A stretch of DNA of 64,000 bases from Frigoribacterium sp. PhB116. GTDB lineage: Bacteria; Actinomycetota; Actinomycetes; Actinomycetales; Microbacteriaceae. The stretch is from contig NZ_SOBE01000003.1 of NCBI RefSeq assembly GCF_004364285.1, forward strand, positions 124,001 to 188,000, written 5' to 3'. Below are positions 1 through 64,000 of this stretch, one piece after another. Below the pieces are notes generated by a model, which saw only the letters and a list, made by a program, of their open reading frames with translations, was not told the DNA's origin and ran no database searches. A program made the translations under genes and the position numbers. Each line of letters starts with the position of its first letter. The stretch's first letter is position 1.

Positions 1-150
1 GAGGTGCTGCAGGCGCCCGTGCTCAGCGAGCTCTACGGCACGCCCGTCGACGTGGTGCGCACCATGGGGCGCATCGTCATCGTCGGCGGCCAGGGCCACG
101 ACGACCACCACGCCGACGAGCACGACGACGACGAAGGACTCGTGCGGTGA
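1..150 (+). CDS. znuC: Zinc/manganese ABC transporter ATP-binding protein, C-terminal end (partial)
   Basis: Only the last 49 codons lie in the window; the gene runs off the left edge. The visible piece reads EVLQAPVLSELYGTPVDVVR and ends in a tail rich in His and Asp (GHDDHHADEHDDDEG). A His/Asp tail after the ATPase core is common in metal-importer ATPases and could bind zinc. The TGA stop overlaps the GTG start of the permease by four bases, so the two are translationally coupled. The assignment rests on the downstream znuB and zur genes. A manganese transporter ATPase is the main alternative. Confidence 0.8.
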   Translation, partial: EVLQAPVLSELYGTPVDVVRTMGRIVIVGGQGHDDHHADEHDDDEGLVR

Positions 151-1067
151 CCGACCTCTGGACCCAGCTGTTCTCGTTCCAGGACTTCGGCGAGCTCGTC
201 GTCCTGGTGCGCAACTCGATCATCGCGGGCGCCGTGCTCGGCCTCGTCGGCGGCCTGATCGGGCCGTTCGTCATCACCCGCAACCTGCCGTTCGCCGTGC
301 ACGGGATCAGCGAGCTCTCGTTCGCCGGGGCCTCGGCGGCCCTGCTCATCGGCGCGAACGTCGTGGGCGGCTCGGTCGTCGGCAGCGTCGTCGCCGCCCT
401 GCTGATCGGCCTGCTCGGGTCCCGGGCGCGCGAGCGGAACTCGATCATCGCGGTGCTCATGCCCGCCGGGCTCGGCCTCGGCATCCTGTTCCTCGCCCTG
501 TACCGCGGGCGGTCGGCGAACAAGTTCGGCCTGCTCACCGGTCAGATCGTGTCGGTCGACAACCCGCAGCTGGGCTGGCTCATCGCCATCTCGGCCGTCG
601 TGATCGTGGTGCTGCTCGTGATCTGGCGACCGCTGACCTTCGCGAGCGTCGACCCCGACGTCGCGGCGGCGGCGGGCATCCCGGTGCGGGCGCTCGGCCT
701 CGTCTTCATGCTCGTGCTCGGCCTCGCGGTGGCGGTCTCGGTGCAGATCGTGGGCGCCCTGCTCGTGCTCGCTCTGCTGGTCACCCCGGCGGCGGCGGCC
801 CTGCGGCTCACCGTCGACCCGCGCCTCGTGCCCGTGCTCAGCGTCGTGTTCGCCGTCGTGTCCGTGGTGGGCGGCATCCTGCTGGCGCTCGGCGGCGGCC
901 TGCCGATCAGCCCGTACGTCACGACCATCTCGTTCCTCATCTGGCTCGTCTGCCGCATCGTCGGCGGGCGGCGCGAGAGCCGAGGAGGCGGGCGGACAGG
1001 CCGAGGAGGCGGCACCGGTCGCCCCCAGGCCGCGCCGGTACCCTCGACGACGACGAAGGCGGCCTGA
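147..1067 (+). CDS. znuB: Zinc ABC transporter permease (ABC-3 family)
   Basis: A 306-residue polytopic membrane protein with about eight hydrophobic segments, typical of the ABC-3 metal permeases that form the channel for zinc or manganese uptake. Recognisable stretches are GLIGPFVITRNLPFAVHGISE near the N-terminus and the VQIVGALLVLALLVTPAAAA segment in the second half, both characteristic of the family. The GTG start overlaps the znuC stop (GTGA). The last 35 or so residues are an Arg/Gly-rich cytoplasmic tail with no family counterpart that I know of. Zinc is preferred over manganese because the next gene encodes a Zur-type regulator 40 bp downstream. Confidence 0.88.
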   Translation: MTDLWTQLFSFQDFGELVVLVRNSIIAGAVLGLVGGLIGPFVITRNLPFAVHGISELSFAGASAALLIGANVVGGSVVGSVVAALLIGLLGSRARERNSIIAVLMPAGLGLGILFLALYRGRSANKFGLLTGQIVSVDNPQLGWLIAISAVVIVVLLVIWRPLTFASVDPDVAAAAGIPVRALGLVFMLVLGLAVAVSVQIVGALLVLALLVTPAAAALRLTVDPRLVPVLSVVFAVVSVVGGILLALGGGLPISPYVTTISFLIWLVCRIVGGRRESRGGGRTGRGGGTGRPQAAPVPSTTTKAA

Positions 1068-1106
1068 CGTGGTCGGTCCTGCACGAGCGATGCACGGAGG
1101 TGCGCA

Positions 1107-1544
1107 GTGGTAGCCAAGCGGAACACGTGGCAGCGCGAGGCCGTGCGCGAGGCGCTGGGCCGCAGCGAGGGATTCGTCAGCGCCCAGTCGCTGCACGGGC
1201 AGCTCCGCGAGACGGGGTCGCCGATCGGGCTCGCCACCGTCTACCGCGCGCTCGCGGACCTCGCCACCGACGGCGCCGCCGACTCGCTGCAGCAGGAAGG
1301 CGAGAGCCTCTACCGGGCCTGCACCCCGGGCACGCACCACCACCACCTCATCTGCCGCACCTGCGGCACCACGGTCGAGATCGAGGCCGACGCGGTCGAG
1401 ACCTGGGCCCGCCAGGTCGCCGCCCAGCACGGCTTCACCGAGGCCCAGCACATCGTCGACGTGTTCGGCACCTGCGCGGCGTGCACGGCCGAGAAGGCCG
1501 CGGGACGCGACCCCGCCGTGACGCGCGGCGGCGCTGCCGGCTGA
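1107..1544 (+). CDS. zur: Fur-family zinc uptake regulator
   Basis: 145 residues, the usual length for Fur proteins. The N-terminal winged helix (residues 1-80, with GLATVYRALADL as recognition region) binds DNA. The C-terminal half dimerises and senses metal through a THHHHLICRTC cluster and a second CxxC pair (TCAAC), which together form the structural zinc site. In actinobacteria Zur with zinc represses znuABC and often the genes for zinc-free ribosomal proteins. The position directly after znuB, and just before cysteine-free ribosomal protein genes, supports Zur rather than Fur or PerR. The start is a GTG at 1107; a longer start at 1100 is in another frame. Confidence 0.88.
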   Translation: MVAKRNTWQREAVREALGRSEGFVSAQSLHGQLRETGSPIGLATVYRALADLATDGAADSLQQEGESLYRACTPGTHHHHLICRTCGTTVEIEADAVETWARQVAAQHGFTEAQHIVDVFGTCAACTAEKAAGRDPAVTRGGAAG

Positions 1545-1630
1545 GCCGCGCCTCCCGGGCTCCGTGCGCCGCGCCTCCTGGGCTCGGTGCTCGCCGCGCC
1601 CTGGGCTTCCTCTGCCCACCAGGCCCGTAG

Positions 1631-1660
1631 TTGACCCGGGTCGGGCGTGTCGCGTAAGCT
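1631..1660 (+). promoter_or_regulatory. Putative promoter for rpmB-rpmG-rpsN
   Basis: TTGACC at 1631-1636 and TAAGCT at 1655-1660 are separated by 18 bp, a good match to the vegetative sigma factor consensus. It lies about 160 bp before rpmB, giving a long 5' leader. I looked for a Zur-box-like inverted repeat in the leader and did not find a convincing one. Confidence 0.5.
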
Positions 1661-1820
1661 CTTCCTTTGGTTGGGCGCTCTCTGCGCCCATGTGCACCGA
1701 ACCCCGAGCGCCACGGCCCGTCATGCGGACCGAGCGGGGCGACGCGCGCCGACAAGTGACCTTGGGTAGGACTCGGTCGTCCCCGGACGGCGAGCTCCTA
1801 CGGTACCTACGGAGGAAATC

Positions 1821-2057
1821 ATGGCAGCAACCTGCCAGGTGACCGGAGCCATTCCTGGTTTCGGCCACAACATCTCGCACTCGCACCGACGCACCAAGCG
1901 CCGTTTCGACCCGAACATCCAGAAGAAGACGTACTACGTGCCGTCGCTGCGCCGGAAGGTGACCCTCCAGCTCAGCGCCAAGGGCATCAAGGTCATCGAC
2001 GCTCGTGGCATCGAGTCGGTCGTCAAGGACCTGCTCGCTCGTGGGGAGAAGATCTAA
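1821..2057 (+). CDS. rpmB: 50S ribosomal protein L28 (zinc-free type)
   Basis: 78 residues beginning [20 protein letters not shown], the standard L28 N-terminus. It has a single cysteine, so it cannot form the four-cysteine zinc site of the C-plus form. A strong Shine-Dalgarno (GGAGGA, 1811-1816) precedes the ATG. It opens a compact rpmB-rpmG-rpsN operon; the TAA stop overlaps the next ATG (TAATG). C-minus L28 is either the zinc-starvation paralogue or, in many Microbacteriaceae, the only copy; the window cannot decide which. Confidence 0.95.
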
Positions 2058-2224
2058 TGGCTCGTCAGCAGGACGTCCGTCCCATCATCAAGCTCCGCTC
2101 GACGGCGGGCACCGGTTTCACGTACGTGACCAAGAAGAACCGTCGCAACAACCCCGACCGCCTGGTTCTCAAGAAGTACGACCCGGTCATCCGCAAGCAC
2201 GTCGAATTCCGCGAGGAGCGCTAA
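2057..2224 (+). CDS. rpmG: 50S ribosomal protein L33 (zinc-free type)
   Basis: 55 residues, starting [20 protein letters not shown] with the diagnostic [16 protein letters not shown] stretch. There are no cysteines at all, so this is the C-minus form that does not need zinc. The ATG overlaps the rpmB stop by one base, and rpsN begins two bases after its stop, so the three are one translation-coupled unit. It is a component of the large subunit near the exit site of tRNA. Confidence 0.95.
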
Positions 2225-2226
2225 GC

Positions 2227-2532
2227 ATGGCCAAGAAGAGCAAGATCGCCAAGAACGACCAGCGCGCCGTCATCGTCGCGCGCTACGCCGAGAAGCGCCT
2301 CGAGCTGAAGAAGGCCCTGGTCGACCCGGCCGGCACCGACGAGAGCCGCGAGGCCGCTCGTCTCGGCCTGCAGAAGCTGCCGCGCGACGCGTCGCCGGTC
2401 CGCCTCCGCAACCGCGACGCGATCGACGGTCGCCCCCGCGGCCACCTCAAGGAGTACGGCATCAGCCGCGTGCGCTTCCGCGACATGGCACACCGTGGTG
2501 AGCTTCCGGGCATCACGAAGTCTTCCTGGTAG
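2227..2532 (+). CDS. rpsN: 30S ribosomal protein S14 (long, zinc-free type)
   Basis: 101 residues, the length of the long S14 type, starting [20 protein letters not shown] and ending in the conserved [13 protein letters not shown]. The short zinc-ribbon form is about 61 residues with two CxxC pairs; here no CxxC is present. The long form is a 30S head protein that assembles without zinc. It is the last gene of the rpmB-rpmG-rpsN operon and is followed by a GC-rich hairpin. Confidence 0.95.
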
Positions 2533-2545
2533 GTTCGAGCCGTTT

Positions 2546-2565
2546 CCCGGGGCCCAGGCCCCGGG
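2546..2565 (+). terminator. Hairpin after rpsN
   Basis: CCCGGGGCC (2546-2554) and GGCCCCGGG (2557-2565) form a 9-bp perfect stem. A second hairpin follows at 2579-2604 (GGCGGAGGGCC with GGCCCTGCCGCC). There is no U tract, as is usual for actinobacterial terminators. The pair sits between rpsN and HU and could also attenuate transcription into HU. Confidence 0.6.
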
Positions 2566-2670
2566 GCTGAGCTACACGGGCGGAGGGCCCTCGGCCCTGC
2601 CGCCTGATCCGAACAGGCACGGTGAACGCCGTGCCATGTCTCACCGAACGAAGTCCGAGGAGGACACCAC

Positions 2671-2958
2671 ATGGCTGACAAGTCACTGAACCGCACCGAG
2701 CTCGTCGCAGCTGTCGCTTCCGAGTCCGGCCAGAGCCAGGCCGCCGTCAGCGGCGTCGTCGACGCTTTCTTCTCCGTCGTGTCGAAGTCGGTCGCCGACG
2801 GCACGAAGGTCACCATCCCCGGGTGGATCGCCTTCGAGAAGACGCACCGCGCCGCTCGCACGGGTCGCAACCCGCAGACGGGCGAGGCCCTCGAGATCGC
2901 CGCGAGCGACTCGGTCAAGGTCAGCGCCGGCAGCAAGCTCAAGGCTGCGGTCAAGTAG
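2671..2958 (+). CDS. HU-family DNA-binding protein
   Basis: 95 residues, the usual length for bacterial HU. The N-terminal helical dimerisation part (MADKSLNRTELVAAVA) is followed by the saddle and the DNA-bending arm, with the signature TVTIPG-like KVTIPGWIAFEK and the arm segment ARTGRNPQTGE. It lacks the long lysine/alanine-rich tail of mycobacterial HupB. HU bends DNA and compacts the nucleoid. SD GAGGAGG lies about 8 bp before the ATG. A strong terminator follows. Confidence 0.93.
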   Translation: MADKSLNRTELVAAVASESGQSQAAVSGVVDAFFSVVSKSVADGTKVTIPGWIAFEKTHRAARTGRNPQTGEALEIAASDSVKVSAGSKLKAAVK

Positions 2959-2984
2959 TCCTCCGCTTCTCACGAAGCACCCGG

Positions 2985-3016
2985 GAGAGGGCGGCGACTT
3001 CGGTCGCCGCCCTCTC
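2985..3016 (+). terminator. Strong hairpin terminator after HU gene
   Basis: A 14-bp perfect stem, GAGAGGGCGGCGAC (2985-2998) with its complement at 3003-3016, closed by the stable tetraloop TTCG. A canonical high-GC intrinsic terminator. Confidence 0.8.
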
Positions 3017-3098
3017 TCGCGTTCCCGGGGAGGAGGAGGTCGCTCGGCGGCGAGCGGACCGCTCCCGCTCCCAGTCGGGGCGACCTAGCATGGGACCG

Positions 3099-5078
3099 AT
3101 GCCCAGACTCTCCCGCACGGCCGGGCCCGCACTGCTCGTGGTCGTCGCGTTCGCGGCCCTCGTCGCCGCCCTGAAGTTCGGCGGCGCCGCCGACGCGCCG
3201 CTCGTCGTCGACCCCGGGCAGGTCGTGCGCTACGGGCTGCCGATGGCCAAGATGCTCGGCAACATCGGCGCAGCCGTCACGATCGGCACGCTGTTCCTCA
3301 CCTGCTTCGCCCTGTCGCGCGACCGGCCCGAGTTCGAGCGAGCCATGGACATCGCCGCCGGCGCGGCCGGGTTCTGGACCGTCGCCTCTGCCGCCACCAG
3401 CTTCTTCACGTTCCTCAGCGTCGCCAACGTGCCCGTCACCCTGGACGAGCAGTTCGGCCGGACGCTCGCGTTCTTCCTCACCGACACCGAGCTGGGCCGC
3501 GCCTGGCTCATCACGACCCTGATCGCGGCGGCGGTCACCGTGCTCAGCTTCGTGCTGCGGAACATCTGGGCCCTCGTCGCCCTCACCGTGCTCGCGGGCG
3601 GCGGGCTCATCCCCCTGGCCCAGCAGGGTCACGCCGCGGGCTCGAGCGGCCACGACGCGGCCGTCACCGACCTCGCGCTGCACCTCGAGGGCGCCTCCGT
3701 CTGGCTCGGCGGGCTCGTCGCGCTCGTGCTGCTGCGGAGCACGCTCGAGAAGGGCCGCATCGGCGTCGTGCTGGCGCGGTACTCGACCCTCGCGATCATC
3801 TGCTTCGTCGTCGTGGCCGTCTCGGGCGTCGGCAGCGCGGCGCTGCGCATCGGCGACTGGGCGGCGCTGTCGACGGGCTACGGCGTGCTCGTGCTGGTGA
3901 AGACCTTCGCCCTGGTCGCGCTCGGGCTGTTCGGCGTCGTGCAGCGGCAGTACCTGGTCAGGCGCATGGAGACGCAGCCGGCCAGGACAGCCCGGTTCTT
4001 CTGGTGGTTCGTCACGGCCGAGCTGGCCTTCATGGGGCTGGCCTCCGGCGTCGCGTCCGCGCTCGCCCGCACCGCGACCCCGGTCGAGGAGGTGGCGGCC
4101 AGCGACCTCGCCGCCCCGACCCCCGCCGAGATCCTCACGGAGGAGGCGCTGCCGCGGGAGCTCACACCGATCCGCTACCTGACGGAGTGGAACGTCGACC
4201 TGCTCTGGGCCCTCGTCTGCGCCTTCGGGATCTTCTTCTACATCGCGGGCGTCGTGCGCCTGCGCCGTCGCGGCGACAGCTGGTCGCTCGGCCGCACGGC
4301 CTCGTGGGTCGCCGGGCTGCTCGTGCTCTTCTACGTGACGAGCGGCGCCCCGAACGTCTACGAGCCGTACCTCTTCAGCGCGCACATGCTGTCGCACATG
4401 GTGCTCGGCATGGTGATCCCGCTGCTGCTGGTGCCGGGTGCGCCGGCCACGCTCGCCCTGCGCGCCATCCGCAAGCGGACCGACGGCACCCGGGGACCGC
4501 GCGAGTGGATCATGATCCTCGTGCACTCGGGCTACGCGCACGTGATCAGCAACCCGATCGTCGCCGCCGTGCTCTTCGCCGGGTCGCTCTTCGTCTTCTA
4601 CTACACGTCGCTCTTCAGCTGGGCGACGACGACGCACCTCGGCCATTACTGGATGATCGTGCACTTCCTGATCGTCGGGTACCTCTTCGTGCAGTCGATG
4701 ATCGGCATCGACCCCGTCAAGGGGCGCCTGCCGTACCCGATGCGGCTCGTCGTGCTGCTGGCGACCATGGGGTTCCACGCGTTCTTCGGCATCGGCATCA
4801 TGACGGCGACCGGGTTGTTCCTGGCCGACTGGTACGGCGCCATGGGACGCACCTGGGGGCCGACCCCGATGCAGGACCAGTACGCCGCCGGCGGCATCGC
4901 CTGGAGCGTCGGCGAGATCCCGACCGTCACGATGGCGATCATCGTCGCGATCATGTGGAGCCGCAGCGACGGCCGCGAAGCCAAGCGCAAGGACCGCCAG
5001 GCCGACCGCGACGGCGACGCCGAGCTGACCGCCTACAACGAGCAGCTCGGGGCGCTGGCGCGGAGCGACCGGGGCTGA
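3099..5078 (+). CDS. Fused CopD / cytochrome c oxidase assembly (CtaG_Caa3) membrane protein
   Basis: About 659 residues and some 14-15 membrane segments. The N-terminal half (to about residue 310) resembles CopD, a copper-import domain. The C-terminal half (from about residue 350) is the CtaG_Caa3 domain, with ILTEEALPRELTPIRYLTEW, a HMLSHMVLGMVIPLLL stretch carrying two His, and HLGHYWMIVHFL. Together they suggest copper delivery to cytochrome oxidase. The same CopD-CtaG fusion is common in actinobacteria. Start choice: TAGCAT at 3086-3091 is a -10 element exactly 7 bp before the ATG at 3099, which fits a leaderless mRNA; an in-frame ATG at 3090 overlaps that -10 and is less likely. Confidence 0.88.
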   Translation: MPRLSRTAGPALLVVVAFAALVAALKFGGAADAPLVVDPGQVVRYGLPMAKMLGNIGAAVTIGTLFLTCFALSRDRPEFERAMDIAAGAAGFWTVASAATSFFTFLSVANVPVTLDEQFGRTLAFFLTDTELGRAWLITTLIAAAVTVLSFVLRNIWALVALTVLAGGGLIPLAQQGHAAGSSGHDAAVTDLALHLEGASVWLGGLVALVLLRSTLEKGRIGVVLARYSTLAIICFVVVAVSGVGSAALRIGDWAALSTGYGVLVLVKTFALVALGLFGVVQRQYLVRRMETQPARTARFFWWFVTAELAFMGLASGVASALARTATPVEEVAASDLAAPTPAEILTEEALPRELTPIRYLTEWNVDLLWALVCAFGIFFYIAGVVRLRRRGDSWSLGRTASWVAGLLVLFYVTSGAPNVYEPYLFSAHMLSHMVLGMVIPLLLVPGAPATLALRAIRKRTDGTRGPREWIMILVHSGYAHVISNPIVAAVLFAGSLFVFYYTSLFSWATTTHLGHYWMIVHFLIVGYLFVQSMIGIDPVKGRLPYPMRLVVLLATMGFHAFFGIGIMTATGLFLADWYGAMGRTWGPTPMQDQYAAGGIAWSVGEIPTVTMAIIVAIMWSRSDGREAKRKDRQADRDGDAELTAYNEQLGALARSDRG

Positions 5079-5201
5079 GCCGCGGCGCGCCTGGGCTGCG
5101 CCCCGAGCGAGGGGCGCTCGCTCTGGGGGTCGTGCGGGAGGCGCGGGGCGGCTTGGATCGGACGCGGGCGTCACGAGGCGCCCCGACCGGGAGGACGCCC
5201 C

Positions 5202-5378
5202 ATGGCCAGCACGATCGCACGCACTCAGCTCGGGGTCGTCGTGCTCGGCATCGCCGCCGCGACCCTCTTCGGGGGCACCCTGCCGCACCGCGACGCGGGC
5301 GAGTCCGCCGCGCCGCAGCCGCAGCAGCAGCAGTCGGCCTCGGACACGACTCAGGCCACCGACGCAGGCTCGCGCTAG
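5202..5378 (+). CDS. Small secreted or membrane-anchored hypothetical protein
   Basis: A 58-codon open frame with a good Shine-Dalgarno (GGGAGGA, 5189-5195) six bases before the ATG. The product has a short basic N-terminus (MASTIARTQ), one hydrophobic segment (LGVVVLGIAAATLFGG, about residues 10-25), then a polar tail with a QPQQQQ run. This looks like a signal anchor or uncleaved signal peptide with a short exported tail. I do not recognise a family. It is convergent with the SDR gene downstream, and the gap between them holds a small tandem repeat. Confidence 0.6.
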   Translation: MASTIARTQLGVVVLGIAAATLFGGTLPHRDAGESAAPQPQQQQSASDTTQATDAGSR

Positions 5379-5413
5379 CGCCGAAGCGAGGGGCTCCCGC
5401 ACCGACCGTCCCG

Positions 5414-5443
5414 CCGAGCTCGACCGAGCTCGACCGAGCTCGA
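5414..5443. repeat. Three tandem copies of a 10-bp unit
   Basis: CCGAGCTCGA is repeated three times without change (5414-5423, 5424-5433, 5434-5443). Each copy carries the palindrome GAGCTC. It lies in the convergent gap between the small secreted protein gene and the SDR gene. It may serve as a terminator or be slippage-prone. Confidence 0.8.
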
Positions 5444-5544
5444 AGGTGAAGCCTGGGCGGTCGGGCCCGAGGCACGGGCCCCGGCACGCCGCCGAGAGCC
5501 GAGCGCCCGGGCGGTGGCAACCAGCCGATCTGCCCCGCGACCGC

Positions 5545-6237
5545 CTAGAACGGCGCGACGCCGCTGCGGTCGATGAACGTGCCCGTGGGCCCGTCCGCCC
5601 CCTGCGTCGCCAGCTCGACGATCGCGTCGGTGCCCTCGGTGACGGTCTGGTGGCCGCTGTTGCCGTTGAGGTCGGTCGCCGTGTAGCCGGGGTCGGCCGC
5701 GTTGACCCGGATGCCCGGCAGCGCCTTGGCGTACTGGACGGTGAGCATCGTCACGGCCGACTTCGACGCCGTGTAGAGCGGCGCCACCACGGTCGACTCG
5801 ATGCGGTCGGGGTCGTGCACCGCGGTGAACGAGCCGAGCCCGCTCGTCACGTTGACGATGGCGGGCGCCGAGGACGCGCGGAGCAGGGGGAGGAACGCGT
5901 GCGTCGTGCGGACGATGCCGGCGACGTTGGTGTCGAGGACGAGCAGCGCGTCGGCGCCCGTCAGGTCGGCGGGGTCGGCGTGCGACCCCGTGATGCCCGC
6001 GTTGTTGACGAGCACGTCGAGCCCGCCCTCGGCCCCGACGAGCTCGGCGGCCGCGGCGACCGAGGCGTCGTCGGTGACGTCGAGCTGCACGAAGCGCGCG
6101 CCGAGCTCGTCGGCGGCCTGCTGCCCGCGCGACTCGTCGCGCGCCGCCAGCCAGACGGTGTGGCCCTCGGCCAGCAGGCGGCGGGCGGTCTCGAGGCCGA
6201 GGCCCTTGTTGGATCCGGTGATGAGTGTCGTGGTCAT
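5545..6237 (-). CDS. Short-chain dehydrogenase/reductase
   Basis: 230 residues of classical SDR fold. The cofactor-binding motif is TGSNKGLG near the N-terminus, followed by LDVTDD, the NNAG motif and the catalytic YTASK. R30-like arginines after strand 2 (AARDESR) suggest NADPH. The substrate cannot be read from the sequence. The gene is divergent from a helix-turn-helix regulator at 6339, and a short inverted repeat lies between them, so it is probably controlled by that regulator. The start is the ATG at 6237; a longer frame upstream runs into the regulator region and lacks SDR features. Confidence 0.85.
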   Translation of the reverse strand: MTTTLITGSNKGLGLETARRLLAEGHTVWLAARDESRGQQAADELGARFVQLDVTDDASVAAAAELVGAEGGLDVLVNNAGITGSHADPADLTGADALLVLDTNVAGIVRTTHAFLPLLRASSAPAIVNVTSGLGSFTAVHDPDRIESTVVAPLYTASKSAVTMLTVQYAKALPGIRVNAADPGYTATDLNGNSGHQTVTEGTDAIVELATQGADGPTGTFIDRSGVAPF

Positions 6238-6292
6238 GGGTCGAGTCTGCGCGCCGCCGCCGACGCGCGCGTGGCCCGCCCCGGCAGGAGGA

Positions 6293-6309
6293 CTGCCAGT
6301 ACCAGGCAG
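6293..6309. promoter_or_regulatory. Inverted repeat in SDR/XRE divergent promoter
   Basis: CTGCC-N7-GGCAG sits in the 100-bp gap between the divergent SDR and regulator genes, 30 bp before the regulator start. A second partly overlapping pair (CCAGGCAGCACCTGG, 6302-6316) adjoins it. Position and symmetry fit an operator for the XRE-type regulator. This is inference. Confidence 0.4.
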
Positions 6310-6338
6310 CACCTGGCTGGGGAGGAGAGGATGAGCGC

Positions 6339-7319
6339 ATGCCTGCACAGGACGACCAGCTCGGCTGGCTGCTGAAGACCTGGCGCGCCCGCCTCGCCCC
6401 CTCCGACGCCGGCCTGCCCTCCGGCGGCCTGCGCCGAGCGACCGGCCTGCGTCGAGAGGAGCTCGCCGCCCTCGCCGGGCTCTCGGTCGACTACGTCGTC
6501 CGGCTCGAGCAGGGCCGGGCCCGGCACCCGTCCGACCAGGTCGCCACCGCGCTCGCCCGCGCCCTGCAGCTCGACGACGCAGAGCGCGACCACCTGTTCC
6601 GCAGCGCCGGCCTGCTGCCCCCGACGTCGGCCGTCGTGTCACGGCACATCCCTCCGGGCGTGCAGCGGCTCGTGGCACGGCTGCGCGAGACTCCCGTCGC
6701 GGTCTTCAGCGCCTCCTGGGACCTGCTCACCTGGAGCCCGCTCTGGGGGCGCCTGCTCGGCGACCCCGAGGGCTGGCCGGCGGGCGAGCGGAACATCGTC
6801 GTCCGGGCGTTCCGCGACGCCCGTCGCGAGGCCGACCCGGCTGCCGCCGCGGCGGAGGACAGGACACGGACGAGCGCAGGAGGCGCGGACACGGCAGTGC
6901 GGACCCGTCACCTCGACGGCTCGGGCGGCGCCCGCTTCCGGGCCGCCCTCGTCTCCGACCTGCGCCGGGCGCTCGTCGACCACCCGGCCGACCCCCGCCT
7001 GCGCGCGCTCGTCGACGGGCTGCTCGCCACCGAGCCGGCGTTCGCCGAGCTCTGGGCCCGGGGCGCGGTCGGCGTGCACGAGTCCTCGCGCAAGGTGATG
7101 GACCACCCGTTGGTCGGCCCGCTCGAGCTCGACTGCGACGTGTTCACCGTGCCGGGCAGCGAGCTGGCGATCGTCGCGTACACCGCCGCCGAGGGCACGC
7201 CGGCGGCCGCGGCCCTCGACTTCCTGCGGGTCGGAGCCGTGGGCGCCGTGGGGGTCTCCGGCGACGTGTGCGAGACGCCCGACGCGGCCGCCGCCTCCTC
7301 GTCGCTCTCGCCGCGCTGA
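6339..7319 (+). CDS. XRE-type transcriptional regulator with MmyB-like ligand-binding domain
   Basis: 326 residues. The N-terminal helix-turn-helix (about residues 5-75) contains GLRREELAALAGLSVDYVVRLEQGR, given here as GLRREELAALAGLS then VDYVVRLEQGR. The rest, with FSASWDLLTWSPLW and HPLVGPLELD, matches the MLTR/MmyB ligand-binding domain often found in actinobacterial regulators adjacent to SDR genes. Such proteins repress or activate a divergent oxidoreductase in response to a small lipophilic ligand. GGAGGAGAGG (6321-6330) provides the ribosome site. An out-of-frame ATG at 6331 was not used. A tail of Ala/Ser closes the protein. Confidence 0.87.
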   Translation: MPAQDDQLGWLLKTWRARLAPSDAGLPSGGLRRATGLRREELAALAGLSVDYVVRLEQGRARHPSDQVATALARALQLDDAERDHLFRSAGLLPPTSAVVSRHIPPGVQRLVARLRETPVAVFSASWDLLTWSPLWGRLLGDPEGWPAGERNIVVRAFRDARREADPAAAAAEDRTRTSAGGADTAVRTRHLDGSGGARFRAALVSDLRRALVDHPADPRLRALVDGLLATEPAFAELWARGAVGVHESSRKVMDHPLVGPLELDCDVFTVPGSELAIVAYTAAEGTPAAAALDFLRVGAVGAVGVSGDVCETPDAAAASSSLSPR

Positions 7320-7333
7320 ATGCGGCGTGGACC

Positions 7334-7414
7334 GCGGATGCCGACCGGGAAGCCTGCAACAGAGGCCTTTCCGGTCGCAGAACGGGTTCTCGCAGCCTGA
7401 CGGTCGGCATCCGC
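7334..7414. repeat. Long intergenic inverted repeat (bidirectional terminator candidate)
   Basis: GCGGATGCCGACCG (7334-7347) is repeated as its exact complement at 7401-7414. The 53-nt interior contains a weaker nested stem (GGAAGCCT with AGGCCTTTCC). It lies between the convergent regulator and monooxygenase genes, where a bidirectional terminator is expected, but the long spacer is unusual for one. Confidence 0.7.
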
Positions 7415-7508
7415 AGCCACGGGGTCGAGACCGGGCGGGCGGCAGAGCGCCCGGCCGCGTGCGAGGTGCGACGGGGCCGGGCGCAGGGTCCGAGGAGGCG
7501 CGGGTCCG

Positions 7509-8558
7509 CTAGGCCAGCATCTCGCGGACCAGCGGCACCACCTTCGTGCCGTACAGCTCGATGCTGCGCATCATCTCCGCGTGCGGCAGGCGGCCCATGC
7601 TGTAGCGCATGTCGAAGCGCGTGGCCCCGAGCAGCGCCATGTTCTGCGCGATCTTCGCGGCCACCGTCTCGGGCGAGCCGACGTAGAGGGCGCCCTGCGG
7701 GCCCGCGCTCTGCTCGTACTGCGCGCGCGAGTAGGGCGGCCAGCCGCGCTCGCTGCCGAGCTGGTTCGTCTGCGCCTCCTGGTACGGGAACAGCACCTCC
7801 TTCGCCTCGGCGTCGGTCTCGAGCACGAAGCCGGGCGAGTGCATCGCGATGGGCTGCGGCTCCTTGCCGAACTCGCCGAGGGCACGGCGGTAGAGGTCCG
7901 CGTAGGGCGCGAACTGGGCGGGCTGGCCGCCGATGATCGCGAGGAAGAGGGGTAGGCCGTAGTGGGCTGCACGGATGACCGACTGCGGCGATCCGCCGAC
8001 GCCGACCCAGGTCTTGAGCGTGCCGCTCTCGGGACGCGGGTAGACCCACTGATCGCTGAGGGAGCCGCGCTTGGTGCCCTGCCAGGTGACGGGCTCGTCC
8101 TTGAGGAGCTCGGCGAAGAGCTGGATCTTCTCCTCGAAGAGCACCTCGTAGTCCTGCAGGTCCAGGCCGAAGAGCGGGAACGACTCGGTGAACGAGCCAC
8201 GCCCGAGGATGACCTCGGCACGCCCGTTCGACAGCGCGTCGACCGTCGCGAAGCGCTCGTAGACGCGGACGGGGTCGTCCGAGCTGAGGACCGTCACGGC
8301 CGAGCCCAGACGGATCCTCTCGGTGCGGGCCGCGATCGCCGCGAGGACGACCTCGGGCGCGCTCACCGCGAAGTCGACGCGGTGGTGCTCGCCGACGCCG
8401 ATGAAGTCGAGGCCGACCTGGTCGGCGAGCACGGCCTGCTCGACGAGGTCACGGATCGACTGGGCGTGCGAGACGAGCTCGCCGGCGCCGTCGACGCCGG
8501 CCGGACGCTCGGTGACGTCGCCGAAGGTGTCGAGTCCGAACTCGAGGGGGTGTGCCAT
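7509..8558 (-). CDS. LLM-class flavin-dependent monooxygenase
   Basis: 349 residues of luciferase-like TIM-barrel type. The N-terminal MAHPLEFGLDTFGDVTE and GVGEHHRVDF are typical of bacterial LLM oxidoreductases that use reduced FMN (or F420) made by a partner reductase. EVILGRGSFTESFPLF and WVGVGGSPQSVIRAA are other family blocks. The EHH motif is expected near the flavin. No reductase or substrate-specific gene lies nearby, so the substrate is unknown. The ATG at 8558 gives the conserved N-terminus; the upstream extension is not conserved in character. It is convergent with the XRE regulator. Confidence 0.87.
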   Translation of the reverse strand: MAHPLEFGLDTFGDVTERPAGVDGAGELVSHAQSIRDLVEQAVLADQVGLDFIGVGEHHRVDFAVSAPEVVLAAIAARTERIRLGSAVTVLSSDDPVRVYERFATVDALSNGRAEVILGRGSFTESFPLFGLDLQDYEVLFEEKIQLFAELLKDEPVTWQGTKRGSLSDQWVYPRPESGTLKTWVGVGGSPQSVIRAAHYGLPLFLAIIGGQPAQFAPYADLYRRALGEFGKEPQPIAMHSPGFVLETDAEAKEVLFPYQEAQTNQLGSERGWPPYSRAQYEQSAGPQGALYVGSPETVAAKIAQNMALLGATRFDMRYSMGRLPHAEMMRSIELYGTKVVPLVREMLA

Positions 8559-8687
8559 GGGGTGCGCTCCGATCCGCTGCGTTTCATGCGTGTGCATGAT
8601 CTTACGGGATGAACCGTGACCGGGAGCTGGACATTCCACGGCGCGCGGGGACGGAGCCCGTCGGGACGCCGCCACCGCCGCCGCCGC

Positions 8688-9347
8688 TCACGCCGAGGGG
8701 AGGCGGTCGAGCGGGTTCGCCGCGATGCGCCCGGGCATGCCGCCCCGCACCGTGCGGCCCGCCTGGCTGCTGGGCTTGCGCTCGGCCTGGTCGCCGATCG
8801 CCGCGGCGAACTCGGCGGCGAAGCCGAGCCGAGGGACGGCCCCGACCAGGGAGGCGACGAACGCCGCGTCCCAGTCCGCACCTCCTGTGCCGCTCACGTC
8901 GAGGCTGGTCGCCCGTTCGAGCAGGTGCGCCTCGGGATCGAGCGCGACGTCGACCGACGTCCACATGTGCCGCTCGACCACCTCGGCCAGGCGCCGCTGA
9001 CGAGCCTCGGGCCAGCCGGCTCCGGCGGCGAAGACGCGGGCGACGGCTCCCCCGGCGTGCTCGAAGTCGACGGCGTGCGCGTCGAACGACGGTACGAGGC
9101 CGAGGTCGTGCAGCAGCGACGCGACCCAGAGCAGCTCGGCGTCGAACTGCACGGACTCGCTGCGGCCGAGCTCGGAGGCGAGCGCCCACGAGCGCACGCT
9201 GTGGCCCAGCAGGGCAGGGCTTTCGTGGGCTGCGGCGACCTCCCGGGCGCGGGCGGCGACGTCGGTGGGCGGGACGAGGAGGCGCGCGACGGCAGCCGAG
9301 GAGGCGGTCGGAGACGAGGACGAGGGCGCGGGCGGGATGGACGACAT
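8688..9347 (-). CDS. HD-domain hydrolase (cyanamide hydratase-like)
   Basis: 219 residues. The HD motif appears as LWVASLLHDLGLV, preceded by GHSVRSWALA and followed by HAGGAVARVF and VVERHMWTSVD, which supply the other metal-binding His residues of the HD superfamily. The arrangement resembles the cyanamide hydratase-like HD subfamily of small hydrolases. The in vivo substrate is unknown. The gene is divergent from a GlxA-type regulator, sharing an 88-bp promoter region. Confidence 0.75.
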   Translation of the reverse strand: MSSIPPAPSSSSPTASSAAVARLLVPPTDVAARAREVAAAHESPALLGHSVRSWALASELGRSESVQFDAELLWVASLLHDLGLVPSFDAHAVDFEHAGGAVARVFAAGAGWPEARQRRLAEVVERHMWTSVDVALDPEAHLLERATSLDVSGTGGADWDAAFVASLVGAVPRLGFAAEFAAAIGDQAERKPSSQAGRTVRGGMPGRIAANPLDRLPSA

Positions 9348-9435
9348 GCCCCCGAACCTACGAGTGGACGCTGGCCTCGACCAGTGGCAGGATCGCCAAC
9401 GAACACGTCAGCACTGCCAGATGCCGGGAGGCACC

Positions 9436-10413
9436 GTGGACCGCATGAAGGTCGTCACCCTCGTCGCCGACGGCGTCGCCCCTTTCGAGTTCGGCGTGCT
9501 CTGCGAGGTCTTCGGCCTCGACCGCAGCGCCGACGGCGGCCCGTCGTTCGAGCACCGCGTCGTCACCGAGCGCCCGGGCGTCGTGGCCACGAACCAGGGC
9601 TTCGGCATCACCGTCCCCGACGGCCTCGAGGCGGCGGCCGACGCCGACGTGGTCTGCGTCCCGGCGCTCGGAAGCTACGGGGCCGACGGCACGCTCTCGC
9701 CGGCGGTGCGCGACCTGCTCGTGGCCGCCGAGGCCCGCGGCGCCTGGCTGATCAGCGTCTGCAGCGGCGCCTTCGTGCTCGCCGACGCCGGGATCCTCGA
9801 GGGCCGTCGCGCCACCACCCACTGGATGTACGCCGAGCGGCTGCAGCGCGAGCACCCCGGCACGACCGTCGACCCCGACGTGCTCTTCGTCGAGGACGGG
9901 AAGGTCATCACGAGCGCCGGCACCGCCGCCGGCATCGACGCGTGCCTGCACTTCGTCCGTCGCGTCGCCGGGGCCGCCGCCGCGAACGTCGTCGCCCGCC
10001 GCATGGTCGTGCCCGCGCACCGCGACGGCGGCCAGAGCCAGTTCATCGAGACGCCGCTGCCGAAGGAGGCCGACGCCTCGCTGACTCCCCTCACCGACTG
10101 GATGCTCGCGCACCTCGGCGAGGAGCAGACCGTCGAGGCCCTCGCCGCGCGGGCCCACATGTCGCAGCGCACCTTCGCCCGCCGGTTCAAGGCCGAGCTG
10201 GGCACGACGCCGGCCGCCTGGCTGACGAGGCAGCGCCTCCTGCGGGCCCAGCACCTGCTCGAGGTGACCGGCCTCGGGCTCGACGCCGTCGCCGGGCAGG
10301 CCGGGTTCGGGTCGGCCGCCGTGCTGCGGCACCACTTCACGCGGGTGCTCGGGACGACGCCGCGCGCGTACCGGGCGACGTTCCGCGGGGCGGACGCGGC
10401 CGACGCCGCCTGA
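9436..10413 (+). CDS. GlxA-family transcriptional regulator (DJ-1/PfpI domain plus AraC HTH)
   Basis: About 325 residues. The N-terminal DJ-1/PfpI-like domain (roughly residues 5-175) contains VCSGAFVLADAGIL around the nucleophile-elbow cysteine and ATTHW. The C-terminal AraC helix-turn-helix pair (about 225-320) contains MSQRTFARRFKAELGTTPAA and GFGSAAVLRHHFTRVLGTTP. Such regulators often control amine, choline or nitrile metabolism, and the divergent cyanamide-hydratase-like HD gene is the obvious candidate target. GTG at 9436 follows GGGAGG by 5 bp; ATG at 9445 is an equally readable start. Confidence 0.85.
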   Translation: MDRMKVVTLVADGVAPFEFGVLCEVFGLDRSADGGPSFEHRVVTERPGVVATNQGFGITVPDGLEAAADADVVCVPALGSYGADGTLSPAVRDLLVAAEARGAWLISVCSGAFVLADAGILEGRRATTHWMYAERLQREHPGTTVDPDVLFVEDGKVITSAGTAAGIDACLHFVRRVAGAAAANVVARRMVVPAHRDGGQSQFIETPLPKEADASLTPLTDWMLAHLGEEQTVEALAARAHMSQRTFARRFKAELGTTPAAWLTRQRLLRAQHLLEVTGLGLDAVAGQAGFGSAAVLRHHFTRVLGTTPRAYRATFRGADAADAA

Positions 10414-10438
10414 CCGCCGCCTGCCCTGCGGGCCGAGC

Positions 10439-10498
10439 GTCGAGTGGTCGCGAACTGTCCTCCCGCGGCTCGGGAAGGACCGCTTCCGACCACTCGAC
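10439..10498. repeat. 60-bp intergenic palindrome
   Basis: GTCGAGTGGTCG (10439-10450) is exactly complementary to 10487-10498. A second nested stem uses GTCCTCCCG and CGGGAAGGAC. Two further copies of the CGAGTGGTC core occur at 12212-12220 and 20477-20485. It lies between convergent genes, so it can act as a bidirectional terminator. Confidence 0.7.
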
Positions 10499-10553
10499 AC
10501 CGTCACCCCGAGGCGCGAGCCGAGGAGGCGCGGGCCGGCCCCGCAGGACGGCG

Positions 10554-10835
10554 TCAGTGGAACTGCGGCACGATCAGCCACAGGCCGGCGAGCACGGCGG
10601 CGATGCCGACGGCGAAGCAGGCCGCACCCCCGACGGTGGCGGGGAGCGAGCGAGGGGCGGCGGCCTCGGTCCCGGCCTCGTCCGGCACCGGGCCGCCGGC
10701 GACGGCCTCGGTCGCCCCCGCGGCGAACAGCCGGATGCCGAGCGCGAAGAACGTGACGATGACGGCGGTCGCAGCGAGCGCCGCCACGAAGACGACCACG
10801 AAGGCGCCCCAGTCCACTCCGAGGAACACGGTCAC
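10554..10835 (-). CDS. Small membrane protein coupled to PiT permease
   Basis: 93 residues with two predicted membrane helices: WGAFVVVFVAALAATAVIVT with the following FFALGIRLF, and AACFAVGIAAVLAGLWLIVP near the C-terminus. Between them is a loop rich in Ala, Glu and Pro. The GTG start overlaps the permease stop by four bases (GTGA), which implies co-translation. PiT permeases usually pair with a PhoU-like protein (DUF47); none is present here. The gene may be an accessory subunit. I do not recognise a named family. Confidence 0.75.
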   Translation of the reverse strand: MTVFLGVDWGAFVVVFVAALAATAVIVTFFALGIRLFAAGATEAVAGGPVPDEAGTEAAAPRSLPATVGGAACFAVGIAAVLAGLWLIVPQFH

Positions 10836-11995
10836 TCTCCCTGTCCGCGGGAGGCGCCGGCCGGCTGGGTCGCGGCGGGCGCCTCCTCGCTGTCGTTGAC
10901 GGTCTCGTGCGTCACCGGGTGGCGACGGGCGAGGAACACGAAGGCCGAGCCCCCGGCGAGCGCGAGGACCGCGACGAGGACGAGCCCGACGGTGCTGGTG
11001 CTGGCGAGCCAGGCGCTGACGCCGCCGACGAGCGCCGCCGCGGGGAGCGTGATCACCCAGGCCGAGGCGATCTTGCCGACGACCCCCCAGTGCACGGTCG
11101 CGAGCTTCTTGCCGAGGCCCGCCCCGACGATCGAGCCGGAGGTGACCTGGGTCGTCGAGAGCGCGAAGCCGAGGTGCGACGAGATGAGGATCGTGGCTGC
11201 CGAGCTCGTCTCCGCCGCGAAGCCCTGCGGCGCCTGGACGTCGGTGATGCGCTTGCCGACGGTGCGCATGATCCGCCAGCCGCCGAGGTAGGTGCCGAGC
11301 GCGATCGCGAGCCCGCAGGCGAGGACGACCCAGAGCTGCGGCGTCGTGCCCGCGCCCTGGTAGCCGGCCGCGATGAGGGTGAGGGTGATGACGCCCATGG
11401 TCTTCTGCGCGTCGTTCGTGCCGTGCGCCAGCGAGACCAGGGAGGCGCTGATCGTCTGGCCGTGCCGGAACCCGGCCGTCGAGCCGCGCAGCGTCGCCTG
11501 CTTCGTGATCCGGTAGGCCGCGTAGGTCGCGACCAGCGCCACCGTGCCGGCGACCAGGGGCGAGATGAGCGCGGGCAGCACGACCTTCGAGAGGACGACG
11601 GCGAAGTCGACCGAGCCGACGCCCGCACCGATCACGGCGGCGCCGATCAGCCCGCCGAACAGCGCGTGCGACGAGCTCGAGGGCAGGCCGAGGTACCAGG
11701 TCGCGAGGTTCCAGATCACGGCGCCGACGAGGCCGGCGAAGATCATCGTCGGGGTGACCTGCACTCCCCCGTCGCCCTCGCGGATGATGCCGTTCGAGAC
11801 GGTGCTCGCGACCTCGGTCGAGAGGAACGCCCCGACGAGGTTGAGCACGGCCGAGATCAGTACCGCCACCTTGGGCTTCAGGGCCCCGGTGGCGACGGAG
11901 GTGGCCATCGCGTTGGCCGTGTCGTGGAACCCGTTCGTGAAGTCGAACACGAGCGCCACGACGATCACCAGCATGACCGTGACGAAGACGTCCAT
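10832..11995 (-). CDS. PiT-family inorganic phosphate transporter
   Basis: 387 residues with about ten membrane segments and the duplicated PiT signature. The first copy is FDFTNGFHDTANAMAT (about residues 17-32) and the second is SLAHGTNDAQKTMGVI (about 190-205). GLPSSSSHALFGGLIGA is the other conserved block. PiT carriers bring in metal-phosphate with protons at high phosphate. The gene heads a two-gene operon with the small membrane protein. Upstream, TAGCGT (complement of about 12094-12099) could be its -10 element, giving a leader of about 90 nt. Confidence 0.92.
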   Translation of the reverse strand: MDVFVTVMLVIVVALVFDFTNGFHDTANAMATSVATGALKPKVAVLISAVLNLVGAFLSTEVASTVSNGIIREGDGGVQVTPTMIFAGLVGAVIWNLATWYLGLPSSSSHALFGGLIGAAVIGAGVGSVDFAVVLSKVVLPALISPLVAGTVALVATYAAYRITKQATLRGSTAGFRHGQTISASLVSLAHGTNDAQKTMGVITLTLIAAGYQGAGTTPQLWVVLACGLAIALGTYLGGWRIMRTVGKRITDVQAPQGFAAETSSAATILISSHLGFALSTTQVTSGSIVGAGLGKKLATVHWGVVGKIASAWVITLPAAALVGGVSAWLASTSTVGLVLVAVLALAGGSAFVFLARRHPVTHETVNDSEEAPAATQPAGASRGQGE

Positions 11996-12240
11996 GGATG
12001 TCGCCCCTCTGTCGTCCGCTCCGGGACGGGTGCCCGTCCGGAGGCAGGAGGTGCGGGTCCCGTCGCGATGACGGGCGCTGCTCCTGCACCGGTGACGCTA
12101 GGCCCGCGGGCGGGCCGCGTCGGTGAACAACGGGAGAATCATGCACGGCATGCAAATGCTGCGCCGACGGGTGCGGGTGCCCCTCTGCCCGCCGGAGGCG
12201 CGGCACGGCCTCGAGTGGTCAGGACTGGCCGACCGGGCTG

Positions 12241-13230
12241 TCAGCGCAGGCAGCGGGCGATCGCTCGCCGCGCCTCCTCGACCTCGCGGACGAGCCGGTC
12301 AGGCCGGCGCTCGAGGGCCCAGCGGACCAGGTCGAGGTGGTGCAGCAGGGCGAGTCGTCGCAGGGTCGGCAGGGCGTCGTCGAGGTCGACCCCGACGCCG
12401 TCCGCGAAGCGCCGCAGCTCGTCGACCGTGACGAGGCCGTCGAGGGCGCTCCAGCGGTGCACGCGGTCGAGCTCGAGCCACGGCACGGGGCCCGTCCGGG
12501 CCGTCCCCCAGTCGATGAGTACGGGGTCGTCGGCCCCCCGGGGCACGAGGTTGCGCGGCGCGAGGTCGCCGTGCACGAGTCCGTGCCGCCACCCGGCGCT
12601 CTCGACCGCGAGCTGCTCGAGGGCCGCTCGCAGCGGGCCGCGCTGCTGCTCGTCGTAGACGCCGAGGTCGAGGAGGCGGTCGCCGGGCACCAGGGAGTCG
12701 AGGCCGTACCGCAGGTGGCGGCGCCAGGCCTCCGGCAGGTCGCGGCCGAAGCGCGTGAGGAGCGCATCGGGCACGCGAGATTCGCCTCTCTCGGGCTCGA
12801 CGGAGGCCGGGCCCGCCGCGTCGAGCGGCACCTCGGCGAGCGCCGCGGCCAGCCGGCCGAGATCGCGCCACGGGTCACGGTCCGAGGCCACCGTGGCGAC
12901 GTGCTCGACGATCATGAGCGGCGCCTCCCCGAACTCGGGTTCGCAGGCGAGCACCCGAGGCGTCGGCACTCCGTGGCGTGCGGCGTGCTCGGCGGCCCAT
13001 CGCTCGGCCGGGTCGGTGTCGGGTGCCGACCCGGTGGCATCGCGAGGCGTGCGCACGACGACGTCCACGCCGTCTCCCCAGATCCGGACGACGTGGGTGT
13101 CGACGCCGGGCAGGAGGGCGCCCTGGCGGGTGCCGCGAGCGGGAGAGACGAGCTTCTCGACCGCCAGGGCGGCCAACGAGACCAGCGCTCCCTCGTCCGG
13201 ATCGGGCTCGGGAGAGGAGTCCGACTCCAT
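12241..13230 (-). CDS. Phosphotransferase of the aminoglycoside phosphotransferase/kinase family
   Basis: 329 residues. The catalytic loop is HGDLAPRNLVPRG, matching the HxDxxxxN pattern of the APH family, followed by VLIDWGTA as the metal-binding DxG/DWG equivalent. The N-lobe has VVVRTPRDATG with a basic residue for ATP. APH-fold enzymes phosphorylate antibiotics, sugars or metabolites; nothing here points to resistance. The start is ATG 13230. A small membrane protein lies 89 bp upstream on the same strand and may be co-transcribed. Confidence 0.75.
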   Translation of the reverse strand: MESDSSPEPDPDEGALVSLAALAVEKLVSPARGTRQGALLPGVDTHVVRIWGDGVDVVVRTPRDATGSAPDTDPAERWAAEHAARHGVPTPRVLACEPEFGEAPLMIVEHVATVASDRDPWRDLGRLAAALAEVPLDAAGPASVEPERGESRVPDALLTRFGRDLPEAWRRHLRYGLDSLVPGDRLLDLGVYDEQQRGPLRAALEQLAVESAGWRHGLVHGDLAPRNLVPRGADDPVLIDWGTARTGPVPWLELDRVHRWSALDGLVTVDELRRFADGVGVDLDDALPTLRRLALLHHLDLVRWALERRPDRLVREVEEARRAIARCLR

Positions 13231-13319
13231 GACGGCAGCAGCCTCGTGGCCGTCGTCGTGTGGGTGCAGGTGCGGGTGCTGGTCCTGGTCCAGGTCCACG
13301 GGGCCGGCCGTGCCCCGGC

Positions 13320-13547
13320 TCAGGCCGAGTTCCCGCCGGCAGCCGACCACGACGAACCGCCGGCCTCGCCCCTCGGGCCGGCCTGTTGCCGCTCGGCGTC
13401 GGCCTGGGCGCGGACGCCCGCCCCCGGGTCGGACTCGTCGAGCCTGGCGGCCAGCGCACGGTCCCGCCGGTCGCGGAGCACGATCGCGACGGTGGCCGCG
13501 ACGATGGCGAGCACGATCAGGGCGATGACGACTGTGGCGGTGTTCAT
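13320..13547 (-). CDS. Small single-pass membrane protein, hypothetical
   Basis: 75 residues. An N-terminal helix (TVVIALIVLAIVAATVAIVL, residues 5-24) is followed by an RDRRDR stop-transfer and a hydrophilic cytoplasmic tail rich in Ala, Gly and Ser. The topology suggests an N-out anchor. Unrecognised. It lies upstream of the phosphotransferase in the same direction and downstream of a palindromic intergenic element. Confidence 0.6.
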   Translation of the reverse strand: MNTATVVIALIVLAIVAATVAIVLRDRRDRALAARLDESDPGAGVRAQADAERQQAGPRGEAGGSSWSAAGGNSA

Positions 13548-13659
13548 GCGGTGTCCCCTCGACGGCGTCCGCCCACGCTACCGACGACCTCCGCCGCCGT
13601 CGAGGGCCGACGCCACGCACAGCACCTGTCGGCGCCTGCTCGTCGACCGTGTCGCGCGC

Positions 13660-13715
13660 TGAACCGGCGGGAAGCGCTCTCACTGCCCACCGGATGAGCA
13701 CTTCCTGCCGGTTCA
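13660..13715. repeat. 56-bp intergenic palindrome, copy 1 of the TGAACCGG family
   Basis: Arms TGAACCGGCGGGAAGCGCTC (13660-13679) and GAGCACTTCCTGCCGGTTCA (13696-13715) pair at 18 of 20 positions. A second element of exactly the same 56-bp length, with the same ends and the same internal GAGCACT block, lies at 26437-26492. It sits in the 174-bp gap between two genes on the minus strand. Confidence 0.75.
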
Positions 13716-13721
13716 GCGGGT

Positions 13722-15056
13722 CTACGGGGTGCGGACGAGGGCAGCGTGGGCGGCGGCGGGCGCCGCAGGCGTCGCAGGCGCAGCGGCAGCCGCCTGCGGC
13801 CCCGTGCGGAACGGCGTCCCGTTGAGGCGGCGGTCGCCCAGCGCCCGCTCGCGGTGGATCGCGGGGTTGTGCGACGCGATGGTGCGGGCGTTCCGCCAGT
13901 GCCGGTCGAGGGCCCGGTCGGCGTCCACGGCGGAGGCGCCTCCCACCTCGAACAGGGCGGTCGCGGCCTCGAGGACGAGCGGCAGCACGACCTGCTGGGC
14001 CTCGAAGACCGTGGCCAGCGCCTCCTGGTAGTCGTCGGCCGCGGCGGAGGCACCGTCCGGAGCAGACGCGTCGACCGAGGCCGCCGCAGACGCGGCCGCC
14101 GAGGCGCGCGCGTCGGCAGCCTCCAGCGCCCGCACCGCGGACAGCGTCACCGCCTCGACCGCCGACGCGATGCTCGACAGCCGGCCGACGACGCCCTGCA
14201 CGAGCGGGTCCTCGCGCGGCAGCGACACCCCCGCGACGCCGAAGGTGCGGGTGCGGGGCCGGACGAAGTCGACGGCGTCGCGCAGCACCGCCCGGGCGAT
14301 CCCCGTCTCGGCCGCGAGGAGCACGAGCTGGTACAGCGCCTGCGTGTAGGCGAGCGGGCGGCGCTCGGCGTTGTCGCTCCAGGGCAGCACCTGGGCCGGG
14401 TCGACCGTGACGTCGTCGAAGATCGTCGTGCCGCTGCCGGTGAGGCGCTGGCCGAAGCCGCCCCAGTCGTCGAGGCGCGTGACGCCCGGCGCGTCGGCGC
14501 GCACGGCCAGCGCGACGGGCTCGTCGCCGCGGAGCGCCCCGACCCAGATCCAGTCGGCGTAGAGGGTGCCCGTGCTGTAGAACTTGCGTCCGTCGAGCCG
14601 GAGCCGGCCGTCGACCTCCGTCAGCCGCGTCGTCACGGCGGTCGCGTCGCCGCGCTCGGCCTGCGCGTTGCCGACGAGCACGTCGCCGGCCGCCAGCCGC
14701 TCGAGCCACTCGGTGCGCAGCGGCCCGTCCGGCTGCGCCCGCTGCGTCTCGACGAACGCGACGTGCCCGCGCAGCAGCTGCGGCAGGTTCGAGTCGGCCT
14801 CGCCGAGGCGCACGAGGAGGCGGAACTCCTGCTCGAGGGACGCTCCCCAGCCGCCGTGCTCGACCGGCACCCGCAGCGCGCCGAAGCCGGCCCGGCGCAG
14901 CAGGTCGACCTCGTCGACGGGGAGGCGGCGGTCGCGCTCCCGGGCGACCGCGCCCGCCGCGATCTCGTCGACCAAGGGCCCGAACACCGCCTCGATGCGG
15001 TCGTCGAGGTGGCGCGTGCCGGGGCCGGCCGTGGGGTCGCTCGTGCTGTCGGTCAT
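13722..15056 (-). CDS. SfnB/DszC-like flavin-dependent monooxygenase (acyl-CoA dehydrogenase fold)
   Basis: 444 residues with an acyl-CoA dehydrogenase fold. RVPVEHGGWGAS, LRLDGRKFYSTGT and GFGQRLTGSGTTIFDDV are typical of the DszC/SfnB/XiaF group, which uses FMNH2 to oxidise sulfones or related compounds rather than dehydrogenate acyl-CoA. The catalytic Glu of true dehydrogenases is not evident. It is divergent from a MetQ/MetN/MetI-type importer, a frequent arrangement in organosulfur scavenging clusters. AAAGGAG (15060-15066) fixes the ATG at 15056. The C-terminal 25 residues are Ala/Pro-rich. Confidence 0.8.
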   Translation of the reverse strand: MTDSTSDPTAGPGTRHLDDRIEAVFGPLVDEIAAGAVARERDRRLPVDEVDLLRRAGFGALRVPVEHGGWGASLEQEFRLLVRLGEADSNLPQLLRGHVAFVETQRAQPDGPLRTEWLERLAAGDVLVGNAQAERGDATAVTTRLTEVDGRLRLDGRKFYSTGTLYADWIWVGALRGDEPVALAVRADAPGVTRLDDWGGFGQRLTGSGTTIFDDVTVDPAQVLPWSDNAERRPLAYTQALYQLVLLAAETGIARAVLRDAVDFVRPRTRTFGVAGVSLPREDPLVQGVVGRLSSIASAVEAVTLSAVRALEAADARASAAASAAASVDASAPDGASAAADDYQEALATVFEAQQVVLPLVLEAATALFEVGGASAVDADRALDRHWRNARTIASHNPAIHRERALGDRRLNGTPFRTGPQAAAAAPATPAAPAAAHAALVRTP

Positions 15057-15065
15057 GCGCTCCTT

Positions 15066-15128
15066 TGTGTCATGCCCGCGCCTCCTGCGACAGGGCCGAC
15101 GACACATGAAGAAACGTCACGACACATG
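15066..15128. promoter_or_regulatory. Direct repeats in the monooxygenase/importer divergent promoter
   Basis: GACACATG occurs at 15101-15108 and again at 15121-15128, exactly 20 bp or two helical turns apart. An inverted GACACA lies at 15066-15071. Such phased repeats in a 194-bp divergent gap are suggestive of a regulator site, for example a sulfur-responsive one. No dedicated regulator gene is adjacent. Confidence 0.35.
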
Positions 15129-15250
15129 TCGAAAGAGAGCTCGCGGCGGCCTCCGACGCCGTGGCAGGGTCGGCAGCCATCACCCCGGCACCGGCCACAG
15201 CGTCCGGCCCGCCGTCCACAGCACACCGCCCGCCACCCCGAGGAGTCCCC

Positions 15251-16291
15251 GTGTCCGATCACGACGCACCGCAGTCCACGCCCGCCGCCGACCCGCCCGC
15301 CGGCGCTCCCGCCGGGCTCCGCGCCTCCCTCGACGACTCGCGCCGCAAGCGTCGCCGCGGCCTGCTCACCGGGCTCGGCGTGGTCGTCGCCGCGGCCCTC
15401 GTCGGCGGCGGCTTCTGGGCCGGCTCGGCCACCGCGGGAGCCGGCGACGGCGCCCAGGCGGCGACCGGCGGAGCCGCGGGAGGCGGCGGCGACCGGATCA
15501 GCGTGAAGATCGCCGGCAGCGGCGAGAGCGACCTGCAGGACGCCGTCAAGACGGTCGCCGCCGAGGAGGGCCTGGACGTCACCTGGGTCAACTTCGACGA
15601 CTGGACCCTGCCCAACTCGGCCCTCGTGGCCGGCGAGGTCGACGCGAACGCGTTCCAGCACACGGCGTTCCTCAGCGCGTACAACGTCGCCAACGACACC
15701 GACCTGACGCCGGTCTTCTCGACCACCATCACGCAGTGGGGCGTCTTCTCCGCGACGGTCGACGACCTCGACGACCTCGGCCAGGGCGCCCGCATCGCGA
15801 TCCCCGACGACGCGTCGAACGGCGCCCGCGCGCTGTTCATCCTGCAGGCCGCCGGGCTGATCGAGCTCGGCCCGGACGTCGGCGTCTACCCGACCGTCGA
15901 CGACGTCGTGTCGAACGACCTCGGCCTCGAGTTCGTCCCGATCGGCGCGACGACGATCCCCACCCAGTTCGACGACCCCAGCCTCGACGCGGTCGTGGTC
16001 GGCACCTCCTACTTCAACCCGTCGCAGCAGATCGACGCCGAGGACGCGCTCTACCTCGACGACTCGCTCAGCGACGAGTCGCGGCCCTACGTCAACGCGG
16101 TCGTGACCCGGGCCGACGACGCCGACGACGAAGCCTGGACGAGGCTGGCCGACGCCTACGCCGACCCGCGCGTCGCCGCTGCCCTCGAGGAGGAGTCGTT
16201 CGGCAACACGGTGCTCGTCGACGTCTCGGCGGCCGACCTGCGCAGCACCCTCGCCGACCTCGAGACCGCCGCGCGCGAGCTGACCTCGTGA
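15251..16291 (+). CDS. MetQ/NlpA-type substrate-binding protein, membrane-anchored
   Basis: 346 residues. After a 35-residue cytoplasmic lead comes a basic patch (SRRKRRRGLLTG) and one membrane helix (LGVVVAAALVGGGFW), then a Gly/Ala linker and the NlpA domain (from about residue 80). The domain has the family blocks AGEVDANAFQHTAFL, IAIPDDASNGARALFILQAA and PYVNAVVTR. NlpA proteins bind methionine or other sulfur compounds for an ABC importer. No lipobox cysteine is present, so anchoring is by the helix rather than lipid. It starts a metQ-metN-metI operon, overlapping metN by four bases. The GTG at 15251 follows GAGGAG. Confidence 0.85.
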   Translation: MSDHDAPQSTPAADPPAGAPAGLRASLDDSRRKRRRGLLTGLGVVVAAALVGGGFWAGSATAGAGDGAQAATGGAAGGGGDRISVKIAGSGESDLQDAVKTVAAEEGLDVTWVNFDDWTLPNSALVAGEVDANAFQHTAFLSAYNVANDTDLTPVFSTTITQWGVFSATVDDLDDLGQGARIAIPDDASNGARALFILQAAGLIELGPDVGVYPTVDDVVSNDLGLEFVPIGATTIPTQFDDPSLDAVVVGTSYFNPSQQIDAEDALYLDDSLSDESRPYVNAVVTRADDADDEAWTRLADAYADPRVAAALEEESFGNTVLVDVSAADLRSTLADLETAARELTS

Positions 16292-17325
16292 CCGCGGACC
16301 CGGTCGTCTCGTTCGAGCACGTCTCGAAGTCGTACACGGTGCAGGGGCGCCGGTTCGACGCCCTCCGCGACGTCAGCCTGGAGGTGGCGCGCGGCGAAGT
16401 CTTCGGCATCGTCGGCTACTCCGGGGCCGGCAAGTCGACGCTGTTGCGCACCGTGAACGCCCTCGAGCGGCCGACGAGCGGCCGGGTCGTCGTCGACGGC
16501 CGCGAGGTCTCGGCGCTCCGCGGCAAGGAGCTCTACGCGGCCCGCCGCCGCATCGGCATGATCTTCCAGCAGTTCAACCTTCTCTCGTCGCGCACCGTCT
16601 ACGGGAACGTCGCCTACCCGCTGCGCCTCTCGGGCCTCTCCCGCGACGAGACCGTCGACCGGGTCGAGGAGCTGCTCGACTTCGTCGGGCTCAGCGAGAA
16701 GGCGCTCGAGTACCCGGCGAAGCTGTCGGGCGGCCAGAAGCAGCGCGTCGGCATCGCCCGCGCGCTGGCGAACCGCCCCGACGTGCTCATCTCGGACGAG
16801 GCGACGAGCGCCCTCGACCCGCAGACCACCGGCGAGGTGCTCGACCTGCTGCGCCGCGTCAACGACGAGTACGGCCTGTCGATCCTGCTCGTCACCCACG
16901 AGATGGACGTCATCCGCGAGCTCGCCGACAGCGTCGCCGTGATGCAGGGCGGCGAGGTCGTCGAGACCGGCTCCGTCTACGACCTGTTCGCCGATCCGCA
17001 GCACCCCACGTCGCGACGGTTCGTGTCGTCCGTGCTGCACCACGAGGCGACGTCCGGCGTGCTCGAGCGCATCCGCAGGGTGCACACGGGACGCATCGTG
17101 CGCCTCCACGTCGAGGACCGCGAGTCGAACGACCCGTTCCTCTCCCGCGTCGCGCGCACCCACGGCGTCGACTTCAACGTCGTCTACGGCGGCGTCAGCG
17201 AGCTGCAGTCCCGGCTGTTCGGCGACCTCACGGTCGAGCTGCTCGGCGACGACGCGGCGATCGACGCGGCCGTGGTCGACCTGCGCCGCACCACGAGCGT
17301 GACGGAGGTGGTCGCCGGTGCGTGA
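16288..17325 (+). CDS. metN: MetN-type ABC transporter ATP-binding protein
   Basis: 345 residues. Walker A is GYSGAGKST, the signature is LSGGQKQRVGIARAL, Walker B is VLISDEATSALD, and the switch His is in LLVTHEMD. The last 80 or so residues (from about HTGRIVRLHVED) form the NIL regulatory domain, which senses methionine in MetN and is absent in most other ABC ATPases. That places it in the methionine-type importer family, although substrates may be other organosulfur compounds. The GTG start overlaps metQ (GTGA), and metI starts within its last codons. Confidence 0.9.
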   Translation: MTADPVVSFEHVSKSYTVQGRRFDALRDVSLEVARGEVFGIVGYSGAGKSTLLRTVNALERPTSGRVVVDGREVSALRGKELYAARRRIGMIFQQFNLLSSRTVYGNVAYPLRLSGLSRDETVDRVEELLDFVGLSEKALEYPAKLSGGQKQRVGIARALANRPDVLISDEATSALDPQTTGEVLDLLRRVNDEYGLSILLVTHEMDVIRELADSVAVMQGGEVVETGSVYDLFADPQHPTSRRFVSSVLHHEATSGVLERIRRVHTGRIVRLHVEDRESNDPFLSRVARTHGVDFNVVYGGVSELQSRLFGDLTVELLGDDAAIDAAVVDLRRTTSVTEVVAGA

Positions 17326-17995
17326 CATCGAGCCGGCCGTGCTCTGGCCGAAGATCTGGACCGCCCTGCTGCAGACCCTGCAGATGGTGACGGTGTCGTT
17401 CGTGCTGGCGACCGTGCTCGGCGTCGTGCTCGGCCTCGTGCTCTACTCGACCCGGCGCGGCAACCTGCTGCAGAACGCGGCGGTCTTCACGACGCTGAAC
17501 GCGGTCATCAACGTGATCAGGCCGATCCCGTTCATCATCCTGATCGTCGCCATCTCGCCCCTGACCCGCGTCGTGATCGGCACGAGCATCGGCACCGGCG
17601 CCGCGATCTTCGCGCTGACCATCGTGGCGACCTTCTCGATCGCGCGCATCGCCGAGACCAACCTCGTCGCGGTCGACCGCGGATCGGTGGAGGCGGGCGC
17701 CGCGATGGGCGCGTCGCCCCTGCGGGTGCTCGTCACCATCGTCGTGCCGGAGGCGCTCGGCCCCCTCGTGCTCGGCCTCACCTACATCTTCGTCGCCCTG
17801 GTCGACGCGACCGCGGTCGCCGGCCTCGTCGGGGGCGGCGGGCTCGGAAACCTCGCCATCACCTACGGCTACCAGCGCTTCGACACGTTCGTGATGGTGA
17901 CCGTGATCGTGCTGATCATCGTGCTGGTGCAGGTGGCGCAGCTGCTCGGCAACGTGGTCGCCCGGAAGGTGCTGCACGAGACCGCGATCGCCTGA
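17318..17995 (+). CDS. metI: MetI-type ABC transporter permease
   Basis: 225 residues with about five membrane helices and the EAA-loop signature (VEAGAAMGASPLRVLVTIVVPEA split as VEAGAAMGASPLRVL and VTIVVPEALG). It forms the channel for the MetQ-type binding protein and MetN. The GTG start lies 8 bp inside metN, so translation is coupled. The family also carries D- and L-methionine and related compounds. A short palindromic terminator follows. Confidence 0.9.
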   Translation: MRDIEPAVLWPKIWTALLQTLQMVTVSFVLATVLGVVLGLVLYSTRRGNLLQNAAVFTTLNAVINVIRPIPFIILIVAISPLTRVVIGTSIGTGAAIFALTIVATFSIARIAETNLVAVDRGSVEAGAAMGASPLRVLVTIVVPEALGPLVLGLTYIFVALVDATAVAGLVGGGGLGNLAITYGYQRFDTFVMVTVIVLIIVLVQVAQLLGNVVARKVLHETAIA

Positions 17996-18002
17996 GCCCT
18001 GC

Positions 18003-18019
18003 AGGAGGCGCCGCCTCCT
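18003..18019. terminator. Bidirectional terminator between metI and the ABC1 kinase gene
   Basis: AGGAGGCG (18003-18010) and CGCCTCCT (18012-18019) form a perfect 8-bp stem with a single base at the centre, extended by flanking GC. It is made from two opposed copies of the word that recurs all over the window. The far arm overlaps the stop codon of the convergent kinase gene. Confidence 0.5.
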
Positions 18020-19811
18020 ACCCGGGGAGGCGCCCGGCCAGCAGGGCGTACAGCAGCGGCACCGCGGAGGCGACCATCAGCACCGTGCCGAGCACGTCGC
18101 CGTCGGCCCGCAGCACCGCTCCCGCGATCAGCAGGCCGCCGAACAGGACTGCGGCCATCACCCGCCGGGCCGTGCGCTCGATGCGGCCGAGCTGCCGCTC
18201 GATGCGGGGGCTGCCGACCTCGAGCGTGCCGTCCTCGAGACGGCCGACGAGATGGTCGAGCCGACCGGGCAGTCGGGCGGCGACCCCGACCGCGTCGGCC
18301 GCTCGCCGGGCGACGTCCTGCACGGCGTTGCCGCGCTCGTCGCGCACGAGCCGTGCCGCGTAGGGCTCGACCGAGTCCCAGAGGTTGAAGACCGGGTCGA
18401 GGGCGCTGGCCACGCCGGAGGTGAGGGTCACCGCCCGCAGGACGAGCAGGAAGTCCTCGGGCAGCTGGAACGGCAGCGACCGGATCAGGTCGCCGAACTG
18501 CCCGGCGAACTCGCGGTACTCGCGCGGGTCGACCTCGCGCAGCTCGGCGAAGCCCATGCCGCCGAAGCGGGCGAACGTGGCGGTGACGGCACGCTCGAGG
18601 CCGACCGTGTCGGCGGTCGGGAGGAGCACCCCGAGCTCGCGCATCGCGTTCACCATGCCGCTGCCGTCGCGCGACGCGGCCGCGATGAGCAGCTGACGGA
18701 GGCCGTTCCGGGTGCCGGTGGGCACCTCCCCCATCATCCCGAAGTCGATGAAGGTGAGCCGCCACGGGCGCTCGCCCTCGGCGGCCTCGGCGCTGCCGGC
18801 GGCCTCGACGGGCGTGACGAAGATGTTGCCGGGGTGCGGGTCGGCGTGGAAGAAGCCGTTGCCGAAGAGCTGGTCGAACATGACCGCGGCGAAGACCGGG
18901 GCGACCTCGGTCGGGTCGATGCCGGCGGCGCGGAGGCCCTCGGCGTCGGTGATCTTGATCGCCGAGACGTCCTCGAGCACGAGGACACGGCGGGTGGAGC
19001 GCTCCCAGACGACGTCGGGCACGCCGACCCGGTCGTCGTCGGCGAAGTCGGCGGCGAAGCGGGCCGAGTTCGCCGCCTCGTGCAGGTAGTCGATCTCCTC
19101 GAGGCTGGTGCGGGCGAACTCCTCGACGAGGGCAGGGGCGTCGACGCGGTCGGAGACGAGCCGGACGTGGCTCAGCCAGCCGCCGACCTTGCGGAGCGCG
19201 GCGAGGTCGACGTCGACGATGCGGTCGATGCCGGGGCGCTGCACCTTGAGCACCACGTCGCGGAGCCCGGTGTCGGCCGAGTCGACCGGGCCGAGGACGG
19301 CGCGGTGCGCCTGGCCGAGGGAGGCGGCCGCGATCGGCTCAGGGGACACGGAGGCGAAGACCCGGTCGAGCGACATGCCCAGCTCGGCCTCGGCGAGCGC
19401 CCGGATCTCGGGGAAGGGCACGGGCGTGACCTCGTCCTGCAGCCCCTCCAGCTCTTTCGTGATCTCGGGCGGGAGCACGTCGAGGCGCGACGACAGATAC
19501 TGGCCGACCTTGATCATCAAGCCGCCGAGGTCGAGCGCGAGGCCGTGGAAGCCACGGGCGAAGCGCTGCATCCGTCGGGCGCGGGTGCGCTCGGCGACCC
19601 AGCGGAGCCCGAACCGGGGCAGCACGAGCTCGAACCACCACGTCACCGCGAGGTGGCGGGACGCGAACCGCAGGATGCGGCGGTACCGGGCGCGGCCGGC
19701 GCGGTCACGCACCGCGGGGTCGCGGTCACGTGCCACGGAGCTGCGGTCGCGCTCCGCGGAGCCGCGGTCTCCTGCCGCGGAGCTGGCCTCGTCGGGACGG
19801 GGCGACGCCAC
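18018..19811 (-). CDS. ABC1/AarF/UbiB-family atypical kinase
   Basis: About 597 residues. The KxGQ motif is in LMIKVGQYLSSRLDVLPPEI (given as LMIKVGQYLSSRLD), with the Ala-rich loop AAASLGQAHRA, the Lys-containing VVLKVQRPGI, the catalytic NGFFHADPHPGNIFV and the DFG equivalent FIDFGMMGEV. Two hydrophobic helices near the C-terminus (VMAAVLFGGLLIAGAVL and LGTVLMVASAVPLLYALL) anchor it in the membrane. UbiB-type proteins act in quinone or lipid homeostasis. A GTG at 19811 starts five bases after the PadR stop, so the two are an operon. The N-terminus is a 40-residue charged repeat-like stretch (RDRGSAERDRSSVARDRD). Confidence 0.87.
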   Translation of the reverse strand: MASPRPDEASSAAGDRGSAERDRSSVARDRDPAVRDRAGRARYRRILRFASRHLAVTWWFELVLPRFGLRWVAERTRARRMQRFARGFHGLALDLGGLMIKVGQYLSSRLDVLPPEITKELEGLQDEVTPVPFPEIRALAEAELGMSLDRVFASVSPEPIAAASLGQAHRAVLGPVDSADTGLRDVVLKVQRPGIDRIVDVDLAALRKVGGWLSHVRLVSDRVDAPALVEEFARTSLEEIDYLHEAANSARFAADFADDDRVGVPDVVWERSTRRVLVLEDVSAIKITDAEGLRAAGIDPTEVAPVFAAVMFDQLFGNGFFHADPHPGNIFVTPVEAAGSAEAAEGERPWRLTFIDFGMMGEVPTGTRNGLRQLLIAAASRDGSGMVNAMRELGVLLPTADTVGLERAVTATFARFGGMGFAELREVDPREYREFAGQFGDLIRSLPFQLPEDFLLVLRAVTLTSGVASALDPVFNLWDSVEPYAARLVRDERGNAVQDVARRAADAVGVAARLPGRLDHLVGRLEDGTLEVGSPRIERQLGRIERTARRVMAAVLFGGLLIAGAVLRADGDVLGTVLMVASAVPLLYALLAGRLPG

Positions 19812-19816
19812 CCGCG

Positions 19817-20350
19817 TCAGTCTCGAGCGAGGATCGAGTAGATGCGCCGACGTGCCTCGTCGAGGACCGCCACCGCCTCGTCGACCTGTGCGGAGGTGCC
19901 GGTGCGGCCGATCTGGGCGGTCGCGCGGGCGAGCTCGACGCCGGCCTTGGGCAGGGCGGTGCGACGGTCGCCGGAGGAGCGCGGGGCGGCCCACGGGTCG
20001 GAGGGGTCGACGCCGGCGGCGGCGCGGCCCGAGTCGGTGAGCGACCAGACCTTGCGGCCGTCGGTCTCCTCGGCGACGATCAGGCCCTCGTCGGCGAGCA
20101 GCTGCAGCGTCGGGTAGACGGAGCCGGCGCTGGGCTTCCAGTCGCCGCCGCTGCGCTCGTCGATCTCGTGGATGATCTGGTAGCCGTGCATCGGCCGCTC
20201 GCCGAGCAGGGCGAGGATCGCCGCGCGGACCTCGCCGCGCGGGGCACGGGCGCCGTCACGACGGTCGAAGGTGGAGCGGAGCTGGTCCATGGCCTGCCAC
20301 ATCCCGTCGAGGTCCATGCCGAAGGTGCCGGGTGTGCGCGAGGTGCCCAT
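19817..20350 (-). CDS. PadR-family transcriptional regulator
   Basis: 177 residues. The PadR winged helix runs from about residue 37 to 120, with VRAAILALLGERPMHGYQII, SAGSVYPTLQLLADEGLI and DGRKVWSLTDSGRAA. The N-terminus contains an extra 35 residues. The C-terminal helix mediates dimerisation. It probably represses its own operon with the downstream ABC1 kinase. AGGAG lies 6 bp before the ATG. A hyphenated inverted repeat overlapping the promoter is described separately. Confidence 0.87.
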   Translation of the reverse strand: MGTSRTPGTFGMDLDGMWQAMDQLRSTFDRRDGARAPRGEVRAAILALLGERPMHGYQIIHEIDERSGGDWKPSAGSVYPTLQLLADEGLIVAEETDGRKVWSLTDSGRAAAGVDPSDPWAAPRSSGDRRTALPKAGVELARATAQIGRTGTSAQVDEAVAVLDEARRRIYSILARD

Positions 20351-20378
20351 GATGATCTCCTGTCGAGGGTCGAGCGAT

Positions 20379-20400
20379 GCCCGAACGATATACCTCGGGC
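20379..20400. promoter_or_regulatory. Inverted repeat over the PadR gene promoter
   Basis: GCCCGA (20379-20384) and TCGGGC (20395-20400) flank an AT-rich core ACGATATACC. Read on the minus strand the core contains TATATC, a likely -10 element. Autorepression by PadR would fit. Inference. Confidence 0.4.
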
Positions 20401-20559
20401 CTCGGCGGGAGCGGGGCTGGCGCCCAGGGTCGGCGAGCGTGCGCGTCCGTGCCGCGTCCGCGCCGCGTCCGCGCGCCGAGTGGTCGGTTCTGGTCGGTGC
20501 CGACGCCCCGAAGCCGTCCTGGGGCTAGCCGGGCGCGTGGGGCACGTCGAGCAGACGTG

Positions 20560-20588
20560 TTGACAATCTAAGTGAGCGTGCTCATTAT
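20560..20588 (+). promoter_or_regulatory. Strong promoter with operator for the quinone-reductase-like gene
   Basis: TTGACA (20560-20565) and CATTAT (20583-20588) are spaced by 17 bp. The perfect inverted repeat TGAGC-GT-GCTCA (20573-20584) lies in the spacer, where a bound repressor would block RNA polymerase. Just downstream, ATTGAGT (20587-20593) also appears in the operator region upstream of the neighbouring TetR gene. Confidence 0.65.
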
Positions 20589-20648
20589 TGAGTCAAGTCG
20601 ACTTCGATGATCGACGCAGCGAACCACCGAGCATCAGGAGTCAGCACC

Positions 20649-21644
20649 GTGCGAGCCTTCGTCTTCGACGCGTACAGGAAGCCGCTGCACGAGGCCGACG
20701 TGCCCGAGCCGACCGTGGGCGACCACGACGTGCTCGTCCAGGTCGCCGCAGCGGGCCTGAACCACCTCGACGCGAAGATCCGCGAGGGCGAGTTCAGGCT
20801 GATCCTCCCGTACGAGGCGCCCCTGACCCTCGGGCACGACCTCGCCGGCACGGTGATCGAGGTCGGCGGCTCGGTCCGCAGCCTCAAGCCCGGCGACGCC
20901 GTCTTCGCCCGCCCCCGCGACCACCGCATCGGCACCTTCGCCGAGCGCATCTCCGTCGCCGAGTCCGACGTCGCCCTCGCCCCGACCTCGATCAGCACCG
21001 TCGAGGCCGCGTCGCTGCCGCTCGTCGCGCTGACGGCCTGGCAGGCCCTCGTCGAGCGCGGGAACGTGCAGCCCGGGCAGAAGGTGCTGATCCACGCGGG
21101 CGCCGGCGGGGTCGGCACCATCGCGATCCAGCTCGCGAAGCACCTCGGCGCGCACGTCGCGACCACCGCCTCCTCGTCGAACGCCGAGTTCCTCCGCGAG
21201 CTCGGCGCCGACGTCGTCGTCGACCACCGCACCCAGGACTTCGAGGAGGAGCTGTCCGGCTACGACCTCGTGCTCGACAGCCTCGGCGGCGAGAACCTCC
21301 CGAAGTCGCTCCGCGTGCTCCGCCCCGGCGGCCTCGCGATCGGCATCCAGGGCCCGCCCACCCCCGCCTTCGCGAAGGCCGCCGGCCTGAACCCGGTCGT
21401 GCGCCTCGCGATCGCCGGGCTGAGCCGGAAGGTGCGCGCCCAGGCGAAGAGGCTCGGGGTCCGCTACGAGTTCCTCTTCATGCGCGCCGACGGCGACCAG
21501 CTCCGCGAGATCGCCGCGCTCGTCGACGCGGGCGCCATCCGCCCGGTCGTCGGCGCGACCCACCCGTTCGCCGAGACGGCCGCCGCCCTCGACAGCCTCG
21601 GGAAGACCCGCATCCGCGGCAAGGCCGTCGTCAGCCTCCCGTAG
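20649..21644 (+). CDS. Zinc-independent medium-chain dehydrogenase/quinone reductase-like oxidoreductase
   Basis: 331 residues. The N-terminal GroES-like domain (residues 1-120) lacks catalytic zinc ligands. The Rossmann domain has VLIHAGAGGVGTIAIQLAKH, the NADPH-binding motif of the quinone oxidoreductase branch. NADPH-dependent reduction of quinones or enones is typical. AGGAG lies 8 bp before the GTG at 20649; the upstream ATG at 20607 is within the leader and less likely. The 1-bp gap to the convergent TetR gene, and the shared operator motif, suggest that TetR controls it. Confidence 0.85.
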   Translation: MRAFVFDAYRKPLHEADVPEPTVGDHDVLVQVAAAGLNHLDAKIREGEFRLILPYEAPLTLGHDLAGTVIEVGGSVRSLKPGDAVFARPRDHRIGTFAERISVAESDVALAPTSISTVEAASLPLVALTAWQALVERGNVQPGQKVLIHAGAGGVGTIAIQLAKHLGAHVATTASSSNAEFLRELGADVVVDHRTQDFEEELSGYDLVLDSLGGENLPKSLRVLRPGGLAIGIQGPPTPAFAKAAGLNPVVRLAIAGLSRKVRAQAKRLGVRYEFLFMRADGDQLREIAALVDAGAIRPVVGATHPFAETAAALDSLGKTRIRGKAVVSLP

Positions 21645-21645
21645 G

Positions 21646-22248
21646 TCAGCGCGGCAGGACGACCTCGAGCTGGCGGCGCACCCCGGCGACGATCTCGTCG
21701 TCGGGGACGGATTCGTCGACCGCCGACGACATCGCGAGCATCATGACCGCCGACACCACGTGCGCGAGCGCGGCCGCGTCGGAGGTCGTCGCCGAGGTGA
21801 GGCGCTCCACGATCCCGGCCACCGCCTCCTCGGTCCTGGCCACGATCGCGAGCGCCTCCGCGTGGTGCGGCTCCGTCGCGTCGCCGAACGCCATCTCGCG
21901 GAGGTACGTGCGGCCGTTCTCGACCTGGGCCCGGTTGCAGTGCACGATCGGCTCGAGGACGGCGACGACAGCGTCGAGCGCCGTCGAGGCGGCCGAGGAG
22001 GCGCGGATCCCCTCGTCGAGGGACCGCGCGTACGCCGCGTTCTGCGCCAGCAGCAGCAGCTCGCCCTTCGTGCGGGCGTAGAGGAACAGCGTGCCGGCGC
22101 CGACGTCGGCCGCCTCGGCGATCTGCTGCGTCGTCACCTCGTCGACGCCGTGCCGGGAGAACAGGTCGGACGCGGCGCGCGTGATGCGCTCGAGCTTCTC
22201 CTGCTTGTTGCGCTCGCGCCGGCCGGGCGGCGGGGCTGACGGCGTCAT
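21646..22248 (-). CDS. TetR-family transcriptional regulator
   Basis: 200 residues. The N-terminal helix-turn-helix (about 12-60) has SRHGVDEVTTQQIAEAADVG and GTLFLYARTKGELL, typical of TetR. The variable C-terminal domain should bind a hydrophobic inducer. It sits between two oxidoreductase genes on the opposite strand, and ATTGAGT-type half-sites occur upstream of one of them and in its own promoter. GGGAG (22256-22260) fixes the ATG at 22248. Confidence 0.87.
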   Translation of the reverse strand: MTPSAPPPGRRERNKQEKLERITRAASDLFSRHGVDEVTTQQIAEAADVGAGTLFLYARTKGELLLLAQNAAYARSLDEGIRASSAASTALDAVVAVLEPIVHCNRAQVENGRTYLREMAFGDATEPHHAEALAIVARTEEAVAGIVERLTSATTSDAAALAHVVSAVMMLAMSSAVDESVPDDEIVAGVRRQLEVVLPR

Positions 22249-22277
22249 TCGGATCTCCCGGAATAGAAACTGACTGA

Positions 22278-22296
22278 ACTCAATTATGACATGAGT
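22278..22296. promoter_or_regulatory. Operator-like repeat between TetR and SDR genes
   Basis: ACTCA-N9-TGAGT spans an AT-rich region with AATTATGACAT. The complement of its left part, AATTGAGT, matches TATTGAGT downstream of the promoter at 20560. The site could serve both divergent genes. Confidence 0.45.
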
Positions 22297-22357
22297 CACC
22301 TACGGCGACTCGATCACGAGCCGCCTCATCCTCGCACCACCCTCGGAAGGAACACCC

Positions 22358-23068
22358 ATGACCGACATCACCGGCTCCGTCGTCCTCGTCACCGGAGCGA
22401 ACGGGGGCATCGGCACCCGCTTCGTCGAGGCCGCCCTCGCCCGCGGCGCCGCCAAGGTCTACGCCACCGCCCGCACCCCACGCACCTGGGACGACGAGCG
22501 CGTCGTGCCCCTCACCCTCGACGTCACCGACGCCTCCTCGATCGCGGCCGTCGTCGAGGCCGCGCCCGACGTGACGATCCTCGTCAACAACGCCGGCGCG
22601 AACGCGCCCACGCCGGGCATCCTCAGCCACACCGACGACGAGATCCGCGCGAACGTCGAGACCAACTTCCTCGGACCGCTGTTCCTCGCCCGGGCCTACG
22701 CGCCCCTCCTCTCGGCCCACGGCGGCGGCACCGCGATCATCGACATCCACTCCGCCCTCTCCTGGTACGCCGTCGCCGGCGTCTACTCCGCGACGAAGGC
22801 CGCGCTCTGGTCGGCCACCAACTCGCTGCGCCTCGAGCTGCAGCCCGCGGGCGTGCAGGTCGTCGGCGTCCACGTCGGCTACGTCGACACCGCCATGGCC
22901 GCCGGCGTCACCGACGCCAAGACCGACCCGGCCGCGCTCGTCGCCGACGTCCTCGACGCCCTCCAGGCCGGCGAGCACGAGGTGCTCGCGGACGAGACCT
23001 CTCGCCAGGTGAAGGCGGCGCTCTCGGCACCGCTCGAGGCGCTCTACCCGCAGCTCGCGAAGGCCTGA
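22358..23068 (+). CDS. Short-chain dehydrogenase/reductase
   Basis: 236 residues. Cofactor motif TGANGGIG, then LDVTDAS, NNAG, and the catalytic Ser/Tyr/Lys in DIHSALSW and YSATKAALW. The arginine after strand 2 (TARTPRTW) points to NADP. The C-terminal tail contains AGEHEVLADETSRQVK, as in many small actinobacterial SDRs (the family sometimes called SDR oxidoreductase next to TetR). Divergent from TetR and probably repressed by it, along with the quinone-reductase-like gene. Confidence 0.87.
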   Translation: MTDITGSVVLVTGANGGIGTRFVEAALARGAAKVYATARTPRTWDDERVVPLTLDVTDASSIAAVVEAAPDVTILVNNAGANAPTPGILSHTDDEIRANVETNFLGPLFLARAYAPLLSAHGGGTAIIDIHSALSWYAVAGVYSATKAALWSATNSLRLELQPAGVQVVGVHVGYVDTAMAAGVTDAKTDPAALVADVLDALQAGEHEVLADETSRQVKAALSAPLEALYPQLAKA

Positions 23069-23095
23069 TCCAGGGAGTCGGGGGGCTCGGGTGAC

Positions 23096-23165
23096 TCGTG
23101 CACGACTCAGGACTGCGGGTCCCCCCGGTGCGCGGATCAGGACAGATGTTCCTGAATGAGGAGAG
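23096..23165. repeat. Intergenic repeat element A, related to 32740-32840
   Basis: Contains TCGTGCACGACTCAGGA (23096-23112), GGATCAGGA (23134-23142) and TCCTGAATGAGGAGAG (23150-23165). The first two recur in the same orientation, and the last as its exact 16-bp complement, in the gap after the GH92 gene. Short TCAGGA/TCCTGA stems can form. Function unknown. Confidence 0.55.
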
Positions 23166-23202
23166 CGAGGACGCCAGGAGGCGGGCGTCGAGCCGGGTGG
23201 CC

Positions 23203-23208
23203 TAGACT
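23203..23208 (+). promoter_or_regulatory. Possible -10 element of the RNase J gene
   Basis: TAGACT in the local context CCTAGACTGCGG. Transcription from here would give a leader of about 275 nt before the ATG. No clear -35 is seen. Confidence 0.35.
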
Positions 23209-23489
23209 GCGGTCCGACAGTTCGTCTGGCCACGCTCTCTGTGGTCGACGCGACCACGCCAGTGGACGCAACGGACGCCTCCGCCGAAACCCACACGGGC
23301 GGCGAGGCGGATCGCCATGTGGTCGATCTCGACGGCGCTCGACAGCGAGTCGCCGACCGAGACCTGAGCCTCCTTCGCCGGTCCCGCCACAGCGGGCCGG
23401 GCAGCCCGCCGAGCGGGTCGACGCCGGCAGAACACCGACACCTCCGTGCGGGCACACCTCGCGCGACTCCCCCACAGAAAGCGGCCAGC

Positions 23490-25190
23490 ATGCCGAACGT
23501 AGCGACCAAGCACTCCCTCGACCTCAAGAAGCCCCAGCCCCTGAAGCGCGGCGCCCTGCGCGTCACCCCGCTCGGCGGCCTCGGCGACGTCGGACGCAAC
23601 ATGACCCTCTTCGAGCACAAGGGCAAGCTCGTCGTCGTCGACTGCGGCGTGCTCTTCCCGGAAGAGACGCAGCCCGGCATCGACGTGATCCTGCCCGACT
23701 TCACGCCGCTGCGCGACCGCCTCAAGGACGTCGAGGCCATCGTGCTGACGCACGGCCACGAGGACCACATCGGAGGCGTGCCCTACCTCCTCAAGGAGCG
23801 CCCCGACATCCCCCTGGTCGGCTCGAAGCTCACGCTCGCCTTCATCACGGCGAAGCTGCAGGAGCACAAGATCACGCCGATCACCCACGAGGTCGCCGCG
23901 GGCGACCACCACCAGGCCGGCCCGTTCGACCTCGAGTTCGTGGCCGTGAACCACTCCATCCCCGACGGCCTCGCCGTCGCGCTCCGCACGAGCGCCGGCC
24001 TCGTGCTGCACACGGGCGACTTCAAGATGGACCAGTTCCCGATGGACAAGCGGATCACCGACCTCAACCACTTCGCCCGCCTGGGCGACGAGGGCGTCGA
24101 CCTGTTCATGACCGACTCGACCAACGCCGAAGTCCCCGGCTTCACGACCGCCGAGAAGGACCTGGGCGCCGCGATCGACCGCGTCTTCCGCGAGGCGCCG
24201 AAGCGCATCGTCGTGTCGAGCTTCGCCAGCCACGTGCACCGTATCCAGCAGGTGCTCGACACCGCCCACAAGCACGGCCGCAAGGTCGCCTTCGTCGGCC
24301 GCTCGATGGTCCGCAACATGGGCATCGCCTCCGACCTCGGCTACCTCAACATCCCCAAGGGCCTGGTCGTCGACCTCAAGCAGCTCAGCAAGATGCAGGA
24401 CAACAAGATCGTCCTGATCTGCACCGGTTCGCAGGGCGAGCCGATGGCGGCCCTGTCGCGCATGGCCAACCGCGAGCACATCATCAAGGTCGGCGAGGGC
24501 GACACGATCCTCCTCGCGAGCTCGCTCATCCCCGGCAACGAGAACGCGATCTACGGCGTCATCAACAGCCTGATCCGCTGGGGCGCGACCGTCGTCCACA
24601 AGGGCAACGCCAAGGTGCACGTCTCCGGCCACGCCAGCGCCGGCGAGCTGACCTACTGCTACAACATCGTCAAGCCGAAGAACGTCCTGCCCGTGCACGG
24701 CGAGTGGCGCCACCTCACGGCCAACGCCGACCTCGCGATCGCCACCGGCGTCGCCGAGGACAGGGTGCTCGTCGTCGAGGACGGCGTGGTCGTCGATCTC
24801 GACCGAGGCCGCGCCAGCATCGCCGGGCGCATCCCCGCGCCCTACGTGTTCGTCGACGGAGCCACGATCGGCGTCGCCACCGAGGACGCCCTCAAGGACC
24901 GCCTGTCGCTCGCCGAGGAGGGCCACATCACGGTGCTCGGCATCTTCGACCTCGCGACGCAGAAGCTGGTCGAGCCCGTCGAGTTCATCCCGCGCGGCTT
25001 CGTCGAGGCCGTCGGCTGGGAGGACCAGGCCGAGGACGTCGCGGCCAAGGCCCTCGAGCAGGCCACCGCACGCGGCCACGTCGACGGCGAGGCCGCCGAG
25101 CGCGCCATCGAGGACGGCCTGAGCCGCTGGTTCTTCCGTCGCCACCGTCGCACGCCCGTCATCACGACGGTCGTCATCGACGCCGACTGA
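23490..25190 (+). CDS. rnj: Ribonuclease J
   Basis: 566 residues, close to the M. tuberculosis enzyme. Beta-lactamase motif 2 is LTHGHEDHIGG, with VNHSIPDG, LHTGDFKMDQ, DSTNAEVPGF and FVGRSMVRNM; the beta-CASP part includes LICTGSQGEPMAALSRM and VSGHASAGEL. RNase J matures and degrades RNA by 5'-to-3' exonuclease and endonuclease action with two zinc ions. The ATG at 23490 gives the family N-terminus (a short lead before GALRVTPLGGLGDVGRN). An in-frame GTG at 23241 would add 83 residues with no family counterpart. The usual dapA neighbour is absent. A very strong terminator follows. Confidence 0.95.
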   Translation: MPNVATKHSLDLKKPQPLKRGALRVTPLGGLGDVGRNMTLFEHKGKLVVVDCGVLFPEETQPGIDVILPDFTPLRDRLKDVEAIVLTHGHEDHIGGVPYLLKERPDIPLVGSKLTLAFITAKLQEHKITPITHEVAAGDHHQAGPFDLEFVAVNHSIPDGLAVALRTSAGLVLHTGDFKMDQFPMDKRITDLNHFARLGDEGVDLFMTDSTNAEVPGFTTAEKDLGAAIDRVFREAPKRIVVSSFASHVHRIQQVLDTAHKHGRKVAFVGRSMVRNMGIASDLGYLNIPKGLVVDLKQLSKMQDNKIVLICTGSQGEPMAALSRMANREHIIKVGEGDTILLASSLIPGNENAIYGVINSLIRWGATVVHKGNAKVHVSGHASAGELTYCYNIVKPKNVLPVHGEWRHLTANADLAIATGVAEDRVLVVEDGVVVDLDRGRASIAGRIPAPYVFVDGATIGVATEDALKDRLSLAEEGHITVLGIFDLATQKLVEPVEFIPRGFVEAVGWEDQAEDVAAKALEQATARGHVDGEAAERAIEDGLSRWFFRRHRRTPVITTVVIDAD

Positions 25191-25220
25191 TCCGGCCCCG
25201 GCCCTGACGGGCCGTGAACC

Positions 25221-25264
25221 GACGAGAGATGCTCCCTGCACCTGTGCAGGGAGCATCTCTCGTC
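25221..25264. terminator. 21-bp perfect hairpin after rnj
   Basis: Arms 25221-25241 and 25244-25264 are perfectly complementary (GACGAGAGATGCTCCCTGCA plus one more pair) with a two-base spacer. The sequence TGTTCG follows. A strong intrinsic terminator. Confidence 0.85.
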
Positions 25265-25462
25265 TGTTCGTGGACCCGAAGCGGGACGAGGAGGCGATGG
25301 TCCTTTGACAGCGGGAGCGGCGCACGCACGGCATCGGCGGCCTCACCACGGCGACGGTCGAGGGCGCCGCCGACGAGCGGGTCCGCGCCAGCCTAGCGCC
25401 CCGCGCACAGGCGCCGGAGGCGCGGGGCGCGTACTGATGGAGGACCCACGTCAGGAGCCCCC

Positions 25463-26368
25463 ATGCCCACAGTCCTCGTCGCCGGAGCGACCGGAGACCT
25501 CGGTCGCCGCGTCGTCCGCGAGCTGCTCGCCCGGGGCGCCGACGTCCGCGTGCTCACCCGCCCCGCGAGCAGCTCGGCCGACCGCCTGTTCGGCGGGACG
25601 GAGGGCGTGGTCGTGACCCGTGCCTCCTACGGGGACCCGGCGGCGCTGCGCGACGCGGTCCGCGGCGTCGACGTCGTCGTGTCGACCGTCAGCGGGGTGC
25701 GCGACGTGATCGTCGACGCGCAGACCGCGCTGCTCGAGGCCGCGGTCGCCGAGGGCGTGCCGCGCTTCGTGCCCTCCGACTACTCGGCCGACTACCGGTC
25801 CCTGCCGCCGCGGTCGAACCGGAACCTCGAGTTCCGGCGGGAGTTCGCGGGCGTGCTCGACGCCTCCCCGATCCGCGCCTCCTCGGTGCTCAACGGGGCG
25901 TTCGCCGACATGCTCACGGGGCAAGCCCCGATCGTGCTGGCCGACCGCAAGCTCGTGCTCTTCTGGTCGGACGCCGACCAGGTGCTCGACTTCACCTCGA
26001 AGGACGACACCGCCGCCGTCACGGCCGCCGTCGCCCTCGACGCCTCGGCTCCGCGGTACGTCGAGGTGGCCGGCGACCGCGTCACCGCCCGCGAGCTCGC
26101 CCGCACCATGTCGTCGCTGACGGGCGAGCCGTTCCGCGTGCAGTGGGCCGGCACCACGGGCCTGCTCTCGGCGATGAGCAAAGGCATGCGCCGGTTCTCG
26201 CGCGAGACCGACGAGGCGTTCCCCGCCTGGCAGGGCATGCAGTACCTCGTGAGCATGTACAGCGGCGACGGCCAGCTCCGCCGCGTCGACAACGACCGCT
26301 GGGGCGAGGGACGCGACTGGACGTCGACCCGCGACGTCCTCGCCGCGCACGTCGCCTCGCGCGCCTGA
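25463..26368 (+). CDS. NmrA-like/atypical SDR family NAD(P)-binding protein
   Basis: 301 residues. The N-terminus VLVAGATGDLGRRVVREL is the GxxGxxG motif of atypical SDRs, followed by LTRPASS and VVSTVSGVRD. Further on come RFVPSDYSADYR and FEFRREFAG-like NLEFRREFAGVLD, as in isoflavone-reductase/NmrA proteins. Members reduce aromatic substrates or act as redox sensors. No substrate can be read. AGGAG precedes the ATG by 6 bp. It is a single gene between two palindromic elements. Confidence 0.82.
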   Translation: MPTVLVAGATGDLGRRVVRELLARGADVRVLTRPASSSADRLFGGTEGVVVTRASYGDPAALRDAVRGVDVVVSTVSGVRDVIVDAQTALLEAAVAEGVPRFVPSDYSADYRSLPPRSNRNLEFRREFAGVLDASPIRASSVLNGAFADMLTGQAPIVLADRKLVLFWSDADQVLDFTSKDDTAAVTAAVALDASAPRYVEVAGDRVTARELARTMSSLTGEPFRVQWAGTTGLLSAMSKGMRRFSRETDEAFPAWQGMQYLVSMYSGDGQLRRVDNDRWGEGRDWTSTRDVLAAHVASRA

Positions 26369-26436
26369 CCGGGCGGCCGGGCCCGGCCCAGCCTCCCGGC
26401 CCCACCTCCGGCCCGGCCCGGCCTCGCCTCGGGCGG

Positions 26437-26492
26437 TGAACCGGCACGAACTGCTGCCCGCACACGCCTGGGGAGCACTCCGTGACGGTTCA
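26437..26492. repeat. 56-bp intergenic palindrome, copy 2 of the TGAACCGG family
   Basis: GGTGAACCGGCACG (26435-26448) pairs with CGTGACGGTTCACC (26481-26494). The element has the same length and ends as 13660-13715, and the same GAGCACT block. It lies in a 341-bp intergenic region, which otherwise holds the GH92 promoter and leader. Confidence 0.75.
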
Positions 26493-26575
26493 CCTGGGGG
26501 CGAGAGGCCGAGCCGAGGAGGCGCCGCCCTGCACCCGAGACCCGTCGCCTGTACCCCGGAACCAGTGGACACCCC

Positions 26576-26604
26576 TTGACCGGGGGCCACGGTGCCGATA
26601 GGAA
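26576..26604 (+). promoter_or_regulatory. Putative promoter of the GH92 mannosidase gene
   Basis: TTGACC (26576-26581) and TAGGAA (26599-26604) are spaced by 17 bp. About 100 nt of leader follow, with a small hairpin (CTGTCATCGACGACAG), then AGGAG before the ATG at 26710. Confidence 0.5.
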
Positions 26605-26709
26605 TGACGAGCTGACGGCGCTGTCATCGACGACAGGTGTACCCCGTCATGCACGGCCGCTCCCGAGCGGCCTCACCCAGATCACGGGATCACCCGCAGG
26701 AGCACGACG

Positions 26710-29700
26710 ATGGCGTCAGGCCGTTCACAGACCGATCAGCGACCGCAGCACCCCGGGGCGACCTGGCGCACGCGAGCACAGCGGGCGGGGGTGATCGTGA
26801 CCGCGACGGCCCTGGCGGCGACCGGTGCCCTCGTCGGCGTGGACGCGGCGAGCGCCGCAGGCCGCGGCGGCAGCGGCGGTGCAGGCGGCAGCGGCGGCGA
26901 CGCGCGTGCGGCCGCAGCCGTGCTCGGCAGCGACTGGCGCACCAGCTTCGAGGCCGACGACACGCAGCCCCTCGCGAGCACGCCCGCGACGCCCGACGAC
27001 CTCGGCACCGTGAAGGCCTCGAACGGTCTGCCGCCCGGCAGCTTGCTCGGCCACGTGACGGAGGCCTCGGCGAGCGCCGACAACGCCCCGGGCGAGATCG
27101 CCGTGAACCTCACGGACGGCAACCCCGCCAGCAAGTGGCTCGCGTTCCAGCGCACCGCGACGATCACGTACCTGCTCGACTCGCCGCAGACCGCGACCGA
27201 GTGGTCGCTGACGAGCGGCAACGACGCCCCCGAGCGCGACCCGCGAGCGGTCACGCTGCAGGGCTCCGTCGACGGAGGCGCGACCTGGGTCGACCTCGCC
27301 GACCAGCCCGCCGTGGCGTTCACGGGCCGGGGCGCGACGAACGAGTACGCGGTCACCGCCCCGGGCGCCTACGACGCGTACCGGCTCGACATCACGCAGA
27401 ACGCGGGCGCGGGCCTCACCCAGCTCGCGGACTGGTCGCTCGGCGACGGCACGGAGGCGGCGCCCGAGTCCGGCCCGATGGTGACCGTGGTCGGCGGCGG
27501 CCCGGTCAGCGGACCGAACATGAAGCCCGGCGCGGGCTTCAGCGGCACGAAGTCGCTGCGCTACGCGGGCGAGCACACGGCCGCCGCCGGCCGTGCGACG
27601 AACGTCCTGTTCGAGGGCCTCGAGCTCGAGATCGGCGACGACACCGAGTTCTCGTACCGGATCTTCCCCGAGCTGGGCGGAGACCTGCAGTACCCCGCCA
27701 CCTACGCCGCGATCGACCTCGAACTGGCCGACGGCCGCGTCGTGAGCGGCGTGCAGGGCGTCGTCGACGCCCACGGCGAGGGCACCTCGGCCGCCGACCG
27801 CGGCTCGTCGAAGATCCTCTACGCCGACCAGTGGAACTCGGTGCGGGTGCCGCTCGGCGACCTCGCCGGCGAGACCGTGACGCGCGTCCTGTTCGACTAC
27901 GACAACGCCGGCGGCGCGGTCGGCACGACGTTCCAGGGCTGGGTCGACGACCTCGACCTCGACCCGGCACCCGCACGGGTCGACGGCTCGAGCCTCGTGA
28001 ACTACGTCGACACCCGCCGCGGCACCAACTCGACCGGCGGCTTCAGCCGGGGCAACAACGTGCCCGCGGCGACGGTGCCGAACGGGTTCAACTTCTGGAC
28101 CCCGATGACGAACGCGTCGAGCCAGACCTGGCTCTACGACTACCAGCGCGGCAACGACGACGCGAACCTGCCCCGCCTGCAGGGCATCGGCGTCTCGCAC
28201 GAGCCGAGCCCGTGGATGGGCGACCGGAACCAGCTCGCGATCCTGCCCTCGACGACGGCCGTGACCGCCGCGGACGCAGCCGCAGGAGGCGGCACCGCGC
28301 CCGACGCCTCGCTCACGGCCCGGGCCCTCCAGTTCGACCACGGCGCCGAGATCGCGCGCCCTGACCTCTACAGCGTCGACACGACGAGCGGCCTCGAGGC
28401 CGCCGTCACGCCCACCGACCACGGCGCCGTGCTGCGGTTCGCCTTCCCGGAGAGCACAGCCCCCGAGGGCACGGGCACCGAGGGCGCGGCCGCGGGCGAC
28501 CGCACCGGCAGCGTGCTCGTCGACCAGGTCGCCGGGAACTCCGGCCTCACCGTCTCCGCCGACGGTCGGGTCTCCGGTTGGGTCGAGGGCGGCTCGGGCC
28601 TGTCGACGGGGGCGACCCGCATGTTCGTGAGCGGTCAGTTCGACCGCACGCCCACCTCCGTCGGCGCGGCCGCGGGCGACCGGGCGGGTGCTCGGTACGC
28701 CTCGTTCGACGTCTCCACCGCGGGGGCCGGCAGCGCCGCCGGCGTCGTCGAGCTCCGCCTCGCCACGTCGTTCATCTCGTCCGAGCAGGCGGCGCACAAC
28801 CGCGACCTCGAGCTCACCGGTCGCAGCTTCGACGAGGTGCGCACCGACGCCGAGCGACAGTGGAACGACCGCCTCGGCGTGATCACGGTCGAGGGCGCCC
28901 GTGACGACCAGCTGGCGACGCTCTACGGCAGCCTCTACCGCCTCAACATGTACCCGAACTCGCAGTTCGAGAACACGGGCACGGCCGCCGCGCCGACCTA
29001 CCGCTACGCGAGCCCGGTCGCCCCGACCGTCGGCACCGCCACGGACACGACGACGAACGCCGCCGTGAAGGACGGCAAGGTGTACGTCAACAACGGCTTC
29101 TGGGACACCTACCGCACGGTCTGGCCTGCCTACTCGCTGCTCTACCCGGAGATCGCGGGCGAGCTGATGGACGGCTTCGTGCAGCAGTACCGCGACGCCG
29201 GCTGGATCGCCCGCTGGTCGAGCCCGGGCTACGCCGACCTGATGACCGGCACCAGCTCGGACGTCGCGTTCGCCGACGCCTACGTGAAGGGCGCCGTCGA
29301 CGGCGACCTCGCGCTCGAGGCGTACGACGCGGCGCTGAAGAACGCCAGCGTGCAGCCGACCCAGAGCGGAGTGGGCCGCAAGGGCCTCGACCAGTCGCTG
29401 TTCCTCGGCTGGACGCCGTCGAGCACGGGCGAGAGCGTGTCGTGGGGGCTCGAGGGCCACATCAACGACTTCGGCCTCGGCCAGATGGCGGCCAAGCTCG
29501 CGGACGACCCGGCCACCCCGGAGGCGCGGCGTGCGCAGCTGAGGGAGGAGTCGGCCTGGCTGCTCGACCGCGCCCGCGACTACGGCACCCTGTTCGACCC
29601 GGCGACCGGGTTCTTCCAGGCGCGCGACGCCGACGGCGCCTTCGCCGAGCCCGCCGAGACCTACGACCCCGAGTCGTGGGGCGGCGCCTACACCGAGACG

Positions 29701-32652
29701 AACGGCTGGAACTTCGCGTTCCACGCCCCGTTCGACGTGCCCGGCCTCGCCGCGCTGTACGGCGGCTCGGAGGGCCTCGACGCGAAGCTCGCCGAGTTCT
29801 ACGCGACGCCCGAGGAGGCGGACAAGCCGGGCGGCTACGGCGGCGTCATCCACGAGATGGTCGAGGCCCGCGACGTGCGGATCGGCCAGCTCGGCATGAG
29901 CAACCAGGTCTCGCACCACATCCCGTACGTGTCGGCAGCCAACGGCGACCCCGCCACGACGCAGCGGGTCGTCCGCGAGATCACCCAGCGCCTCTTCGTG
30001 GGCAGCGACATCGGGCAGGGCTACCCCGGCGACGAGGACAACGGCGAGATGTCGTCGTGGTTCCTGTTCTCGGCGCTCGGCTTCTACCCGCTCGCGATGG
30101 GCACCGACTCGTACACGATCGGCTCGCCGCTCTTCGACGAGGCGACGATCCACCTCGAGAACGGCGAGGACTTCACGGTCCGCGCCGAGGGCAACTCGAC
30201 CGATGCGGTCTACGTGCAGTCGGCCACCCTCGACGGCGAGGCGATCGACACCGCGTCGCTCAGCCAGCAGAGCATCAGCCGAGGAGGCGTGCTCGAGTTC
30301 GAGATGGGCACGCAGCCGAGCGGCTGGGCGGCCCACGCACCCGACCCCGCCGACCCGGCGGCGGCGCTGGTCGACGCCACCACGGCGGGCCAGGGCGTGC
30401 TCAGCGCGAGCGACGGCACCGACGTCGCCCGCCTCGCCGACGACTCGGCGAGCACCGCGGCGACGTTCGACCTGCCCGACGCCGACGTCACCTGGCGCTC
30501 GGCCTCCGGGCCGGTCACCGTGTCGCGGTACACCCTGACGAACGGGCCGGACGGCTCCGCGGCCCCCACGGGCTGGACGCTCGAGGGCTCGACCGACGGC
30601 ACCACCTGGCTGCCGCTCGACGAGCGCGCGGCGCAGACGTTCCCGTCCGCGCTGCAGACCCGGCCCTTCGCCGTCACCGACCCGCGGCCCTTCACCTGGT
30701 ACCGGATCGCGACGACCGGCACCACCGACGGACGCGCGGCCACGCTCAGCGAGATCGAGCTCATGGCCGACCCGACGGCACCGGCCGGAGCCTTCACGGT
30801 CAGCGGCAAGCCGGGCCTGACGAGCGAGGCGGGCGCCTCGTTCGAGAGCGCGGTCGCCACCGTGACCCGCGCCTCCTCGACGGGGTCGCCCGAGGCCGGC
30901 GGCGGCGACGCCGGCGCCGTGCCCGACGGACTCGTCGCGACGGTCGACTGGCTCGACGGCGAGGGCCCGCAGCAGGCGACCCTGACCCCGACCGCCCTCG
31001 GCGGCTGGGACGTCACGGCGCCGGCGAAGGTGTTCGACGCCCCGGCGACCTACACGGCGATCGTGACCGCGACCGACGGCACCGACTCCGCGAGCACGAC
31101 GACCTCGGTGGTCGTCTCGCGGACGGCTCCGGCGTTCGGGGACGCCTTCGACAGCGTCTGCCTCGGCGAGCCCGGACAGGCCGCGAACTGCGACTACCTG
31201 GGCAACGGGTTCTCGCGGCCGTCGCTGGCGGGCGGGGGCTTCGTGCAGGGGACCGAGGTGGCCGTGCCCGGCACCGAGCTGACGTTCGACCTGCCGGCGG
31301 TCCCCGCGGGCGAGCCGGACAACGCGACGGGGCAGGGCCAGGTGCTGCCGCTCGACCTCGGCGACGACGTGACGCAGCTGTCGGTGATCGGCACCGCGAC
31401 CGAGAAGCCGCAGCAGACGGTCGGCACGCTGACCTTCGACGACGGCACGACGCAGCAGCTGCCCATCGAGTTCGGCGACTGGACGGGCGGCGTGACCACG
31501 CCCTCGTTCGGGAACATCGTCGTCGCGACGTCGGACGGCCGCACGAACGGGGCGAACGGATCCGACACGGCCGTCGCCGGCGTCTACTCGACAGCGCCCG
31601 TGACGCTGCCCGAGGGCACCCGTGCCGTGTCGCTCACGATGCCGACGCAGACGGGCGACCCGCGGTCGGCCGGGCGGATCCACGTGTTCGCCATCGCCAC
31701 GGACGGGACGCGCCTCGCACCGCCGGAGGCGCTGGTCGCCACGGGCGCGGAGGCCGGCCTGGCCGGGACGGCCGGCGTCGAGGTCTCGGGCGCGCTCGCG
31801 ACCGTGACGGGCGGGGTCGGTGCCGGTGACGGTGCTGGTGCCGGTGCTGGCGTCACCGCGCTCGTGAACTGGGGCGACGGCACCGCCGTCACGTCGGGGA
31901 CGGTCGCCGACGGCGTGGTCTCGGGGGCGCACACCTACGCGCTGCCGGGGAGCTACACGGTGACGGTCACGGTCGACGACGGACGCTCGAGCTCGGCCAC
32001 GACCACGACCGCGGTGATCGCGGCCGCTCCGGTCGACCCGGGCCCGGTGGACCCGGGACCCCCCGGCGACCCCGGCACCCCCGGGAACCCCGGCACCCCC
32101 GGGAACCCGGGCGACCCCGGCACGCCCGGGAACCCGGGCGACCCCGGCACGCCCGGGAACCCGGGCGACCCCGGCACCCCGGGGGCGTGGACGCCGTCGA
32201 TCCGGGTCCTGGCCGACTCGGCGACACGGGGCACGGTCGTCCCCGTCGACGGCGACGGCTTCGCACCCGGCGAGGAGGTGTCGCTGACGCTGTTCAGCGA
32301 CCCGATCGCGCTCGGCACGCTGACCGCCGACGCGGACGGCATCGTCCGCGGGTCGTTCACGGTGCCTGCCGCCGCGACGACCGGGGCACACGAGGTCGAG
32401 GCCGTGGGCGCGACGTCGCAGGTGGCGCTGCGGGCGGCCTTCCGGGTCGTCGACACGGCGCCCGCCGACGCCGGACGCGCCCCGCTGCGGCCCGGCTCGA
32501 ACGACGGCTCGCTCGCCTACACGGGCGGCGAGCCCGAGTCCGCCGTCGACGCCGGGCTGGTCGCGGGCGTCCTGCTCGCGGCCGGCGGGCTGGTGCTCGC
32601 GCTCGAGGCGGCCCGCCGCCGACGCCGCCGACACGAGGTCGCCGCGCGGTAG
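26710..32652 (+). CDS. Secreted, sortase-anchored GH92 alpha-1,2-mannosidase, multidomain
   Basis: 1980 residues. A long signal peptide with a basic lead ends near ASAAG (about residue 50). A discoidin-like module (roughly 85-240) and a beta domain precede GH92, which starts near [20 protein letters not shown] (about 430) and includes [33 protein letters not shown] and [20 protein letters not shown] (about 1103). Another discoidin-like module, PKD/Ig-like domains and a collagen-like PG-rich stretch follow. It ends with LAYTG (1935-1939), a hydrophobic helix and RRRRRRHE, a class E sortase signal. GH92 enzymes trim mannose from fungal or host mannans using calcium. The sortase is not in the window. 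Confidence 0.93.
32101..32181 (+). repeat. Three 27-bp tandem repeats in the GH92 gene
   Basis: A 27-nt unit encoding nine residues (GNPGDPGTP) is repeated at 32101-32127, 32128-32154 and 32155-32181, preceded by degenerate 18-nt units. The product is a collagen-like Gly/Pro spacer before the last Ig-like domain and cell wall signal. Length is likely to vary between strains. Confidence 0.85.
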
Positions 32653-32739
32653 GGCGACCCTGCCTGCGCGGCCGGTGCAGCACCTGGCGGCCCCCTCCCC
32701 CACCGGGGCGGGGGCCGCCTCCTGGTGTCCGGTCCTGCT

Positions 32740-32840
32740 CTCTCCTCATTCAGGACGATGCGTCCTGCCTGGTGCGGCAGGGGGAGCGAGCGTCCTGGAT
32801 CGTGCACGGATCAGGAGATCCGACCAGTCGGTTCCTGATC
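32740..32840. repeat. Intergenic repeat element B, related to 23096-23165
   Basis: Carries CTCTCCTCATTCAGGA (32740-32755), the exact complement of 23150-23165, and TCGTGCACGGATCAGGA (32800-32816), matching 23096-23112 at 15 of 17 positions. Internal stems are CAGGAC/GTCCTG (32751-32767) and GATCAGGA/TCCTGATC (32809-32840). It lies in the 204-bp convergent gap after the mannosidase gene, so it may terminate both genes. Confidence 0.6.
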
Positions 32841-32856
32841 GGCGAGGGCGGCTGAC

Positions 32857-33855
32857 CTACTGGAAGGTCAGGACGTCGTCCGTGCCGATGCTCATCGTGT
32901 AGCTCACGGTGAAGGGGACGTCCTCGTCGATCGCGTAGCGGCGCCCGTCGAAGAGCGACTGCGCGTCGACGACGAGGTGCGCCGTGCCCGCGGCCTCGGT
33001 GACGAGCCACTGTCCCGACACCGTGCCGGGCTGCACGGCCACCTGCGGGTAGGCGACGATGCTCCACGCGGGCTCGCCCGTGACGCGGTCGTCGACCTGC
33101 CGCCCGAAGGGGCAGCCGGCGGGCAGCAGCACCGGCTGGGTCACGCAGTCGGTGTCGAGCATCGTGTCGAGCTGCTCCTGCAGCACCTGCGAGAAGGAGG
33201 CGCGGGCCACGGTCGCGACGCTGGCCGACGAGGTCGCCCCCGCGCTGATCACCGTCACGGGGACGGTCGGCGCCTCGAGGTACGCGCTCTCGTGCGACAG
33301 GACGAAGCGCGAGGGGGCCAGCACCTCGAAGCGCGTGGCGACGTCGCCGCTCTCGGTGGTGACGAGACGGCCGTCGACCGTGAAGCGCGGGTCGTTCATC
33401 GGCGTGACGTCGAGGGTCGCGGTCGGGGTCTGCGCGAAGCTCCAGGCGCGGAAGAAGCCGAAGCGCGTGCCGGCCTGCTGCACGACGAACTGCGACTGGC
33501 CGGGCGTGCCGTCGAGCGTGTACGAGAGCGTCACGGTGCGGGTGCCGTCGCCGAGGTCGAGCTCGCTCTCCTCCTGCACGTCGGCGAGGCCGCCGAGCGA
33601 GGGCACGGTGAGCAGGGCGTCCTCGAGCTCGCCCGTCGGCTCGATGCCGGCGAGGGTGATCGCGCTGGCGGTGTCGCCGCGGTCGATGGCGTCGAGGTAG
33701 CCGCGCGCGAAGCCGCCGGCGCTGTACACGGTCGCGTTCAGCGCCACGACGGTCACGGCGAACCCGATGACCACGAAGAGCGCGGCGCCGCCCCAGATGG
33801 CGACGAAGGGCCACCACGACGACGGTCGCCTCCTCTCCCCCACGGACGAAGACAT
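32857..33855 (-). CDS. Membrane-anchored exported protein, hypothetical
   Basis: 332 residues. A cytoplasmic N-terminus with RRRPSSWW precedes one helix (FVAIWGGAALFVVIGFAVTV, about residues 18-38). The rest is extracytoplasmic beta-rich sequence with two cysteines (DCVTQPVLLPAGC) that could form a disulfide. No catalytic motif is visible. The ATG at 33855 lies 6 bp after TATGCT, a -10 hexamer on this strand, so the mRNA is probably leaderless; GTG 33861 is an alternative. The protein may fold into repeated domains of about 100 residues. Unknown function. Confidence 0.75.
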   Translation of the reverse strand: MSSSVGERRRPSSWWPFVAIWGGAALFVVIGFAVTVVALNATVYSAGGFARGYLDAIDRGDTASAITLAGIEPTGELEDALLTVPSLGGLADVQEESELDLGDGTRTVTLSYTLDGTPGQSQFVVQQAGTRFGFFRAWSFAQTPTATLDVTPMNDPRFTVDGRLVTTESGDVATRFEVLAPSRFVLSHESAYLEAPTVPVTVISAGATSSASVATVARASFSQVLQEQLDTMLDTDCVTQPVLLPAGCPFGRQVDDRVTGEPAWSIVAYPQVAVQPGTVSGQWLVTEAAGTAHLVVDAQSLFDGRRYAIDEDVPFTVSYTMSIGTDDVLTFQ

Positions 33856-33958
33856 GTCCACAGCATAGGTCGGCCGAGGTCACGATCAGCCGTGCAGCCG
33901 AGGAGGCGCGGGTAGATTGGGTGTCCCGCCTCCCCCGCCCGAAAGGTCCGTGCCGCCC

Positions 33959-35344
33959 GTGTCCGTCGCCCTCTCCGCCGAGCAGCAGGCCGTGTTCGAC
34001 GCCATCGAGGACACGAAGGAGCACATCTTCGTCACCGGCCGGGCCGGCACCGGCAAGTCGACCCTGCTGAACCACCTGTCGTGGAACACGTCGAAGCAGG
34101 TCGTCATCTGCGCGCCGACCGGCGTCGCCGCCCTCAACGTCGGCGGGCAGACGATCCACTCGCTCTTCAGGCTGTCGATCGGGCTGATCGCCGACCACGA
34201 CATCGAGCAGAAGAGCGAGCTGCGCAAGCTGCTGAACACGATCGACACGCTTGTGATCGACGAGGTCTCGATGGTCAACGCCGACCTGATGGACGCGATC
34301 GACCGCTCGCTGCGCCAGGCCCGCCAGCGCCGGTCCGAGCCGTTCGGCGGCGTGCAGGTCGTCCTCTTCGGCGACCCGTACCAGCTGCCCCCGGTGCCCG
34401 GCGACGCCGAGGAGCGGGCGTACTTCCGCGACAACTACCGGTCGATGTGGTTCTTCGACGCGCACGTCTGGCACGAGGCGTCGCTGCGCATCTACGAGCT
34501 GGCGTTCATCCACCGGCAGACCGAGGGCGACTTCAAGGAGATGCTCAACGCCGTGCGCCACGGCCGCGTCACCGCCGAGATCGCCGGCGCGCTGAACGGC
34601 GCCGGGGCACGACCCGCGCCGACCGACGGCACCGCCATCACGCTCGCGACCCGCAACGACACCGTCACCCGCATCAACAAGGTCGAGCTCGAGCGGCTGC
34701 CCGGGCGCGTGTTGACGGCCAAGGCCGAGGTCAGCGGCGAGTTCGGCGGACGCACGTTCCCCGCCGACGAGGCGCTCGAGCTGAAGCGCGGGGCCCGGGT
34801 GATGTTCCTCCGCAACGACCAGGACCAGCGCTGGGTCAACGGCACCACCGGCACCGTGACGAAGGTGCGCGACACCGTCTTCGTCGAGGTCGACGGCGAG
34901 GAGCACGAGGTGCAGCCCGCCGTGTGGGAGAAGTTCGCCTACTCGTGGTCGGCCTCGACCAAGCAGCTCCGCAAGGACGTCGTGGCCGAGTTCACCCAGT
35001 TCCCGCTGCGCCTCGCCTGGGCCGTCACCATCCACAAGTCGCAGGGCAAGACGTACGACAGCGCCATCGTCGACCTGGGCACGCGCGTCTTCAGCGCCGG
35101 GCAGACCTACGTCGCGCTGAGCCGCATCACCGCCCTCGACGGGCTCTACCTGACCCGGCCGCTGCGGCCGGCCGACATCATCGTCGACCTCGACGTGCGG
35201 CGGTTCATGAGCCAGGCGACGCGGGTGCCCGCGATCCGCGCGGCGGAGGACGCGGCCGCGGCGGCGGACGGCGGCGTGGCCGCTGACGGCGCGGGTGCGG
35301 GTGCGGGTGCGGCGGGTGCCGCGGCGGCGAACGCCGCCAGCTAG
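33959..35344 (+). CDS. PIF1/RecD-like superfamily 1 DNA helicase
   Basis: About 461 residues. Walker A is GRAGTGKST (about residues 27-35), Walker B is LVIDEVSMV, motif III-like LFGDPYQLPPV, and the C-terminal domain has LRLAWAVTIHKSQGKTYDSAIV and AGQTYVALSRI (UvrD_C_2). These match the PIF1-like group, 5'-to-3' helicases that act on forks and G-quadruplexes; GC-rich genomes have many such structures. The last 40 residues are Ala/Gly-rich. The start is uncertain: GTG 33959 has AAAGG 12 bp upstream, and GTG 33950 and TTG 33917 are in frame. Confidence 0.87.
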   Translation: MSVALSAEQQAVFDAIEDTKEHIFVTGRAGTGKSTLLNHLSWNTSKQVVICAPTGVAALNVGGQTIHSLFRLSIGLIADHDIEQKSELRKLLNTIDTLVIDEVSMVNADLMDAIDRSLRQARQRRSEPFGGVQVVLFGDPYQLPPVPGDAEERAYFRDNYRSMWFFDAHVWHEASLRIYELAFIHRQTEGDFKEMLNAVRHGRVTAEIAGALNGAGARPAPTDGTAITLATRNDTVTRINKVELERLPGRVLTAKAEVSGEFGGRTFPADEALELKRGARVMFLRNDQDQRWVNGTTGTVTKVRDTVFVEVDGEEHEVQPAVWEKFAYSWSASTKQLRKDVVAEFTQFPLRLAWAVTIHKSQGKTYDSAIVDLGTRVFSAGQTYVALSRITALDGLYLTRPLRPADIIVDLDVRRFMSQATRVPAIRAAEDAAAAADGGVAADGAGAGAGAAGAAAANAAS

Positions 35345-35370
35345 GGGCCGCGGCGCGAGCCGCACCGCAG

Positions 35371-35432
35371 CGCACCGCATTCCGTGCACTGCACCCGCAC
35401 TAGGCACCGTGCAGTGCACGAGACGCGGTGCG
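35371..35432. repeat. 62-bp intergenic palindrome, copy 1 of the CGCACCG family
   Basis: Outer arms CGCACCGC (35371-35378) and GCGGTGCG (35425-35432), inner arms GTGCACTGCAC (35384-35394) and GTGCAGTGCAC (35409-35419), all perfect. A related element with the same CGCACCG...TTYCGTRCACTGCACC start lies after the next gene at 36033. Between them lies the DUF4383 gene. Confidence 0.75.
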
Positions 35433-35588
35433 GGCGCATCTCGGGTCCGGCGATCGGATGCGGGGCACAGCGCGAAGCCGCATCTCGCAGGGGCGCCAGC
35501 GCGCCAGGGCAGGGCGTCGCCGCCGGCCAGGGGCCGCGGCCCGGGCCGCTCCGCACCTCCCCCGGGGACGCTCTGGCATGATCGGGGT

Positions 35589-36017
35589 ATGACCACGACG
35601 ACCCCTGCCGCGTACGAGCCCACGATCCGCGAGTCGCCCAACCGCGCCGCAGCCCTGACGATCGGCACGCTCGTCCTGCTCGTCGGCGCCTGCGGGTTCT
35701 TCGCCGAGAACATGGGCTCGTTCTTCGACACGACCGGAGCGGAGCTGGGGTTCCTCAACGTCAACCCGGCGCTCGTCGTCATCTGGGTGCTCTCGGGCGC
35801 GGCGCTGCTCATCGCGGGCGCCTCCGGCAGTGCGCCCGCCCGCACGATCAACGTGGCCGTGGGCCTGCTCTTCGTGGTGCTCGGCGTCGCCGGGTTCCTC
35901 GTGCGCGACACCGACGTCAACTTCCTCGCGCTGAACCTCGGCGACGACATCACCCATCTCGCCGCGGGCGGCGTGCTGCTGCTCACCGCGATCGGTGCGG
36001 AGCGCCGCCGCCGCTGA
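35589..36017 (+). CDS. DUF4383 four-helix membrane protein
   Basis: 142 residues with four membrane segments: ALTIGTLVLLVGACGFF, LVVIWVLSGAALLIAG, TINVAVGLLFVVLGVAGFLV and ITHLAAGGVLLLTAIG. The pattern, with NPALVVIW, NVAVGLLFVVLGV and DDITHLAAG, fits the actinobacterial DUF4383 family of unknown function, often stress-induced. The ATG lies 6 bp after CATGAT (35577-35582), so it is probably leaderless. It is flanked by two related palindromes. Confidence 0.82.
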   Translation: MTTTTPAAYEPTIRESPNRAAALTIGTLVLLVGACGFFAENMGSFFDTTGAELGFLNVNPALVVIWVLSGAALLIAGASGSAPARTINVAVGLLFVVLGVAGFLVRDTDVNFLALNLGDDITHLAAGGVLLLTAIGAERRRR

Positions 36018-36032
36018 GCTGCCGCGCGGCAT

Positions 36033-36098
36033 CGCACCGTGTTTCGTACACTGCACCGGGTCCAGACCCGGTGCAGTGTTCATTTCCCGGTGCAGTGC
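36033..36098. repeat. Intergenic palindrome, copy 2 of the CGCACCG family
   Basis: ACACTGCACCGGGT (36048-36061) and ACCCGGTGCAGTGT (36066-36079) form a perfect 14-bp stem with a CCAG loop. CCCGGTGCAGTG repeats once more at 36086-36097. The left end CGCACCGTGTTTCGTACACT (36033-36052) matches the left end of the element at 35371. Also a good terminator for the DUF4383 gene. Confidence 0.75.
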
Positions 36099-36170
36099 GC
36101 TCCACGGCGCAGCCGCCGGCGCAGCCGCCGGCGCAGGGCGGCGCGGCGCCCGCGCTGACATGATCGGGGG

Positions 36171-37100
36171 ATGGAACCGACTCCCCGCCGCCGCGTCGTC
36201 GTCGCGATCAACCCGTCGGCGTCGTCCGGACGCGGACGAGGCGTGGGCGACGCCGTCGTCGACGCCCTCCGTGCGGCGGGCCACGACGTCGTCCCTCTCC
36301 GCGAGCCCACGGTCGAGGCCCTCGCCGCGGCCGCGCGTGCGCAGGTGCTGACCCTCCCCCACGCCCTGGTCGTCGTGGGCGGCGACGGTGTCGTCAACCT
36401 CGGCGTGCAGCTCGTCGTCGGCGTGCCGGTCGCGCTGGCGATCGTGCCGACGGGCACCGGCAACGACATGGCCCGCACCCTCGGGATCCCGCACGACGAC
36501 CCCGAGGCCGCGACGCGCCTCCTCGTCTCCCTGCTCGACCGGCCGCCGCTCGTGATCGACGCGGGCAGGGTGACGCGCGGCGACGAGTCCACCTGGTTCG
36601 GCTGCATCGTCTCGGCCGGCTTCGACGCCGTGGTGAACGAGCGGACGAACGCCCTGCGCTGGCCCGCGGGCCGGCGCCGCTACGACCTCGCCCTGCTGAT
36701 CGAGCTGCTGCGCCTGCGGCCGCTCTCGTACCGGCTCGAGCTCGACGGCGACTCCCGCGAGGTGCGGGGCACGCTGGTCACCGTCGGCAACGGGCGCTCC
36801 TTCGGCGGAGGCATGACGGTGCTGCCCCACGCGCGCCTCGACGACGGCCTGCTCGACGTGCTGATCGTGGAGCGGCTCGGGCGGCTGCAGTTCCTGCGGC
36901 TCTTCCTCAAGGTCGCGAAGGGCACGCACCTCGCCGACCCGCGGGTGCACGTGCACCGCGTGCGGAAGGTCGTCATCGAGTCGGGCGACGGGATCGTCGC
37001 CTACGCCGACGGCGAGCGCGTCGGGCCGCTGCCGGTCACGGTCGAGGTCGCGCCCGGCGTGCTGCACGTCATCGCGCCGGCCGCCTCGGCCTCCGCCTGA
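36171..37100 (+). CDS. Diacylglycerol kinase-family lipid kinase
   Basis: 309 residues of the DAGK_cat fold. RVVVAINPSASSGRGRG is the N-terminal nucleotide-binding segment, VVVGGDGVVNLGVQ is the GGDG motif, and IVPTGTGNDMARTLGIP is the next conserved loop. The C-terminal domain includes GNGRSFGGGMTVLPHARLDDGLLDVLIV (here as GNGRSFGGGM and DDGLLDVLIV). Such enzymes phosphorylate diacylglycerol, recycling it for phospholipid synthesis. The ATG lies 6 bp after CATGAT (36159-36164), again a leaderless pattern. Confidence 0.9.
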   Translation: MEPTPRRRVVVAINPSASSGRGRGVGDAVVDALRAAGHDVVPLREPTVEALAAAARAQVLTLPHALVVVGGDGVVNLGVQLVVGVPVALAIVPTGTGNDMARTLGIPHDDPEAATRLLVSLLDRPPLVIDAGRVTRGDESTWFGCIVSAGFDAVVNERTNALRWPAGRRRYDLALLIELLRLRPLSYRLELDGDSREVRGTLVTVGNGRSFGGGMTVLPHARLDDGLLDVLIVERLGRLQFLRLFLKVAKGTHLADPRVHVHRVRKVVIESGDGIVAYADGERVGPLPVTVEVAPGVLHVIAPAASASA

Positions 37101-37137
37101 GGGCGCGCCCGACCCCGACCTCCTCCCGCGGGGACAG

Positions 37138-37195
37138 ACGAGAGGCCCCGGATCGACCGTCGCCCGCGTGGGGAGGTCGACTCGGGGCCTCTCGT
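37138..37195. terminator. Bidirectional hairpin terminator
   Basis: ACGAGAGGCCCCG (37138-37150) pairs perfectly with 37183-37195; inner CGACC/GGTCG (37154-37158, 37175-37179) extends the stem. Located between the convergent lipid kinase and surface protein genes. Confidence 0.8.
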
Positions 37196-37211
37196 GAGGG
37201 CCGAAGAGGCG

Positions 37212-39386
37212 TCAGCCGCGCAGGCGGGCCGCCCTGCGACGGGCGCGGACCAGCAGCACGGCGCCGAGGGCGACGAGTCCGCCAGCGAGGGGCAGGGCCC
37301 AGGAGACCAGCTCCGAGCCGGTGTAGGCCAGGCCGTCGCGGGTCGTGCCGGCTGCGGTCGACGTGCCCGCGCCTCCTGCGCCGTTCCCGGATCCCGGGGC
37401 GCCCGCGCCCGGCGTGCCGGCACCGGCGCCGGCGCCTGCGCCCGGCGCACCCGCGCCGTCGCCCGGCGCGACGACCGGCGGGTCCACCACGACCGGCGGC
37501 ACGACGACGGGCGGCTCGACCGCCGCGGGCACCGTGATCGCGAAGAGCGTCGTCGTGCCCGAGACCTCGTTGCCGACGGCGAGCATGGGCTCGCCGGTCG
37601 CCGAGTCGGCGGCGGGGATGAACGCGAGCCCCTCCGGTCCGAGGTCGCCCGCGGCCGACAGCGCGGCCGGCGAGGCGTCGGCCGGCGGCGCCGTGAAGTC
37701 CCGGTTGTTGACGTAGGCCACGAAGGAGGCGGCGGTCGGCACGGTCACGTCGTAGACGGCGATCCCGCCCACGCGCTCGAAGCCGATGAAGGCGTAGGTG
37801 CGTCCGTCGATCTCGCCCAGGGCGACGCCCTCCGGCTCGGGTCCCTTGTCGTCGCTGCGGCCGTCGAGGGCCGACTCCGTGTGGTTCGAGTTGAAGAACT
37901 CGGGCGCGGCGGCCGCGGTGATCTCCTCGAAGTCGGAGCCCGAGTCGAAGACCTGCTGACCGCTCGCGTCGAGGATGCTGAACGACCGCGACCCGAACGT
38001 GTAGAGGGTCTCGTAGCAGGAGCCGTCGGCGCTGAGGCCGTTCGCCGTGGTGACGTTGAGGCGGCCGAGCGCGGCGGGCGCCAGCGAGCCGGCGGCGGGC
38101 GACGTGGCGCAGACCGGCGGGACGCCGCCCCGGCCGAGGGCGCTGACCCGCGACACCTCGCTGTAGCCGTCCCAGTCGCGCGAGTCGCCCTCGTTCGCCG
38201 TGACGACGTAGGTCGAGCCGCCGACCTCGTAGCTGGCGATCGTGTCGGGCATCAGGTAGCCCTCGACGCCGGCCCAGGTGCCGATGGCGATCGCGGGGCC
38301 GCCGCCGGCACCGTCACGGTCGGACGGGTCGAAGGGCACCACCGCGCGGTCGACGGTGCCGAGCGGCACGACCTCGGCGACGGTCGCCGAGGCGACGTCG
38401 ACGATCGCGAGGGCGTTCGCCTCCTGCAACGAGACCCACGCGGTCGCGCCGTCGGCCGAGAAGGTGGCGTACTCGGGCTCGAGGTTCTCGCTCACGGGGA
38501 ACAGCAGGGGCGACTCGGGCGTGACGGTGCCGGCATCCGCACGGCCGCCGAAGATCCGCACCTCGGGGTCGAGCACCGAGCTGCCGCCCGCCTCGAAGTC
38601 GTGGAAGTCGGCTGTGCTGACGGCCGACTGCGCGGGCGCGGAGACGGTCGCGGGCGCCTCGACGATGCTGATCGTGCCCTCGGGGTCGACCGAGTAGTCC
38701 TCGGCGGGCTCGCCCTCGTTCGCGACGATCACCCGGGCGCCGTCGGGGCTGAAGGCGACCATGTCGGGCAGCGAGCCGACGCGCACGGCGCCCAGGGCAC
38801 CTCCGTCGCCCGCGGCGTCGAAGAAGACGACCCAGCCGAGGTCGGTCTTGTCGTCGCTCTCGACGGCGACGGCGCCGAGGCCGTCGGCCCGCACCGAGAC
38901 CGAGTTGGCGACGGCGCCCGCGGGCACGACCGAGCCGTCGGCGGCCGTGACGCCCGTGGTCTGCACCGTGAAGCCGGCCGAGACGGGCGCTGAGGGCGTG
39001 CCGACGTCGAGGACCTCGACGACCGCCTCCGCCGCGTTGACGACGAGGAGGCGGTGCAGCGTCTCGCCGGAGGCGTCCCGCGCCGGGCCGGTCCAGTGCT
39101 CGACGATCTCGGCGGCGCTGGCGTCGAAGGTGCCGGTCTCGTACGAGCCGACCGGCTGCAGGTCGAAGGCCTCCTGGTCGGCGAAGACCTCGATCGGGGC
39201 CGCGACGACGGCCGCGCTCGCGGGCGCCGAGAGGCCGATCAGGCCGGCGGCGGCGAGGGCCGCGGTGCCGGTGAGGGCGACGGTGCCGAGCGGGCGCCGG
39301 ACGCGGGCGGCCCGCGAAGGGGTCGAGGCAGCGGCCGGTGCGGAGGACGGTGTCGTGGGGCGGGAGGCCGGGCGGCGTGCGCGCAT
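37212..39386 (-). CDS. Choice-of-anchor I family surface protein with LAYTG sorting signal
   Basis: 724 residues. After a signal peptide (hydrophobic TVALTGTAALAAAGLIGLSA ending near ASA), the body is a beta-propeller-like region with VRVGSLPDMVAFSPDGARVI, ANEGEPAEDYSVDPEGTISI, EPEYATFSADGATAWVSLQE and NEGDSRDWDGYSEVSRV. These match the choice-of-anchor I family, often labelled phytase- or alkaline-phosphatase-like. A PV/PG-rich linker (about 630-680) leads to LAYTG (686-690), one helix and RARRRAARLRG. It is probably attached to peptidoglycan by a class E sortase. Enzyme activity is not certain. Confidence 0.87.
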   Translation of the reverse strand: MRARRPASRPTTPSSAPAAASTPSRAARVRRPLGTVALTGTAALAAAGLIGLSAPASAAVVAAPIEVFADQEAFDLQPVGSYETGTFDASAAEIVEHWTGPARDASGETLHRLLVVNAAEAVVEVLDVGTPSAPVSAGFTVQTTGVTAADGSVVPAGAVANSVSVRADGLGAVAVESDDKTDLGWVVFFDAAGDGGALGAVRVGSLPDMVAFSPDGARVIVANEGEPAEDYSVDPEGTISIVEAPATVSAPAQSAVSTADFHDFEAGGSSVLDPEVRIFGGRADAGTVTPESPLLFPVSENLEPEYATFSADGATAWVSLQEANALAIVDVASATVAEVVPLGTVDRAVVPFDPSDRDGAGGGPAIAIGTWAGVEGYLMPDTIASYEVGGSTYVVTANEGDSRDWDGYSEVSRVSALGRGGVPPVCATSPAAGSLAPAALGRLNVTTANGLSADGSCYETLYTFGSRSFSILDASGQQVFDSGSDFEEITAAAAPEFFNSNHTESALDGRSDDKGPEPEGVALGEIDGRTYAFIGFERVGGIAVYDVTVPTAASFVAYVNNRDFTAPPADASPAALSAAGDLGPEGLAFIPAADSATGEPMLAVGNEVSGTTTLFAITVPAAVEPPVVVPPVVVDPPVVAPGDGAGAPGAGAGAGAGTPGAGAPGSGNGAGGAGTSTAAGTTRDGLAYTGSELVSWALPLAGGLVALGAVLLVRARRRAARLRG

Positions 39387-39502
39387 GCGGGAGCTCTCTC
39401 TGGTGCGGTCGGGTCGACCGGGTCGGTCGTGCGTTCGGGACGGTCGGGCGTCGGGACGCCACGACCATATGCACGACACGTGCCGCAGAGATGGCCGCCG
39501 GG

Positions 39503-39883
39503 TTAACGGCTGGGGCTGTCGTCCTCGTCGTCGAGGCCGAACTGCTCGGTCTCGAGGTCGACGACCTGGGTGCCCCGCGGCACCGACACGGGCGACGGAC
39601 CGGCGAGCGCGGCCGTCCGGCTCGCGAGCTCGGCGACGAGGCGCTCGTCGAGGATCTCGTCGCCGCGGGCCTCGTCGACGCTGAGCGAGTCGGAGGTCAA
39701 CATCTGGCTCGCCGGCCCGACGAGGATGCTGAAGACCCGGGGCGCGCCGTTCCGGTCCACGGCGGGGACGTCGATCGAGTCCGACCGCCCCTTCATCGCG
39801 AGGGCCTGCGCGTAGGCCATGACCGCGTCGGCGATGTCGTCGCCGGTGACCAGGTGGTCCTCGGCGTAGCTGATGCGCTTCAT
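39503..39883 (-). CDS. Hypothetical protein, small acidic
   Basis: 126 residues, no membrane segment. It starts MKRISYAEDHLVTGDDIADA and has a probable helix (AVMAYAQALAMKG) and a short beta region (APRVFSILVGPASQML). The tail is acidic (GLDDEDDSPSR). Codon usage and GC match the neighbours, and the frame is well used, so it is likely a real gene. I do not recognise a family. It stands alone between the surface protein and the AraC regulator. Confidence 0.7.
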   Translation of the reverse strand: MKRISYAEDHLVTGDDIADAVMAYAQALAMKGRSDSIDVPAVDRNGAPRVFSILVGPASQMLTSDSLSVDEARGDEILDERLVAELASRTAALAGPSPVSVPRGTQVVDLETEQFGLDDEDDSPSR

Positions 39884-39975
39884 GCGGGCTCTTCCGGTTC
39901 ACCCGGGGGAAGGTCCCACGGGCTGAGCGTCCCACGGTACGCGCCCGCGCCTCCTGCGACCCGGGTGCAGGCCGG

Positions 39976-40938
39976 TCAGGTGCGGTTCAGCGTCTCGCGC
40001 GGGTACTCGTCGAAGCGCTGCACGTAGGAGGCGGAGAAGCGCCCCAGGTGAGCGAACGCCCACCGCTTGGCCACCTCGGCGACGGTCACCGTCTCCGGCG
40101 ATCCCTCGACGAGCTCCTCCCGCACGCGGTCGAGCCGCACGGCGCGCAGGTACTCGGAGGGCGTCGTGTCGAGGTGCCGGCTGAAGGCCTGCTGCAGCCC
40201 GCGAGGGGTGAGCCCGGCGTGCTTCGCGACGCCGCTCGGGGTGATCGGCTCGTGGGCGCGCCCGTGCACGTACTCGACCGCCTGGCGGAGGGACACGTTC
40301 CGGGGGGCCAGCACCTCGTCCGGCAGGCGACGGGAGGTGTGCGGGAACGTGTCGAGCAGGACCCTCGCCGCGTAGCGCGCCGTCTCGGCCCGCACCGCGT
40401 CGTCGGACGAGTCGTCGAGGTAGGTCTGGGCGATCCGGCGCAGGGCGGAGTTGAAGCGAGCCCGGCCCTCGTCGTCGATCACGGCCGTGTGGTCGAAGCG
40501 CACGGAGCCGGGGTAGGCGTCCTCCCGCTCGGACGCGACCTCGTCGAGGACCCGGTCGGAGAGGTGCAGGAGGTTCTGCTCGACGTCGGTCACGCGGAAC
40601 GAGAAGGGCCGACCCCAGGGGAACGGCATGGGCTGGCCGATCTCGGGCGTGACCTCGTCGCGGCCGATGTCCATGTGGGCCGAGCCGCGGCCGATCCACT
40701 GGACGATGCGCTCGCCGCGCGGCTGGATGGTGCCGGTGACCTCGCCCGAGAAGTGCGTCGTGCGGAGGGTCAGCTCGCCGTCGCCGCGCGTCGTGTGACG
40801 CCAGTGGAACGGGTCGCGGGTCTCGACGAACCGCAGGCCGCCCACCTCGCCGTAGCCCGAGCCGAAGAACCGCTCCGCCCCGGCCAGGTCGTCGCCGTGC
40901 GCCTCGACGAGGACTCTGCGTCGGGGGTCGTCGGACAT
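39976..40938 (-). CDS. AraC-family transcriptional regulator
   Basis: 320 residues. The C-terminal AraC double helix-turn-helix (about 215-320) contains PSGVAKHAGLTPRGLQQAFSRHLDTTPSEYL (as GVAKHAGLTPRGLQQAF) and FAHLGRFSASYVQRFDEYPRETL. The N-terminal domain resembles AraC_binding_2 (FHWRHTTRGDGELTLR, GRPFSFR). The ligand is unknown. The nearest genes are a glutathione peroxidase (divergent) and a small hypothetical; neither is an obvious target. GGGAG sits too close to the ATG at 40938 to be a good Shine-Dalgarno. Confidence 0.87.
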   Translation of the reverse strand: MSDDPRRRVLVEAHGDDLAGAERFFGSGYGEVGGLRFVETRDPFHWRHTTRGDGELTLRTTHFSGEVTGTIQPRGERIVQWIGRGSAHMDIGRDEVTPEIGQPMPFPWGRPFSFRVTDVEQNLLHLSDRVLDEVASEREDAYPGSVRFDHTAVIDDEGRARFNSALRRIAQTYLDDSSDDAVRAETARYAARVLLDTFPHTSRRLPDEVLAPRNVSLRQAVEYVHGRAHEPITPSGVAKHAGLTPRGLQQAFSRHLDTTPSEYLRAVRLDRVREELVEGSPETVTVAEVAKRWAFAHLGRFSASYVQRFDEYPRETLNRT

Positions 40939-41055
40939 CTCCCTGATCCTTGCGGGCCCCGCGGGCCGGGACAAGTCGCGAGGGGGGATTGACTCAGGAG
41001 GCGCGACGTGCTGTGTCGCAGGTGGCTCACCCCCCGGACGAGTAGCGTCGCGCCC

Positions 41056-41547
41056 ATGAGCGACCTCGACGACATCGACCTGACCACCCTCCGCGGCGAG
41101 CACACCCGCTTCGGGGCCTTCACCGACAAGGTGGTGCTCGTCGTCAACGTGGCGTCGCGCTGCGGACTCGCACCGCAGTACGAGAAGCTCGAGCAGCTGC
41201 AGAAGACCTACGGCGAGCGCGGCTTCACCGTCGTCGGGTTCCCGAGCAACCAGTTCCTGCAGGAGCTCGGCTCGTCCGAGGCCATCGACGAGTACTGCTC
41301 GGCGACCTGGGGCGTGACGTTCCCCATGATGGAGAAGGTCCGCGTCAACGGCCGCTCGGAGCACCCCCTCTACACGGAGCTCAAGAAGACGGCCGACGCC
41401 GACGGCAAGGCCGGCAAGGTCAAGTGGAACTTCGAGAAGTTCGTCGTCACGCCCTCGGGCGACGTGCACCGGTTCCGGCCGACGACCGAGCCGGACGACC
41501 CCGCGATCGTCGGCGTGATCGAGGCGGCGCTGCCGCAGCAGGCCTAG
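41056..41547 (+). CDS. Glutathione peroxidase-family thiol peroxidase
   Basis: 163 residues. NVASRCGLAPQY carries the peroxidatic cysteine (Cys, not selenocysteine), with GFPSNQF and WNFEKFVV completing the catalytic tetrad. Bacterial Cys-type GPx usually use thioredoxin as reductant and remove lipid hydroperoxides. TAGCGT (41043-41048) lies exactly 7 bp before the ATG at 41056, a leaderless arrangement; an upstream ATG at 41008 lies before this -10 and is unlikely. A strong hairpin follows. Confidence 0.92.
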   Translation: MSDLDDIDLTTLRGEHTRFGAFTDKVVLVVNVASRCGLAPQYEKLEQLQKTYGERGFTVVGFPSNQFLQELGSSEAIDEYCSATWGVTFPMMEKVRVNGRSEHPLYTELKKTADADGKAGKVKWNFEKFVVTPSGDVHRFRPTTEPDDPAIVGVIEAALPQQA

Positions 41548-41555
41548 GCGACGGG

Positions 41556-41599
41556 AAAGGGACGAGATGACGCGGGGCCCCGCGGCTCCTCGTCCCTTT
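41556..41599. terminator. Bidirectional terminator after the GPx gene
   Basis: AAAGGGACGAG (41556-41566) and CTCGTCCCTTT (41589-41599) are perfect complements with the palindrome GCGGGGCCCCGC (41572-41583) between them. The flanking A and T runs give a U tract on either strand. It separates the convergent GPx and glycosyltransferase genes. Confidence 0.85.
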
Positions 41600-41622
41600 C
41601 GCGTCCCGTAGCGGCGGGGGCG

Positions 41623-42465
41623 CTACGCGAGCAGGTCGTTCGCGAGGTAGCCGGCGTAGCCGCCGCGGGTGCGGCCGACCTGGCGGCCCGACGTGAGCAC
41701 CTCGCCGGCCTCCGACGCGACGACGATCGCCCCGGCGGCACGGGCGCGGGCGACGAGCTCGACGTCCTCGTGCAGGTCGAGCTCGCCGAAGCCGCCGGCC
41801 GCCTCGTAGACCGTCGCGCGCAGGCCGAGGTTGGCGCCGTGCACGTGCCCGTTCGGCCGCCCGGGAGTGTGCCGCGACAGCCAGGCCGCGACCTGGGCGT
41901 CCGACAGGTCGGCGAAGTCCGGGCGCACCGTGCCCACGACGACGTCCGCGCCCTCGCGGTCGGCGAGGTCGAGCTGCGAGGTCAGCCACGCGGGCGGGAC
42001 GGCCGAGTCGGCGTCCGTGGCGGCCAGCCAGACGGCGTCGGCGGAGACGCCGTGCTCCGCGAGACTGGCGAAGGCGACCCGGGCTCCCTCGGAGCGGGCG
42101 GCCCCGACGGAGCGGAGGCGGGTCTCGACCACCGTCACGTCGGGGACGGCGGCCGCGATCGCGGCCGTGTCGTCCGAGCAGTCGTCGGCCACGACGACGG
42201 TGACGACCCGCACCTCCTCGTCTCGGCCCTGCCCTGCCGCCCCGGGACCACCGGCTGCGGCACGACCGGCCAGCAGGAGGCGCGCCTCGCGGATCGAGGC
42301 GAGGCACCGCGCGATCAGCTCGGCCTCGTCGCGTGCGGGGACGACGACCGCGACGCCGGAGATGCGCGGCGGGGTCGTGGGCGAGCGAGTCGCGGCCGGC
42401 GTCACGGGTTGCGCGGTCGGCCGCGGCGGGATCGCGGGCTGCGAGATGGCGGGCCGCGCGCTCAT
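41623..42465 (-). CDS. Family 2 glycosyltransferase
   Basis: 280 residues of GT-A fold. VAVVVPARDEAELIARCLAS is the donor-binding start, VVVADDCSDDTAAIA the next strand, and WLAATDADSAVPPAW holds the DxD-like motif (DAD). GELDLHEDVELVARARAAG is the acceptor-side ED motif. No membrane helix is visible. It is the last gene of a three-gene operon with an acyl-CoA dehydrogenase and a deacetylase-methyltransferase, starting within the stop codon of the latter (ATGA). It probably transfers a sugar to a shared small metabolite or lipid. Confidence 0.87.
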   Translation of the reverse strand: MSARPAISQPAIPPRPTAQPVTPAATRSPTTPPRISGVAVVVPARDEAELIARCLASIREARLLLAGRAAAGGPGAAGQGRDEEVRVVTVVVADDCSDDTAAIAAAVPDVTVVETRLRSVGAARSEGARVAFASLAEHGVSADAVWLAATDADSAVPPAWLTSQLDLADREGADVVVGTVRPDFADLSDAQVAAWLSRHTPGRPNGHVHGANLGLRATVYEAAGGFGELDLHEDVELVARARAAGAIVVASEAGEVLTSGRQVGRTRGGYAGYLANDLLA

Positions 42466-43949
42466 CGGAGGCCCGTCCTGCTCGCGACCGATCGGGGGTC
42501 GCGCGAGAAGACGTCGAGGAGGAAGTCCTCCTCGACGTGGCCGACGACGCGCGTCAGGCCCGCGTCGCGGGCCCAGGCGGCGAGCGCCTCGTGCACCTCG
42601 TCGCCGCCCTGCGCGAAGTCGTCGGCACCGTGCCGCCAGTGGCAGGCGACGAGCGAGCCGCCCGGCGCGAGCACGCGGTCGACGTCGACGAGCAGCGCTC
42701 CGAGCGCCTCGGGAGACAGGTAGTAGCCGACCTCGCCGAGCACGACGAGGTCGAGCGCGTGGTCGCCCCGGGGCAGTCCGGCCGAGACGTCGGCGACCTC
42801 CACGCGCACGTGCGGCTGGGCGGCCAAGCGCTCGCGGGCCCGCCCGACGGCGACCGACGAGACGTCGACGGCGAGCACGGAGTCCGCACGCAGGGCGAGC
42901 TGCTCGGTGACGACGCCGATCGAGCAGCCGATCTCGAGCACCCGGCCGAGGCGCTCGTCGGGCAGGGAGGCGAGCACGAGGGCGCGCTTGCGGCGCTCGT
43001 ACCAGCGCGTCGTGACTCCCCAGGGGTCGTCTCGGCGCGCGTGCGTCGCGTCGAACGACGGCGCGAGCGTGTCGGCGGGCACGGAAGCGGGCGCGGGCTC
43101 GGGCGCGGGCGCCTCGACGAAGACCTCCGCGCCGCCGACGAAGTGCTCGACGAAGTCGGGCCGCAGCACGGCCTCGTCGCCGGGCCGGTCGCTCAGCGGC
43201 AGCACCTGCGAGGAGTACCGGACGAGCGCCCGCTGCTTCGCGAGGCCCACCTCCTCGTCGCCGTCGACGCGCACGAGCGCGTCCCACGGCACGTCGGGGT
43301 GGTCGGGCCCGCCCCAGTGCCACATCCAGATCGGGTACTCGAGGAGGCGGGCGTCCGGCAGCGCGGACCCGTCGCCTCCCACGAGCTCCGCCGCGACCTC
43401 GCCGAGCACCCGGTGGTCGCGGTGGCCGTCGCCCCGCCACGGAGCGAGGACGAGGACGGGCCGGCGCTCCGCGAGCAGATCGGCGAGCTGGCGGCGGACG
43501 ACGTCGCGGGCCTCGCGGAGACCGCCGTCGGCGACGCCGAGGGCGACCAGCTCGATCGGCGCGCCCAGGCCCGCGGGGTCGACGAGCTCGTCGAGCGCGG
43601 CGCGGGCCTCGGCCAGGCGCAGTTCGCGGAGCGACCCGGCCGGTGTCGACGTCGAGCGCGGGTGCGACGCCGCCCCGTCGGTGACGACGACGACCGTCAC
43701 GGCGCGTCCCTGCCGCACGAGCTGCGCGATCAGGGATCCGGCGCCCAGGGTCTCGTCGTCGGGGTGCGCGGCGAGGACCACCACCGGGCCGGAGGCGCCG
43801 ACCAGGTCGAACGCGCCGGGCGCGTCCGGCTCGGCGACGGCGGGCACGATCGCGGGGTCGAGGGGACGCGGAGCAGGCAGCGTCGCCCAGCGCGGGTCGG
43901 AGCGCCAGGTCGCCACGGAGGTGCCGGGCTCGCGGGCGTCGAAGCTCAC
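42462..43949 (-). CDS. Bifunctional PIG-L deacetylase / SAM-dependent methyltransferase
   Basis: 495 residues in two domains. Residues about 50-230 are a PIG-L (LmbE) deacetylase: VVLAAHPDDETLGAGSLIA holds the HPDDE zinc motif, and HRDHRVLGE supplies the further His. Residues about 320-470 are a class I methyltransferase: VLEIGCSIGVVTEQLALRA (motif I) and LDLVVLGEVGYYLS (nodulation-NodS-like). PIG-L enzymes remove acetyl groups from N-acetyl sugars, as in mycothiol synthesis. The fusion is coupled by GTGA/ATGA overlaps to the acyl-CoA dehydrogenase upstream and glycosyltransferase downstream. The pathway is unknown to me. Confidence 0.87.
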   Translation of the reverse strand: MSFDAREPGTSVATWRSDPRWATLPAPRPLDPAIVPAVAEPDAPGAFDLVGASGPVVVLAAHPDDETLGAGSLIAQLVRQGRAVTVVVVTDGAASHPRSTSTPAGSLRELRLAEARAALDELVDPAGLGAPIELVALGVADGGLREARDVVRRQLADLLAERRPVLVLAPWRGDGHRDHRVLGEVAAELVGGDGSALPDARLLEYPIWMWHWGGPDHPDVPWDALVRVDGDEEVGLAKQRALVRYSSQVLPLSDRPGDEAVLRPDFVEHFVGGAEVFVEAPAPEPAPASVPADTLAPSFDATHARRDDPWGVTTRWYERRKRALVLASLPDERLGRVLEIGCSIGVVTEQLALRADSVLAVDVSSVAVGRARERLAAQPHVRVEVADVSAGLPRGDHALDLVVLGEVGYYLSPEALGALLVDVDRVLAPGGSLVACHWRHGADDFAQGGDEVHEALAAWARDAGLTRVVGHVEEDFLLDVFSRDPRSVASRTGLR

Positions 43950-45214
43950 CACGGGGCGATCCCCGCAGTGCCCGTGCTGCCCGTGCGGGCGCCGGCGACG
44001 GTTCCGCCGACGTCGGCGGGTCGTCGAGGTGACGCTCCGGGGGCGTCCGGCGCCGCGGGACCCCCGGGGAGCGTCACATCGTCGGCCGCAGGCAGGGCGG
44101 CGGCAGCAGACGCAGCCGCAGCCGCAGACACAGCCGCGACGGCAGCGTCGCGCACGGCGCCGCCGAGCGACGCGTCGTCCTTCGACGCGTGCCGCTGCCG
44201 CAGGTACAGCTCGAGGTCGGCCACGCGCTTGGCGTGCTCCGGGTCGGAGGCGAGCGGCGCCGGGCCGAGCGCTCCGCCGACGGCGGCGAGCACGTCCTCG
44301 GCCGCGTGGGCGACGGTCGCGCGCGTCCTCTTCGCCAGGAGCCGCGCCTCCTGCCCGACCGCTCGGCCGGAGTCGACGGCGACGGCCGCCTCCTCCAGTG
44401 CGCGACGTGCGTCGCCGAGGCGTTCGTCGACGACGCCGAGCGCCCGGAGCAGCCACGGGTCGGGGTCGCGGGCGACCGCGGACCTCAGCAGGGTACCGGC
44501 CACGCCGACCGCGCCGCCGTACCAGCAGGCGGCGACGGCGATGCCGCCCCACTCGAAGCCGGGGCGGCGGAGGTACCAGCCAGGCTCACCGACGGGTGTC
44601 GCCGGCACGGACGCGAACGTCACGGGCCCCGACGGGATCTCGACCAGGCCGCGCGCGTGCCAGGCGCCGGGCACGACCTCGACACCGGGCTGGCGGAGGT
44701 CGACGGCGAACAAGCGGCGCTCGTCGCCGACCCAGGCGGTGACGAGCGCGCCGTCGAGCACGCCCGCGAGCGAGCACCACGGCTTGGTGCCGGTGAGCGT
44801 CCAGGAGGTACGGTCGTCTCCCGCACCTGCGGCGGTCACCGAGCCGGCGGTCGCCGCGGGCTCCGCCACGAGCTTCGCGCCCGGGCCCTCGGCCGCGAAG
44901 ACGCCCCAGGTGAACCGGTCCGCCGAGGAGGCGCGGGTCGGCAGCACCACCGTGCCCGCCTCCCGCGCCTGGTCGAGGATCGCGGTCGCGTCGAGGTGCG
45001 GCTCGACCGCCCGCGCCGCTCCGACGTCGTGGGCCGCGAGGGTCGCGAGGGCCAGCCACAGGTCGGCGGTCGAGCCGGCCCCGGGAACGGGTGCCGCGCC
45101 TCCTCGACGGGTCAGGTCGGCGGCGAGCCCGAGGGAGCCGGCCACCGAGCGCGGCAGGCGAGCGCGGACGACAGCCGTGGCCGACCGGGGGTCGACCTCG
45201 TGGGAGAGGAACAT
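43946..45214 (-). CDS. Acyl-CoA dehydrogenase-like protein
   Basis: 422 residues of acyl-CoA dehydrogenase fold. RTSWTLTGTKPWCSLAGVLDGAL is the central FAD-contact region (here SWTLTGTKPWCS), followed by VGEPGWYLRRPGFEWGGIAV. The C-terminal helical part is followed by 60 residues of Ala/Pro/Gly. The usual catalytic Glu is not readable. It starts the operon with the PIG-L-methyltransferase and glycosyltransferase. On the minus strand TAGATT (45221-45226) lies 6 bp before the ATG, a leaderless arrangement. A role in modifying an acyl chain or amine of a shared product is inference. Confidence 0.82.
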   Translation of the reverse strand: MFLSHEVDPRSATAVVRARLPRSVAGSLGLAADLTRRGGAAPVPGAGSTADLWLALATLAAHDVGAARAVEPHLDATAILDQAREAGTVVLPTRASSADRFTWGVFAAEGPGAKLVAEPAATAGSVTAAGAGDDRTSWTLTGTKPWCSLAGVLDGALVTAWVGDERRLFAVDLRQPGVEVVPGAWHARGLVEIPSGPVTFASVPATPVGEPGWYLRRPGFEWGGIAVAACWYGGAVGVAGTLLRSAVARDPDPWLLRALGVVDERLGDARRALEEAAVAVDSGRAVGQEARLLAKRTRATVAHAAEDVLAAVGGALGPAPLASDPEHAKRVADLELYLRQRHASKDDASLGGAVRDAAVAAVSAAAAASAAAALPAADDVTLPGGPAAPDAPGASPRRPADVGGTVAGARTGSTGTAGIAPW

Positions 45215-45305
45215 CCGTCGAATCTACGGCGCTGCCGCCGTGCTCGTTCACGGAGGAGGGGCCCGCGGCTGCTCCGTTCGCCCTGCGACCGAGTTCCGGG
45301 CAGCG

Positions 45306-46019
45306 CTAGAGCGTCAGGCGGCGCTCGACGAGCTGCACGGCGACCTCGACCAGCTTGAGCCGCCGACTGCGGGCGTGCTGACGGATGAGCACGAACGCCT
45401 CGTCCGTGCTCACGCCGCGCACGTGCGCGACGACGCCCTTGGCCTGCTCGATCACGACGCGGGTGTCGAGCGCGCCCTGCAGCTGCTCCTGCACGACCGC
45501 GCTCTCGCGCAGCGTGCGTTCCTGCAGGATCCCGATCGTCGCGACGTCGGCGAGCGCCTGCCCGACCCTCACGTCGCGCTCGTTGAGGGCGCCCACGGAG
45601 GTGCGCAGCAGGTTGAGGGTGCCGATGACCGTCCCTCGGAGACGGAGCGGCACGGCGTGCACCGATCGGAAGCCCTGCTCACGGGCGACGGCGGCGAACT
45701 CCGGCCAGCGCCCCTGGTCGACGGCGACGTCGGGCAGCGAGACGGGCTCCGCCGTGGTGAAGCACGTCCAGCACGGGCCGGAGCGAGCGTCCAGCTGCAT
45801 CGTCTCGACGAGGGTGCTCGCCTCGCTGGTCGACGCGACCACGTCGAGGTCGCCGTCCTCGTCGGCGAGCAGGATGCCCGCCTCCTGGACGTCCAGGACG
45901 GACCGGCAGGTCTCGACGAGCGTCTGCAGCAGCTCGATGACGTCGAACCCGGCGACGAGGCTGTCGGCCAGGGTGGCGAAGGCGTCGACGAGGACGGCCT
46001 CGCGGCCCGCCTCGCTCAC
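45306..46019 (-). CDS. GAF and ANTAR domain protein
   Basis: 237 residues. A GAF domain (about 15-165) with VQEAGILLADEDGDL, SGPCWTCFTT and HAVPLRLRGTVIGTLNLLR precedes an ANTAR domain (about 180-235), with VIEQAKGVVAHVRGVSTDEAF and IRQHARSRRLKLVEVA. ANTAR binds tandem hairpins in nascent RNA and prevents termination; GAF senses a small molecule or redox signal. The Cys in SGPCWTC is typical of such actinobacterial proteins. Its GTG start overlaps the stop of a second GAF-ANTAR gene (GTGA). Confidence 0.87.
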   Translation of the reverse strand: MSEAGREAVLVDAFATLADSLVAGFDVIELLQTLVETCRSVLDVQEAGILLADEDGDLDVVASTSEASTLVETMQLDARSGPCWTCFTTAEPVSLPDVAVDQGRWPEFAAVAREQGFRSVHAVPLRLRGTVIGTLNLLRTSVGALNERDVRVGQALADVATIGILQERTLRESAVVQEQLQGALDTRVVIEQAKGVVAHVRGVSTDEAFVLIRQHARSRRLKLVEVAVQLVERRLTL

Positions 46020-46717
46020 CACTCCTGCTCCCGCTCGTCGGGGCGGGGGTCGTCCGGGGCGGCGGCGAAGCTCACGCGTCCCTCGAGGACGGCGTCGGCG
46101 ATGTCGGTCATCGACACGCCCTCGGCGAAGGCGCGGCCCTGGAGCAGCAGCTCGGCGTCCTCCACCGAGACGTCGGCCTGGGCGAGCACCATGCCGGTCG
46201 CCTGGTGGACGCGACGGCGGGAGTACTTGTCGACCCGCACCTCCTCGGCCTGGTCGTCGGCCACGTCGCGCACGGCACGGCGCAGGAGGTGACGGCTGAG
46301 GTCGTCGGCCAGCGCGGAGGCGCGGCGCGCGCTCGCGTCGGGGAGCTCGCCCGGACGGTCGCACCACAGGTCCATCGCACCGAGGGCGAGCGGGCCGAGC
46401 AGGAGCGGGAACGCGAAGAGGGCCTCGACGCCCTCGTGGTCGAGCAGGGCACGCGAGAAGGCCGGCCAGGAGCGCCGCGGGGCGAGCCGGAGGCTGCCCT
46501 CGAGCACGGGACGCCTCTCGGCGACGGCGTCCCAGCAGGGCCCCTCGCCGAGGTCGAACTGGAGCTCGTCCAGTCGCGCCGCCGTCGGGTCGCTCGCCGA
46601 CACCGTCTCGGTGCGGAGCAGCTCGCCCATCGTCGACACGGAGACGCCGGTCACGGGCAGGGACGCGAGCAGGCTGCCGGCCAGGTCCGTGTCGTCCACG
46701 GGAGTGAGGTCGTCCAT
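46016..46717 (-). CDS. GAF and ANTAR domain protein (paralogue)
   Basis: 233 residues. GAF-like region with LQFDLGEGPCWDAVAERRPV, FAFPLLLGPLALGAMDLWCD; ANTAR (about 155-215) with VHQATGMVLAQADVSVEDAE and GRAFAEGVSMTDIADAVL. The same GPCW motif as in its neighbour suggests a duplication, now diverged. On the minus strand TAACCT (46725-46730) precedes the ATG by 7 bp, so the pair is probably transcribed as a leaderless mRNA. No kinase partner is present. The two could form a heterodimer. Confidence 0.85.
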   Translation of the reverse strand: MDDLTPVDDTDLAGSLLASLPVTGVSVSTMGELLRTETVSASDPTAARLDELQFDLGEGPCWDAVAERRPVLEGSLRLAPRRSWPAFSRALLDHEGVEALFAFPLLLGPLALGAMDLWCDRPGELPDASARRASALADDLSRHLLRRAVRDVADDQAEEVRVDKYSRRRVHQATGMVLAQADVSVEDAELLLQGRAFAEGVSMTDIADAVLEGRVSFAAAPDDPRPDEREQEW

Positions 46718-46857
46718 GGATGTGAGGTTACCCGGCCCCCTGGCGCGGGAGCGCACGTCGTGCGACGCTTGTCGGAGACGTGTGAGACCCCTGGACCTCG
46801 GGCCCGACGCGATCGTGCCGCCACTCCCTCGGCGGCCAGCGACGAGACGAGAGAACC

Positions 46858-47124
46858 ATGGCATCCACCTTCCTGGCCGTCGGCCGCCACGAGTACCGCC
46901 TGGCGGCGGACGCCGACGTGTCCGCCCTCAAGGGGCGGGTGCTCGACGCCGTCGCGACGGGCGCCTCCTTCGTCGACGTCCCGACCGCCGACCGGGGCGT
47001 CCTCGCGGTGCTCGTGCGCCCGGGCGACCACGTGGCCGTCGGGACCATCGACGACGTCGAGCTCGACCCCGACGCGTGGTCCGACCTCGTCATCGCGGTC
47101 GACCTGGAGGACTGGGCGCGCTAG
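46858..47124 (+). CDS. Hypothetical small protein
   Basis: 88 residues, soluble, acidic (about 15 Asp/Glu). It begins MASTFLAVGRHEYRLAADAD and has a repeated beta pattern (FVDVPTADRGVLAVLVRPGD, VAVGTIDDVELDPDAW). No family is recognised. It is divergent from the GAF-ANTAR pair, 140 bp apart, and may be regulated with it. The reading frame has typical high-GC third-position bias. Confidence 0.65.
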   Translation: MASTFLAVGRHEYRLAADADVSALKGRVLDAVATGASFVDVPTADRGVLAVLVRPGDHVAVGTIDDVELDPDAWSDLVIAVDLEDWAR

Positions 47125-47175
47125 CCGGCCTGGCGGGCCGGCTGCGAGCTGCCCGGGTGCACGACCGCCCGTCGC

Positions 47176-48129
47176 TCAGAGCAGGACGGTGCTGCTGCGG
47201 AAGGACCCCGGCGACGTCCCGACCTGCCACACGACCGTCAGGCCGCGGGGTGCCCCGTCGGTCGAGGCCGAGCCCACGGGGATCGTGAACTCGCGGCCCG
47301 AGCCGGCCGAGACGGGCTCGTCCACGGGGGTCTCCACCCCGTCGACGAACGCGAACAGGCCGTTCGGGTACCCGACCGTCGAGGGCCCGGTCGCGTCCGC
47401 CGAGGCCGGCGACGCGAACGAGAGGGAGGCGGGCGCCGAGTCGTCGAAGGGGGCGGCACCCGCGTCCGCGGTCGCGGCGACGTCCTCGGCGCCAACGGCC
47501 GGGTTCGTCCACTCGTAGACCGAGTCGCCGGTCGAGGGGACGCCGGCGTCGTCGATGCGGAGGCCCGCCGACGACTCGCGGACGATCCACGCGTCGGCCT
47601 CGGCCTCGGTCGTCGCGCTGACGACGGTGACGACGTCCTCGAAGGCCTTCGTCTCCTCGAAGGTCGCCGCGGCGAGCTGCCCGGCCGCCTCCGGAGTGAC
47701 GGTCCCGTCCCGTCCGAACAGCGAGGCGAACTGCTGCTCGGACGGGTAGAAGGCCTGCGCCTCGGGCGTGAGCAGGGCCCAGGCGGCGGCCGCGTCGCCG
47801 GCCGCGGCCGCGTCGAGGTACTCGCGGACGAGCTCGACCGCGGGCGAGGCGGCCGAGGTCGCCGACGCGGAGGGGACGGGGTCGAGGGCGGAGGTGACGG
47901 TCACCGTCGGGGTCGTGCCCTCGGCCTCGGCGGAGGTGCAGCCGGCCGTGGCCCCGAGCACCGCGACGGCGAGTGCGGCGCCGGTCAGGGTCGCGCGGGC
48001 CGACGGCGTGCGGGACAGGCGCGTGCGGGGTGACGGCGTGCGGGGTGACGGGGCGCTGGGTGACGGGGTGCTGGCGAGGGTCGCGCGGGCTGGGGTCCGG
48101 TTCGTGAGAGCTGCTCGTGTCGATCGCAT
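47176..48129 (-). CDS. Exported lipoprotein, NTF2-like, hypothetical
   Basis: 317 residues. A lipobox is visible in AVAVLGATAGC (about residues 54-64), followed by an Ala/Thr/Ser linker and a domain with VREYLDAAAAGDAAAAWALL, the pattern of NTF2-like/DUF4878 proteins. The protein is probably lipid-anchored outside the membrane. The N-terminus before the signal peptide is 45 residues of repeats (SPSAPSPRTPSPRTRLSRTP), odd for a lipoprotein, so the true start may lie further in. No catalytic residues can be seen. Confidence 0.75.
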   Translation of the reverse strand: MRSTRAALTNRTPARATLASTPSPSAPSPRTPSPRTRLSRTPSARATLTGAALAVAVLGATAGCTSAEAEGTTPTVTVTSALDPVPSASATSAASPAVELVREYLDAAAAGDAAAAWALLTPEAQAFYPSEQQFASLFGRDGTVTPEAAGQLAAATFEETKAFEDVVTVVSATTEAEADAWIVRESSAGLRIDDAGVPSTGDSVYEWTNPAVGAEDVAATADAGAAPFDDSAPASLSFASPASADATGPSTVGYPNGLFAFVDGVETPVDEPVSAGSGREFTIPVGSASTDGAPRGLTVVWQVGTSPGSFRSSTVLL

Positions 48130-48209
48130 GAGGCGGACGGTAGGCGAGGCGGACGGAGACCGACCGCGACTCCCAGGGGACCGTGACCCGCCCCTCCTCG
48201 TGCCCGACC

Positions 48210-48740
48210 TCAGCGGAACGACGCCGCGACCCCGTTGCGGTGGTAGTCGAAGACGATGCTCGTGCGGGTCGAGGCGACCGACGGCTGGGCGGAGAGGTGG
48301 TCGACCACGAAGGTGCGGATCTCGCTCGAGTCTGCCACGGCGATGTGCACGATGAAGTCGTCGTGCCCGCCGAGGAAGAACACCTGCAGCACCTGCGGCA
48401 GGCTCCGCACGGCCTCCGAGAAGGCGGTGATGGCGGCCTGCCGCGACCCCGGCCGCAGGGTCACGCCGACGATCGCCTGCAGCGGCAGCCCGAGGCTCCG
48501 CTGGTCGATGCTCGTCAGGAACCCCGTCACCACCCCGCGGTCGATCAGCGAGCGCAGCCGCACGTGCGCGGTCGAGGGCGCGACGCCCACCGCCGCGGCG
48601 AGCGCGGCGTTCGAGATGCGCGCGTCCGTCCCGAGCACGTCGAGGAGGCGCAGGTCGAGCTCGTCGAGCGGGCCGGGGGCACGAAGATCGTTCGGCCCTG
48701 CACTCGCGGGGACGTCTTCTCTCGGGTCGGATGCAGCCAT
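48210..48740 (-). CDS. Lrp/AsnC-family regulator of alanine dehydrogenase
   Basis: 176 residues. The N-terminal helix-turn-helix (about 27-75) has LDELDLRLLDVLGTDARISN and VAPSTAHVRLRSLIDRGVVTGF (here APSTAHVRLRSLIDRGVV). The C-terminal RAM domain includes AIVGVTLRPGSRQ and VFFLGGHDDFIVHIAV. It is divergent from ald. In actinobacteria this arrangement matches AldR/AdeR, which control ald in response to alanine. A perfect 19-bp inverted repeat lies in the shared promoter. Confidence 0.88.
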   Translation of the reverse strand: MAASDPREDVPASAGPNDLRAPGPLDELDLRLLDVLGTDARISNAALAAAVGVAPSTAHVRLRSLIDRGVVTGFLTSIDQRSLGLPLQAIVGVTLRPGSRQAAITAFSEAVRSLPQVLQVFFLGGHDDFIVHIAVADSSEIRTFVVDHLSAQPSVASTRTSIVFDYHRNGVAASFR

Positions 48741-48744
48741 GGGG

Positions 48745-48763
48745 GCATCTTCGCAGAAGATGC
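48745..48763. promoter_or_regulatory. Probable Lrp/AdeR operator in the ald promoter
   Basis: GCATCTTC-GCA-GAAGATGC, a perfect 8-3-8 palindrome just ahead of the Lrp-type gene and 100 bp before ald. Lrp-family sites commonly have this size and symmetry. Confidence 0.65.
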
Positions 48764-48862
48764 TTCGGTCGAAACAGGTCCGAAACGAACGATCGCCACG
48801 ATCGGGTCACACTGGATGAGCAGGGTCGCGACGAGGCGCTCCTGACGAAGATCGGAGCAATC

Positions 48863-49975
48863 GTGCGCGTCGGAGTCCCCACCGAGATCAAGAACAACGA
48901 GAACCGGGTGGCCCTCACGCCCGCCGGGGCCGACGCCCTGGTGCGCCGGGGCCACGAGGTGCTCGTGCAGGCAGGCGCGGGGCTCGGCTCGCGCATCCAC
49001 GACGAGGACTTCGCCGCCGTCGGCGCGACGATCGTCGCGACCGCCGACGAGGTCTGGGCCGCCGCCGACCTGCTGCTCAAGGTCAAGGAGCCGATCGCGT
49101 CCGAGCACCGCCACCTGCGCGCCGACCAGGTCGTCTTCACCTACCTGCACCTCGCCGCCGACCGGCCCCTGACGGAGGCGCTGGTCGCCTCGGGCACGAC
49201 CGCGATCGCCTACGAGACGGTGCAGCTGCCCGACCGCTCGCTGCCGCTGCTGCAGCCGATGAGCGAGGTGGCAGGGCGCCTGTCGATCACGGTCGGGGCG
49301 TACCACCTGATGCGCGCCTCCGGCGGTCGCGGCACCCTGCTCGGCGGCGTGCCCGGCACGCCGGCCGCGAAGGTCGTCGTGATCGGCGGCGGGGTCGCCG
49401 GCGAGCACGCGGCCGCGAACGCCCTCGGCCTGGGCGCGGACGTGACCGTGGTCGACCTGTCGCTGCCGCGCCTCCGTGCGCTCGAGTCGCGCTTCGACGG
49501 CCGGGTCGCCACGCGGCACTCGTCGCCGTTCGAGATCGCCGCACAGGTGCGCGAGGCCGACCTCGTGATCGGCTCCGTGCTGATCCCGGGGGCGGCGGCG
49601 CCGAAGCTCGTCACCGACGAGATGGTCGCGACGATGAAGCCGGGCGCCGTGCTCGTCGACATCGCGATCGACCAGGGCGGCTGCTTCGAGGGGTCGCGGC
49701 CGACCACCCACGACGACCCCACCTTCGCCGTGCACGACACGGTCTACTACTGCGTCGCGAACATGCCGGGCGCCGTGCCCGAGACGTCGACGCGCGCCCT
49801 GACCAACGCGACGCTGCCGTACGTGGTGGCGGTGGCCGACCAGGGCTGGGAGGCGGCCACGGCGACGGACCCGGCCCTCGCCGCCGGGCTCAACGTCGTC
49901 GCCGGCGCGGTCGTCGCGCCGGGCGTCGCCGCCGCGCTCGGGATGCCGCTCGGGGCGCTGCCCGCGCGGGCCTGA
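48863..49975 (+). CDS. ald: Alanine dehydrogenase
   Basis: 370 residues, the expected length. The N-terminus [20 protein letters not shown] is diagnostic; VKEPIASEH carries the substrate-binding Lys, FTYLHLAA the catalytic His, and [15 protein letters not shown] the NAD-binding loop. It interconverts alanine and pyruvate with ammonia, useful for nitrogen and redox balance. A GTG at 48863 has GGAG 6 bp upstream. It is divergently transcribed from an Lrp-type regulator. A 25-bp perfect palindrome follows as terminator. Confidence 0.95.
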
Positions 49976-50005
49976 CTCTGCCGCCCCGAGTGTGAGCCAC
50001 GCCTC

Positions 50006-50065
50006 GAACCGCGTTCCGAACCATGAACCGCGAAATAACTCGGTTCATGGTTCGGAACGCGGTTC
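50006..50065. terminator. Perfect 25-bp palindrome after ald
   Basis: Arms 50006-50030 and 50041-50065 are complementary at all 25 positions (GAACCGCGTTCCGAACC inward), separated by the 10-nt AT-rich loop CGAAATAACT. Total length is 60 bp, like other palindromes here. Far longer than needed for termination. Confidence 0.8.
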
Positions 50066-50141
50066 TTCAGGGGCTGAGGCCGGCGTCGAGGAGGGCAGGG
50101 GCGAGCGTCCAGGAGGCGGGACCGACGACACGCCGGAGCGG

Positions 50142-50171
50142 TTGCGCGAGCCGATCCGGCCTGCCTACACT
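50142..50171 (+). promoter_or_regulatory. Promoter of the LexA-boxed small gene
   Basis: TTGCGC (50142-50147) and TACACT (50166-50171) are spaced by 18 bp. The LexA box starts 10 bp after the -10, at the expected transcription start. Confidence 0.5.
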
Positions 50172-50181
50172 CGCCTCCTGT

Positions 50182-50197
50182 TCGAACACGTGTTCGA
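50182..50197. promoter_or_regulatory. LexA (SOS) box
   Basis: TCGAACACGTGTTCGA is a perfect 16-bp palindrome and fits the actinobacterial SOS box TCGAAC-N4-GTTCGA exactly. It covers the region just after the -10 element and ends 16 bp before the ATG at 50214. LexA bound here would block transcription until DNA damage. I saw no other such box in the window. Confidence 0.8.
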
Positions 50198-50213
50198 GAG
50201 AGAGGCGACCCCG

Positions 50214-50486
50214 ATGAACATCTCCACGACCCGATCGGCCGTCGCGCTCTGGTTCGTCGACGGCACGCCCGACCGGCTCGTGCACGACGGCACCCGGTGG
50301 CGCGTGACGGACACCCCGACCGAGATGTGGCACGAGCCGGCCTTCGTGCCCGCGCTCATCACGCACCCGCCACAGCAGTTCGTGGGGTGGCGGTTCCAGG
50401 CCACCGACGGCGTCGGCACGACGCACATGTTCGAGGTGCTCCGCGACGGCGCGGGGCAGTGGGTGCTCGGCCGCGTCTACGACTAA
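50214..50486 (+). CDS. Small SOS-regulated protein, DUF6504-like
   Basis: 90 residues. The order of motifs (a short lead, DRLVHDGTRWRVTDTPTEMW, then HPPQQFVGWRFQATDGVGT and FEVLRDGAGQWVLGRVYD) resembles the C-terminal part of DUF6504, small proteins found beside imuB and dnaE2 in actinobacteria. That resemblance is from memory and not certain. Here it stands alone, without a Y-family polymerase nearby. A perfect LexA box and a promoter lie just upstream. It is probably part of the DNA damage response. Confidence 0.65.
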   Translation: MNISTTRSAVALWFVDGTPDRLVHDGTRWRVTDTPTEMWHEPAFVPALITHPPQQFVGWRFQATDGVGTTHMFEVLRDGAGQWVLGRVYD

Positions 50487-50533
50487 GGACCGATCACCGT
50501 CGAGCGCGTCGCCCGGTCAGGCCGAGCCCAGCG

Positions 50534-50965
50534 TCACTCGAGGCGCTTGCGCTTCTCCACCTCGACCTCGAGGGCGCGCAGGCGGGCCTGCTGCTCGTGG
50601 AACTCGATCTCGCGGTCGAGGTCGGCGAGCTGCTCCTCGGTCGTCTTCCGGCGCGGGGCGGTCGGCTGCGACGACCACGAGGAGGCGCGACGTGAGCCCC
50701 CGAAGCCGGCGCGCTCCGATCGTCGCGGGTCCCCGAACGAGACGTTCTCGGACGAGCGCCCCCCGAACGACCCCGCCGCACGGGTGGCGCTCCAGTCGTG
50801 GCCGACGATGAACCACAGGGCGCTGCCGAGCAGCGGCACGAACACGACGAGCAGGACCCAGACGAGCTTGGGCAGCCCGCGCACCTGCGAGTCATCGCGC
50901 GACACGATGTCGACGAGGGCGATCAGGCTGACGGCGAACATCGCCACGGTGAAGAGGACGTACAC
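50534..50965 (-). CDS. PLDc_N-type membrane protein
   Basis: 143 residues. Two membrane helices (VYVLFTVAMFAVSLIALVDI and KLVWVLLVVFVPLLGSALWF) are linked by a short loop with RDDSQVRGLP, a signature of the PLD nuclease N-terminal (PLDc_N) family. A polar tail ends in a coiled-coil-like segment (EEQLADLDREIEFHEQQARL). The GTG at 50965 lies 7 bp after TAGGCT (50973-50978, minus strand), so the transcript is probably leaderless; a longer start would cross that -10. Confidence 0.75.
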   Translation of the reverse strand: MYVLFTVAMFAVSLIALVDIVSRDDSQVRGLPKLVWVLLVVFVPLLGSALWFIVGHDWSATRAAGSFGGRSSENVSFGDPRRSERAGFGGSRRASSWSSQPTAPRRKTTEEQLADLDREIEFHEQQARLRALEVEVEKRKRLE

Positions 50966-51060
50966 GGTCGGGAGCCTAGCGATCGCCCTGGCCTCGACGC
51001 GAGGGGCCGACGCACCCAGCCCGGGGGTGACCGCAAGGTGCGCGAGCCTCCCCCACAGCG

Positions 51061-51242
51061 TGTGGAGAAGCATGTGGAAAACGTGTGTCGAGAGCGACTC
51101 TTTCGGGGGATAACCGAGGGAAGCTGTGGACTACTGTGTGGAAATTACACGGCTGTAACTTACATACGCGTCTCTGACCAGGGCTTTTGTGACGCTGTCA
51201 CTTGTGGATAAGTCCACAGGTGCAGCGCCTCCTTCATCCACA
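51061..51242. other. DnaA-box cluster (candidate replication-initiation or DnaA-titration locus)
   Basis: Within a 539-bp gene-free stretch (50966-51504) seven 9-mers resemble the DnaA box TTATCCACA, read on either strand: 51061-51069 (TGTGGAGAA), 51073-51081 (TGTGGAAAA), 51125-51133 (TGTGGACTA), 51137-51145 (TGTGGAAAT), 51203-51211 (TGTGGATAA, perfect), 51210-51218 (AAGTCCACA) and 51234-51242 (TCATCCACA). The first five point one way and the last two the other. An AT-rich patch (GAAATTACAC to ACTTACATACG, 51141-51178) lies between. The remainder of the gap, 51243-51504, shows only the TetR promoter. dnaA, dnaN and rpmH are not in the window. Confidence 0.6.
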
Positions 51243-51504
51243 GCTGGGCCGTCCGCGCACGGCGGGACGGCGAGACGGCCTCGCGCTGGGCCGTTCAGCG
51301 GGCAGCCCGGGAGGAGGGACGGGACCGAGCGCGCGGGGCGGCGGCTCGTTCGGGCGGCCTCGCTCGACGCGCGCTCGGTCGTTCCTGGTGTCTCGGGTCC
51401 ACCAGGCAGGATGATCCTAGCGGGTGGATACCCGCCAGTATGCAACGGATCCCGGCCCTGCGCGCCGCAGACGACAGCCGTCGCCCGGACGTTAGGGTGA
51501 CGAC

Positions 51505-52137
51505 ATGTCCACGACCGGGAGCGCCCCCACCAAGCGCCCTCCGCGCGCCGAGGTGCGCGAGCGCCTGATCGAGGCGGCGAGCCGGCTCTTCGCGCGCCAC
51601 GGCGTCCACGCGACGACCCTCGACGATGTGGCCAAGGCGGCCGGGTTCAGCAAGGGCGCGGTCTACTCGAACTTCGACTCCAAGGCCGACCTCGTCGTGA
51701 CCCTGCTGCGTCGGGAGACGGACGGCGCGCTCCGGGCCCTGCACGAGATGCGCGTGCCCGGCACCGACCTGCCCGATCTTCCCGCGGCGATCCGCGCGGC
51801 CTTCGCCCCCTACGGCCCGGGCACGGCCGACGACTTCAGCCTGATGTCCGAGCTCCGCTCGCAGGCGCTCGCCGAGCCGCGCGTCATGGAGGTCTTCGTC
51901 GAGCAGCGCCGGGCCGTGCTCGACACGCTGCGCGGCCTCGTCGACCAGGTGTTCCAGGGACGCACGCCCGACGCGACCGGGCTCTCCTCCGACCAGCTGG
52001 CGCGCCTCCTCATCACCATCTCGGTCGGCTCCGCCTTCGACGCGCCCGCCACCGGTGACGTCGCGCCCGGCGACCTGATGGGCGACGTCGTCGCGGCGCT
52101 GCTGCGCCCCGTGACGGGCGGCTCCCCCGCGGCCTGA
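51505..52137 (+). CDS. TetR-family transcriptional regulator
   Basis: 210 residues. The helix-turn-helix is at about 15-60, with LFARHGVHATTLDDVAKAAG and SKGAVYSNFDSKADLV. The C-terminal ligand-binding domain is unassigned (LMSELRSQALAEPRVM is typical of the TetR_C_6-like group). TAGGGT (51493-51498) is 6 bp before the ATG, a leaderless arrangement. No adjacent target on the same strand; its target may be the convergent permease or an unlinked gene. Confidence 0.85.
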   Translation: MSTTGSAPTKRPPRAEVRERLIEAASRLFARHGVHATTLDDVAKAAGFSKGAVYSNFDSKADLVVTLLRRETDGALRALHEMRVPGTDLPDLPAAIRAAFAPYGPGTADDFSLMSELRSQALAEPRVMEVFVEQRRAVLDTLRGLVDQVFQGRTPDATGLSSDQLARLLITISVGSAFDAPATGDVAPGDLMGDVVAALLRPVTGGSPAA

Positions 52138-52170
52138 CCCGTGCCTCCTCGCAGAGGAACGTGCCGACGT

Positions 52171-52216
52171 GAAGACGACGAACCTCCGCGGAACATCACG
52201 GAGGTTCGTCGTCTTC
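52171..52216. terminator. 18-bp perfect hairpin
   Basis: GAAGACGACGAACCTCCG (52171-52188) pairs perfectly with 52199-52216; the loop is CGGAACATCA. It lies between the convergent TetR and permease genes. Bidirectional terminator. Confidence 0.85.
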
Positions 52217-52255
52217 GGGTCGGGTCGTGCCCGACAGGCGCGCGCCCGCGCCGGG

Positions 52256-53773
52256 CTAGGCCCAGAGGAAGGGCACCACGAACAGCAGCAGCGTCACGAC
52301 CGGCCCGATGACCACCATCGACAGTCCCCAGAACATGAGGTGGCGGTAGAGGCGCGGCCGCTCCTCCTCGACGCCCGAGGCGACGATGGTCGCGCCCGTC
52401 GTGCCGAACGGCGCACAGTCGACCAGCGACGCAGAGATGGCCAGCGCGTAGATGAAGCCGGTCATCTCGAGGCCTCCGCCGGGGATCAGCAGGGGCACGG
52501 CGAGCGGGATGAGCGCGCCGAGGATGCCGATCGTCGACGCGAAGGCCGACACGAGCCCGGCGATCACGCAGATCACGAGGGCGGCGAGCAGCGGGGAGTC
52601 GACCGAGCGGGCGGCCTCGCCGAGCTGGTCGATGGCGCCGAGGCGGGTCAGGACGCCGACGTAGGTGATGATGCCGCCGAGCAGCAGGATGGTGCCCCAG
52701 TCGATGCGGCCGAGCGCCTGGCGGCCCACGTCGGGGTTCACGAAGGCGAGCAGCACGGCGATCGTCAGCGCCACGGCGCCGAGGTTCAGGTCGACGTCGA
52801 GCAGCGTGATCGTGAAGAAGCCGACGATCAGCACCGGGATCGAGACGAGCACGAGCAGCTGGTAGCCGCTGAGCTTCTCGGCGGGGGCGTCGTCGAGCGA
52901 GACGGCGCCGGTCGAGGAGGCGGCGGTCGCGGTGGCCGTCGAGGTCGCGGAGGCGGTCGTGGCCGAGGAGGCGGCGCCCGCCTGGGCGCGGTCCGCACCG
53001 GTGGCGGCGGTGCCGACGGCGCCCTCGCTCGTGGCGACGGTCGTCGCGAGGCCGGAGCCGCCGATCCCGGGGCCGCCGGCGCGGCGACGCGACGAGCCAG
53101 GACCCGAGCCCGAGCCGGAGCCGGAGCCGGAACGACCCGAGCCCGCGGCGGCGGCCCCCGCGGCGCGCGTCCGGGCGATCAGCTCGCGCCCGCCGAACAG
53201 GAAGAAGGCGACGAGCACGACGAGCGTGTTGATGCCGATCGACAGCCCGAACATCAGCGCGGGGTTGTAGGGGATCCCCGCGGTGCGGGCCACGGTCATC
53301 ACGGTGATGCCGTTGATGCTCGTCGGGGCGAGCGCGCCGCCGACGATGGCCGAGCTCATGACGATGCCCATCATCGTCGAGTGGATCTTGTGCTTGTGCG
53401 CGAGGCTCATCGCGATGGGGACGATCGTGAACGCGGCGTGCGAGGTGCCGAGGCAGGCGACGAGCGTGCCGATGACGAACATCGCCCACGGGATGAGCGC
53501 GACGCGATCGCCGATCAGGCGCACCGAGCGGTCGACCAGCCAGTCGATGGTGCCGGTGACCCGCGCGATGCCGAACAGGTACGTGATGCCGAGCAGGATG
53601 AGCAGGGCGTCGACGGGGAACCCGCCGAGCACGTCGTCGAGGCTCTCGCCGACGACGAGCACGCCGACCACGAGGGCGGCGACGAGCGCGAGCGCGCCCA
53701 TGTGGACGTTGCGCACGGCCGAGATCGTGAAGACGGCGACCAGGACGATCAGCGCGATGATCTCGACGCTCAC
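52256..53773 (-). CDS. SLC13/DASS-type dicarboxylate permease
   Basis: 505 residues with about twelve membrane helices, including the conserved LVACLGTSHAAFTIVPIAMS and IVGGALAPTSINGITVMTVAR. It resembles DASS and MatC-like carriers that import dicarboxylates and other acids. A Gly/Ser-rich insert (about residues 185-290, GSGRSGSGSGSGSGP) lies in the middle cytoplasmic loop and is unusual. The gene is convergent with TetR and followed, on the same strand upstream, by the SAF oxidoreductase. It probably imports the acid sugar used by OtnK and OtnC. GAGGTGA precedes the GTG start. Confidence 0.82.
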   Translation of the reverse strand: MSVEIIALIVLVAVFTISAVRNVHMGALALVAALVVGVLVVGESLDDVLGGFPVDALLILLGITYLFGIARVTGTIDWLVDRSVRLIGDRVALIPWAMFVIGTLVACLGTSHAAFTIVPIAMSLAHKHKIHSTMMGIVMSSAIVGGALAPTSINGITVMTVARTAGIPYNPALMFGLSIGINTLVVLVAFFLFGGRELIARTRAAGAAAAGSGRSGSGSGSGSGPGSSRRRAGGPGIGGSGLATTVATSEGAVGTAATGADRAQAGAASSATTASATSTATATAASSTGAVSLDDAPAEKLSGYQLLVLVSIPVLIVGFFTITLLDVDLNLGAVALTIAVLLAFVNPDVGRQALGRIDWGTILLLGGIITYVGVLTRLGAIDQLGEAARSVDSPLLAALVICVIAGLVSAFASTIGILGALIPLAVPLLIPGGGLEMTGFIYALAISASLVDCAPFGTTGATIVASGVEEERPRLYRHLMFWGLSMVVIGPVVTLLLFVVPFLWA

Positions 53774-53880
53774 GAGGTCACCTCGATCGGGGCGGGGGCG
53801 GGCGGTGTCGGGCTGAGGGGCATCGTCGTCGATCTCCTGTGCGAGGGGTGGGGGTGATGAGGAAGGGAAGGAGGAGCGGG

Positions 53881-55257
53881 TCAGGCCCCGAGGGCCAGGC
53901 CCGTCCGGTACGCGGCCAGCGCGGCGGCGGGCACGTCGGCGAGGTCGTCGAGGCGCACGAGCTCGCCCGGGGCGACGTCGGCCACGAGCCGCGCGCCGCT
54001 GAGCAGGTAGTACGGCGCGACGCCGTGGTCGTCGGGATCGACGATGACGGGTGCGGCGCCGGCGATCTCGTGGTGGTGCCCCTCGACGCGGAACGTCGTG
54101 CCCGCGGCGAGCGCCGAGCTCGACCGTGCGGCCAGCACCGTGTGCTGCCGGGGCTGGGCGACGGACGACCCGCCGTCGACGGCTGCCGCGATGGTCAGCG
54201 GGGTCTCGACGCCCATGAAGTGGTACGGCCAGTAGATGCAGGCGTACCGGCCGTCGCGGCTGACGACGTGGCCCTTGCCTCGCAGGGTCTCCCACGTGAC
54301 GGGGTCGCCCGTCCGGACGACGACGAAGACGCCGCCGGCGAAGCTGGCCTCGCCGGGCAGGCGGAGCATCGAGAACACGTCGACGCTGCCGGTGCGGCCG
54401 ATCAGGCCGCCGTCCTCGCGGGTGGCGTAGAGGTCGGCGAGCTCGTGCGGCCGGGCGACGGGGTAGTGCATGCCCTCGACGTCGGCGCGCGCGCCGGTGT
54501 AGAGCGACACCACGGTCATCTCGCAGTGGTCGGCCGCGGCGCTGCGCTTGAGCGAGGCGACCTGGGCGGCCCGCGCCTCCACCGTCTCGAGGGGGCTGTC
54601 GCCGAGCTCGAGCAGGTCGGCGAGCCCGGGGGCGTGGATGGTCGTGCCGGCCTGGTCGACGACGCCGGTGGCCGGGTCGAAGGCGAGGTCGTACTCGCTC
54701 GACTTGCCGAGGGCGACGATGTCGAAGCCGCAGTCGAGCACCCACGCGACGAGGCGCAGCAGGTTCGCGGGCTGGTCGCCGTCGCCGGGCAGGTAGCGGA
54801 GGCCGGCGGCGCGGGCCTTGGCGCTGAGGGCGACGCCGGCGACGGACTCGATCTCCTTGCTGACCATGACGACGTGCACGCCGTGGTCGAGGGCCGTGTC
54901 GGCGTAGCCGTGGCCGGCCTCGATGCGCCCGGTGGCCTCGACCAGCACGTCGGCGGCGCTCCAGTCGACGGCGGCGCCGTCGGCGATCACGGCGACCTGG
55001 CCGGCGGCGAGCGCCGCGGTCGTCTCGGCGACGGTGGAGGGGGTCGCGACGCGGTCGGCGGGGACGCCGAGCTCGTCGAGCATCCGCGTGGTGCCGGCGA
55101 CGTCGGGATCGACGAGCTGGGTCGCGACCATGTCGTCGAGCCGGCGCAGCTGGTCGAGCAGGGTGCGGCCGTACCCGCCGTTCGCTCCGGTGAGGAGGAC
55201 GCGGACCGGGGTCTCGCGGGCCTGGGTCGCGCGGCGCGACGTCGAGTGGAGGATCAC
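53881..55257 (-). CDS. Homoserine dehydrogenase-like oxidoreductase with SAF domain
   Basis: 458 residues. The N-terminal NAD-binding part (VRVLLTGANGGYGRTLLDQL, then VDVLVEATGRIEAGHGYAD-like DVLVEATGRIEAGHGYAD) resembles homoserine dehydrogenase domain 1, and KSSEYDLAFDP and HVVMVSKEIESVAGV follow. The C-terminal part (from about 380) is a SAF-like domain, with LAAGTTFRVEGHHHEI and ELVRLDDLADVP. This domain pairing is found next to four-carbon acid sugar kinases. I infer it oxidises a tetronate-type acid to the keto acid for OtnK. It is divergent from otnK over a shared promoter. Confidence 0.75.
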   Translation of the reverse strand: MILHSTSRRATQARETPVRVLLTGANGGYGRTLLDQLRRLDDMVATQLVDPDVAGTTRMLDELGVPADRVATPSTVAETTAALAAGQVAVIADGAAVDWSAADVLVEATGRIEAGHGYADTALDHGVHVVMVSKEIESVAGVALSAKARAAGLRYLPGDGDQPANLLRLVAWVLDCGFDIVALGKSSEYDLAFDPATGVVDQAGTTIHAPGLADLLELGDSPLETVEARAAQVASLKRSAAADHCEMTVVSLYTGARADVEGMHYPVARPHELADLYATREDGGLIGRTGSVDVFSMLRLPGEASFAGGVFVVVRTGDPVTWETLRGKGHVVSRDGRYACIYWPYHFMGVETPLTIAAAVDGGSSVAQPRQHTVLAARSSSALAAGTTFRVEGHHHEIAGAAPVIVDPDDHGVAPYYLLSGARLVADVAPGELVRLDDLADVPAAALAAYRTGLALGA

Positions 55258-55325
55258 CGTTGTTCCCGTTCGTTCGAGGTGGCCTGTCGTCCGAGAGGGA
55301 TCGGTCGGCCGGGGCTTCGTGGGCA

Positions 55326-55380
55326 ACCGTAGCCTGACTTCACAGATTGTCAAAGATCGCACCAAATAGTCACATATGCT
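55326..55380. promoter_or_regulatory. Divergent promoter of the acid sugar locus
   Basis: For the minus-strand gene TTGACA (complement of 55349-55354) and TACGGT (complement of 55326-55331) are spaced by 17 bp. For otnK, TATGCT at 55375-55380 can serve as -10, about 55 bp before the ATG. The AT-rich core (CACAGATTGTCAAAGATCGC, then ACCAAATAGTCACAT) has TTGTCA and AGTCACA repeats and is a likely site for the DeoR regulator. Confidence 0.5.
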
Positions 55381-55435
55381 GAGATGGCTCCGTCGCGTCC
55401 GACGACGGACGACATGTCTCCACCGGAAGGTCCCC

Positions 55436-56728
55436 ATGCTCACAGGTGCCGTCGCCGACGACTTCACAGGAGCCACCGATCTCGCCGCCGCCCTGCACTC
55501 GCGCGGGCTGCGGGCCGCCGTCGTGATCGGCGACCGGCCCGTCCCCGACGAGCAGGTGGCCGGGCTCGACGCCGTCGTCGTCGCCCTCAAGTCGCGCACC
55601 GCCCCCGTCGAGGAGGCGGTGCGCGCGTCCCTGGGGGCCGCCGACCGCCTCCTCGGCTGGGGTGCCGACCGTTTCTGGCTCAAGTACTGCTCGACCTTCG
55701 ACTCGACCGACGAGGGCAACATCGGGCCGGTGCTCGACGCGCTCCGCGAGCGCCTCGGCACCGACCGCAGCGTCGTCGTGCCCGCGTTCCCGGGCACCGG
55801 CCGCACCGTGCGCGACGGCTCGCTGTGGGTCGGCGACGACCTGCTCGAGGACTCGTCCATGCGGCACCACCCGCTCACGCCCATGACGCGGTCGCGGCTG
55901 CGCGACCTGCTCTCGCCGCAGACGCCCGCCACGGTCACCGAGATCGGGCTCGACGTGGTGCGCCGCGGGGCCGACGCGCTGCGGGAGGCGCTCGACGCCG
56001 CCCCCGCGGGCTACCTCGTCGTCGACGCCGTCGAGGACAGCGACCTGAGGGCCATCGCGCAGGCGACGGCCGGGCACCGGCTCGTGAGCGGCGGGGCCGG
56101 CCTCGCGCTCGGGCTCGACCCGATCACGCCGGGCGCAGCGGGCGCAGCGGACGCAGCCGACACCGCCGGCGCCCCGTTCCCCTCCTTCTCGCGTCGCCGC
56201 CTCGTCGTGTGCGGCTCGGCCTCGACCACCACGCAGGCGCAGGTCGCGGCCGCGGCCGCCGCCGGGCACCCGACCCGCAAGGTCGACATCGCGCAGGCGC
56301 TCGCCGATCCCGAGGCCGAGACCGCCTCGCTGGCCGAGTGGGTGCGCGGACTCGACGACGCCTCCGTGCCGGTCGTGTACTCGGTCGGCCAGCCGTCGGA
56401 CGTCGTGCCCGCGGGGGCACTGCCCGCAGGAGGCGCGGGCGCCGTCGTCAGCGCCTCGGAGGTCGTCGAGACGGTCCTGTCGGGCCTCGTGCTCGACCTC
56501 GTCGCCGACGGCACGGTCGACCAGGTCGTCGTCGCGGGCGGCGAGACGAGCGGCGCCGTGGTCGGCTCCCTCGGCGTCGGCCTGCTCACGATCGGGCCCC
56601 TGCTCGCCCCCGGCGTCTGCTGGAGCGCGGCCACCACCGACGACGGCCGGGAGGTGGCGCTCGTCCTCAAGAGCGGCAACTTCGGCGCGGTCGACCTCTT
56701 CTCGAGCGCCTGGGAGGCGCTGGCATGA
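55436..56728 (+). CDS. otnK: Four-carbon acid sugar kinase (DUF1537 family)
   Basis: 430 residues. The N-terminal ADDFTGATDLAAALHSRG and FWLKYCSTFDSTDEGNIGPV are diagnostic of the OtnK/DUF1537 family; the C-terminal nucleotide-binding domain has VVCGSASTTTQAQV and VVVAGGETSGAVVGSLG. OtnK phosphorylates 3-oxo-tetronate at C4 using ATP. It overlaps otnC by four bases (ATGA), so the kinase and decarboxylase are co-translated. GGAAGG lies 5 bp before the ATG. Confidence 0.92.
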   Translation: MLTGAVADDFTGATDLAAALHSRGLRAAVVIGDRPVPDEQVAGLDAVVVALKSRTAPVEEAVRASLGAADRLLGWGADRFWLKYCSTFDSTDEGNIGPVLDALRERLGTDRSVVVPAFPGTGRTVRDGSLWVGDDLLEDSSMRHHPLTPMTRSRLRDLLSPQTPATVTEIGLDVVRRGADALREALDAAPAGYLVVDAVEDSDLRAIAQATAGHRLVSGGAGLALGLDPITPGAAGAADAADTAGAPFPSFSRRRLVVCGSASTTTQAQVAAAAAAGHPTRKVDIAQALADPEAETASLAEWVRGLDDASVPVVYSVGQPSDVVPAGALPAGGAGAVVSASEVVETVLSGLVLDLVADGTVDQVVVAGGETSGAVVGSLGVGLLTIGPLLAPGVCWSAATTDDGREVALVLKSGNFGAVDLFSSAWEALA

Positions 56729-57522
56729 GCGGCGCCGACGCACGGACGGCGACGCGGACTGCGGAGCCCGGGCGCCTCGAGAGCGCGGCGGAGCACGCGT
56801 CGGCAGGCCGCCTCCTCGTGGCCGCCGGTCGCGCCCTCGTCGCAGCCGGGCTGAGCCCCGGCAGCTCGGGCAACGTCAGCGTCCGCGACGGCGACCGCCT
56901 GCTGATGACCGGCACCGGCACCCAGCTCGGCGACCTCGCGCCGGACGACCTGTCGGTGCTCGACCTGGCGGGCGCGCACCTCGGCGGCCCCGCGCCGTCG
57001 AAGGAGGTGGCGCTGCACCTGGCCATGTACGCCAAGGACCCTGCCCACACCGCCGTCGTCCACGTGCACTCCCCGTCGGCGGTCGCCGTGTCGTGCCTCG
57101 AGCCGTGGTCGGCCCACAGCGCCGTCCCGCCCTTGACGCCGTACGCGCTGATGCGGGTCGGCCAGGTGCCGCTGCTGCCGTTCGTCGCCCCCGGCGACCC
57201 GGCCATGGGCGCGCTCGTCGGCGACAGCCCGCTGCCGTTCCGGGCCGCGCTGCTGTCGAACCACGGCGCCGTCGTCAGCGGCGAGGACCTCGACCGGGCC
57301 GTGCAGAGCACGATCGAGCTCGAGGAGGCGTGCCGCATCGCCCTGCTCACCCAGGGCGCCGCCCGCCGCCTGATCGCGCCGGACCAGGTCCGCGCCATCA
57401 CGGCCGCGTGGGGGATGCCCTGGACCGGTCCCGCGGACGAGGGCGGCGCCTCCTCGGCTGCGGTCTCGCCCGCCTCCTCGGCCCCTGTCCCGCCCGCCGC
57501 CGGCGAGGGCCGCGACAACTAG
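56725..57522 (+). CDS. otnC: Class II aldolase, 3-oxo-tetronate 4-phosphate decarboxylase
   Basis: 265 residues of class II aldolase/adducin fold. SPGSSGNVSVRDGDRLLMTGTG contains the SGNxS phosphate-binding loop (here GSSGNVSVR), VVHVHSPSAVAVS the zinc-binding HxH, and LLSNHGAVVSGED the third His. OtnC decarboxylates the OtnK product to dihydroxyacetone phosphate and CO2. The C-terminal 35 residues are Ala/Ser/Pro-rich. The TAG stop at 57520-57522 is also the first half of the -10 element of the next gene. Confidence 0.88.
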   Translation: MSGADARTATRTAEPGRLESAAEHASAGRLLVAAGRALVAAGLSPGSSGNVSVRDGDRLLMTGTGTQLGDLAPDDLSVLDLAGAHLGGPAPSKEVALHLAMYAKDPAHTAVVHVHSPSAVAVSCLEPWSAHSAVPPLTPYALMRVGQVPLLPFVAPGDPAMGALVGDSPLPFRAALLSNHGAVVSGEDLDRAVQSTIELEEACRIALLTQGAARRLIAPDQVRAITAAWGMPWTGPADEGGASSAAVSPASSAPVPPAAGEGRDN

Positions 57523-57532
57523 GCTGGCGCGC

Positions 57533-58312
57533 GTGTCGACCCCCCTCATCCCCGAGCAGCGCCGCGAGTCGATCGTCGAGCACCTGCAGCGCGAGCGGGT
57601 GCTGAGCTACCGGCAGCTGACCGAGCTGCTCGGCGTCAGCCAGATGACGGTGCGCCGCGACGTCGCCGCCCTCGAGGACGCCGGCCGCGTCAGCGCGACC
57701 GCCGGCGGCGCGAAGCTCGCCTCGCGCCTGGTCGAGGAGCCGAGCCGAGCCGTCAAGCAGGAGGCGGACGTCGCCGAGAAGGAGGCGATCGCCCGCGAGG
57801 CGGCCGCCCTCGTGCACGACCACATGACCGTCTACCTCGACGCGGGCACCACGGTGCAGGCGATGCGCCGGCACCTCGACGACGTCTCCGACCTGACCGT
57901 CGTGACGAACGACCTCGCGACCGTGCAGGCGTTCCTCGACCACCCCACGGCCGACCTGATCTGCGTCGGCGGACGCGTCGACCGGGCCAACCAGTCGACG
58001 ATGGGACGCCTCACCGGCGTCGCCCTCGCCGAGCTGTCGCTCGACCTCGCGTTCGTCTCGTCGAGCTCGTGGGACCTCAGCCACGGCGTCACCACCCCCG
58101 TCGAGGCGAAGATCGAGGCCAAGCGGGCGGCCCTCGCGGTCGCGGAGCGGACCGTGCTCGTCGCCGCCAGCTCGAAGTACGGGCGCTTCGGCCGGTACCG
58201 CGCGCTGCGGCTCGACGAGCTCGACGGCGTGATCACGGACGACGCCCTCGGCGACGAGGCCGCCGCGGCGCTGCGCGACGCCGGCGTCGACCTGCGCCTC
58301 GCCGCCCGCTGA
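57533..58312 (+). CDS. DeoR-family transcriptional regulator
   Basis: 259 residues. DeoR helix-turn-helix (about 8-60) with RRESIVEHLQRERVLSYRQL and VSQMTVRRDVAALEDAGRV. The C-terminal sugar-phosphate-sensing domain has YLDAGTTVQAM and VVTNDLATVQAF. GTG 57533 lies 7 bp after TAGGCT (57520-57525), again a leaderless pattern. It follows otnC by 10 bp and probably represses the acid sugar locus, with a phosphorylated sugar acid as inducer. Confidence 0.9.
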   Translation: MSTPLIPEQRRESIVEHLQRERVLSYRQLTELLGVSQMTVRRDVAALEDAGRVSATAGGAKLASRLVEEPSRAVKQEADVAEKEAIAREAAALVHDHMTVYLDAGTTVQAMRRHLDDVSDLTVVTNDLATVQAFLDHPTADLICVGGRVDRANQSTMGRLTGVALAELSLDLAFVSSSSWDLSHGVTTPVEAKIEAKRAALAVAERTVLVAASSKYGRFGRYRALRLDELDGVITDDALGDEAAAALRDAGVDLRLAAR

Positions 58313-58354
58313 CCCTCCCCGGTCGGCATCTGCAGGCACGGGTACCATCGGGAC

Positions 58355-58525
58355 GTGACCAGCCACCCGACCGCCCGCAGCACGCGCCGCCAGCGCGCGG
58401 CACGGCAGGCGTTCCCGAAGCGGCTCGTCCTGACGAAGCGCACGTGCGGCACCAACGGCTGGATGAGCCTCTGGGGCAGCAACGCCCACGGCGAGATCGC
58501 GGGATGTCCGCCGCCCACGGCGTGA
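58355..58525 (+). CDS. Small hypothetical protein (56 residues), probably leaderless
   Basis: GTG at 58355 lies 6 bp after TACCAT (58343-58348), the same start geometry as other genes here. The frame encodes 56 residues, highly basic in the first half (STRRQRAARQAFPKRLVLTK) and with two cysteines later (RTCGTNGW, GEIAGCPP). It ends in a palindromic terminator. Base usage at the third codon position is strongly GC. No family is recognised. A short antimicrobial-like or nucleic-acid-binding role cannot be told from the sequence. Confidence 0.45.
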   Translation: MTSHPTARSTRRQRAARQAFPKRLVLTKRTCGTNGWMSLWGSNAHGEIAGCPPPTA

Positions 58526-58529
58526 CCAC

Positions 58530-58553
58530 GCCCGGGTCGTCGACGACCCGGGC
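58530..58553. terminator. Perfect 24-bp palindrome
   Basis: GCCCGGGTCGTC and GACGACCCGGGC form a perfect palindrome, 58530-58553, five bases after the small gene ends. Likely terminator ahead of nhaA. Confidence 0.7.
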
Positions 58554-58597
58554 GCACTCCCGTGCCCGCCGTTCCGCGACCCCCTCTGAGAGCAACC

Positions 58598-59938
58598 GTG
58601 TCCCCTGACGTCCCCGACGCCTCCTCGTCCGCCCCCGTCCCGTCGGGCCAGGCGCCGTCCACGCCGGCATCCACGCCAGCGCCGCCCGCGCACGCCCCCG
58701 GCCCGCTCGGCCGCGGCGCCCGCCTCGCCCGCTTCGTGAGCCGCGACACGACGGGCGGCCTGCTGCTGCTCGGCGCGACCGTGCTCGCGCTGGTGCTCGC
58801 GAACACCCCCGCCGCCGACTGGTACGGCGCCGTCCGCGACACGACGATCGGCCCGGCCGCGCTGCACCTCGACCTCAGCATCGGAGCCTGGGCCGCCGAC
58901 GGGCTGCTCGCGATCTTCTTCTTCGTCGTCGGCCTCGAGCTGAAGCAGGAGTTCGTGGCGGGCTCGCTCCGCGACCCACGCGCGGCGGCCCTGCCCATCG
59001 CCGCGGCGTTCGGCGGCGTCGCCCTGCCCGCCGTGATCTACACGCTCGTCAACCTCGACGCGGGCGGCGACGCCCTGCAGGGGTGGGCCATCCCCGCCGC
59101 GACGGACATCGCGTTCGCCGTCGCGGTCATCGCGGTCGTCGGCAAGCGCCTCCCGCCGGCGCTCCGCACGTTCCTGCTCACCCTCGCCGTCGTCGACGAC
59201 CTGCTCGCGATCTCGATCATCGCCGTCTTCTACACGTCGGGCATCCTGTTCCTCCCGCTGCTGGCGGCGCTCGTCCCGCTCGCCCTCTTCGCGCTGCTCG
59301 TCCGCCGCGGCGTCCGCTCGTGGTGGCTGCTCATCCCGCTCGGCGTCGTCGCGTGGGCGCTGGTCCACGCGTCGGGCATCCACGCCACCATCGCGGGCGT
59401 CGTCCTCGGGCTGCTCGTCCCGGCGATCGCGACCCGCCGCGCGGGCGTCGACCACACGGGCCCGGACGGCCACGTCGAACGGCACCCGCTGACCCACCAC
59501 TTCGCCGAGCGCTGGAGCCCGATCTCGTCGGGGGTCGCCGTGCCGATCTTCGCCTTCTTCTCGGCCGGGGTGACAGTCGGCGGCTTCGCCGGTCTCCGTG
59601 AGGCGCTGACCGACAGCGTCGCCCTGGGCATCATCCTCGCCCTGGTGCTCGGCAAGTCGATCGGCATCACCCTGTCGTCGCTGCTCGTGACGCGCCTCCC
59701 CGGCATCCGGCTCGACCCGAGCCTGCGCTGGCCCGACATCGTCGGCCTCTCGTTCGTCGCCGGCATCGGGTTCACGGTGTCGCTGCTCGTCGGAGAGCTC
59801 GCGTTCGGCACCGGCAGCGAGCAGGACGACGTCGTCAAGGTCGGCGTGCTCGTCGGGTCGCTGGTCTCGGCCCTGATCGGCGCCGCCGTCCTCACGGTGC
59901 GCGTCCGCCAGCGCGCCCGCGCCGACGCCGAGCGCTAG
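58598..59938 (+). CDS. nhaA: Na+/H+ antiporter NhaA
   Basis: About 446 residues and twelve membrane helices. The ion-binding motif is LAVVDDLLAI with the essential Asp pair; AATDIAFAVAVIAVVGKRLP, IFFFVVGLELKQEF and PIFAFFSAGVTVGG are other NhaA blocks. It exchanges external protons for internal sodium, giving salt and alkali tolerance. The N-terminal 40 residues are a Pro/Ala-rich tail not found in the E. coli protein. GTG 58598 is chosen; GTG 58562 is an in-frame alternative. Confidence 0.92.
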   Translation: MSPDVPDASSSAPVPSGQAPSTPASTPAPPAHAPGPLGRGARLARFVSRDTTGGLLLLGATVLALVLANTPAADWYGAVRDTTIGPAALHLDLSIGAWAADGLLAIFFFVVGLELKQEFVAGSLRDPRAAALPIAAAFGGVALPAVIYTLVNLDAGGDALQGWAIPAATDIAFAVAVIAVVGKRLPPALRTFLLTLAVVDDLLAISIIAVFYTSGILFLPLLAALVPLALFALLVRRGVRSWWLLIPLGVVAWALVHASGIHATIAGVVLGLLVPAIATRRAGVDHTGPDGHVERHPLTHHFAERWSPISSGVAVPIFAFFSAGVTVGGFAGLREALTDSVALGIILALVLGKSIGITLSSLLVTRLPGIRLDPSLRWPDIVGLSFVAGIGFTVSLLVGELAFGTGSEQDDVVKVGVLVGSLVSALIGAAVLTVRVRQRARADAER

Positions 59939-60019
59939 CGGCCCCGCTCGCCCGTGCCCCGGCGACGAGCACCCCGCAGGAGGCGCGGGCCGGGACGATG
60001 AACGACTAGCGTCGGGCAG

Positions 60020-61225
60020 GTGGACGACGACGACACGACCCCCGCCTCTTCGTGGACCCGTCGACGGTCGTCGATCACCCTGCTCGCCCTCGTGGTCGGC
60101 ATCTCGCCGTTCGCGACCGACATGTACGTCCCGGCGCTGCCGGCCATCGCCCGCGACCTCGGGACCACGACAGCCGTCGCGCAGCTCAGCCTGACCGCGT
60201 TCCTCGTCAGCTTCGCGCTGGGCCAGTTCGTGATCGGCCCGCTCAGCGACGGCATCGGCCGACGCCGGGTGCTGCTGATCGGCACCGCGGTCTTCACCGT
60301 CGCCTCCCTCGGCTGTGCCCTGGCGCCCGACGCGACGACTCTGATCGTCGCGCGCGTGCTGCAGGGACTCGGCGGCGCGGCGGGCAGCATCGCGGGGCGG
60401 GCGATGGTCGGTGACTCCACGACGGGCACGCGCCGCAGCCGGCTCTTCGCCTCCCTGGCGGTCGTGAACTCGCTCGGACCGGTCGTCGCGCCCCTGGTCG
60501 GCGGCGTCGTGCTGACGGTCGCCGCCTGGCGCTCGCTCTTCGTGGTGCTCGCCGTCTTCGGCCTGGCGCTCACGCTGCTGTCGGCCGTGCGGTTCCCCGA
60601 GACGCTGCCCGCCGCCTCCCGATCGGGCGCCTCCCTCGGCGCCGCGGGTCGCCGGATGGGCGAGCTGCTGCGGATCCCGCGGTTCCGCTGGTACCTCGTC
60701 ACGGGCTGTGCCGCGACCATCGGCTTCTTCTCGTACATCTCGACGTCGTCGTTCGTGTTCCAGGAGCAGTACGGCTTCAGCGAGCTCGGCTACACCCTCG
60801 TCTTCGCCTCGAACGCGTCGTGCATGATCCTGTCGACGCTGCTCTTCCGGCGGCTGGTGGGGCGCTTCGCCGAGGACTCCCTCTACACGGCAGGCCTCGT
60901 CACCTGCACCGCCGGGTCGGCGCTCGTGCTGGTGGGCGCGGCGACCGGCGTCGGTCCCCTGCTGGTCTGGGCGGCGCTCGCGCTCGTCACGGCGGGTTGG
61001 GGCTTCGTCATCCCCGGGTCGATCACGCTGACGCAGGCGCTCGGGCACCGCTGGCCCGGATCGGCAGCCGCGCTGCAGGGCGGGCTGCAGTTCGGGCTCG
61101 GCGGGCTCGCGACGCCGCTCGCCGGCGCCCTCGGCGGGACCGCACTCGTGATGGGCGGGCTCATGACGGCCTTCGTCGGCGTCGGGCTCGCGGTGCAGCT
61201 CGCAGTGCGGACGCCCCGGGGCTGA
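60020..61225 (+). CDS. Bcr/CflA-subfamily drug resistance MFS transporter
   Basis: 401 residues with twelve helices. ATDMYVPALPAIARDLG is the Bcr/CflA signature, and LGQFVIGPLSDGIGRRRVLL is MFS motif A; RVLQGLGGAAGSIAGRAMV is motif C-like. It probably exports drugs or metabolites using the proton gradient. GTG 60020 lies 7 bp after TAGCGT (60007-60012), a leaderless pattern. No regulator is adjacent. Confidence 0.9.
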   Translation: MDDDDTTPASSWTRRRSSITLLALVVGISPFATDMYVPALPAIARDLGTTTAVAQLSLTAFLVSFALGQFVIGPLSDGIGRRRVLLIGTAVFTVASLGCALAPDATTLIVARVLQGLGGAAGSIAGRAMVGDSTTGTRRSRLFASLAVVNSLGPVVAPLVGGVVLTVAAWRSLFVVLAVFGLALTLLSAVRFPETLPAASRSGASLGAAGRRMGELLRIPRFRWYLVTGCAATIGFFSYISTSSFVFQEQYGFSELGYTLVFASNASCMILSTLLFRRLVGRFAEDSLYTAGLVTCTAGSALVLVGAATGVGPLLVWAALALVTAGWGFVIPGSITLTQALGHRWPGSAAALQGGLQFGLGGLATPLAGALGGTALVMGGLMTAFVGVGLAVQLAVRTPRG

Positions 61226-61243
61226 CCACCCCGGGCCGAGCGC

Positions 61244-61414
61244 TCAGACGGCGGCGGCCCTCGCGATCCGACCGGCGTCGAAGAAGTCCGCGTAGGTGGG
61301 CTCCGGCGGCCGGGCCGACCGCATGGGCGGCAGCACCGTGACCGGGCGACGGCGCTTGGGGTACGCGCCGATCGAGGCAGGGTGCACGCGGGGATCCGAG
61401 ATGTAGAGGCTCAT
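61244..61414 (-). CDS. Small hypothetical protein
   Basis: 56 residues beginning MSLYISDPRVHPASIGAYPK, then RRRPVTVLPPMRSARPPEPTY and an Ala-rich end. Shine-Dalgarno AGGAAGG at about 61421-61428 precedes the ATG. It is convergent with the efflux gene, 18 bp apart. No membrane helix, no recognised family. Confidence 0.55.
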   Translation of the reverse strand: MSLYISDPRVHPASIGAYPKRRRPVTVLPPMRSARPPEPTYADFFDAGRIARAAAV

Positions 61415-61634
61415 CGTGTCGTCCTTCCTGTGAGGCGGAGGGGGACGGGCGGCCGAGGCCGTGTCGAGCACGAGGACCGCCCTGTCTTGTCCTCCTGAAT
61501 CTAGGGAGGGCGACGCGTGACCGTCAGGGGCTTGCGCCCCGAACGAGGGGTGCGCTACGGCCGCGACAGGAAGCGCGAACGGGGTACAGGCGGCTGGCGA
61601 CCCACCATGCCCGAGGCGGAGTACACCGGATCCC

Positions 61635-62450
61635 GTGACCTCACCGCTCCTCCTCGCCGGCCTCGCCGGCCTGCTGTCCGGCCTCTCGCTCGTCGTGGGC
61701 TCGCTCGTCGCCTGGTTCGTGAAGGTGCCCCGCGAGCTGGTCGCCCTCGTGATGGCGTTCGGCGCCGGCGTCCTGATCTCGGCCCTCGCCTTCGACCTCG
61801 TCGACGAGGCGACCAGCAGCGGCGGCTTCGTGCCGACGATCTCCGGCTTCGTCGTCGGGGCGGTCGTCTACGTCGTGCTCGACCAGCTGCTCGAGCACGG
61901 CGGTTTCCGTCTGAAGCGGCACCGTCGTCGCCACGACCGGAGCGAGCCCGCGGACGACGCCGCGAGCGACAGCCGCGGAGGTCGTGGCCACGGCGGGAGG
62001 GCCGCAGCAGCGAGCGGCGGCACGGGTCTCGGCATCGCTCTCGGCGCCCTGCTCGACGGCGTGCCCGAGACTGCCGTGCAGGGCGTCAGCCTCACGGGCG
62101 GCGGATCGCTGAGCGTCGCGGTGCTCGTCGCCGTCGTCATCTCGAACTTCCCGGAGGGGATGTCGAGCACCGCCGACCTCAAGGAGTCAGGACGCGGCGC
62201 AGGGTACGTGTTCGGGCTCTGGTCGGGCATCGCTGTGGTCTGCGCGCTGTCGGCGGTCGGTGGGTACGCGCTCCTGGGCGGCGTGCCGGAGGGGGCTCAG
62301 TCGTTCGTCATGGCGTTCGCGGCAGGGGCGATCCTCGCGATGATCTGCGACACCATGATCCCGGAGGCGTTCCGGAAGGCGCAGACGCTGACCGGGCTGG
62401 TGACCGTGCTCGGCTTCGTCGCCAGCTACGCGGTGCACCAGGTCGGCTAG
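61635..62450 (+). CDS. ZIP-family metal transporter
   Basis: 271 residues with about eight helices. IALGALLDGVPETAVQG and VVISNFPEGMSSTADLK carry the metal-binding motifs of the fourth and fifth helices. The cytosolic loop is His/Arg-rich (FRLKRHRRRHDRS). It probably imports zinc or another divalent metal. The GTG lies 7 bp after TACACC (61622-61627), a weak leaderless pattern. The stop TAG overlaps the stop of the convergent gene. Confidence 0.88.
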   Translation: MTSPLLLAGLAGLLSGLSLVVGSLVAWFVKVPRELVALVMAFGAGVLISALAFDLVDEATSSGGFVPTISGFVVGAVVYVVLDQLLEHGGFRLKRHRRRHDRSEPADDAASDSRGGRGHGGRAAAASGGTGLGIALGALLDGVPETAVQGVSLTGGGSLSVAVLVAVVISNFPEGMSSTADLKESGRGAGYVFGLWSGIAVVCALSAVGGYALLGGVPEGAQSFVMAFAAGAILAMICDTMIPEAFRKAQTLTGLVTVLGFVASYAVHQVG

Positions 62451-62800
62451 GCGCCCCTGGCCGTCCGCTCGTGCTGCCCGCCGGCGTGCACGGCACCACG
62501 GTCGATCGGCTCGGGCAGCATCTGCAGGCCGGTGCCGCTGTTCGCGGCGTTCGAGAGGACCGTCAGCCAGGCCTGGTTGACGACGGGAGGGCGGCTCCCC
62601 TCGAACTTGAAGCGGAGGCTGACCGTGGGGTAGATCCAGATCGTGCTGCGACCGTCTCCCGCCGAGGCGGGCTCCTTCCACGAGAAGGCGAAGCTCTCCT
62701 GGCGCCGGAGCTTGTTGATGACCACGATCTGCAGGTGCGCGAGGGTGCGGTCGTCCATGTGGATCTCTGCGGTGTTGCCGTCGTAGATCAGGTAGCCCAC
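62447..62800 (-). CDS. Small DUF7882-like protein
   Basis: 117 residues: VGYLIYDGNTAEIHMDDRTL, then AHLQIVVINKLRRQESFAFSW, RSTIWIYPTVSLRFKFEGSR and PPVVNQAWLTVLSNAANSG. I recall this pattern as a Microbacteriaceae family now called DUF7882, often mislabelled as ATP-dependent DNA ligase. Function is unknown. GAGAGGAC supplies the ribosome site 5-6 bp before GTG 62800. It shares its stop codon bases with the ZIP gene (CTAG, 62447-62450). Confidence 0.78.
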   Translation of the reverse strand: MGYLIYDGNTAEIHMDDRTLAHLQIVVINKLRRQESFAFSWKEPASAGDGRSTIWIYPTVSLRFKFEGSRPPVVNQAWLTVLSNAANSGTGLQMLPEPIDRGAVHAGGQHERTARGA

Positions 62801-62887
62801 GGGGTGTCCTCTCGGTGGCGGTGGTTCCCTGCCGAGGCGACGTCCCAGAAGCGTCGACCATGGAGCACCAGTCGGTTCGGCCACGCA

Positions 62888-62930
62888 GGGATCATGACCC
62901 CCACGGCAGTCGGCTGGGGGCCATGATCCC
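62888..62930. terminator. Hairpin between two minus-strand genes
   Basis: GGGATCATGACCCCCA (62888-62903) and TGGGGGCCATGATCCC (62915-62930) pair with one mismatch. It separates the DUF7882-like gene from the upstream small gene and would end transcription of the latter. Confidence 0.7.
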
Positions 62931-62974
62931 ACGACGGGACCGGTGTCGTACAGCCTCGGCCAGGGCTGGCCGGA

Positions 62975-63223
62975 TCAGCCCTGGGCTGCTAGGCGGGGCG
63001 CCGACTCGCTCGCCGCGGGTGCGGCACGCTCGAGGATCCGCACGGCCTCGGCCGAGCTGACCACCCAGCTGAGCGTGGCCGTGACGGTCGCCGTCGACTG
63101 CTCGCTGATCTCGTTGTCCAGGAAGTTGACGGACACCTTGCTGATCGTCTCGCTCTGCACGGGCACGGTCTTGAGCGCGTCGACGATCGCGCGGTCGTCG
63201 TAGGGGAGGTTGGAGATCGCCAT
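62975..63223 (-). CDS. Hypothetical small protein
   Basis: 82 residues. MAISNLPYDDRAIVDALKTV, then ISKVSVNFLDNEISEQSTAT and VTATLSWVVSSAEAVRILER. A beta strand-rich core with no membrane helix. No family recognised. The ribosome site is unclear. It lies between the SGNH hydrolase and the DUF7882-like gene, all on the minus strand, and might be co-transcribed with the former. Confidence 0.55.
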   Translation of the reverse strand: MAISNLPYDDRAIVDALKTVPVQSETISKVSVNFLDNEISEQSTATVTATLSWVVSSAEAVRILERAAPAASESAPRLAAQG

Positions 63224-63384
63224 GATGTCGGGTCCGATCGGTCTGGTCGCTCGTGGTCGTGGTCGTGGTCGCGTCGCTGCTCGCCCTCGTCGGCGTCGTC
63301 GTGGACTTCCGCGCGACCCTGCCGAGACTACGTCGCGACGTCGCTCGGCGACCGGTGCGGTCCCGCTCGGGCCGGGGCGCGGCG

Positions 63385-64000
63385 CTACGCGGCCAGCGTC
63401 ACAGACGTGTCGGTCACGCCGGTCGCGGCCGCCGCCTCCTGCGCGACCTGCTCGGCCTCGACGACGACGGAGGACCCGGGATCGGGCGCGGGACCGGGGT
63501 CGGACAGCTCGAGCCCCGCCGCGACGGCGCTCGCCCAGCCGCGGTGCATCGCGCTGAACGAGAAGGCCCGGCGCAGGGTCGTGCCGCCGAGGTCCCAGGA
63601 GGGGAAGCCCACGAACTCGACGCCGGCGAACTGGGCGGCGACCTGGCGCAGGGCGTCGTCGACGCGCCTCAGCTGCGAGCCGATCAGGCGGGCGGCGGCG
63701 GGGGAGAGCCCCTGGAACTGCGTCATGGGCGGCAGCCCCGCCAGCAGCACGGGCACCTCCCGGCCCGCGGCCGAGCGGACGCGTGCGACGAGACGACCGG
63801 CGGAGGCGACGATGTCCTCGCTCGCGGTGAGCTGGAGCACGTCGGGCACTCCGAGGGCGACGACCACGGCGTCCGCGTCGGCCGCAGCTGCGCCGAGCCG
63901 GGGGTGGTGCGCGGCTCGGCGGACGGTCATCAGGGGGTCGGCGATCGTCTTCCAGGAGCAGCCCCGACCGGTCCGGCCGGACCAGGCGCCCCCGAGCTGA
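63385..64000 (-). CDS. SGNH/GDSL-family hydrolase, C-terminal part (runs off the window)
   Basis: At least 205 residues are in the window. The frame stays open to the right edge; an ATG at 63930 exists, but the reading continues upstream as SWKTIADPL before it, so the gene probably starts outside. DADAVVVALGVPDVLQLT is block III (with Pro where Asn is usual), EVPVLLAGLPPMTQFQG follows, and FSAMHRGWASAVAAGL holds the catalytic His of block V. Serine esterase or acyl-hydrolase activity is likely. The substrate cannot be read. Confidence 0.72.
   Translation of the reverse strand, partial: QLGGAWSGRTGRGCSWKTIADPLMTVRRAAHHPRLGAAAADADAVVVALGVPDVLQLTASEDIVASAGRLVARVRSAAGREVPVLLAGLPPMTQFQGLSPAAARLIGSQLRRVDDALRQVAAQFAGVEFVGFPSWDLGGTTLRRAFSFSAMHRGWASAVAAGLELSDPGPAPDPGSSVVVEAEQVAQEAAAATGVTDTSVTLAA

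What the first reader, a model, noticed from the sequence alone, without database searches (positions are those of the whole stretch)
50966..51504. DnaA-box cluster in a 539-bp gene-free region with no dnaA nearby
Seven 9-mers that match the DnaA box at 7-9 of 9 positions lie within 182 bp (51061-51242), one of them perfect (TGTGGATAA). An AT-rich patch lies inside the cluster, in a genome that is otherwise very GC-rich. Canonical oriC in this family adjoins dnaA, dnaN and rpmH, and none of these is present. Candidate roles are a displaced origin, a DnaA-titration or reactivation site (like datA or DARS), or a DnaA-controlled promoter for one of the two flanking genes.
Basis: partly seen in the sequence, partly recalled or inferred. 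Interest (0 to 1): 0.8.

Follow-up and report, generated by a model that had tools for sequence, protein, structure and literature searches.

The report
Extra DnaA-box cluster outside the origin
An actinobacterium of the genus Frigoribacterium carries, well away from its normal replication origin, a conserved array of probable binding sites for the replication-starter protein DnaA, most likely a site that helps control how often the chromosome is copied.

Summary
It is not an origin: the same genome has an intact rpmH-dnaA-oriC-dnaN locus on another contig. Of 14 exact boxes in the genome, the only pairs within 250 bp are in oriC, upstream of dnaB, and here.

The cluster (W) is in 6 of 16 genus genomes. 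Box columns are kept far better than spacers (40/53 against 15/71 invariant). In the four genomes measured it lies 98-150 kb from oriC, and its downstream gene differs (TetR, crcB, unknown ORF). Its layout matches a dnaB-upstream cluster found by model in all 16 genus genomes; its palindrome (TTACA-N4-TGTAA) recurs downstream of crgA, before nrdHIE and, degenerately, in oriC. The dnaB and crgA regions are DnaA-bound in mycobacteria (PMC7738170).

Best reading: a lineage-specific, non-origin DnaA-binding control site that works like datA or the DnaA-box clusters of Streptomyces and Bacillus. DnaA binding at W and any effect on initiation are inferred, not shown.

The parts
51061..51069 (-). DnaA box TTCTCCACA, first of a pair 12 bp apart
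51073..51081 (-). DnaA box TTTTCCACA, second of the pair
51105..51113 (-). weak DnaA-like box TTATCCCCC (GGGGATAA in 4 of 6 genomes)
51125..51133 (-). DnaA box TAGTCCACA, first of a second pair 12 bp apart
51137..51145 (-). DnaA box ATTTCCACA, abuts the palindrome; TGTGGAAAT the same in 6 of 6 (two of the six were found with this motif)
51145..51158 (.). palindrome TTACA-CGGC-TGTAA, shared with crgA, nrd, whiB-like and (degenerate) oriC sites; binding factor unknown
51175..51188 (+). tail motif TGACCAGGGCTTTT, shared with the dnaB-upstream type of cluster (TGAYCWGS in 21 of 25 sequences)
51203..51211 (-). perfect DnaA box TTATCCACA
51210..51218 (+). weak DnaA box AAGTCCACA (2 mismatches), opposed to the previous one
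51234..51242 (+). DnaA box TCATCCACA
50534..50966 (-). flanking gene with PLDc_N domain (start inferred); not at this place in G001, G004, G007
51505..52137 (+). flanking gene, TetR-family regulator; ortholog in 16 of 16 genus genomes, beside the cluster in 4
50214..50486 (+). small gene without Pfam match that anchors the locus, next to ald, in all 6 genomes that have the cluster
48731..49975 (+). ald, alanine dehydrogenase (longest ORF given); upstream of the small gene in 9 of 16 genus genomes

Best explanation
A non-origin DnaA-binding control site. The boxes, most of them head to tail with two pairs spaced 12 bp, would nucleate a DnaA oligomer. Because the site lies about 100-150 kb from oriC it is duplicated soon after initiation; the two copies then take DnaA away from oriC (titration, or inactivation as at datA) and delay the next round. 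The palindrome next to box 51137 would be the site of a second factor, or of a DnaA pair, that tunes this. Shown: the sequence, its conservation, its relatives, its position. Inferred: DnaA binding at W, sign and size of the effect, the role of the palindrome.
For: Box density far above chance. Box columns 40/53 invariant against 15/71 other columns in six genomes (Fisher p 1e-9); still 32/45 against 14/69 when the stretch used to find two of the genomes is left out, and 46/54 against 21/71 in the four genomes found by plain DNA search. Layout collinear with the dnaB-upstream type of cluster (model R1, E 8e-11 to 6e-8 in all 16 genus genomes; dnaB itself checked in G000). The palindrome is the one found downstream of crgA. 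Regions at crgA and upstream of dnaB are among the five strongest DnaA-bound regions in M. tuberculosis DNA (in vitro) and M. smegmatis (ChIP-seq), PMC7738170 section 9. Downstream genes differ while the cluster stays: TetR (4 genomes), crcB (G004), ORF without Pfam match (G007). Distance from oriC where both are on one contig: 122.5 kb G008, 122.9 G012, 98.1 G004, 149.5 G007, on the rpmH side in all four. PMC4585315 (passages) states that B. subtilis and S. [quoted passage not shown]
Against: Found in only 6 of 16 genus genomes, so it is dispensable at genus level. In every carrier it lies upstream of the next ORF, so a promoter role is not excluded. No binding or replication data for this genus were found. 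The distance from oriC varies by half (98-150 kb).
Confidence: 0.62

Rival explanations
1. A DnaA-regulated promoter region: DnaA bound here represses or activates the TetR gene and/or the PLDc_N gene according to the cell cycle.
For: The cluster lies between two divergent genes, in the expected place for an operator; DnaA is reported to bind the dnaA and dnaB promoter regions (PMC7738170). In G004 and G007 too it lies upstream of the next ORF.
Against: The TetR ortholog exists in 16 of 16 genus genomes and 12 have no boxes upstream; the PLDc_N gene is not beside the cluster in G001, G004 and G007; three different downstream genes. The promoter scan found no sigma-70-like site, but it is a weak test in such a genome.
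Confidence: 0.2
2. A reactivation site of the DARS kind: DnaA-ADP is turned back into DnaA-ATP here, so the site promotes initiation.
For: A compact group of boxes with a conserved accessory site, as at DARS (PMC4585315 passages).
Against: Six to eight mostly head-to-tail boxes rather than a small core (DARS core recalled, not aligned); close to oriC, as PMC4585315 says of datA.
Confidence: 0.1
3. A displaced or second replication origin.
For: Dense boxes plus an AT-richer patch, as in oriC.
Against: One dnaA and an intact, conserved oriC between dnaA and dnaN. The AT-richest 30 bp here is 37% GC against 27% in oriC of the same genome, and the patch consists of the palindrome and boxes. Absent from 10 of 16 genus genomes. 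GC skew around the site in the single-contig genome G008 was too noisy to help.
Confidence: 0.02
4. A decayed copy of the dnaB-upstream cluster with no present function.
For: Layout shared with that cluster; found only in part of one genus.
Against: Boxes are kept while spacers have diverged; kept through loss or exchange of neighbouring genes; it carries a palindrome that the dnaB cluster lacks.
Confidence: 0.06

Closest known systems
DnaA-bound regions of mycobacteria outside oriC (Rv0010c-Rv0011c at crgA, upstream of dnaB, Rv3843c-RVnc0040; Hicks et al. 2020, PMC7738170)
   Same: Clusters of DnaA boxes outside oriC; W has the layout of the Frigoribacterium dnaB-upstream cluster and the palindrome of its crgA-side cluster. 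Rv3843c-RVnc0040 is, by gene numbering, also on the rpmH side of oriC (inference).
   Different: W is at neither the crgA nor the dnaB locus; no binding data for W; the mycobacterial sequences were not fetched or aligned.
DnaA-box clusters near oriC of Streptomyces coelicolor and Bacillus subtilis (Smulczyk-Krawczyszyn 2006, Okumura 2012; seen only as cited in PMC4585315)
   Same: DnaA-box clusters close to but outside oriC in Gram-positive bacteria, reported to repress untimely initiation.
   Different: Sequences not compared; no functional test of W.
datA of Escherichia coli
   Same: Non-coding DnaA-box cluster off the origin, close to oriC, relative position kept within the species (PMC4585315 passages).
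   Different: datA works with IHF to promote ATP hydrolysis; no IHF site was looked for here, and the palindrome has no known binding factor.
DARS1/DARS2 of Escherichia coli
   Same: Non-coding DnaA-binding control site.
   Different: Box arrangement looks different (recalled); reactivation not testable.
oriC of the same genome (C5, dnaA-dnaN)
   Same: DnaA boxes and a degenerate copy of the palindrome (TCACANNNNTGTAG).
   Different: W lacks the dnaA/dnaN context and the AT-rich stretches.

Membership tests
DnaA-box cluster outside oriC (general kind) | box density above chance, away from dnaA/oriC | tested here: met
DnaA-box cluster outside oriC (general kind) | boxes under selective constraint | tested here: met
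   40/53 vs 15/71 invariant columns in six genomes; 32/45 vs 14/69 without the motif-selected stretch
DnaA-box cluster outside oriC (general kind) | bound by DnaA | not testable with these tools
   only corresponding regions in mycobacteria (dnaB, crgA) are known to be bound, PMC7738170
datA | close to oriC at a kept distance | tested here: inconclusive
   98-150 kb in the four genomes measured; same side, but variable
datA | IHF site between the boxes | not tested
   no IHF consensus was searched
datA | DnaA-ATP hydrolysis; extra copies delay and deletion advances initiation | not testable with these tools
   needs biochemistry and a strain
DARS1/DARS2 | small core of three boxes in a set arrangement with accessory sites | tested here: inconclusive
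   one search shows more boxes, mostly head to tail; the E. coli core was recalled, not aligned
oriC | adjoins dnaA/dnaN/rpmH | tested here: not met
oriC | conserved AT-rich unwinding element | tested here: not met
   judged from GC content and alignment only
crgA-side DnaA site | lies next to crgA | tested here: not met
   crgA is at C5:38565 with its own cluster
dnaB-upstream DnaA cluster | lies upstream of dnaB | tested here: not met
   that cluster is at C5:4724-4862 between rplI and dnaB
dnaB-upstream DnaA cluster | order of boxes plus tail motif TGAYCWGS | tested here: met
   (spacer similarity to W p<=0.01 in 14 of the 20 sequences tested, above in 6; 5 of 25 not tested)

The most novel reading that the evidence does not exclude
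Actinomycetes run a multi-site DnaA control system (oriC, crgA side, dnaB, nrdHIE, and optional extra sites such as W) in which a still unknown factor binds TTACA-N4-TGTAA beside the DnaA boxes and couples replication to nucleotide supply and division (the same palindrome stands in front of a whiB-family gene). W would be one lineage's added dose of that system.
Probability: 0.3. Interest if true: 0.78.

Novelty: new variant of a known kind. Interest (0 to 1): 0.55.

Why it matters
PMC7738170 reports two DnaA-bound regions in mycobacteria with no obvious correspondence in other species. The comparison here shows that the crgA-side one, and the dnaB-upstream one, have look-alike clusters in another order (Micrococcales), names a palindrome that goes with several of them, and gives a natural presence/absence series (6 of 16 genomes of one genus) in which the effect of one extra site can be tested directly.

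Tried and rejected
Displaced origin: rejected. Link to the TetR gene: weakened. Structured RNA: only three sub-threshold miRNA matches at 50005-50064, on the hairpin after ald, taken as chance. GC skew in 400 kb of G008: noise. Tandem-hexamer count: 9 in G000 against 10 for the reversed control. First tandem pattern was mis-specified and matched nothing, W included. Palindrome as MtrA site: the MtrA motif is a direct repeat (PMC6265350 passages), this is an inverted repeat; not supported, not excluded. BldD (motif recalled): half-sites alike, spacing differs; not supported. Palindrome TTACATCGTTGTAA near nrd in five species: in the four looked at it lies before a gene whose product looks like a transporter substrate-binding protein (no Pfam run); judged unrelated. 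Single gain of W: the carriers group together only with support 0.665 and an assumed root. Literature: the listings showed no title on DnaA-box clusters of Microbacteriaceae; this is a statement about those listings (open-access library, capped lists) only. Seen of papers: passages of PMC7738170, PMC13270200, PMC6265350 and PMC4585315, and section 9 of PMC7738170.

Full report
Observation. The 539-bp gap between a PLDc_N-domain gene (-) and a TetR gene (+) holds seven DnaA-box-like 9-mers at 51061-51242, six of them with at most one mismatch to TTDTCCACA and one perfect. The rest of the 64-kb window has four such sites, all single. At the genome-wide rate of 251 sites in 3.367 Mb six in 190 bp is not a chance event, and none of 3000 simulated sequences of the same dinucleotide make-up had more than two in 182 bp. 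The core is 52% GC in a 73.5% GC window. The genome-wide total (251) is near that of the reversed control pattern (213), so it is the clustering, not the number, that matters.

Genome context. The genome (G000, 8 contigs) has one dnaA match, on contig C5, with rpmH before it and a box-rich dnaA-dnaN gap after it. That gap is well conserved in the 12 genomes aligned, 10 of the genus and 2 of other genera. The genus is Frigoribacterium (Microbacteriaceae, Micrococcales): a pattern search of named genomes hit four Frigoribacterium records, and their contig lengths equal those of contigs of G001, G004, G007 and G012. Exact TTDTCCACA occurs 14 times in G000; the only pairs within 250 bp are in oriC, at C5:4726/4793 (dnaB-upstream) and in the window cluster. 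The list of one-mismatch sites was cut at 100 of 251 places, so that class was not checked genome-wide. In 400 kb around oriC of the single-contig genome G008 (54 boxes with at most one mismatch) groups of three or more boxes, gaps up to 150 bp, occur at five places: two in the dnaA-dnaN gap, one in rpmH-dnaA, one at the dnaB-upstream cluster and one at W; the crgA-side cluster does not reach three. The loose test TGTGGA-N(0-30)-TGTGGA gave 9 pairs in G000 against 10 for the control; 3 of the 9 are in W, one each in oriC, dnaB-upstream and crgA side, 3 elsewhere.

Conservation of W. A DNA search in 60 relatives found the region in G008, G012 and G001 next to the same TetR gene; a motif search (TGTGGAAATTACANNNNTGTAACT, up to 3 mismatches) then found it in G004 and G007. 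So 6 of 16 genus genomes have it, and model R1 adds no further one. The other 10 have no boxes within the 1.5 kb on either side of the corresponding small gene, and 12 of 16 have none before the TetR ortholog. In the six-genome alignment 40 of 53 box columns are invariant, 9 of 14 palindrome columns, 5 of 13 tail columns and 15 of 71 other columns (six boxes counted, the two + strand ones not). Since two genomes were found with a motif, I left that stretch out: 32 of 45 against 14 of 69 (p 7e-8); in the four genomes found by DNA search alone: 46 of 54 against 21 of 71. The left anchor, ald then a small gene, is the same in all six. The PLDc_N gene is between them and W in G000, G008, G012 and not there in G001, G004, G007. 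The right neighbour is TetR in four, crcB in G004 (Pfam) and an ORF without Pfam match in G007. W thus outlives changes of its neighbours, but in each case stands before the next ORF.

Position. From the dnaA-dnaN gap, W lies at 122.5 kb (G008), 122.9 (G012), 98.1 (G004) and 149.5 kb (G007), on the rpmH side each time. In G000 it is on a different contig from oriC; alignment to G008 places the end of C3 near the start of C5, which gives about 137 kb plus a gap. G001 was not measured (different contigs).

Relatives of W. A sequence-only model of the six clusters (R1) was run on 60 relatives (stricter filters, rough E-values). Besides its six training sequences it found in all 16 genus genomes a collinear cluster (E 8e-11 to 6e-8). 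In the ten genus genomes whose origin I located this lies 21-30 kb from oriC on the rpmH side. In G000 it lies between rplI and dnaB, and G008 aligns there; for the others the dnaB context is inferred. Similar, weaker matches occur in other genera. The tail TGAYCWGS stands in 21 of the 25 sequences printed, at offset 107-109 in 20 of these; it is missing in G034, G025, G045 and G056. Spacer similarity to W was tested in 20 of the 25: p<=0.01 in 14, above in 6, up to 0.84 in G014. This type lacks the palindrome.

The palindrome TTACA-N4-TGTAA. It also stands downstream of crgA with DnaA boxes: palindrome with at most 2 mismatches in 24 of 29 loci looked at and two or more boxes in 23 of 29, against 10 of 2000 and 0 of 2000 random 250-bp pieces of the window (for boxes, pieces over W were left out). 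The 29 are 28 of the 30 CrgA loci fetched (59 of 60 genomes had a match; two loci with short flanks were dropped) plus G011, which came from the motif search and is therefore biased. Four loci (G052, G041, G057, G059) show neither. In G000 the crgA cluster sits between convergent genes, crgA and a rhomboid gene, so there it is not an obvious promoter. Of ten Gordonia loci (Mycobacteriales) hit by the pattern, seven have it right after a gene ending like crgA (one confirmed by Pfam) and three at another place, after a methyltransferase gene in the one tested. The same pattern also hit three records outside these genera (L205, L210, L215): L205 (Actinomycetaceae) has boxes around it, the other two have no cluster. 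A third kind of cluster with the palindrome (one mismatch in G000) lies before a glutaredoxin gene, nrdI and an RNR large-subunit gene in G000; the same flanking sequence is seen in 18 of 20 loci that I chose. It lies 666-767 kb from oriC on the crgA side in the five genomes with both on one contig (G005, G007, G008 across its contig end, G012, G015). oriC has a degenerate copy, TCACANNNNTGTAG, in 11 of the 12 aligned genomes, not in G004. In G000 the strict pattern TACANNNNTGTAAY occurs at four places only: W, crgA, nrd, and before a whiB-family gene; the control pattern gave none in G000, 2 in G006.

What it does. In M. tuberculosis DNA in vitro and in M. [quoted passage not shown] That Rv0011c is crgA is from memory. 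The authors say the Rv0010c-Rv0011c and Rv3843c sites have no obvious correspondence in other species. The crgA-side and dnaB-upstream clusters described here look like counterparts in another order, and were found before that paper was read; the mycobacterial sequences themselves were not compared. W has the layout of one and the palindrome of the other. I therefore take DnaA binding at W as likely (about 0.85) and a role in limiting or timing initiation as the most likely use (0.62), by analogy with datA and with the clusters of B. subtilis and S. coelicolor that can repress untimely initiation (as stated in PMC4585315, passages). The role of the palindrome is open: PMC7738170 describes a palindrome made of two DnaA-box-like sequences at the crgA site, which may or may not be this one; a separate protein is the bolder reading.

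Limits. I found no binding, transcription or replication data for this genus. W is dispensable at genus level. The promoter rival is not excluded. The single-gain history has weak support (0.665).

Noticed in passing
G000 contig C5, about 38440-38530 (L062, L089), downstream of crgA: DnaA-box plus palindrome element in the convergent crgA/rhomboid gap; looks like the counterpart of the mycobacterial crgA-side DnaA site, also after crgA in Gordonia.
   Followed up: yes
G000 contig C5:4724-4862 (L061): DnaA-box cluster between rplI and dnaB with tail motif TGAYCWGS, found by model in all 16 genus genomes; layout like the window cluster.
   Followed up: yes
G000 contig C2:536691-536810 (L154): DnaA-like boxes plus the palindrome before nrdHIE, next to NrdR-like boxes (motif recalled); suggests DnaA control of ribonucleotide reductase.
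   Followed up: partly
G000 contig C1:942527 (L185): Palindrome TTACACCGGTGTAA before a whiB-family gene; the same palindrome is listed in 9 genus genomes, gene context checked in G000 only; no DnaA boxes at the G007 copy (L060).
   Followed up: partly
G034 C1:1117806 (L172): Another genus has its own extra tandem DnaA-box cluster without the palindrome, about 69 kb from its dnaB-type cluster.
   Followed up: no
L206, L207, L209 (Gordonia): A second DnaA-palindrome module away from crgA, after a methyltransferase gene (Pfam in L207 only).
   Followed up: partly
G005, G009, G010, G011, G013, G014, G015: Seven genomes without W have an extra pair of boxes just upstream of crgA and another near the oriC boxes: possible compensation; W carrier G004 also has the oriC one.
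   Followed up: no
window 49999-50066: Long near-perfect inverted repeat just after ald, perhaps a transcription terminator hairpin.
   Followed up: no
window 55194-55293: ARAGORN calls a tRNA-Pro(cgg).
   Followed up: no
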